From a virus, in IMG/VR virus record IMGVR_UViG_3300034106_000032, positions 1 through 24,243 of that record: a stretch of 24,243 bases of DNA. One strand, written 5' to 3'. The notes under the pieces are model-generated. The model did no database searches, was not told the origin of the DNA, and saw only the letters and a list, made by a program, of their open reading frames with translations. Below are positions 1-24,243 of this stretch, piece by piece. The first letter of the stretch is position 1, and each line of letters opens with the position of its first letter. A program made the position numbers and the translations under genes.

Positions 1-162
1 GAACGAGATACCCCTAGCGGCACAGGTTGGTGGGCCACTGAACCCCGAGTGGGTCGAGTGGCTAATGGGGTGGCCGCCAGGGTGGACAGACTTAAAGCCA
101 TTGGAAATGGACAAGTCCCACTATGTGCAGCAACAGCATGGAGAATCCTAAGTGAATCATGA
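1..162 (+). CDS. C5-cytosine DNA methyltransferase, C-terminal end (5' end outside window)
   Basis: Frame 1 is open from the first base to a TGA at 160-162, giving the last 53 residues of a protein that starts upstream. The segment GRVANGVAARVDRLKAIGN, followed by GQVP, matches the end of C5-cytosine methyltransferases: the stretch leading to conserved motif X, where the GN...P residues help form the cofactor pocket. The enzyme would transfer a methyl group from S-adenosylmethionine to cytosine in phage DNA, usually as protection from host restriction. The catalytic Pro-Cys motif lies outside the window. The stop overlaps the next ATG (ATGA at 159-162), as elsewhere in this gene string. Frame 2 of the same bases also gives a methylase-like tail (separate entry), so the true end is not completely certain. 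Confidence 0.72.
   Translation, partial: ERDTPSGTGWWATEPRVGRVANGVAARVDRLKAIGNGQVPLCAATAWRILSES
2..151 (+). other. Alternative +1 reading frame of the methyltransferase tail
   Basis: Frame 2 is open from base 2 to a TAA at 149-151. It reads LNPEWVEWLMGWPPGWTDL followed by a short polar tail. I associate this Trp-rich string with the C-termini of many phage-encoded DNA methyltransferases. Since frame 1 also carries a recognisable methylase ending, only one is probably translated as the end of the upstream gene. Frame 1 is preferred because it contains the GN...P residues of motif X and joins the next gene by an ATGA overlap. The frame used by the upstream catalytic part would settle it. Confidence 0.3.
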
Positions 163-440
163 ACACAGACAAATCGCCAATTCAATCCTTGACCGATTTA
201 AAGACGGTGAAGAATTTAGCCAATCTGCCATTGACCAAGCGCTTAGAGATACAGGAGACATTACGCCAAACGGAGGCGAGGTACTGGATCAAACGGTTCA
301 GGAAGAAAGCCAAGGAGGAGGGCAAAGCAGAAGCATGGGCATGGTGGCAGAGAACCTTATCCGACTTAGTGAAAAAGCGTGGACAACCCGCCGTTGAAGA
401 CCTACAAAAGAGGATGAATGATGAGAGCAGCAAAAATTGA
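159..440 (+). CDS. Small basic phage protein of unknown function
   Basis: A 93-residue protein whose ATG overlaps the methylase stop by four bases and whose end overlaps the VRR-NUC gene by 23 bases. It is rich in Lys, Arg, Glu and Trp. From about residue 40 it has a helical stretch with RYWIKRFRKKAKEEGK, a WAWWQ motif, and an ending on a KRGQPAVEDLQKRMN-type helix. I recognise this architecture only as a conserved hypothetical in nuclease and replication clusters of phages; no function is assigned. A second frame starting with GTG at 152 and ending at 397 covers the same bases. Its first 35 residues look plausible, but its C-terminal half is low-complexity Gly/Gln/Ser, so I prefer this frame. 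No strong ribosome-binding site is visible, so translation may be coupled to the upstream gene. Confidence 0.66.
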   Translation: MNTDKSPIQSLTDLKTVKNLANLPLTKRLEIQETLRQTEARYWIKRFRKKAKEEGKAEAWAWWQRTLSDLVKKRGQPAVEDLQKRMNDESSKN

Positions 441-708
441 TGCAAACCAAGACCAAATTGTTACGGCGTTACGGGCGGCTGGCGCTACGGTTCAGTCTTT
501 GGCTAATGTTGGCAAGGGTGTTCCTGATCTGCTGGTGGGCTATAAAGGCCAGACCCTGCTTATGGAAATTAAAGATGGCAATAAAAGCCCGTCTGCGCGA
601 CTTTTGACGGAAGACCAGCTACGATGGCATCACAACTGGTTTGGGGGCGCATTGGCGGTTGTAGACAGCCCTGATGCGGCATTACGAATGATTGGGGTGA
701 TTAAATGA
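418..708 (+). CDS. VRR-NUC-type PD-(D/E)xK nuclease
   Basis: A 96-residue protein matching the small stand-alone VRR-NUC nucleases of phages. Visible motifs in order are an N-terminal helix with NQDQIV (residues 10-15), GVPDLLVG (34-41) carrying the first catalytic Asp37, and LLMEIKDG (47-54) supplying Glu50 and Lys52 of the ExK pair. Then come KSPSARLLTEDQ (56-67) and a Trp/His/Gly-rich end typical of the fold. Members cut DNA with Mg2+ and some process branched or looped junctions; the substrate here is unknown. The gene begins with two tandem ATG codons (418 and 421), either of which could be used. It overlaps the gene before it by 23 bases and the gene after it by ATGA, implying one translationally coupled unit. 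Family confidence is high and biological role is inference. Confidence 0.88.
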   Translation: MMRAAKIDANQDQIVTALRAAGATVQSLANVGKGVPDLLVGYKGQTLLMEIKDGNKSPSARLLTEDQLRWHHNWFGGALAVVDSPDAALRMIGVIK

Positions 709-1034
709 AGCCAGAAGAAGCCACACAAGCCATCAGGGACAAAGCGCCACTGTACGGAGACGCAAAGGGACAAAGGGTTTATCTTGAGGAATTTCGCAAA
801 TCTAAGAAAGCCATGCTGATGCGGGATGCCCTGCTTAACGGGATTGATGCCGCCAGCCACCAAGAACGTGAAGCCTATTCAAGCCCTGAATATCAGAAAC
901 TGATCCAAGGGTTAGCCGCTGCGGTGGAAAAAGAAGAAACATTGCGTTGGGAGTTGGAAAGCTACCGCCTTGAAGTCGAAATTTGGCGCACACGCGAAGC
1001 CACTAACAGGATGCAAGACAGGTCGCATCAATGA
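705..1034 (+). CDS. Conserved phage hypothetical protein (helical)
   Basis: A 109-residue protein coupled by ATGA overlaps at both ends. Its N-terminal half contains IRDKAPLYGDAKGQRVYLEE followed by FRKSKKAMLM, a pattern I recognise as a conserved small phage protein next to nuclease genes. The C-terminal half (about residues 55-100) is predicted helical, with heptad-like Leu, Glu and Arg spacing, and could dimerise. There is no enzymatic motif, signal peptide or membrane segment. Its place between a VRR-NUC nuclease and a zinc-ribbon protein suggests a DNA-related accessory role, but this is context only. Confidence 0.75.
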   Translation: MKPEEATQAIRDKAPLYGDAKGQRVYLEEFRKSKKAMLMRDALLNGIDAASHQEREAYSSPEYQKLIQGLAAAVEKEETLRWELESYRLEVEIWRTREATNRMQDRSHQ

Positions 1035-1216
1035 AATGCCCAGAATGCGGCACATGGACAATCGTCAAAGAAACCAGAACCAGCACAGGAAACAGCCGCC
1101 GCCGCAGGCTGGAATGCGCTAACGAACACCGATTTACAACCTTGGAGACAATAATTGTTTCAAAAACACGAATACATCAGGTCAAAAAAACTCCTAAAAC
1201 TGGTAGCGGGACTTGA
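1031..1216 (+). CDS. Small zinc-ribbon protein, NrdR-like
   Basis: A 61-residue protein starting in an ATGA overlap. It opens with a CPECG knuckle (residues 3-7), followed by an RRRRLEC stretch and an HRFTTLE motif. This resembles the N-terminal zinc ribbon of NrdR, where the pattern is CPxCG, RRRReC and RFTTyE. The second knuckle here has Cys and His (CANEH) instead of two Cys, so zinc would be held by three Cys and one His. The ATP-cone of true NrdR is absent, so it is not a ribonucleotide-reductase repressor as such. It more likely binds DNA or RNA or acts as a small regulator. Its last 62 bases overlap the next gene in another frame, which is unusually long for this window, so the C-terminal tail may be under dual constraint. 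Confidence 0.7.
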   Translation: MKCPECGTWTIVKETRTSTGNSRRRRLECANEHRFTTLETIIVSKTRIHQVKKTPKTGSGT

Positions 1217-1487
1217 TTGCCAAGCCTGCGGGTCAGGCCAGATGGTGCAGGCTGCACACACAAATTGGGGCGGTGGCAAGGGCAGAGGGATCAAAGCTGA
1301 TGACAATCTGGTGGCGGCGTTGTGCCTGAAATGCCATTTTGAAGTTGACCAAGGCAAAGACCTAACCAAAGATGAACGCCAATTGATGTGGTATTTAGCG
1401 CATACCCTTACGGTGGCAAAACTTTGCGAGCAGGGGTTATGGCCTGCTGATGTTCCTGTGCCTACAATGGCAACGCAGTTGTCTTAG
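1155..1487 (+). CDS. HNH-like nuclease (DUF1364-type), TTG start
   Basis: A 110-residue protein with a zinc-bound HNH-like core: CQAC (22-25), QAAHTNW (32-38) with the candidate catalytic His35, a Gly/Lys-rich loop (GGGKGRGIKADD), and CLKCH (57-61) followed by a conserved Asp65. This is the layout of small DUF1364-type phage nucleases, which sit in recombination or late-control clusters. No ATG exists before the first zinc knuckle in this frame. The frame opens right after a TAA at 1152-1154, and the first usable codon is TTG at 1155, with GGAG at 1144-1147 seven bases upstream, so I accept the TTG start. The gene is the last of the first cluster: its TAG touches the G-run of a strong terminator. 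Nuclease activity is inferred from the fold. Confidence 0.8.
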   Translation: MFQKHEYIRSKKLLKLVAGLDCQACGSGQMVQAAHTNWGGGKGRGIKADDNLVAALCLKCHFEVDQGKDLTKDERQLMWYLAHTLTVAKLCEQGLWPADVPVPTMATQLS

Positions 1488-1515
1488 GGGGGGGTGTTGC
1501 ATCCCCCCTTTTTTT
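1487..1515 (+). terminator. Strong rho-independent terminator
   Basis: A G-run at 1487-1494 pairs with a C-run at 1503-1508. The stem continues through G1494/T1502, T1495/A1501 and G1496/C1500 around a TTG loop, giving about nine pairs. It is followed directly by seven T (1509-1515). It begins at the stop codon of the HNH-like gene and separates the nucleic-acid module from the genes that follow. Confidence 0.93.
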
Positions 1516-1523
1516 GATATAGT
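1497..1523 (+). promoter_or_regulatory. Possible sigma70-like promoter overlapping the terminator
   Basis: TATAGT at 1518-1523 matches five of six bases of a -10 box. TTGCAT at 1497-1502 could serve as a poor -35 box, but the spacing is only 15 bases and the spacer is the terminator's own C/T tract. Transcription would start about at 1530, the A of the next ATG, so the message would be nearly leaderless. The position right after a terminator fits a new transcription unit, but the sequence evidence is weak. Confidence 0.3.
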
Positions 1524-1529
1524 GGCAAT

Positions 1530-1889
1530 ATGAATGATGAAGTCGCCGAATTCGTAGCGCACCTGTTGCACAGTTCAACGGTGACGCATTTCATGCACTG
1601 GTCAACAACCAGCTATGCAAAACACGTTGCATTAGGGGAATACTATGCCCAAATTATTGACTTGGTTGACGAATTTGCCGAAGCGTATATGGGCAAATAT
1701 GATCAACTTAAAAAATTTCCTGATGAGTTTCACGCAGAAAAAGACCCCGTGAAGTATTTGGAAAACATGAAAGATTTTGTGGAAGAATCCCGCAAGGAAC
1801 TGCCACAGGATAGCGAATTGCAAAATTTGGTAGATGAAATCGCCGACTTGATCAATTCAACCCTTTACAAACTGCGTTTTCTTGACTAA
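1530..1889 (+). CDS. Acidic hypothetical protein
   Basis: A 119-residue protein, the first gene after the strong terminator. It is acidic and appears wholly helical, with several Tyr, Phe and His residues in the first third (HLLHSSTVTHFMHWSTTSYA) and Glu/Asp/Lys-rich amphipathic helices afterwards. I see no signal peptide, membrane segment or catalytic motif, and I recognise no family. The His- and Tyr-containing helices followed by EYYAQIIDLVDEFAEAYMGK are reminiscent of small helical-bundle proteins of phages annotated only as hypothetical. The start has at best a weak AGTGG ribosome-binding site four bases upstream. The gene after it begins nine bases past its stop. Confidence 0.66.
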   Translation: MNDEVAEFVAHLLHSSTVTHFMHWSTTSYAKHVALGEYYAQIIDLVDEFAEAYMGKYDQLKKFPDEFHAEKDPVKYLENMKDFVEESRKELPQDSELQNLVDEIADLINSTLYKLRFLD

Positions 1890-1898
1890 GGAAAAATC

Positions 1899-2111
1899 AT
1901 GGCACAACTGATGAAAAACGAACCCAAGGGCTATGGCACAAAAGCCACAATGTCTGGCAACCCAGCCGCATCTGACAAAACAGGTGAAAAAGGCAGCGCC
2001 AAAAAGGGCATTCCAGCCGCCAAAACCAACATGACAGGCCCAGACAAGGCATTTGACGGTGGACGTTCTAGCGGCGTTTGCTACACACACGACCGCAAAT
2101 GTAGCCAGTGA
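1899..2111 (+). CDS. Small Lys/Gly-rich hypothetical protein
   Basis: A 70-residue basic protein preceded by AAGGAAAAA seven bases before its ATG. It is rich in Lys, Gly, Ala, Thr and Asn and has little hydrophobic core, so it is probably disordered. The C-terminus has a GGRSSGVCYTHDRKCSQ element with two Cys and one His. The stop forms a TGATG overlap with the next gene, itself Cys-rich, so the two are co-translated. Small basic proteins of this kind near structural genes can be DNA-binding or virion-associated, but nothing here proves either. No family recognised. Confidence 0.65.
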   Translation: MAQLMKNEPKGYGTKATMSGNPAASDKTGEKGSAKKGIPAAKTNMTGPDKAFDGGRSSGVCYTHDRKCSQ

Positions 2112-2353
2112 TGGCAAGCTGCGCCAGTTGTAAATTCTTTCTGAATGCCCAGATTATGGGCAGTTGTCGCCGTTATCCGCAAACGATTAACAGGCACATG
2201 AACGATTGGTGTGGTGAACATTTTGCGGTGCAACAAGCTGAACCAGTAATGGTGAAATTGCCTGTGTACGACATTCAAACCGATACGGTGGTTGAACCGC
2301 CGTTGAAGAAAAAGCCCGGAAGAAAGCCTAAATATGATCAAACCCCTGCGTGA
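2111..2353 (+). CDS. Small Cys-motif protein with AT-hook-like tail
   Basis: An 80-residue protein starting at the ATG of a TGATG overlap; a GTG three bases earlier is an alternative. It has CxxC followed by KFF (Cys4, Cys7), then GSCRRYP (Cys19) and WCGEHF (Cys34). This spacing recurs in small phage proteins and probably binds one zinc. The last 18 residues are Pro/Lys-rich and include KKKPGRKPK, which resembles an AT-hook that inserts in the minor groove of AT-rich DNA. The two parts suggest a small nucleic-acid-binding protein; that role is inferred. The gene overlaps the GroES-like gene by 20 bases. Confidence 0.72.
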   Translation: MASCASCKFFLNAQIMGSCRRYPQTINRHMNDWCGEHFAVQQAEPVMVKLPVYDIQTDTVVEPPLKKKPGRKPKYDQTPA

Positions 2354-2591
2354 CCGTGTAGTTGTTCGCCCCAATGTTCGCAAGTTGTCCGACATTATTT
2401 ATGTCAACAACAAAGAAGCATTCAATGAGGGAACTGTCGTGGCGGTCGGGCCAGCGGTGGATCAGACACAGGTGGGCGACTTTATCAAGTATGGAAACGG
2501 GGATTATCTGAATTGGCCTGTCCACAACATTGACGGGCAAGATTATCAGATCATTCAAGAAGCAGACATTTGTGCAGTAGTGGAGGCGTAA
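2334..2591 (+). CDS. Phage GroES-like co-chaperonin
   Basis: An 85-residue protein with the whole GroES (Cpn10) outline. It starts with IKPLRDRVVVRP, the first strand of the family, then a short mobile-loop region (about residues 15-31) with a hydrophobic IIY where bacterial GroES has IVL. GTVVAVGP (33-40), VGDFIKYG (47-54) and a closing EADICAVVEA correspond closely to the GroES core and C-terminus. GroES caps GroEL during folding cycles. Phage versions such as T4 gp31 replace the host cap so that the capsid protein fits and folds. The coat of P22 is a known GroEL/GroES client, and a P22-type coat is encoded downstream, so it is a likely client here. Slightly shorter than the 95-97 residues of bacterial GroES. 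Confidence 0.87.
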   Translation: MIKPLRDRVVVRPNVRKLSDIIYVNNKEAFNEGTVVAVGPAVDQTQVGDFIKYGNGDYLNWPVHNIDGQDYQIIQEADICAVVEA

Positions 2592-2752
2592 TGGCAAAAA
2601 CTGGACTTTATGCAAATATTCATGCGAAACAAGAACGCATCGAAAAACAAAAAGCTGCGGGTAAAACGCCTGAACGTATGAGAAAGCCCGGCGACAAGGG
2701 CGCACCCACCGCAGCCGCATTCAAGCAATCTGCCAAGACTGCCAAAAAATGA
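2591..2752 (+). CDS. Small conserved basic phage protein (GLYANIHAK type)
   Basis: The ATG at 2591 shares its A with the TAA of the co-chaperonin gene (TAATG) and has TGGAGG eight bases upstream, so it is preferred to an in-frame ATG at 2570. The 53-residue product has GLYANIHAKQERIEKQKA, MRKPGDKGAPTAAAF and a SAKTAKK end. I recognise this pattern as a very common short phage protein lying upstream of structural or packaging genes. It is basic and largely polar, with no membrane segment. Function is unknown; presence across marine and freshwater phages suggests a virion or packaging role, but that is an impression. Confidence 0.8.
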   Translation: MAKTGLYANIHAKQERIEKQKAAGKTPERMRKPGDKGAPTAAAFKQSAKTAKK

Positions 2753-3021
2753 AGAAGCACGACAAGCCCATTCCACATAAGACCACGGGTAAGGGTAAAA
2801 CCTACAACCCAACTGAAAAGGGCGCTGGGATGACCGCAAAAGGTCGTGCTGAATACAACGCAAAGAACAATTCAAATCTGAAACCGCCTGCCCCCAACCC
2901 CAAGACTAAAGCAGATGCTGGTCGAAAAGCCAGTTTCTGTGCAAGAATGGAGGGGGTGGTAAAGCACTCGAAAGGCCCAGCGGAACGGGCAAAGGCCAGT
3001 CTAAAAAACTGGAATTGTTAA
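2749..3021 (+). CDS. Small conserved phage protein (DUF6321-like)
   Basis: A 90-residue basic protein starting in an ATGA overlap. Its centre reads GAGMTAKGRAEYNAKNNSNL followed by KPPAPNPKT, then GRKASFCARMEGV and a KASLKNWNC C-terminus. This series is the hallmark of a small phage family (DUF6321-like) in which the Cys-Ala-Arg-Met and final Trp-Asn-Cys are kept. Function is not known. It is typically found together with the GLYANIHAK-type protein, as here, so the two probably serve the same process. It is highly charged, probably partly disordered, and has no signal peptide. Confidence 0.82.
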   Translation: MKKHDKPIPHKTTGKGKTYNPTEKGAGMTAKGRAEYNAKNNSNLKPPAPNPKTKADAGRKASFCARMEGVVKHSKGPAERAKASLKNWNC

Positions 3022-3051
3022 ATCCCTTTTGGAAAAAATAAAGGAAATATC

Positions 3052-3648
3052 ATGGCAAATTCAATTGCAACAGGCGTAGCTTACGCAGACCCAGCTTTTA
3101 CCTCAGTTCAAGTTGGTACATCCTCAGTACCCATTAGCATTTCATCTGCTGGCGTACTCAATGGCGCTTATGCGTCTACTACCGCAAGCAGCGGCGACAC
3201 CCGTTTGTCTTATGACAAGCTGACGTTTACCAGCACTGGTAGTGGCGAGACTTACCGAGCATTTTCGGTGGTCACAGGCGCTGGCGCTGCGGCGGCGGGT
3301 ACTATCAACGGCGCACACATCAGCACATCCATCAATGGATCAGGCACGATTTCGGGTGCGGCAAATGCAATTCGTGCAACCATTGGCGGTTCGTCAACAA
3401 ACCCAGGCGGTACATTGGCGGCATTGCAGTTGGACTCTGATTTTGCAACTGGCGGCACATGGTCAAACGCATCATTCTTGCGTGTAACCAATTCGGGCAC
3501 AGGCGAAGTCGGTAACTTTGCGGCAATGCCAGCGGTTAGCGCAACAGGCGTGTTTAGAGCTAAAGTCGGTTCACCAGTGGTTACCCATACCATTCCAGTG
3601 ACCAGCGGCGGCACTACCTACTACGTCATGGTCAGTACGGTTGCTTAA
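3052..3648 (+). CDS. Beta-rich probable virion protein
   Basis: A 198-residue protein with a good ribosome-binding site (AAAGGAAA before the ATG). It is rich in Gly, Ser, Thr and Ala with few charged residues, a composition typical of all-beta virion proteins such as decoration, head-fibre or tail proteins. Strand-like stretches recur along the chain, and the end (VVTHTIPVTSGGTTYYVMVS) reads like the last two strands of a beta-sandwich. I place it among hypothetical virion-associated proteins from composition and from its position in the structural half of the genome. It is not homologous to any P22 protein I recognise. A receptor-binding or decorating role is inference. Confidence 0.7.
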   Translation: MANSIATGVAYADPAFTSVQVGTSSVPISISSAGVLNGAYASTTASSGDTRLSYDKLTFTSTGSGETYRAFSVVTGAGAAAAGTINGAHISTSINGSGTISGAANAIRATIGGSSTNPGGTLAALQLDSDFATGGTWSNASFLRVTNSGTGEVGNFAAMPAVSATGVFRAKVGSPVVTHTIPVTSGGTTYYVMVSTVA

Positions 3649-3810
3649 ATGTTGAAACATCCCGACATTGATGTGCAAGCCTTAGTCGAGATGCTAGAGG
3701 GGCAGCGTGATAATGCAATGGTGCAAGCCGCTGCCCTCTTTAGGGAAAACACCGAGCTAAAGCAAAAGTTAGAAGAATATGACAACAGATCAAATCAAAG
3801 CGAGGATTGA
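3649..3810 (+). CDS. Short coiled-coil hypothetical protein (53 residues)
   Basis: An ATG immediately follows the TAA of the preceding gene and opens a 53-codon frame ending with TGA at 3808-3810. The sequence begins MLKHPDIDVQALVEMLEGQR and continues with an ENTELKQKLEEY heptad stretch that would form a short coiled coil. It overlaps the next gene by 32 bases. It is short, but the tight junction and regular helical composition favour a real gene. Function unknown. Confidence 0.6.
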   Translation: MLKHPDIDVQALVEMLEGQRDNAMVQAAALFRENTELKQKLEEYDNRSNQSED

Positions 3811-3967
3811 AATTTTGACTGCCCAAGCCAAACAATTGGAATTAAGCCTCCATGCGATTGGCGGGGCAATTCAAGACTGCCAATATTGGCTAAACCAATT
3901 GGAGAGCAAAGATGCCGCTGATCAAGTCAATGACACCCAAGGCGCTGAAGCAGAACATCAAGGCTGA
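3779..3967 (+). CDS. Small helical hypothetical protein
   Basis: A 62-residue protein overlapping its neighbours at both ends (32 and 56 bases). It consists of one long amphipathic helix, IKARIEILTAQAKQLELSLH, then a shorter one with DCQYWLNQLES, and a polar tail. This is typical of small phage proteins that form helical hairpins or coiled coils. No motif identifies a function. The overlap with a well-recognised gene at 3912 is in another frame and covers only the polar tail, so both are compatible. Confidence 0.6.
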   Translation: MTTDQIKARIEILTAQAKQLELSLHAIGGAIQDCQYWLNQLESKDAADQVNDTQGAEAEHQG

Positions 3968-4061
3968 AATAGAAGCTGGCAAGCCTGTTAAGCAGGCTGT
4001 TGCCATTGGCTATTCGGTTAAGCGTGAAGCTGAAAAGGCTAAAAAGCCAAAGAAGAAGTAA
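3912..4061 (+). CDS. Small Lys-rich conserved phage protein
   Basis: A 49-codon frame with start ATG at 3912 and TAA at 4059-4061; the next gene's ATG follows with no gap. The protein reads MPLIKSMTPKALKQNIKAEI, then EAGKPVKQAVAIGYSVKRE, and ends in a Lys-rich tail. The pattern of a short KS segment, a KAEIEAGKPxKQAVAI helix and YSVKR is one I recognise as a recurrent tiny phage protein. Function unknown; its strong basicity would suit nucleic-acid binding. It overlaps the previous gene by 56 bases. Confidence 0.72.
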   Translation: MPLIKSMTPKALKQNIKAEIEAGKPVKQAVAIGYSVKREAEKAKKPKKK

Positions 4062-5000
4062 ATGCCAACCCTTGCGGACATATATAGCGCAATTGACACT
4101 GCCAAGCGCAAAGCATCGGATTTTGTACAGAATCCCGGCACTAGCTTGCAGCAGATGGTTGGTAATGCAAATGACCGCGCAAGGGTTTACAACCAACAAT
4201 TAAGTTTGGCGGCGCAGGGAACAGGTGCGCCAGCTAGGGGAATGCAACCCACGCCAGAACAAATGGCGGCTGATAAATATGTGACGCAAACAATAGCTGA
4301 TGCCTACAACCCTGTGGGCATGACTGTGTTTCATGGGTCACCTCATTTATTTGCAAAGTTTGATGCCTCAAAAATTGGCACTGGAACTGGGCAACAAGTT
4401 TATGGCAAAGGGTTTTATCTTGCTGAATCACCGGCCACAGCAAACGAATACAAAATTAATTTATCTGGGTATTCTTCTGGCGCTAAATCAGCTTTACGCC
4501 AAAACAACAACAATTTTGATGAAGCCATTGCCGCGCAAAATCAAAAATTACAGCATTACAAGGATTTAATTGCTTCAGGTGGTGGTGGCGACATTAATAG
4601 AGCAAACAGTTTTCTTCAATTGACAGAAAAAAATATCCAAGACTTGCAAACAATGAAGCAGGGTGTTGCTGAAAACAAAGGCGGCTTCTATAAAGTAGAT
4701 TTGCCTGACACCCATGTAAGAAGAATGTTGGATTTTGATGCGCCATTGAAAAACCAGCCTAAACCAATCCGCAACCTTGCCAAATCATTGGGTATGGATA
4801 TGAATGATCTTGGTGGCGATTTAATTGTAAAAATTGGCAAAGGTGATGAGGGCAAGAAGATTTTGCAAGATGCTGGCATCCCCGGCGTTAAGTACTACAA
4901 TGAAATGAAAGGTGGCCCTGCACAATGGAAACGCAATTTTGTTGTGTTTGACCCAAAGCACCTTACCATTCTTGAACGTAACAGCCAGCCAATCAAATGA
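4062..5000 (+). CDS. ADP-ribosyltransferase-fold protein, polyvalent (ART-PolyVal) type
   Basis: A 312-residue protein. The N-terminal 85 residues (LADIYSAIDTAKRKASDFVQ, then NPGTSLQQM) are helical and may direct it to a complex or the virion. From residue 88 it shows the ADP-ribosyltransferase layout: TVFHGSPHLF with candidate NAD-binding His91, FDASKIGTGTGQQVYGKG, then GFYLAES with Tyr119. Further on are GFYKVDLPD (208-216), AGIPGVKYYN (271-280) and NFVVFDPKHLTILERN near the end. This matches ART domains found in phage and plasmid polyvalent proteins. The family transfers ADP-ribose from NAD to a target, so this protein could modify host proteins early in infection. Residues 130-205 form a less conserved helical insert. 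The gene joins TerS by an ATGA overlap. The target, and whether the protein is packaged, are unknown. Confidence 0.8.
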   Translation: MPTLADIYSAIDTAKRKASDFVQNPGTSLQQMVGNANDRARVYNQQLSLAAQGTGAPARGMQPTPEQMAADKYVTQTIADAYNPVGMTVFHGSPHLFAKFDASKIGTGTGQQVYGKGFYLAESPATANEYKINLSGYSSGAKSALRQNNNNFDEAIAAQNQKLQHYKDLIASGGGGDINRANSFLQLTEKNIQDLQTMKQGVAENKGGFYKVDLPDTHVRRMLDFDAPLKNQPKPIRNLAKSLGMDMNDLGGDLIVKIGKGDEGKKILQDAGIPGVKYYNEMKGGPAQWKRNFVVFDPKHLTILERNSQPIK

Positions 5001-5416
5001 CCGATACCGTACCCGTCCTAGAAAAGCGCCCAGTAGGTCGCCCAACCCTATATGACCCCGCATATTGCGAGACAGTCAGGGAACTAGGACGCATTGGCAA
5101 ATCCATTGAACAAATCTGCTATCAATTAAACATAAGTATTAGAACCATTTACTTATGGAAAGACACGCATGAAGAATTTATGCAAGCCTTGGAAGATGCA
5201 AAGACATTTGAGCAGGCATGGTGGGAAGAACAAGCCGCTGCTTACATGGTGGAGAACAAAGAAAGTGACCGACTGAACGCCACGCTATGGTCAAGGTCAA
5301 TGGCTGCAAGGTTTCCAAAGAAGTACAGGGAAAGCACAAAGCAAGAGATTACAGGTGCAGACGGTGCGCCATTGCTTACAGGTATTCAGGTGACATTTGT
5401 GAAGCCCAATGAGTGA
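4997..5416 (+). CDS. Terminase small subunit (Sf6 gp1-like)
   Basis: A 139-residue protein immediately before the large terminase. It has GRPTLYDP at residues 14-21, a helix-turn-helix at about 36-57 (SIEQICYQLNISIRTIYLWK), a long helical core rich in aromatic and acidic residues (HEEFMQALEDAKTFEQAWWE), LNATLWSRSMAARFPKKY and a final GADGAPLLTGIQVTF strand. Order and length agree with the Sf6 gp1-type small terminases, in which the N-terminal domain binds the packaging site and the helical core forms a ring. It recognises phage DNA and delivers it to the large subunit. Start and stop overlap the neighbours by 4 and 8 bases. Confidence 0.9.
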   Translation: MTDTVPVLEKRPVGRPTLYDPAYCETVRELGRIGKSIEQICYQLNISIRTIYLWKDTHEEFMQALEDAKTFEQAWWEEQAAAYMVENKESDRLNATLWSRSMAARFPKKYRESTKQEITGADGAPLLTGIQVTFVKPNE

Positions 5417-6683
5417 TGTATCAAGCGCCATTGCCAATGCTGAATTCCCGATCAAGCTGCAAGGCTTGTTCAAGCCATCACGCTATAAGGTAGCCTACGG
5501 CGGCAGGGGTGGGGCTAAGTCTTGGGGGATAGCTAGGGCGCTACTGATTAAAGGCGCTAAAGAGCCGCTACGCATACTTTGTGCGCGGGAATTCCAGACC
5601 AGTATTAGGGATTCAGTACACAAGCTATTGTGTGACCAGATTGAAACCCTTGGATTGCTGGGTTTCTATGAAATCACCCAAAACAGCATCAGGGGCAAGA
5701 ACGGCACAGAGTTCGCCTTTGCTGGCCTCAAGAACAACATTGCCAACATCAAATCCTATGAGGGTGTAGACATTTGCTGGGTGGAAGAAGCGCAGACCAC
5801 CAGCCGCCTTAGTTGGAATGTGTTGATCCCTACCATCCGAAAGCAGGGCAGCGAGATATGGATTTCGTTCAATCCTGAGTTGGAGACAGACGAAACCTAT
5901 CAACGGTTTGTGATTAACCCGCCTGATGATTGCATCCAAATTAAGATCAACTGGTCGGACAACCCTTGGTTTCCTGAAACGCTGAAGCTGGAAAAGGATG
6001 CACTAAAGAGCCGCGACCAAGAAGCCTATAACCAAGTCTGGGAGGGCTTATGCCGCCAATCAGTCGATGGGGCTATCTTTGCCAAGGAACTTCAGCAAGC
6101 AGAGATTGAGGGCAGGCTAACCCGTGTGGCCTATGACGCAACAAAGCCCGTTCACGCAATATTTGACCTTGGCTGGTCTGATAGCACATCAATCTGGTTC
6201 TTGCAGTTTGTGGGCATGGAAACACGCCTTATTCGATACATCGAAGACAGCCAAAAGACCATGACGCATTACTTGGCAACCATGCAGACGTTTGGTTATG
6301 TGTACGACACGGTTTGGTTGCCCCATGATGCTGAGAACCAGACACTGGCAGCGGCTGGGCGTTCCATTGATGACATTGTGAGGGCGGTAGGCTACAAGAC
6401 GCGGATTCTGCCCAAAGTGCCTATTCTGGATTCAATCAACGCAGCTAGAACAATATTTCCAAGCTGCTGGTTCGACCGTGAACACGCCGCAGAGGGCATT
6501 AACTGCCTGCGCCACTACCGATATGAAGTTGATCCAGACACAGGGCAATTCAGCCGCAACCCATTGCACGACCATTATTCGCACGGGGCAGACGCATTTC
6601 GCTACATTGCCCTGATGATTCAAGACACACCAAAGCGCAAGCCAAAGGCACAGGTTGCAATGGCTGGCGGTTGGATGGGATAA
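5409..6683 (+). CDS. Terminase large subunit
   Basis: A 424-residue ATPase-nuclease motor. The ATPase half shows Walker A GGRGGAKS (31-38), Walker B VDICWVEEA (120-128) with the catalytic Glu, and the coupling motif SFNP (153-156). The nuclease half has FDLGWSDS with Asp253, PHDAEN with Asp307, and HDHYSHGADAFRY (388-399) with the third acidic cluster; these match the metal-binding acids of the RNase-H-like fold. The enzyme pumps DNA through the portal and cuts it at the start and end of packaging. Length is typical, and the protein looks complete. It follows TerS with an 8-base overlap and precedes the portal gene by 18 bases, the canonical packaging order. Confidence 0.96.
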   Translation: MSDVSSAIANAEFPIKLQGLFKPSRYKVAYGGRGGAKSWGIARALLIKGAKEPLRILCAREFQTSIRDSVHKLLCDQIETLGLLGFYEITQNSIRGKNGTEFAFAGLKNNIANIKSYEGVDICWVEEAQTTSRLSWNVLIPTIRKQGSEIWISFNPELETDETYQRFVINPPDDCIQIKINWSDNPWFPETLKLEKDALKSRDQEAYNQVWEGLCRQSVDGAIFAKELQQAEIEGRLTRVAYDATKPVHAIFDLGWSDSTSIWFLQFVGMETRLIRYIEDSQKTMTHYLATMQTFGYVYDTVWLPHDAENQTLAAAGRSIDDIVRAVGYKTRILPKVPILDSINAARTIFPSCWFDREHAAEGINCLRHYRYEVDPDTGQFSRNPLHDHYSHGADAFRYIALMIQDTPKRKPKAQVAMAGGWMG

Positions 6684-6701
6684 TTCCCAAAAGGGGCAAA
6701 T

Positions 6702-8897
6702 ATGGCATACCAAGACGCAGCAGGCAAAGACAACAGAATTAACAAAGCCATAGAGTTTTGGCGGTTGGTCAATGACGCAGATTCAACCAACCGTGCCGAA
6801 GCATTGCAAGACATTAAGTTTGCTGCTGGCGACCAATGGCCTGTTGAGATTCAAAACAGCAGAAACGTGGAAGCACGACCATGCCTGACCATCAACAAGA
6901 TTGATGCCTATGTGCGACAGGTAACCAACCAACAGCGGATGCAGCGCCCACGCATTAAAGTGCATCCTGTGAATAACTTGGCTGATTACAAGATTGCCCA
7001 AGTCATTGAGGGCATGACACGCCATATTGAAGTCAATTCAAACGCTGATACTGCTTACGATACCGCCTTTGATTACGCTGTGCGGATGGGTTGGGGCTAT
7101 TGGCGCATCAATACACGCTATGTCAGCGAAGATTCATTTGACCAAGAAATCTACATCGACACGATTGACAACCCGTTCACCGTGTACTTTGACCCCAATT
7201 CAATCCTGCCTGATGGGTCAGACGCTGAACGTTGCCTGATTACCACGGTTCTGGATAAAAAGGTTTTCAAGGATTACTACCCCGGCGCTGATGATGGGGC
7301 TAACTTTACCCAGCGTTCTACGGGTGACGATACTGCAAGCTGGATTACCAAAGAAGACATCCGCATTGCTGAATTCTTTTATATTGAACGCGAACGTGCC
7401 AAGTTGTATTTGCTGAGTGATGGCACACGCCAATTTGCTGACTCTGACCGATTCTTTGAACGGGTTGAAGCCGCTGGCTTGACCGTGGTTGATGAACGCG
7501 ACAGCTTCCGCAAGGCGGTGAAGTGGGTCAAGATGACCGCCTTAGAAATCTTGGAAGAAAAGACATGGGCTGGCAAATACATCCCTGTTGTGCCTTGCTA
7601 TGGCGCACAGGTTATCGTTGACGATAAGCGCAAGAAGTACGGGTTGGTGCGGTTTGCCAAAGACCCACAGCGTATGTATAACTTCTGGCGCACGTCCATG
7701 ACCGAATCGGTTGCCCTTGCACCAAAGGCCAAATGGCTTTTGGCAGAGGGTCAAGACGAGGGTCACGAAAACGAATGGGCGCTGGCTAACATCAAATCTA
7801 GCCCTGTCCTGCGGTACAAGCAGAAAGACATTGAGGGCGTACCAGCCCCAGTGCCAACCCGTTTGCAACCAGAACCACCGCCTGCTGGCATTATGGAAGC
7901 CGCTGGCGCTATTTCCGCTGACTTGCAGATGGTGCTGGGCATCCTTGATCCCAACCAGTTACCAAGTGGCAACATATCAGGGAAAGCCCTACAAGGTCAG
8001 CAAAACCAGACTGATTTAAGCAATTTCCACTTTTATGACAACATGACCCGATCAATCAGGCATACAGGCAAAATCCTGTTGGACTTGATACCCAAGATTT
8101 ATGACACCCAAAGGGTAATGCGGATCATTGGTTCAGACGGTCAACCAGACATGACCACCATTAATGAAAAGAACGAAGTTAATGAGGTTTTGAATGATGT
8201 GACTGTGGGTGAATATGATGTGGTGATGGACACAGGGCCGGGCTTCCAATCCAAGCGCCAGCAAGCAGTCGAAGCCATGATGCCTTTGCTGACAGGCAAT
8301 GAACAGTTGTTCAATATTGCGGGTGACTTGGTGTTTAGGAATATGGACTTCCCCGGCGCTGATGTAATTGCTGACCGCCTTGCCGCCATGAACCCAATGG
8401 CTAATATTGATGAGAAGTCAGATATACCGCCTGAAATTCAGATGCGTCTGGCGCAATCTCAGCAACAACTGCAAGAGATGCAGCAGCAATTGCAGGCCGC
8501 GATGTTGGAGATTAACAACCGTGGTCAGGTTGCCCAAATCCGCGAGGAGGGCGCTACTAGACGCAAACTTATGGACGTTACCGCACGGGCGCACAACACA
8601 GAAACCATCAACGAAGCCAAGGTCAATCAAACCAATCTCAATGCCATTACCAGCCAAAACAAGACTGAAATCGATGCGTTGGTCAAAATGCTTATTGCAA
8701 GAATGCCAGCCGATCAGTTGATGATGGAGATTGACCGCCTGAACGCTGAACAGCAACAGTTTGCAATGGCTGCCGCGCAAGACATTTCGCACGAGGCAAA
8801 CCCATTCATCAACCCACAACAAATGCAACAACAAATGCAGCCGCAAGAACCAATGCAGCCGCCAATGCAACAATCATTTGAGCAACCCATGCAATGA
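6702..8897 (+). CDS. Portal protein (P22 gp1-like)
   Basis: A 731-residue protein, close to the 725 of P22 portal. The N-terminal part has FAAGDQWP, RPCLTINKID and YVRQVTNQQRMQRPRI, a string shared by P22-type portals. The middle contains the long alpha/beta body of the wing and stem, with FDPNSILPDGSDAE and GNISGKALQGQQNQTDLSNF as further recognisable family pieces. The last 130 residues are helical, then Gln/Met/Pro-rich, corresponding to the barrel region of P22 portal. Twelve copies would form the unique capsid vertex through which DNA enters and to which the neck proteins attach. AAAGGGG precedes the ATG. Downstream, an 81-base gap with palindromes separates it from the scaffold. Confidence 0.95.
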   Translation: MAYQDAAGKDNRINKAIEFWRLVNDADSTNRAEALQDIKFAAGDQWPVEIQNSRNVEARPCLTINKIDAYVRQVTNQQRMQRPRIKVHPVNNLADYKIAQVIEGMTRHIEVNSNADTAYDTAFDYAVRMGWGYWRINTRYVSEDSFDQEIYIDTIDNPFTVYFDPNSILPDGSDAERCLITTVLDKKVFKDYYPGADDGANFTQRSTGDDTASWITKEDIRIAEFFYIERERAKLYLLSDGTRQFADSDRFFERVEAAGLTVVDERDSFRKAVKWVKMTALEILEEKTWAGKYIPVVPCYGAQVIVDDKRKKYGLVRFAKDPQRMYNFWRTSMTESVALAPKAKWLLAEGQDEGHENEWALANIKSSPVLRYKQKDIEGVPAPVPTRLQPEPPPAGIMEAAGAISADLQMVLGILDPNQLPSGNISGKALQGQQNQTDLSNFHFYDNMTRSIRHTGKILLDLIPKIYDTQRVMRIIGSDGQPDMTTINEKNEVNEVLNDVTVGEYDVVMDTGPGFQSKRQQAVEAMMPLLTGNEQLFNIAGDLVFRNMDFPGADVIADRLAAMNPMANIDEKSDIPPEIQMRLAQSQQQLQEMQQQLQAAMLEINNRGQVAQIREEGATRRKLMDVTARAHNTETINEAKVNQTNLNAITSQNKTEIDALVKMLIARMPADQLMMEIDRLNAEQQQFAMAAAQDISHEANPFINPQQMQQQMQPQEPMQPPMQQSFEQPMQ
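8811..8880 (+). repeat. CAA/CAG/ATG-rich low-complexity end of the portal gene
   Basis: Bases here are made of repeated CAACAAATG, CAGCCG and CAACAA units and encode a Gln/Met/Pro-rich tail. It is simple-sequence DNA within the coding region rather than an independent element. The tail probably lies at the end of the portal barrel inside the head. Confidence 0.7.
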
Positions 8898-8926
8898 TTG
8901 ACACTAAAATGATTTCGTGGTAAAAA
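8898..8926 (+). promoter_or_regulatory. Candidate sigma70 promoter upstream of the scaffold gene
   Basis: A perfect TTGACA at 8898-8903 directly follows the portal stop codon. After 17 bases comes TAAAAA (8921-8926), four of six matches to a -10 box. The -10 lies inside the palindrome GTGGTAAAAACCAC (8917-8930). Transcripts would begin near 8933 and cover scaffold, coat and later genes. The -35 match is good and the -10 is poor, so this is a candidate only. Confidence 0.4.
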
Positions 8927-8956
8927 CCACAAAACCTTACCAGTTGGGTCAACTGG
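8917..8956 (+). promoter_or_regulatory. Two palindromes in the portal-scaffold gap
   Basis: GTGGT/ACCAC (8917-8921 with 8926-8930, loop four bases) and CCAGTT/AACTGG (8940-8945 with 8951-8956, loop five bases) are perfect inverted repeats. Neither has a T-run, so they are not classic terminators. They could be RNA hairpins in the scaffold leader or an operator over the candidate promoter. The P22 scaffold is known to control its own synthesis after transcription, which makes leader structures here worth noting. Confidence 0.45.
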
Positions 8957-8978
8957 GTGAATTCTTTGAGGAAACTCA

Positions 8979-9884
8979 ATGTCAGAAGTAGCAGAACGAC
9001 TTGCCGCCAATGTGGTGACAAGTGAAAATTTAGCTGAATTTAATGCCAAACGAATGGGTTTAGCTGATCCATCGCCTAGCGAGGCTGTCGAGGTGACAGA
9101 GCCGCAAGAGGTTGATCAAGGACAGAGTGAACCGACAGAGGCAGAAAATGATGCGACAGCAACAGAGGATCGAAAACAAAATCCTAAGCTGGAAAGACGG
9201 TTTTCAGAAATAACCAAGCAGCGCGAGGCAGCACGGGAAGAAGCCCGTAGGGAACGCGAAGCAAGGGAGAATCTGGAAGCAAAGGTAAGGGACTTGGAGG
9301 CCAAATTTCAGCCCAAAGCTGAACCAGTAGCCGAAACAGAACCGTTGCCAGAGCAGTTCAGCGATATGTACGAATACGCCAAGGCGTTGACTGACTATCG
9401 TGTAGAGCAGCGATTACAGGAAGAAAAGCAAAAAGAAGTGCAGGCCAAGGCAGCCGCCGAACATTCCAAGCTGATAGATGCATGGGGTCAACGGGTAAAG
9501 GCAGCCAAAGCTGAAATGCCAGACTTTGATGACATGATTAGTTCCACAGACGTTACGGTAAGTAACGAAGTGCGGGACGCAATCTTTGAATCAGATGTTG
9601 GCCCACGCATTTTGTATCACCTTGCCGAAAATCCTGACTTTGCTGTGAAACTGCAAGGCATGACCTTGACCGCCGCCTTACGAGCAATTGGGAGATTGGA
9701 AGCCCAGTACGAAAAGACTGAGCCTCAGACAAAGACTGTTGTTGGGAAAAGTAAAGCACCCGCGCCGATCAATCCAATCCGATCAGCAGCCAACGGGCGT
9801 GATGTAAACCTGACCAGTGATGGTCAATTTCATGGTTCATATCAGGCTTGGAGAGCAGCACGATTGGCTGGAAAGATTCGCTAA
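8979..9884 (+). CDS. Scaffolding protein (P22 gp8-like)
   Basis: A 301-residue protein, almost the length of P22 scaffold (303), lying between portal and coat as scaffolds do. It is highly charged and nearly all helical. Residues about 25-60 are Glu/Asp-rich. From about 70 to 115 there is a long Arg/Glu heptad region (QREAAREEARREREARENLE) expected to form a coiled coil, and another helix follows at 135-175. The C-terminus is basic (SYQAWRAARLAGKIR), as in P22 gp8 where a basic helix-turn-helix binds the coat. It would direct procapsid assembly, recruit portal, and leave before or during packaging. The start has GAGGAAA upstream. Function rests on position, length and composition. Confidence 0.88.
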   Translation: MSEVAERLAANVVTSENLAEFNAKRMGLADPSPSEAVEVTEPQEVDQGQSEPTEAENDATATEDRKQNPKLERRFSEITKQREAAREEARREREARENLEAKVRDLEAKFQPKAEPVAETEPLPEQFSDMYEYAKALTDYRVEQRLQEEKQKEVQAKAAAEHSKLIDAWGQRVKAAKAEMPDFDDMISSTDVTVSNEVRDAIFESDVGPRILYHLAENPDFAVKLQGMTLTAALRAIGRLEAQYEKTEPQTKTVVGKSKAPAPINPIRSAANGRDVNLTSDGQFHGSYQAWRAARLAGKIR

Positions 9885-9907
9885 ACCCATTCTTTTAAGG
9901 AAACGAA

Positions 9908-11155
9908 ATGAGCAACAATCTGCTTACCATCAGCATGATCACCAACGAAGCGTTGATGGTCTTGGAAAACGAATTGACTTTTTCAAGTGAAGTCGAACGC
10001 AACTACGATGACCAATTTGCCGTAACTGGCGCAAAAATTGGTGCAACCTTGAACGTCCGCAAACCCGGTCGTTTCATCGGTACAACTGGCCCAGCCCTGA
10101 ACGTTGAAGATTTCAACGAAACCTCAGTGCCTGTCACTTTGTCCACACAGTTCCACGTTGATACCCAGTTCACCAGCCAAGACTTGGCTTTGTCTCTGGA
10201 TATGTTCTCTGACCGTGTATTGAAGCCTGCTGTTGCAGCTATTGCCAACAAGATCGACTTTGACGGTCTGACAATGGCTAAAAACAACACCGCCAACATT
10301 GTCGGTACTGCTGGCACACCCCCAACTGGCTTGATCACATACCTGACCGCAGGCGCGTATCTTGACAGCGAGGGCGCACCCCGTGATGGTCGCCGTTCAT
10401 GTATCGTTGAACCGTTCACAGGCGCAACCATTGTTGACAGCTTGAAAGGTTTGTTTGTTCCCTCAGAAAAAATTTCAAGCCAGTACACCAAAGGCATGAT
10501 GGGCCGTGACTCAGCAGGCATGAACTGGAAGATGGATCAGAACGTTGTGGCACAAACTTTCGGTTCTTATGCAACCGCAACTTTGGCTTGCGCTACTACC
10601 ACTGGTACTGGCTTCATTTCAACTGGCTGGGCATCAACCTCCACCATTGCATTGACCGCTACCACAGCTACTGCTGGTTTGAAACAAGGCGATGTGATTC
10701 AGATTGCAGGCATCTATGCAGTCAACCCACAGAACCGTCAAGCCTACGGCAGCAACAAACTGCGTAACTTTGTCGTGACTTCTGATGTAACCGTGGGAAC
10801 TGCTGGCACAACTTCTGTGACCGTTAGCCCTGCCGTGATTACTGGTGGTCAGTTCCAAAACGTTAGCTTGGCTTCCACCAGCGCAACCGCTGTTGTGACT
10901 CCTTTTAATAACACAGGCACTGTGTCTCCACAAAATATTGTGATGCACAAAAATGCTTTTACTTTGGCTTGCGCCGATTTGGAATTGCCTGATGGCGTTC
11001 ACTTTGCTGGTCGCGCAAGCGATAAGGAACTGGGTTTGTCAATGCGTGTGGTTCGCCAATACACAATCAACAACGATTCGATCCCGACTCGCGTTGATGT
11101 GCTTTATGGTTGGGCGCCGCTGTACCCAGAACTTGCCTGCCGTGTCGCAGCCTAA
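9908..11155 (+). CDS. Major capsid (coat) protein, P22 gp5-like
   Basis: A 415-residue protein (P22 coat has 430) with a strong AAGGAAA site. The beginning, NNLLTISMITNEALMVLENE, and the stretch FAVTGAKIGATLNVRKPGRF with FHVDTQFTSQDLALSLDMFS (about 80-100) are diagnostic of the P22 coat family, an HK97-type fold. Residues about 200-345 are Thr/Val/Gly-rich, contain GDVIQIAGIYAVNPQNRQAY, and correspond to the inserted I-domain that stabilises P22 coat. The C-terminal part returns to the HK97 core, with PDGVHFAGRASDKELGLSMR and VDVLYGWAPLYPELACRV. It builds the icosahedral shell. The nearby co-chaperonin may assist its folding. A GC-rich hairpin lies just after the gene. Confidence 0.95.
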   Translation: MSNNLLTISMITNEALMVLENELTFSSEVERNYDDQFAVTGAKIGATLNVRKPGRFIGTTGPALNVEDFNETSVPVTLSTQFHVDTQFTSQDLALSLDMFSDRVLKPAVAAIANKIDFDGLTMAKNNTANIVGTAGTPPTGLITYLTAGAYLDSEGAPRDGRRSCIVEPFTGATIVDSLKGLFVPSEKISSQYTKGMMGRDSAGMNWKMDQNVVAQTFGSYATATLACATTTGTGFISTGWASTSTIALTATTATAGLKQGDVIQIAGIYAVNPQNRQAYGSNKLRNFVVTSDVTVGTAGTTSVTVSPAVITGGQFQNVSLASTSATAVVTPFNNTGTVSPQNIVMHKNAFTLACADLELPDGVHFAGRASDKELGLSMRVVRQYTINNDSIPTRVDVLYGWAPLYPELACRVAA

Positions 11156-11160
11156 AGGTT

Positions 11161-11185
11161 AATGGGGGCTTAAAACACCCCCGTT
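11161..11185 (+). terminator. Hairpin after the coat gene, possible attenuator
   Basis: AATGGGGG (11161-11168) pairs with CCCCCGTT (11178-11185), including one T-G pair, around a nine-base loop. Only three T follow before other bases, so termination would be partial. Placed right after the most highly expressed gene, it could reduce read-through or protect the coat message from 3' decay. Confidence 0.5.
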
Positions 11186-11215
11186 TCATCAAACAAATTT
11201 TAAGGAAAACATATC

Positions 11216-11638
11216 ATGGCAAATCCCGGACCAGCATCAACCACCACCAACCACCCCACGCCTTTAGCAACCAACCAAGCCCTGCGTTTGATTGCGTCTG
11301 CCCAAGGCGTGAATTTGAACCAAGTCGCAGACACTATTGCACCTATTTTGGTTAATGGTCGCGTTAGCGTTCAAAGCGTCATTGTTACCAATGCATCTAT
11401 TGACCTGACCACAGCGCAATTGGCTGTGTACACAGGCCCCGGCGCAACTGGCACAGCAGTTAAATCTGCTTATGCTTTGTCTGGTAACACAACCGCAGCC
11501 AAAGTGGTTGTGACTGCTGCTACATCTACCGATGCAGTAACTGGCACACCCCTTTACATCCGCAACACAACCGTGCAAGGCGCGGCTGCAACTGCTGATG
11601 TTTTCATCTATGGTTACGACCTGACATTCCTGCCTTAA
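11216..11638 (+). CDS. Beta-rich hypothetical virion protein next to coat
   Basis: A 140-residue protein with TTTTAAGGAAAAC upstream of its ATG. The first 25 residues are Pro/Thr/Asn-rich and flexible. A helix-like segment follows (ALRLIASAQGVNLNQVADT), then repeated short strands rich in Val, Thr, Ala and Gly, ending AATADVFIYGYDLTFLP. Position directly after the coat gene and the Thr/Ala composition suggest a head decoration or auxiliary protein. P22 itself has none at this place, although related phages often do. No family motif identifies it with certainty. The gene is bounded by a hairpin upstream and a real terminator downstream, so with coat it forms a distinct expression unit. Confidence 0.72.
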   Translation: MANPGPASTTTNHPTPLATNQALRLIASAQGVNLNQVADTIAPILVNGRVSVQSVIVTNASIDLTTAQLAVYTGPGATGTAVKSAYALSGNTTAAKVVVTAATSTDAVTGTPLYIRNTTVQGAAATADVFIYGYDLTFLP

Positions 11639-11656
11639 ATCGCATGGAATAAGTGG

Positions 11657-11686
11657 AAAAGCCATCCTCAAAAGGGGTGGCTTTTT
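11657..11686 (+). terminator. Rho-independent terminator
   Basis: AAAAGCCATCC (11657-11667) pairs with GGGTGGCTTTT (ending near 11685) around a short A-rich loop, about eleven pairs with one T-G. The 3' arm runs directly into TTTTT and CTATTT. It lies just after the beta-rich gene that follows coat. Confidence 0.88.
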
Positions 11687-11699
11687 CTATTTGTAAGCC

Positions 11700-11705
11700 T
11701 ATAAT
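11700..11705 (+). promoter_or_regulatory. TATAAT -10 box after the terminator
   Basis: A perfect TATAAT sits 14 bases past the terminator's T-run and 25 bases before the next ATG. At 17-base spacing the -35 position (11677-11682) reads GTGGCT, only three of six matches, and it lies in the terminator stem. A start near 11712 would leave a 20-base leader containing the GAGGG ribosome-binding site. Terminator followed by promoter fits independent expression of the tail block, but the -35 is poor. Confidence 0.42.
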
Positions 11706-11730
11706 TCATCAAACTACTGAGGGACTAAAC

Positions 11731-12069
11731 ATGGTCAACACTTCTGTAATGCGCCCAAGCGGTCGCACATACGCCCTAAATTTGACAACAGCAGCCAGTG
11801 CCGCACTGTTGATTGAGGCCACCACCAATGACCAAACCAACTATGTTTCACTGTTGAACACAGGTTCTGGCGTTGCCGCGGTGGAATTGTCTAATTCCAG
11901 CACAGTAACCACCCCGACTGTGGCATCCACAGGTAACAGCGGCTCATTTGTGTTGCCAGCAACCATGACTTACCCTTTGATAATTGCCGCCCCTAAAGCG
12001 CCTTTTTACATCAAGGCAATTAGTTCAAGCACAAACACGCTGTATATCACTGCTTGCCAAGCTGATTAA
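11731..12069 (+). CDS. Small beta-sandwich virion protein
   Basis: The ATG at 11731 is chosen because GAGGG lies eight bases before it. An upstream in-frame GTG at 11653 would read through the terminator and is rejected. The 112-residue product contains VMRPSGRTYALNLTTAASAA, alternating strand-like stretches, and a SFVLPATMTYPLIIAAPKA segment followed by PFYIKAISSS and an ending on YITACQAD. This resembles small beta-sandwich proteins that phages place beside fibre genes, probably an adaptor or decoration subunit. It lies nine bases before the fibre-like gene and is probably co-translated with it. Function is inferred from context. Confidence 0.75.
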   Translation: MVNTSVMRPSGRTYALNLTTAASAALLIEATTNDQTNYVSLLNTGSGVAAVELSNSSTVTTPTVASTGNSGSFVLPATMTYPLIIAAPKAPFYIKAISSSTNTLYITACQAD

Positions 12070-12078
12070 GGGTTTGAT

Positions 12079-15000
12079 ATGGCAAATGAAGCCGCCAAAA
12101 CCCAAACCATAAACATTGTCCCAGTTCAGGGCATATTCCAGCCTGAACCGACATTCGATTTGATCACGCTGATTGGGCCAGCGGGTACGCCTTTTTACGC
12201 CAAGATTGATCCAAATCAATCAGGCTTAAACATCACCAATAGCACAATAAACAGCACCACAATTGGAGCAATTACCCCGTCTACTGGGGTTTTCACCGAT
12301 ATTGCCACAACCACAGGCACAATTTCAAGCGTTCCATCTGGCCCGACTTCCATAGTAAATCAAGCCTATGTGGACGCAATTGCCCAAGGTTTGGCGTTCA
12401 AAGCGCCAGCAAACTTCACTACCACAGGCAATATCACGCTGTCTGGCTTGGCGGTACAAGCTGGTGGCGATTGGAATGTAACTTTAACTGCGGGAAACCG
12501 CATATTGGTAAAAGACCAAACAGCGGGTGCTGACAACGGTATTTATTTGGCTGCGGCTGGCGCTTGGACTCGATCCCTTGATGCCAATACCTATGATGAA
12601 TTGCTGTCTGCTTACCTGTTTGTACTGGATGGCGTGACGTTGGCAGGGTCTGCATGGGTGGATACCAATTTGCCGGGCGGGACTCTTGGGGTCACTGCCA
12701 TTACCTTTGTGCGGTTTGCCAATACTGCAATTTATTCTGCTGGCACAGGGTTAACACTAACCAACTATGTGTTTAGCATCACCCCTGTGGGAACTGCTGG
12801 AACATATGGTTCTGCATCTGCTGTACCTGTGTTTGTCACCAACGCATCAGGTCAGGTTAGTTCAGTCACCAACACCCCAATTGCAATTGCAAATACGCAA
12901 GTTTCTGGGCTTGGCACAATGTCCACCCAAAATGCCAATGCGGTAGCAATTACGGGCGGCACAATTGATGGCACAACCATTGGCGGGTCAACTGCTGCGG
13001 CAGTCACTGGCGCAGTGGTTACAGCAAACACTTATTTCAGCGGCGCTGGAACGAATCTAACAGGCACTGCAAGCGGTTTATCCATTGGGGGTAACGCAGC
13101 TACTGCCACCACCGCAACAAGCGCCACAACCGCCACTAATTTGGCTGGCGGGGCATCAGGATCGTTACCTTACCAAACAGCGCCAAGCACCACAACATTC
13201 TTGGCAGCTGGGTCAAATGGTCAGGTTTTGACCTTGGCTTCAGGCGTTCCATCATGGGCAACACCAACCACAGGAACGGTCACATCGGTAGGAACTGCGG
13301 GTACTGTTAATGGTTTAACACTAACTGGTGGGCCAATTACAAGTTCTGGAACAATTACTTTAGGTGGCACTTTAGACCTGTCTAGCCCTCCAACCATTGG
13401 CAACACAACGCCGAACACAGGTAGATTTACGACTCTGACGGTTGATGACAATTCCACTTTTGGAACTAGCAATACTGACACAATCAATTTTGTTGGGCGC
13501 ATAAATTCAGACTTTGACCCTGCAACTGATAACACTTACGATTTGGGGCGTGTAGGCCACGAATGGCGCAATTTGTATATTGATGGAACTGCCAATATTG
13601 ACAGCTTAATTGCTGATACTGCGGATATTAACGCGGGAACAATTGACAACACCTCAATTGGCGTAACAACTGCTGCCGCTGGATATTTCACAACCTTATC
13701 ACTGACAAGCACATTGGCTGTTAATGGGTCAACAGGCACAAATGGTCAAGTTCTTCAATCCAATGGTTCAAGCGCACCCACATGGGTAACTCCATCAAGT
13801 TACGCCACCGTCACTGATGACACAACCACCAATGCAACGCGATACCCGCTGTATGCTGATCAGACCACGGGCAACCTAACCACTGAGTTTGTCAGTTCCA
13901 CAAAGCTGCAATTCAATCCCTCCACTGGCGTTTTTACATCTACATCATTCAGTGGTGCGGGTACGGGCCTGACAGGGACAGCAACCAGTTTGTCAATTGG
14001 TGGGAATGCGGCGACTGCAACAAGTGCAACTACGGCAACCAATATTGCAGGCGGTACAGCTAACCAGATTCCTTTCCAAACAGGTGCTGGCGCGACTTCA
14101 TTTATTGTTGCGCCAACTGTTTCAAACACAGCATTAACATGGGATGGATCGGCATTTGCTTGGGTGGCTGGTTCTGGTGGATTAACCATTGTTGACGATA
14201 CAACAACAAATGCAACCAGATATTTGACATTTACAAGCGCAACGACAGGAACAATTACTTCTGAAAATGTTTCTAGCACTAAGCTAACATTTAATCCATC
14301 TACTGGAATATTGGCGGCGACTGGATTTTCTGGTGCTTTTAATGGCACTATTGGCGCAACTACGGCAAATACAGGGGCATTTACCACTTTATCTGCTACA
14401 GGCGTTACCACTGTTCAAGCTGGAACAGTTTCACTACCTGCTATTACTACATCTGGTGACACAAACACAGGTATCTTCTTCCCTGCCGCTGACACCATTG
14501 CTTTTTCTGAAGGTGGTGTGGAATCTATGCGACTTGACTCCATCGGTAATGCGATATTCAAAAATGCTTTTTCTAAAGTATTTTCAATTTCCGCTTCTGT
14601 TGCAGCCAACGCATTGACAATTTCTGCCTCTCCATTGAGTTTGGATTTTCGTTCAGTCACTTTGGGTAGCGGTACTGTTACGACTGTCTCTGGAACACCC
14701 GCCAACTTGGTCATTTCAAGCGGATCAACCCTTGGAACGGTAAACAACGTTGCTTCGCGTATTGTGGTCATTGCCCTCAACAACGCTGGAACGATTGAAC
14801 TGGCGGCGGTCAACATTTCTGGCGGCACACAGCTTGATGAAACTAACTTGATTTCTACCACTGCTGAAGGTGGTTCTGGCGGTGCAGACAGCGCAACCGT
14901 AGTGTATTCAACCACTGCTCGTACATCTTTGGCTTATCGTGTAATTGGTTTTATTCAGTCTACTCAGGCAACGGCAGGGACGTGGGTAACTGCACCTAGC

Positions 15001-15351
15001 ACGATTCAAGGTGTGGGCGGGCAAGCGATGACGGCTATGAGTAGCTTGGGGTATGGGCAGACTTGGCAAAATGTAGCTAGTAGTAGGGCTGTTGGTACAA
15101 CTTATACAAATACTACTGGTAAACCTATTCAAGTGCAAGTAACTTCAAATTCGGGTGTTGGTAATAATGTTGCAAGACTTACTATTGATGGCATTATCGT
15201 CTCAGCTTTTAAAGATAATGATTATTACACTGCATCACTCGTTACTCCTCATAATGTCACTAATATGGGAATTGTCCCTCCAAGTAGCACTTATTCAATC
15301 ACAAACAGTAATAGTGGAACTACGATTCAATATTGGGCAGAACTTAGATAA
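12079..15351 (+). CDS. Long tail-fibre-like protein with internal repeats
   Basis: A 1090-residue, Gly/Thr/Ser/Asn-rich, repetitive protein. In order: an N-terminal anchor (1-60) with a TLIGPAGTPFYAKID piece; a domain at about 86-215 containing GNRILVKDQTAGADNGIYLA, a pattern recurring in phage fibres; SGAGTxLTG / SIGGNAATAT repeats at about 319-378 and 622-680; VDDTTTNATRY repeats at about 578-625 and 705-753; and a DTNTGIFFPAADTIAF element near 795. Residues 855-982 (RIVVIALNNAGTIELAAVNI) look like a conserved trimeric fibre domain. Residues 984-1090 (YGQTWQNVASSRAVGTTYTN, ending in WAELR) look like a compact tip. It probably trimerises and contacts the cell surface. The last 320 bases are richer in A/T and T-ending codons than the rest, as in exchanged receptor-binding tips. 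It lies between coat and gp4, unlike P22. Confidence 0.83.
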   Translation: MANEAAKTQTINIVPVQGIFQPEPTFDLITLIGPAGTPFYAKIDPNQSGLNITNSTINSTTIGAITPSTGVFTDIATTTGTISSVPSGPTSIVNQAYVDAIAQGLAFKAPANFTTTGNITLSGLAVQAGGDWNVTLTAGNRILVKDQTAGADNGIYLAAAGAWTRSLDANTYDELLSAYLFVLDGVTLAGSAWVDTNLPGGTLGVTAITFVRFANTAIYSAGTGLTLTNYVFSITPVGTAGTYGSASAVPVFVTNASGQVSSVTNTPIAIANTQVSGLGTMSTQNANAVAITGGTIDGTTIGGSTAAAVTGAVVTANTYFSGAGTNLTGTASGLSIGGNAATATTATSATTATNLAGGASGSLPYQTAPSTTTFLAAGSNGQVLTLASGVPSWATPTTGTVTSVGTAGTVNGLTLTGGPITSSGTITLGGTLDLSSPPTIGNTTPNTGRFTTLTVDDNSTFGTSNTDTINFVGRINSDFDPATDNTYDLGRVGHEWRNLYIDGTANIDSLIADTADINAGTIDNTSIGVTTAAAGYFTTLSLTSTLAVNGSTGTNGQVLQSNGSSAPTWVTPSSYATVTDDTTTNATRYPLYADQTTGNLTTEFVSSTKLQFNPSTGVFTSTSFSGAGTGLTGTATSLSIGGNAATATSATTATNIAGGTANQIPFQTGAGATSFIVAPTVSNTALTWDGSAFAWVAGSGGLTIVDDTTTNATRYLTFTSATTGTITSENVSSTKLTFNPSTGILAATGFSGAFNGTIGATTANTGAFTTLSATGVTTVQAGTVSLPAITTSGDTNTGIFFPAADTIAFSEGGVESMRLDSIGNAIFKNAFSKVFSISASVAANALTISASPLSLDFRSVTLGSGTVTTVSGTPANLVISSGSTLGTVNNVASRIVVIALNNAGTIELAAVNISGGTQLDETNLISTTAEGGSGGADSATVVYSTTARTSLAYRVIGFIQSTQATAGTWVTAPSTIQGVGGQAMTAMSSLGYGQTWQNVASSRAVGTTYTNTTGKPIQVQVTSNSGVGNNVARLTIDGIIVSAFKDNDYYTASLVTPHNVTNMGIVPPSSTYSITNSNSGTTIQYWAELR
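13036..14340 (+). repeat. Two alternating pairs of coding repeats in the fibre gene
   Basis: At the protein level, an SGAGT-LTGT and SIGGNAATAT unit appears at about 13036-13215 and again at about 13948-14120. A VDDTTTNATRY, SSTKL-FNPSTG unit appears at about 13810-13950 and again at about 14190-14340. The codons differ at many third positions between copies, so the duplications are old or selection has kept the protein while the DNA drifted. Confidence 0.75.
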
Positions 15352-15362
15352 AAGGACAAACA

Positions 15363-15656
15363 ATGCCACATTTTAAAGACTCAAACAACAAACTGTATTG
15401 GCTTGACGCTGGTGACGACCCTGCGGTCTGGTTGCCTCAATGCACTGCAATCACAGAGGAAGAAGCAAATGCAATTCGTGTTGCAGAGCAAGTTGCACTT
15501 GAGGCAAGTTTGACCTATGCACAAAAACGAGCATCAGAGTACCCACCCATCACAGACTACCTTGATGGCGTAGTCAAAGGCGATCAAACGCAGATTGACA
15601 AGTACATTGCTGATTGCTTGGCAGTCAAAGCTAAATACCCAAAGGAAACACCATGA
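15363..15656 (+). CDS. Small fibre-associated protein, XkdW-like C-terminus
   Basis: A 97-residue protein starting 12 bases after the fibre-like gene with an AAAAGGA site. The first part (MPHFKDSNNKLYWLDAGDDP, then WLPQCTAITEEEA) resembles N-termini of small tail-fibre assembly or fibre-partner proteins. The second part, YAQKRASEYPPITDYLDGVV followed by KAKYPKE, is the common Tyr-Pro-x-Ile-x-Asp-x-Leu-Asp ... Lys-x-x-Tyr-Pro-Lys ending seen in XkdW-like tail proteins. Together with its place directly after the fibre, this suggests a chaperone or minor component for fibre maturation. It overlaps an 18-residue mini-frame by ATGA. The family call is moderately confident; role is inference. Confidence 0.75.
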   Translation: MPHFKDSNNKLYWLDAGDDPAVWLPQCTAITEEEANAIRVAEQVALEASLTYAQKRASEYPPITDYLDGVVKGDQTQIDKYIADCLAVKAKYPKETP

Positions 15657-15709
15657 ACGCCATTAATTCAGCATCCACTATTGACCAAATCAAAGCGGCT
15701 ATGCCATGA
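15653..15709 (+). CDS. 18-residue mini-ORF linking two genes by ATGA overlaps
   Basis: ATG at 15653 overlaps the previous stop (ATGA). The frame encodes MNAINSASTIDQIKAAMP and ends in a TGA at 15707-15709, which itself overlaps the next ATG at 15706 (ATGA). AAAGGAAA upstream serves as its ribosome-binding site, while the following gene has no obvious one. It may act mainly as a translational bridge, or be the relic of a longer gene. Tiny, hence uncertain. Confidence 0.5.
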   Translation: MNAINSASTIDQIKAAMP

Positions 15710-16026
15710 CTACATTTAATTGGAAAATACTTGAAGTCTCCGCTGATGGTGATTTGATCACTCACGCCAAATATCATGTGACCGCAGAAGCTGACACAGG
15801 CGAAAAAGTAGAAACTGAGGGCAATTGGTGGTTTAGCGACAAAATCTTGAAAAAGCCCTTTAGCGAAGTGACAGAAGCTGATGTGGCATCATGGATTGAA
15901 AATGAGACTACCCAAAACGGAATAAACCTTATAAAATCACGATTAGAGGAACAACTAGCGTCCCTGACAGGGAATGGAGTTGTTGTTGCCCCTTGGTTAC
16001 CACAGAAATTTGTGCCAAAGGTGTAA
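15706..16026 (+). CDS. Conserved small phage protein (DUF7936-like)
   Basis: A 106-residue protein starting MTTFNWKILEVSADGDLITH, with alternating strands to about residue 50 (YHVTAEADTGEKVETEGNWW), then KPFSEVTEADVASWIENET and a helix running to a Pro/Val-rich end. This is a shape I recognise as a small DUF7936-like phage protein near fibre genes, with a beta-sheet N-terminal part and the TExxVxxWI helix. Function is not known. The start lies in an ATGA overlap with the mini-ORF and lacks its own clear ribosome-binding site, so translation is probably coupled. It ends three bases before the gp4-like gene. Confidence 0.72.
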   Translation: MTTFNWKILEVSADGDLITHAKYHVTAEADTGEKVETEGNWWFSDKILKKPFSEVTEADVASWIENETTQNGINLIKSRLEEQLASLTGNGVVVAPWLPQKFVPKV

Positions 16027-16029
16027 TAA

Positions 16030-17004
16030 ATGACGACTCCTTACGACATTATCAGCAGGGCGCTTAAAGATATTGGTGCATTAGCGGCTGGCGAATCGCC
16101 ATCAGCAGATGATGCCCAAGACGCATTTGATCTGCTAAACGATATGTGCGCCCAGTGGTCGAATGAAAACATGATGGTTTTCTACAAGACCGAAATTATC
16201 TTCCAGACTGTTCAAAATACCGTGCAATATACCCTTGGCCCGTCTGGGTCGGTGGGCGCATCTTTTACAGGTTCAATTGCAGGCACAACCCTGACCGTTC
16301 CTGTGAATGGCGTAATTTCTGGCGCTATCACAATGGGCATGACCATTACTGGCGCAGGCATTGCCGCAGGCACAACCATTGTGGGCTTTGGCACTGGCGC
16401 TGGTGGTAACGTCAATGAGGGCGGTACATACACTGTCAGCGTTTCCCAGACCGTGGCAAGCACCACAATCACTGCCTACTATGAACGCCCTTTGACCATT
16501 GAATCAGCGTTTGTTCGCGTAGCTACGCAGCAAGGCGGCTCAAATATAGCTGGTGGTTATTTGGATTACCCCGTGGCAATCCTGAGTTTGGAAGAATACC
16601 AATCCTTGGGCATCAAACAATTGAACGGCCCGTGGGCAAAGATGATTTACTACCAACCCAGCGAAAATTTGGGAACGTTGTATGTCTTTCCTAACCCGTC
16701 GTCTGGCGAGCTTCACTTATTTACCAGCACGATTTTCCGCACATTTGGTTCTTTGTACGACACAATCGCGCTGCCACAGGGCTACAACATGGCGTTGCGG
16801 TGGTGCTTAGCTGAACGCATGATGCCTATGTATGGCAAGGCTTCAGCTACCCAGATTCAAATGATTAACGCCTTTGCTGGTCAAGCAAAAGCCACGATTA
16901 AGCGCACCAATATGCGCCCAGCACAAGTGTCCCGTTATCCTGATGCCTTGATGGTCGGACGGGCTAAAGACGCTGGCTTTATCATGGACGGCGGCTTCCG
17001 ATGA
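16030..17004 (+). CDS. Head-completion/tail accessory factor (P22 gp4-like) with inserted module
   Basis: A 324-residue protein. Residues 1-75 (PYDIISRALKDIGALAAGES, DAQDAFDLLNDMCAQWSNEN) match the helical start of gp4-type neck proteins, which bind the portal underside and close the filled head. After TVQYTLGPSG the fold is interrupted by a Thr/Gly-rich block at about 79-149 (FTGSIAGTTLTVPVNG, ending GTYTVSVSQTVAST). The core resumes at YYERPLTIESAFVRV and runs through NGPWAKMIYYQPSENLGTLY and the helical end ALRWCLAERMMPMYGKASA. P22 gp4 has 166 residues, so this protein is much longer even without the insert. The block is the same kind found repeated in the gp10-like protein. An HNH gene follows, splitting it from gp10. 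Confidence 0.82.
   Translation: MTTPYDIISRALKDIGALAAGESPSADDAQDAFDLLNDMCAQWSNENMMVFYKTEIIFQTVQNTVQYTLGPSGSVGASFTGSIAGTTLTVPVNGVISGAITMGMTITGAGIAAGTTIVGFGTGAGGNVNEGGTYTVSVSQTVASTTITAYYERPLTIESAFVRVATQQGGSNIAGGYLDYPVAILSLEEYQSLGIKQLNGPWAKMIYYQPSENLGTLYVFPNPSSGELHLFTSTIFRTFGSLYDTIALPQGYNMALRWCLAERMMPMYGKASATQIQMINAFAGQAKATIKRTNMRPAQVSRYPDALMVGRAKDAGFIMDGGFR
16264..16473 (+). repeat. Thr/Gly-rich module inserted in the gp4-like gene
   Basis: These bases encode one copy of a roughly 70-residue module: FTGSIAGTTLTV, a G-ITMGMTITGAGIAAGTTI middle, a GTGAGG turn, and [16 protein letters not shown]. The same order of motifs occurs about four times in the gp10-like gene. It interrupts an otherwise continuous gp4-type protein. 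It is probably a small beta-sheet domain standing off the neck surface. Confidence 0.75.
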
Positions 17005-17046
17005 TTTATAAAACAGTTAGAATGGTGGTTTTAAAAAGGAATTGCC
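17005..17046 (+). promoter_or_regulatory. HNH gene leader with possible -10 box
   Basis: This short gap holds TAGAAT at 17018-17023 (five of six matches to a -10 box) and AAAAAGGA seven bases before the HNH start codon. No convincing -35 is visible (TTCCGA at 16-base spacing, three of six). Free-standing homing endonuclease genes often carry their own promoter, but the evidence here is weak. The ribosome-binding site is good. Confidence 0.35.
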
Positions 17047-17532
17047 ATGAAAGCTGGAAAACCTCAAAACACGCCAGAAGTGTTGTGGAGTAAAGTTGAT
17101 GTTAAAAGTAAAAATGAATGTTGGCCTTGGAAGGGATCAATTGAAAATGGATATGGGCGAACTTGGATTAATGACAAAGGTTATTACGCCCATAGAGTTA
17201 TTTTTAATTTAGCAAATCCAGACATGATTGAATTAAAAGCGCCAACCAATAAAAAAGCAAAAGGCTTTTTAATGCATCTTTGCGACAATCGTATTTGTTG
17301 CAATCCAAATCATTTGCAAATAGCAACTTTGCGAGAAAACAATTTGGATATGCATCAAAAAGGCAGAGTAAAACATAAAGTTGGCGGCGATCATCATCGT
17401 TCTGTTTTTACCAATCAGCAAATTGAAGAAATCATGGATTTGCGTCAAAATGGATTAACCATGAGCATGATTGCAAAAAAAATGAATGCAAACAAATCAA
17501 CTATCAAATCACTGATTAGGAGAAAATCCTAA
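17047..17532 (+). CDS. Free-standing HNH homing endonuclease
   Basis: A 161-residue protein with an HNH_3-type core: [19 protein letters not shown] near the start, [11 protein letters not shown] with His50, [17 protein letters not shown] (74-90) with His77, paired Cys, Asn86 and His89, then [17 protein letters not shown]-terminal helix-turn-helix follows at about 122-159 ([36 protein letters not shown]), which would bind DNA. Such enzymes cut phage genomes lacking the gene at or near its site, and repair copies the gene across. The gene sits between gp4-like and gp10-like genes that are usually adjacent. Its codons are clearly richer in A and T than the neighbours. Its TAA shares an A with the ATG of gp10 (TAATG), so it has merged cleanly into the operon. 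Confidence 0.88.
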
Positions 17533-19802
17533 TGGCAGATTTTGGCTTTGTTGGCCCATCTTACGAAGCGCCCAGCATTTACCAAGATGCCCAAGAGTGC
17601 ATCAATTTTGTTCCTGAAATTGATCCGCTGAAGCAACAAGGTGAACGCGGGGTGGTGGCGCTGTACCCAACGCCGGGACTGACTTCATTGGTGCTTTTTC
17701 AGAATCAAGAAGAAGTCAGGGGAATGCGTACCCTGTCAGGCGGCGACATTCTTGTGGCGGTTTGTGGCCCGTATGTTTACGCTTTAACTTCCATCTACAC
17801 CACTACAATGGTGGGTCAATTAACCACTTCTACGGGCATTGTGGGCATCACTGACAACGGTGTAAATGTGTATATTGTTGACGGTCAAAATCGGTACACA
17901 TGGCGCATTTCTAGCCCATCTGCTGCGGTTTTCACTGGTTCAATCAGCGGCACAACCTTAACAGTCACCGCAATCACAAATGGAACAATTGCCATCGATC
18001 AGGCGTTGTTTGGTGTAGGCGTAACGCAAGCAACGGTCATTACGGCCTTGGGTACTGGAACTGGCGGGGTTGGTACTTACACTGTTAACCAAAGTCAAGC
18101 TGTGGTAAGTGGGTTGCTAAATTCAGCATCTGTTGGTGCGGTCATAAATGGGCAGATTGTTGGAACAACTTTGTATGCAAACACTGTCACAGGTACTTTG
18201 TATGCAGGGCAAACCATTCAGGGTTCAGGTGTTACTGCTGACACAATTATCACTGCTTTGGGAACTGGAACAGGTGGAATAGGCACTTATACAGTTAACG
18301 CATCGCAAAATGTTCCCGCAGTTGGCGCAACCTTTACAGGTCAAGTTGCTGGCACTGTATTAAGTGCAACATCTGTTACTAGCGGAACAATTAATGTTGG
18401 CGCATACCTTTATGGCACTGGCGTAACCCCAGCCACCACCATAACAGCTTCAAACACTTTTACGTCCACAGGTTCAACAATTACTGTAAGCACTGGGGTT
18501 TTGACAATTGGCACATTAACTGCTGGCACAATTTCTGTTGGTCAAGTCTTAACTGGCACAAACGTCGTGGCAGGGACTCGCATCATATCAAACATCAGTG
18601 GTAGCGGAAGTGGTAGTACATGGAATACCACACAAACCACAGCAACAGCATCCACCGCTATTAACGGTCAAAGCTACACTGTAAGCGCATCGCAAACCGT
18701 TGCATCAACTACCATGAACACTTCTGCTGGTCAGACCATGTATGGTTTGAATTGGTCGGTTTTGCCTAGCACTGACGGGGCATTCACGAGCGCCACTTCT
18801 GTTGACATTGTGGACAACTACTTTGTATACAACCGCCCAGATACTCAGCAGTTTGGTGCATCTGCGGCTTTGTCGCCTATTTCGCCTGCGTTGAGTTTTG
18901 GTAGCAAAGACGGTGCGCCTGATGACTTGGTTGCATTGATTGTTGACCACCGTGAAGTTTATTTGCTGGGTGAGGTTTCTAGCGAGGTGTGGATTGATGC
19001 AGGCACAAGCCCTTTCCCGTTCCAGCGAATCCCCGGCACATCTACCCAGCACGGCATTGCAGCCGCATTTAGCGTAGCGCGGCTTGGCAATTCCTTTGCA
19101 TATTTAAGCAGAAACATTAGAGGGCAAGCCCAAATTGTGCAAATGAATGGCTATGTTCCCACAAGGATTTCCACCCATGCGGTTGAAAATTCTTTGACAA
19201 ATCAAGTGATTAGCGATGCTGTTGCATGGACTTATCAGCTTGAAGGCCACGAAGTTTACGTTATCAGCTTCCCATCAATTAACCTAACTTGGGCTTATGA
19301 CATTGCTTCAGGAATGTGGCATAAGTGGTTGTATACAAACAATTTAGGCCAGTATGAACGCGCAAGGGGAAATTGTTGCGCTGAATTCCAAGGTTTGGTA
19401 ATGGTTGGGGATTACGCCAACGGCAAGATATACAAGCTCGACAAATTAAATTACACAGATGATGGTCAGCACGTTAGGCGTTTGCGCCGCGCACCGCATT
19501 TGGTGGCAGACTTCCAGCGGGAATACTTTGATGAATTGCAGATTCAGTTCCAGCCCGGTGTTGGTTTGCCCACAGGACAAGGGGAAAACCCTCAAGCAAT
19601 GCTGCGGTGGTCGGACAACGGCGGTTCTACTTGGTCAAACGAACATTGGACTACCATTGGCTTGATTGGTAAGTATGCAAACCGTGCCATTTGGCGGCGG
19701 TTGGGTACAGCGCGGGATCGTGTGTTTGAAGTTTCAATTTCTGACCCTGTAAAGGCGGTCATCATCTCTGCTAACCTGAAATCTAGCGTAGGGGAAAACT
19801 GA
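17532..19802 (+). CDS. Packaged-DNA stabilisation/tail accessory factor (P22 gp10-like) with repeat insertion
   Basis: A 756-residue protein. The N-terminus ([31 protein letters not shown]) and [15 protein letters not shown] are typical of P22 gp10-type stabilisation proteins, a neck component below gp4. The core is interrupted at about residue 134 by a Thr/Gly-rich repeat block reaching about 396, then resumes at [15 protein letters not shown], with [56 protein letters not shown] and a C-terminal [18 protein letters not shown] domain. Removing the block leaves about 493 residues, close to the roughly 470 of P22 gp10, which supports a real insertion. The gene begins in a TAATG overlap with the HNH gene and ends in TGATG with the next. 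Family call is confident; the role of the insert is unknown. Confidence 0.88.
17931..18716 (+). repeat. About four tandem Thr/Gly-rich modules in the gp10-like gene
   Basis: Units start at about residues 134, 203, 268 and 320. Each has [10 protein letters not shown] or a variant, a strand pair ending in a GTGV or GSGV turn, a TALGTGTGG-type turn in the first two, and GTYTVNxSQ or [10 protein letters not shown] at the end. Copies are similar as protein but differ in many codons. The third and fourth are merged or degenerate. The same module occurs once in the gp4-like gene. Confidence 0.8.
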
Positions 19803-20026
19803 TGTTGCCAACACCACAAAGCCAGCCATATCCGCAATCAGAGTTTTTGGATGGGCAGACCAAAAGGCCCACACGGGCATGGCAGCAGTTCTTTATTAAC
19901 TTGTTGAACTTCACTAGCGCCAGCACAGCGACTGCGGGATCGGCAACATTGCCTGCTAACCCTGTTGGCTTTATGAATGTAACCGTTAATGGTGTGGCTT
20001 ACAAAGTGCCATATTACGACCAATGA
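19802..20026 (+). CDS. Small conserved phage protein, unknown function
   Basis: A 74-residue protein starting in a TGATG overlap with gp10 and ending in an ATGA overlap with the cupin gene. It begins LPTPQSQPYPQSEFLDGQTK, has PTRAWQQFFINLLNF, an Ala/Thr-rich middle and a terminal GFMNVTVNGVAYKVPYYDQ hairpin. The arrangement of a Pro-rich start, Trp-x-x-Phe-Phe helix and closing NGxxYKVPYY strands recurs in small phage proteins of neck and tail regions. It occupies the position where P22 has the tail needle (gp26), but is far too short and not a coiled coil, so it is not a needle homologue. Function unknown. Confidence 0.76.
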   Translation: MLPTPQSQPYPQSEFLDGQTKRPTRAWQQFFINLLNFTSASTATAGSATLPANPVGFMNVTVNGVAYKVPYYDQ

Positions 20027-20487
20027 ACGACCTGATTTTAAATAATGTGCCAAGCCGTGAGCAGATCGAAAGACTGCAAATGGAAATGTCGCAGATGCCA
20101 AGAGCAGATTTGCAATTGGCGGCTGATGCTATGCAGACAGAACATTATTTCCACGCAGGGATGTATGCAAGAAAGTTAACCCGACCAGCAGGCACATTGA
20201 TTGTCGGCAAGGTACACAAGAAAGATCACTTCTTTTTATGCGCCAAAGGTGAAATAATTGCATGGACAGAGGGTGGCATGAAGCACCTGTACGCTGGAGA
20301 CATTGTGCAAAGCAGACCCGGCACAAAGCGAGTGACGTTGGCGGTTACTGATGCAATTGGGATAACGTTCCACAACAGTGCGGAAACCGACTTGGACAAA
20401 TTGGAAAAAGAATTGATTGAACCAGATGAACTCGCGTTGTTTGATTCTTCTAATAAATTGAAAACGCTAGAAATTAAAGGGGAATAA
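20023..20487 (+). CDS. Cupin-fold phage protein
   Basis: A 154-residue protein. After a helical first 38 residues, the sequence TEHYFHAGMYARKLTRPAGT (39-58), VGKVHKKDHFFLCAKGEIIA (61-80), LYAGDIVQSRPGTKRVTLA (89-107) and GITFHNS (113-119) follows the two-motif plan of the RmlC-like cupin barrel. His65, His69 and His117 are possible metal ligands, with His41 and His44 just before the first strand. The end is a charged helix (ETDLDKLEKELIEPDEL), often seen in phage cupin proteins. Enzyme activity is not predictable. Its place between neck and ejection genes makes a structural or assembly function as likely as catalysis. The ATG lies in an ATGA overlap. Confidence 0.75.
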   Translation: MNDLILNNVPSREQIERLQMEMSQMPRADLQLAADAMQTEHYFHAGMYARKLTRPAGTLIVGKVHKKDHFFLCAKGEIIAWTEGGMKHLYAGDIVQSRPGTKRVTLAVTDAIGITFHNSAETDLDKLEKELIEPDELALFDSSNKLKTLEIKGE

Positions 20488-20488
20488 T

Positions 20489-21250
20489 ATGACTTGGACA
20501 ACAGTAGCATTAATAGGTGCTGGTGGCAGTCTTCTTGGCGGCTATCTTGGTGGGAGAGGGGCAGAAAAAGCTGCTCAAACGCAAGCTGCTGCCGCCCGTG
20601 AAGCTATTGCCCAACAACAAAGAATGTTCGATATTCAAAACGAACAGCAGCGACCTTATAGGGAAGCTGGTTACAGTGCATTGAGAGACATTGCTGGCAT
20701 GAAACCTTATCTGACTCAGAAATTTGGGCAAGAGGAATTTCAAGCAGGCATTGATCCTAGCTACAACTTCAGACTTCAACAAGGCAATATAGCAACCACA
20801 AATTTAGCAAATCGGGCTGGTGGATTGGTTGGCGGTAATGCTTTGCAAGGTTTGACAGATTACGGGCAAGGCGCTGCAAGTACAGAGTTTCAAAATGCGT
20901 TTAATCGTTTTCAAACGCAAAGAGGCAACATTTACAACACATTGGCTGGCATTGCTGGAATTGGTCAGACCGCACAAAAGCAGACTTCAGACCTTGCCCA
21001 AAACGTATCTGGCAACATTGGTCAAGCTACGATTGGAATTGGTAACGCAATGGCAGGCGGTCAAATTGGTGCGGCAAATGCTTTGTCTGGTGGATTCCAA
21101 GGTGCTGGCAACGCATATATGTTAAGCAATATGTTGGGTTCACAAGGCGGTGCGCCCACAAATTACGGCATAACGCCAACAAATTATGGAATTGGGCAAA
21201 ACAACCCAAACATGGGCGGGGCGCAAGGTTTAAGATTTAGCCCATCATAA
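20489..21250 (+). CDS. DNA transfer/ejection protein (P22 gp7-like)
   Basis: A 253-residue Ala/Gly/Gln-rich protein with an AAAGGGG site. It begins with a hydrophobic Gly-rich stretch (ALIGAGGSLLGGYLGGRGA) like a glycine zipper, then an Ala/Gln helix, RPYREAGYSALRDIAG, YNFRLQQGNIATTNLANRAG, then GNALQGLTDYGQGAAS and FQTQRGNIYNTLAGIAGIGQ. This series is standard for phage DNA transfer proteins of the P22 gp7 type. They are carried inside the head and expelled into the cell ahead of the genome to help it across the envelope. The C-terminal part is low-complexity Gly/Asn. Position before two more large ejection candidates agrees with P22 order 7-20-16. No cleaved signal is expected because the protein is packaged. 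Confidence 0.87.
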   Translation: MTWTTVALIGAGGSLLGGYLGGRGAEKAAQTQAAAAREAIAQQQRMFDIQNEQQRPYREAGYSALRDIAGMKPYLTQKFGQEEFQAGIDPSYNFRLQQGNIATTNLANRAGGLVGGNALQGLTDYGQGAASTEFQNAFNRFQTQRGNIYNTLAGIAGIGQTAQKQTSDLAQNVSGNIGQATIGIGNAMAGGQIGAANALSGGFQGAGNAYMLSNMLGSQGGAPTNYGITPTNYGIGQNNPNMGGAQGLRFSPS

Positions 21251-21259
21251 GGATAAAAA

Positions 21260-22921
21260 ATGGCAGATTTTTCAGTTAACCCTATTGCACAAAACCTAAA
21301 ACCACCTACGCCTATGTCGTTGGGTGAAATGCTTAACATTGCCCGTGGCGCACAAGAATATCAACAAGCGCAAAAATTAAATCCTTTGGCGGTTCAGCAG
21401 CAACAGCAACAATTGCAAACACAGCAACAACAATTGCGAGCATTGCAACAAACTTATGAGCAAGCGCAACAGATGAATCCTGAATTGTTGCAACAAGCAC
21501 AGCAAACAACAAGTTCAGGCGCAATTGCTTTAGAAGTTGAAAAACAAAAAGAACTTGAACGCAAGAATATGCAGACATTCTTTGCTGACCCAAATAATTT
21601 TCAAACCAATGGTCGGATTGATATAGATAAGATTAATTCTGCTGTGCCAAAAATTGCGCCTTTAACTGGTTCAGAGTACATCAACAAATACACCACACTA
21701 GGCACAGCGCAAACAGAAGCTATCAAAGCCAAACAAGGATTGACCAAAGATCAACGATCAATGATTGGTCAAAGACTTGGTGTTTTGGGCAGAATGGGCA
21801 TTCAAGACAAAAAACCTTACATCAATGAAATGGAATTGATGAAAAAGGAAAACCCAGACAATCCTGATTTGCATCGACTGCTTGATGCCTACTTGACCAC
21901 ATGGAATGAAGGAATGGAATCTGGCCCTGATTTGCCGGGAAAAGTAATGGCAGGCGTAGCAACTTTAATGACTCCAGCAGAACAACAAGAAAAGTTTGCG
22001 TCTCAAGTTTCTATGGATGAAAAAGGTCGAGTGTTAACAACAACTCCAAGCATTATTGGCGGCAAACCGACTGTTGAAGTTAGCATTCCTCAAGGTTTGC
22101 AATCTCCAACGTCACAAGGCGGCGCTGGCGGCGCTGGCGGCGCTGGTGGAACGGCTGGTTCTGAAGTTGCCCCCGGCATTCGTTTACCTTACCCCGTAAG
22201 ACGGTCAGACGTCCCCTATACAGAAATGCCAACTGAAAACAAAGATCAAACATCTGGTTATGAATTTAGAAATAATTTGGTCAATGCTCAAAGTAACTTA
22301 GCCACAAAGCGCCGCAATGTTGAAGAAGTAATTAATCAGGCTAATAAAATTAGTGAATCGTTGGTTGTGCCTAATTTCTTGGCTCAGTTTGGTTTTTCAA
22401 AAGGCGGCGCACCAGAAAAAATGGAACGTGCTGTTCGTCAGTTTTTTGGAAGCGAACAATACGATTTGCTTGCTAAAGACTTGGCAAGAATGGCAATTGA
22501 CAATTCCCAAGCAATGGGAAATGTTGGGGGTACTGTTGCTGGATTAGACATGGCTTCGGTTGCAAACGGCACAATTAAAGTTACGCCTGATGTGTTGGTA
22601 AAAATTGCCCGTAGGGTGCAAGCTGATCAAACAAACATTGATATGCAAGCAAGTGCTGCACAGCAATTTGGTTCAAGATTTGGCGACAACAACATGAAAG
22701 CATTTCAGCAAGCATGGAATGCAAATTCAAGAGATACCAAAATCTTTGAAGCCATAAATATTTTGGAAACAGAATCTGACCCTAAAAAGATGGAAAACAA
22801 ATTTAAAGAATTATTTCCATCTGAGAAAAAACGCAAAACAATTCTCAAGCAATACAAAAACTTAAAAAGCATGGCGGCCACAGGTTTGCCAGTAGAACCA
22901 CTTGGCCCAGAGGATTTTTAA
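21260..22921 (+). CDS. Ejection protein (position of P22 gp20), Gln-rich coiled coil
   Basis: A 553-residue protein. The start (FSVNPIAQNLKPPTPMSLGE) is followed by a Gln-rich coiled coil at about 30-100. A globular helical part follows from 105 to 265 (SEYINKYTTLGTAQTEAIKA, HRLLDAYLTTWNEGMESGPD). A Gly/Ala linker lies at 287-297, made by a tandem DNA repeat. Another helical domain begins at about 325 (GYEFRNNLVNAQSNLATKRR) and continues to a Lys-rich end. P22 gp20 is 471 residues and also helical. I find no sequence motif proving homology; the call rests on place between gp7-like and gp16-like genes, helical Gln-rich composition and size. It would be packaged and expelled with the DNA. AAGGATAAAAA precedes the ATG. 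Confidence 0.72.
   Translation: MADFSVNPIAQNLKPPTPMSLGEMLNIARGAQEYQQAQKLNPLAVQQQQQQLQTQQQQLRALQQTYEQAQQMNPELLQQAQQTTSSGAIALEVEKQKELERKNMQTFFADPNNFQTNGRIDIDKINSAVPKIAPLTGSEYINKYTTLGTAQTEAIKAKQGLTKDQRSMIGQRLGVLGRMGIQDKKPYINEMELMKKENPDNPDLHRLLDAYLTTWNEGMESGPDLPGKVMAGVATLMTPAEQQEKFASQVSMDEKGRVLTTTPSIIGGKPTVEVSIPQGLQSPTSQGGAGGAGGAGGTAGSEVAPGIRLPYPVRRSDVPYTEMPTENKDQTSGYEFRNNLVNAQSNLATKRRNVEEVINQANKISESLVVPNFLAQFGFSKGGAPEKMERAVRQFFGSEQYDLLAKDLARMAIDNSQAMGNVGGTVAGLDMASVANGTIKVTPDVLVKIARRVQADQTNIDMQASAAQQFGSRFGDNNMKAFQQAWNANSRDTKIFEAINILETESDPKKMENKFKELFPSEKKRKTILKQYKNLKSMAATGLPVEPLGPEDF
22118..22150 (+). repeat. Tandem 9-base repeat in the gp20-position gene
   Basis: GGCGGCGCT occurs three times in a row (22118-22144), followed by GGTGGA. 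It encodes an in-frame Gly-Gly-Ala linker. Being a multiple of three, it can expand or shrink without breaking the frame. The surroundings are much less GC-rich. Confidence 0.85.
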
Positions 22922-24243
22922 ATGGATGCCTTAGAAAAATTCCTTGGAGGTGGTCAAGCTGTTGCTGAGCCGCCTAAGAAATCAGGTGGTCAAATTCCAT
23001 CAGATGCACAAGCCAAGCGCGAACAAATTGCATTGGCAATGATTAAAGAAGAATTGCGGAAAAACCAAGAATTGGCAGCACAGGGCAATAAAGAAGCGCA
23101 AATAAATGTTGCTGCATTAAAACGTGAAATTGCCCGTTTTGAAAAAAAATTACCAGCGGCAGCAAAAGCCGCCCCTGCCGCCCCTGTTGCCCAAGCTACC
23201 ACATCTGATCCGCTAGAGGCGTTCTTGTCTGGTAAGCCTGCGCCCGCAGCACAACCAGTAGCGCAACCAGCAGCGCAGTCAACAACACAACCAGCGGCAG
23301 TTTCTGGGTCTAATCGTTATCAAGGTTACTCTGCTGCTGAAGAACAAAAAGCTGGCAAGGTCAAACAAAAAGTTCCAATGGTGCGGCAGATTCTGACTAA
23401 TGCATTGACAATGGCAACGCCAATGGTGCAACCTAAATCACCTGATTTGGCGCAAAGAATTGCTGGCGCTGTTGATACTATTTATGAGGTTTTGCCTACT
23501 GCTTATGGTGCGGTGCAACAAGCTATTGTGCGCCCATTCACTACGCCTGCAAAAGCTGAAGAATTAGGCAAACAAGCTGGTCAATTTATGTTTCCAAGCC
23601 AACCTTTAGGTAAGGTTTTTGGTATCACAGGCAAAGAATCCTATCAGCAACCATTGGGTGGTGTGACTGAACCTATTGCTGAACAAATTAACAAAATGTT
23701 TAATGCAATGGGCATGACCCCAGAACAGATTTCAGAAACATTAAAGTCAAAATTTAATGTGACTTTACCGCCAGAAGACATAAGAAACATGGTGGTCATT
23801 GGATCAGCAGCCGTACCGCAAGCACTTAAAGAAGTCAAAAGCGCCGCGCAACCTTTGCGTGAAATAGCAAAAGATTTGGAAATTGTGCGTTCTGATACTA
23901 ATTTAAACAAACCTGTTAAAAGTGGCGGTTTAACATCAGAACAATTGCAAGCGCAATTCGAAGCTAGGGGCGGCAATTTAAAACAAAATGCCGAGCAGTT
24001 GAATCAAAACTATGAACAACAACGGGCAAGCACAACTGAAGCTCAGTCGGTTCAACAACCAATTTTAGACACAAATGGGCAAGTGATTGGACAAGCTGAC
24101 CTTGGTACGGCAAAACCAACACGCCCAAATTCTGAATTTAAGCCTGTTGAATATGCTGAAAATGGTTTGCCATTAGATGAACAGTTTGCAAGAGCAAAAG
24201 CTATGCAGCGGGTCTTAGGTGAAGACCATGCGGCTGATCTTGC
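22922..24243 (+). CDS. Large ejection protein, N-terminal 440 residues (position of P22 gp16; runs past window end)
   Basis: ATG at 22922 follows the previous TAA directly, and the frame stays open for 440 codons to the window edge. The N-terminus (MDALEKFLGGGQA) is followed by a charged helix (residues 30-78), an Ala/Pro/Gln-rich flexible stretch (79-128) and helical regions, including an amphipathic, fairly hydrophobic segment at about 150-205 (VRQILTNALTMATP, VDTIYEVLPTAYGAVQQAIV). The end (NGLPLDEQFARAKAMQRVLG followed by EDHAADL) is a pattern I associate with very large phage internal proteins. Position third in the ejection set suggests the role of P22 gp16, which enters the host envelope and helps DNA pass. 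Homology is not proven, and the catalytic or membrane parts, if any, may lie beyond the window. Confidence 0.75.
   Translation, partial: MDALEKFLGGGQAVAEPPKKSGGQIPSDAQAKREQIALAMIKEELRKNQELAAQGNKEAQINVAALKREIARFEKKLPAAAKAAPAAPVAQATTSDPLEAFLSGKPAPAAQPVAQPAAQSTTQPAAVSGSNRYQGYSAAEEQKAGKVKQKVPMVRQILTNALTMATPMVQPKSPDLAQRIAGAVDTIYEVLPTAYGAVQQAIVRPFTTPAKAEELGKQAGQFMFPSQPLGKVFGITGKESYQQPLGGVTEPIAEQINKMFNAMGMTPEQISETLKSKFNVTLPPEDIRNMVVIGSAAVPQALKEVKSAAQPLREIAKDLEIVRSDTNLNKPVKSGGLTSEQLQAQFEARGGNLKQNAEQLNQNYEQQRASTTEAQSVQQPILDTNGQVIGQADLGTAKPTRPNSEFKPVEYAENGLPLDEQFARAKAMQRVLGEDHAADL

What the first reader, a model, noticed from the sequence alone, without database searches (positions are those of the whole stretch)
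4062..5000. ADP-ribosyltransferase-type protein fused to the packaging operon
The HGSPHLF, GTGTGQQVYGKG, GFYLAES and NFVVFD series indicates an ART domain of the polyvalent kind. Polyvalent proteins often enter the host with DNA and act at once. The gene overlaps TerS by ATGA, so it is expressed late, when virions are made; that would fit a packaged effector. The N-terminal 85 residues might be the packaging signal. A host-takeover or anti-defence role is inferred.
Basis: partly seen in the sequence, partly recalled or inferred. Interest (0 to 1): 0.6.

Follow-up and report, generated by a model that had tools for sequence, protein, structure and literature searches.

The report
Phage effector with swappable cargo domain
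A short-tailed water phage carries, just before its DNA-packaging genes, a small protein made of a constant front piece and an ADP-ribosylating enzyme domain, and in related phages the same front piece carries completely different enzymes, so it looks like a standard loading tag for interchangeable proteins delivered into the host.

Summary
The gene is real and correctly placed (4062-5000, 312 aa, ATGA overlap with TerS). Residues ~87-312 are a divergent ART-PolyVal-type ADP-ribosyltransferase: weak Pfam match, invariant H91/Y119/N292 in 42 relatives, predicted ART fold whose best solved match is an ART-like domain in the cyanophage A4 pre-ejectosome (Z 9.4). The more important result is the N-terminal ~86 residues. 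They form an undescribed helical module (no significant Pfam or PHROG match), single copy per phage, dN/dS ~0.14, fused to seven mutually unrelated cargo classes (ART, LPD23/HELQH metallopeptidase, 'YRAVP', GNAT, others), nearly always directly before TerS, in one clade between TerL and portal. Six phages with 94-99% identical module DNA and ~90% identical TerL carry four cargo classes. Module distance follows TerL distance; cargo class does not (22 changes on the TerL tree, 22.9 expected by shuffling). A distant version of the module lies after the portal gene in another phage lineage, with five further cargoes. Best explanation: a MuF-like head-loading tag with swappable injected effectors. 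Packaging, injection, NAD-dependent activity and any anti-defence role are inferred, not shown.

The parts
4062..5000 (+). effector gene: constant N-terminal module plus ART cargo, 312 aa
4062..4322 (+). N-terminal module, residues 1-87 (MPTLADIYSAI...AYNPVGM), predicted all-helical, shared with proteins of other cargo
4272..4334 (+). junction zone (codons ~71-91) where identity between phages of different cargo falls from over 90% to background
4323..4997 (+). ART (ADP-ribosyltransferase-like) cargo domain, with a variable helical insert at about residues 135-205
4332..4334 (+). codon of His91, invariant in the 42-row alignment
4416..4418 (+). codon of Tyr119, invariant in the 42-row alignment
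4935..4937 (+). codon of Asn292, invariant; candidate third active-site position
3912..4061 (+). upstream 49-aa ORF (MPLIKSMTPKALKQ...), ends TAA directly before the effector ATG; a homologue is found upstream in many relatives
4997..5000 (+). ATGA stop/start overlap of effector and TerS
4997..5416 (+). terminase small subunit
5409..6683 (+). terminase large subunit
6702..8897 (+). P22-type portal protein

Best explanation
The gene encodes a two-part effector. The first ~75-86 residues are a constant helical module that most likely docks the protein to the portal/terminase side of the assembling head so that it is packaged (inferred). The rest is exchangeable cargo, here a PARP/ParT-like ART domain predicted to transfer ADP-ribose from NAD+ to a host macromolecule after it enters the next cell with the DNA (inferred). 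The cargo is replaced by recombination behind the module while module, terminase and portal stay with the phage lineage (shown by sequence). It works like MuF-linked effectors, but with an unrelated, much shorter head piece.
For: Constant module with many cargoes. DNA-level swap in close relatives (module 94-99%, TerL 90-92%, cargo not alignable between classes). Cargo class needs 22 changes on a 65-row TerL tree against 22.9 shuffled. Module distance correlates with TerL distance (r 0.47, p 0.0005), cargo class does not (r -0.02, p 0.58). Purifying selection on the module whatever the cargo (dN/dS 0.139; 0.145 between different cargoes). One module per phage contig in 17 of 17. In nearly all loci in the packaging/head operon: before TerS, between TerL and portal, or just after portal in another lineage, the position typical of MuF genes (PMC5576092). 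Cargoes match pieces of giant polyvalent or head-packaging families (phrog_873, 10691, 13543, 21376). The ART model's best solved match lies in a virion pre-ejectosome protein (9k3a, Z 9.4). An ART protein lies in the head operon of the isolate Sulfitobacter phage phiGT1. About 44% of phage ARTs lie in contexts that suggest head packaging (PMC9503650).
Against: No virion proteomics or activity data. The module has no recognisable head-protein homologue, its predicted fold is low-confidence (pLDDT 66, pTM 0.31), and no other protein of these phages carries it. In the window lineage the gene precedes TerS rather than following the portal. Placement beside terminase could reflect a recombination hotspot, since TerS itself is also exchanged. 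Foldseek alone gave no significant hit (best ParT, E 0.14), and Z 7-9 is only moderate.
Confidence: 0.62

Rival explanations
1. The protein acts late inside the producing cell and is not packaged: the module docks it to TerS/TerL/portal or another phage partner, and the cargo blocks superinfecting phages or host functions before lysis.
For: Gene position and coupling (ATGA overlap with the next gene in 37 of 68 loci) would give co-expression and local binding; the module is conserved with the terminase lineage.
Against: Cargo types match domains of polyvalent or head-packaging proteins; the distant module beside a different portal and next to scaffold and capsid genes argues for a head-related role rather than a TerS one.
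Confidence: 0.2
2. A recombination hotspot: the module is only a retained leader with good translation signals, and the slot before TerS collects any short gene; no common trafficking.
For: The slot also holds a ParB/methyltransferase gene, other effector heads, or nothing; TerS bodies are exchanged too.
Against: The module is conserved as protein (dN/dS about 0.14), lies in several operon positions and in a second phage lineage with its own cargo swaps, in frame with a cargo domain in all but a few loci.
Confidence: 0.12
3. The protein is part of the packaging machinery, modulating TerS or terminase by ADP-ribosylation.
For: Adjacency and ATGA overlap with TerS.
Against: Relatives with 96% identical TerL lack it (L117, L119), and other phages replace the ART by a peptidase or acetyltransferase, so no ART activity is needed for packaging.
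Confidence: 0.03

Closest known systems
ART-PolyVal / Tox-ART-HYD2 domains of polyvalent proteins (Pfam PF18760; Iyer 2017, PMC5512222)
   Same: HGS...YG.GxY...NFVVF motif series, predicted ART fold, phage head-gene context
   Different: Small two-part protein rather than a long multidomain one; the third position is an invariant Asn (N292), and the following Asp (D297) is not conserved; window protein scores under the Pfam cut-off
MuF polymorphic toxins of phages (PMC5576092)
   Same: One constant N-terminal domain encoded beside portal/terminase, exchangeable C-terminal enzymes including ART and metallopeptidase, one gene per phage
   Different: No MuF domain match; module about 86 aa and helical; lies before TerS in the window lineage; no small immunity-type ORF follows, TerS does; uncultured P22-portal phages instead of temperate Firmicutes phages
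Phage T4 Alt (as described in PMC5512222)
   Same: ADP-ribosyltransferase packaged and injected (here only proposed)
   Different: Alt is of the R-S-E clade; this one is H-Y type; no target known
ART-like domain in the cyanophage A4 pre-ejectosome (PDB 9k3a; Hou 2025, cited in PMC12810830)
   Same: Closest solved fold to the ART cargo (Z 9.4, 133 residues, 3.2 A)
   Different: There it is part of a large ejectosome protein; sequence identity 14%; that it is an ART is my inference from the shared match with other ARTs
ParT, a Prs-modifying ART toxin (6d0h)
   Same: ART fold (Z 8.3, 126 residues)
   Different: Toxin-antitoxin component, no N-terminal module, no phage head context

Membership tests
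ART-PolyVal (PF18760) | sequence score above Pfam's cut-off | tested here: not met
   window protein 26.1 bits against 31.2; relatives with the same module pass: L100 40.5 bits, contigs of L021, L078 and L081 33-37 bits
ART-PolyVal / Tox-ART-HYD2 | active site H (strand 1), Y (strand 2), D (strand 5), per PMC5512222 | tested here: inconclusive
   H91 and Y119 invariant in the 42-row alignment; D297 replaced by P in a subset, N292 invariant; which residue is the strand-5 position was not settled
ART superfamily | ART fold | tested here: met
   AlphaFold core; VIA-align Z 9.4 to 9k3a, 8.3 ParT, 8.2 tankyrase 2; Foldseek alone not significant
ART superfamily | NAD-dependent ADP-ribosyl transfer | not testable with these tools
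   needs an enzyme assay
polyvalent proteins | several effector domains in one polypeptide | tested here: not met
   one cargo domain behind the module; L065 and L099 may hold two
MuF toxins | MuF domain at the N-terminus | tested here: not met
   no MuF match to any of 72 modules in Pfam or PHROGs at E 0.1
MuF toxins | constant N-terminal domain with exchangeable C-terminal effectors | tested here: met
MuF toxins | gene immediately downstream of portal | tested here: inconclusive
   met in the second lineage (L193 and others), not in the window lineage
MuF toxins | small immunity-type ORF directly downstream | tested here: not met
   the next ORF is TerS or portal in nearly all 68 loci
head-packaged effector | presence in the virion and entry into the host | not testable with these tools
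   no isolate with the module, no proteomics

The most novel reading that the evidence does not exclude
The ~86-residue module is a new, very short virion-loading tag, unrelated to MuF, used by at least two phage lineages as a standard socket for interchangeable single-domain effectors; fusing it to a neutral small protein would load that protein into the head.
Probability: 0.45. Interest if true: 0.78.

Novelty: new variant of a known kind. Interest (0 to 1): 0.6.

Why it matters
How small effectors get into the heads of short-tailed phages is poorly known. A short, sequence-defined module attached to seven (with the second lineage, twelve) unrelated cargoes makes the question directly testable with reporter fusions, and gives a sequence handle for finding new phage effectors: any unknown domain behind this module is a candidate host-directed enzyme.

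Tried and rejected
Module in isolate phages: no match. In bacterial and archaeal genome contigs: none. Other proteins of the same phages carrying the module: none. Sequence search of PDB with the ART profile: nothing. PADLOC: only weak matches to candidate families (PDC-M42A, 1.3e-4). NCBIfam: nothing for the window protein. Virion proteomics of phiGT1: the paper has mass spectrometry, but its table is a supplement that could not be read, so whether phiGT1_5 is in the virion is unknown. Cyanophage A4 paper not held. Host: portal search gave only metagenome bins and distant hits. Module structure: low confidence, so no fold search was run on it. Terminase-modulator idea set aside because near relatives lack the gene.

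Full report
Observation. The ORF at 4062-5000 is as described: 312 aa, starting directly after the stop codon of a 49-aa ORF (3912-4061) and overlapping the TerS start by ATGA at 4997-5000. TerS, a Terminase_3 TerL and a P22-type portal follow. His91 and Tyr119 are numbered correctly. The record is a 24,243-base virus contig.

The ART domain. Pfam gives ART-PolyVal at E 1.6e-5 from residue 87 (26.1 bits, below the curated 31.2) and DUF3990 at 1.2e-4. PHROGs match residues 192-309 to the C-terminal end of phrog_873, a 1277-position family classed as head and packaging. In an alignment of 42 ART-type sequences H91, G92, G108, G110, G117, Y119, Y210, N292 and F296 are invariant, whereas D297 is P in a subset. 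The AlphaFold model has a confident core but a weakly predicted N-terminus. Foldseek gave only weak hits, best ParT at E 0.14. Realignment gave Z 9.4 to residues 1418-1603 of the cyanophage A4 pre-ejectosome protein, then ParT 8.3, tankyrase 8.2, diphtheria toxin 7.8 and MbcT 7.8. The ART fold is therefore likely, but the match is moderate. The published active site of this clade is H-Y-D (PMC5512222); here the invariant strand residue is Asn292, and its role is inferred.

The N-terminal module. The first search already returned loci that match only residues 1-~89, and there the rest of the protein is something else. A profile of the module found 119 relatives in viral contigs (80 fetched), none in genome contigs and none in isolate phages. 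Cargo behind the module falls into seven classes without BLAST similarity, L033 counted apart: ART (43 loci), LPD23 plus HELQH metallopeptidase (Pfam LPD23 up to 3.5e-13), a 'YRAVP' domain matching phrog_2579 at 9e-31, GNAT, and three singletons (L027, L061, L100; L100 is itself ART-PolyVal at 40.5 bits, so the classes are not all different folds). The module has no significant Pfam or PHROG match, is predicted as three helices with low confidence, and occurs once per contig in all 17 contigs searched.

Cargo exchange. Six contigs (L051, L055, L142, L151, L156, L158) share 94-99% identical module DNA and about 90% identical TerL, but between the four cargo classes the cargo DNA does not align; L055 and L158, both ART, align at 65%. 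Identity is 90-100% up to about codon 70 and falls to background by about codon 90. On a TerL tree of 65 rows the cargo class needs at least 22 changes; shuffled labels need 22.9 on average. Module distances follow TerL distances (Mantel r 0.47, p 0.0005), cargo class does not (r -0.02, p 0.58). The module is under purifying selection, median dN/dS 0.139 over 739 pairs, nearly the same when the cargo differs.

Location. In most of 68 loci the next gene is TerS; an ATGA-type overlap with the next gene is seen in 37. In a clade of close relatives (L019-L022, L028-L029) the same effector lies between TerL and portal. A distant form of the module (hhalign 91% probability, pairwise P 1.2e-6, 40% identity over 65 columns) lies directly or one gene after a different 702-aa portal, before putative scaffold and capsid genes, in another lineage; there portals are 91-100% identical while five unrelated cargoes are found. 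Among near relatives of the window's TerL with at least 1.5 kb upstream, 11 of 50 carry the module; others have an empty slot, a ParB/methyltransferase gene, or proteins with another constant head. The effector is thus accessory, not needed for packaging.

Mechanism. Shown by sequence: constant module, exchanged cargo, packaging/head context, selection on the module. Inferred: the module binds a head, portal or terminase component and brings the cargo into the virion; the cargo is injected and acts on the host. Supporting context from the literature: ARTs are the commonest protein-modifying domains of polyvalent proteins (PMC5512222), about 44% of phage ARTs lie in contexts suggestive of packaging (PMC9503650), and MuF proteins show the same logic with a different N-terminal domain (PMC5576092). 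Membership in MuF fails on the domain itself; membership in ART-PolyVal is close but the window protein is under the curated cut-off.

Verdict. The modular N-terminus is the new element. I rate it a new variant of a known kind, interest 0.6.

Noticed in passing
window 4997-5416; L043, L049, L055, L064, L072: TerS comes in unrelated bodies (about 136-142 aa HTH type, 87-93 aa MAERG type, about 160 aa type, about 116 aa type) that share a constant ~20-residue C-terminal tail (ADGxPLLxGIQVTFxKP), perhaps the part that meets TerL.
   Followed up: partly
L168:151-2157, L170:2552-3886, L173:2552-3901, L169:90-1016, L167:739-3089: A second, unrelated constant head (MADNRLSTFLPNRSVMG...) in the same slot before TerS carries different C-termini; the ART protein of L169 may bear the same type of head. 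L167 looks frameshifted.
   Followed up: partly
L074:1464-2639, L141:2948-4147, L162:2948-4147: A ParB-N/DNA methyltransferase gene (VKITQKKVTELIPYVNNSRTHSD) often occupies the slot before TerS, sometimes together with the effector.
   Followed up: no
L111:4629-5792 (Sulfitobacter phage phiGT1_5): An ART protein with a different ~120-aa N-terminus lies two genes after a P22-type portal in an isolated phage with published virion mass spectrometry.
   Followed up: partly
L195:2265-6476: A 1405-aa open polyvalent-like protein contains the same ART-like cargo as L033 (64% identity), suggesting exchange between giant and small effectors.
   Followed up: no
L215:3430-6063 and window 22922-24241: 877-aa protein after two likely ejection proteins; no significant Pfam match in the part held by the window.
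   Followed up: no
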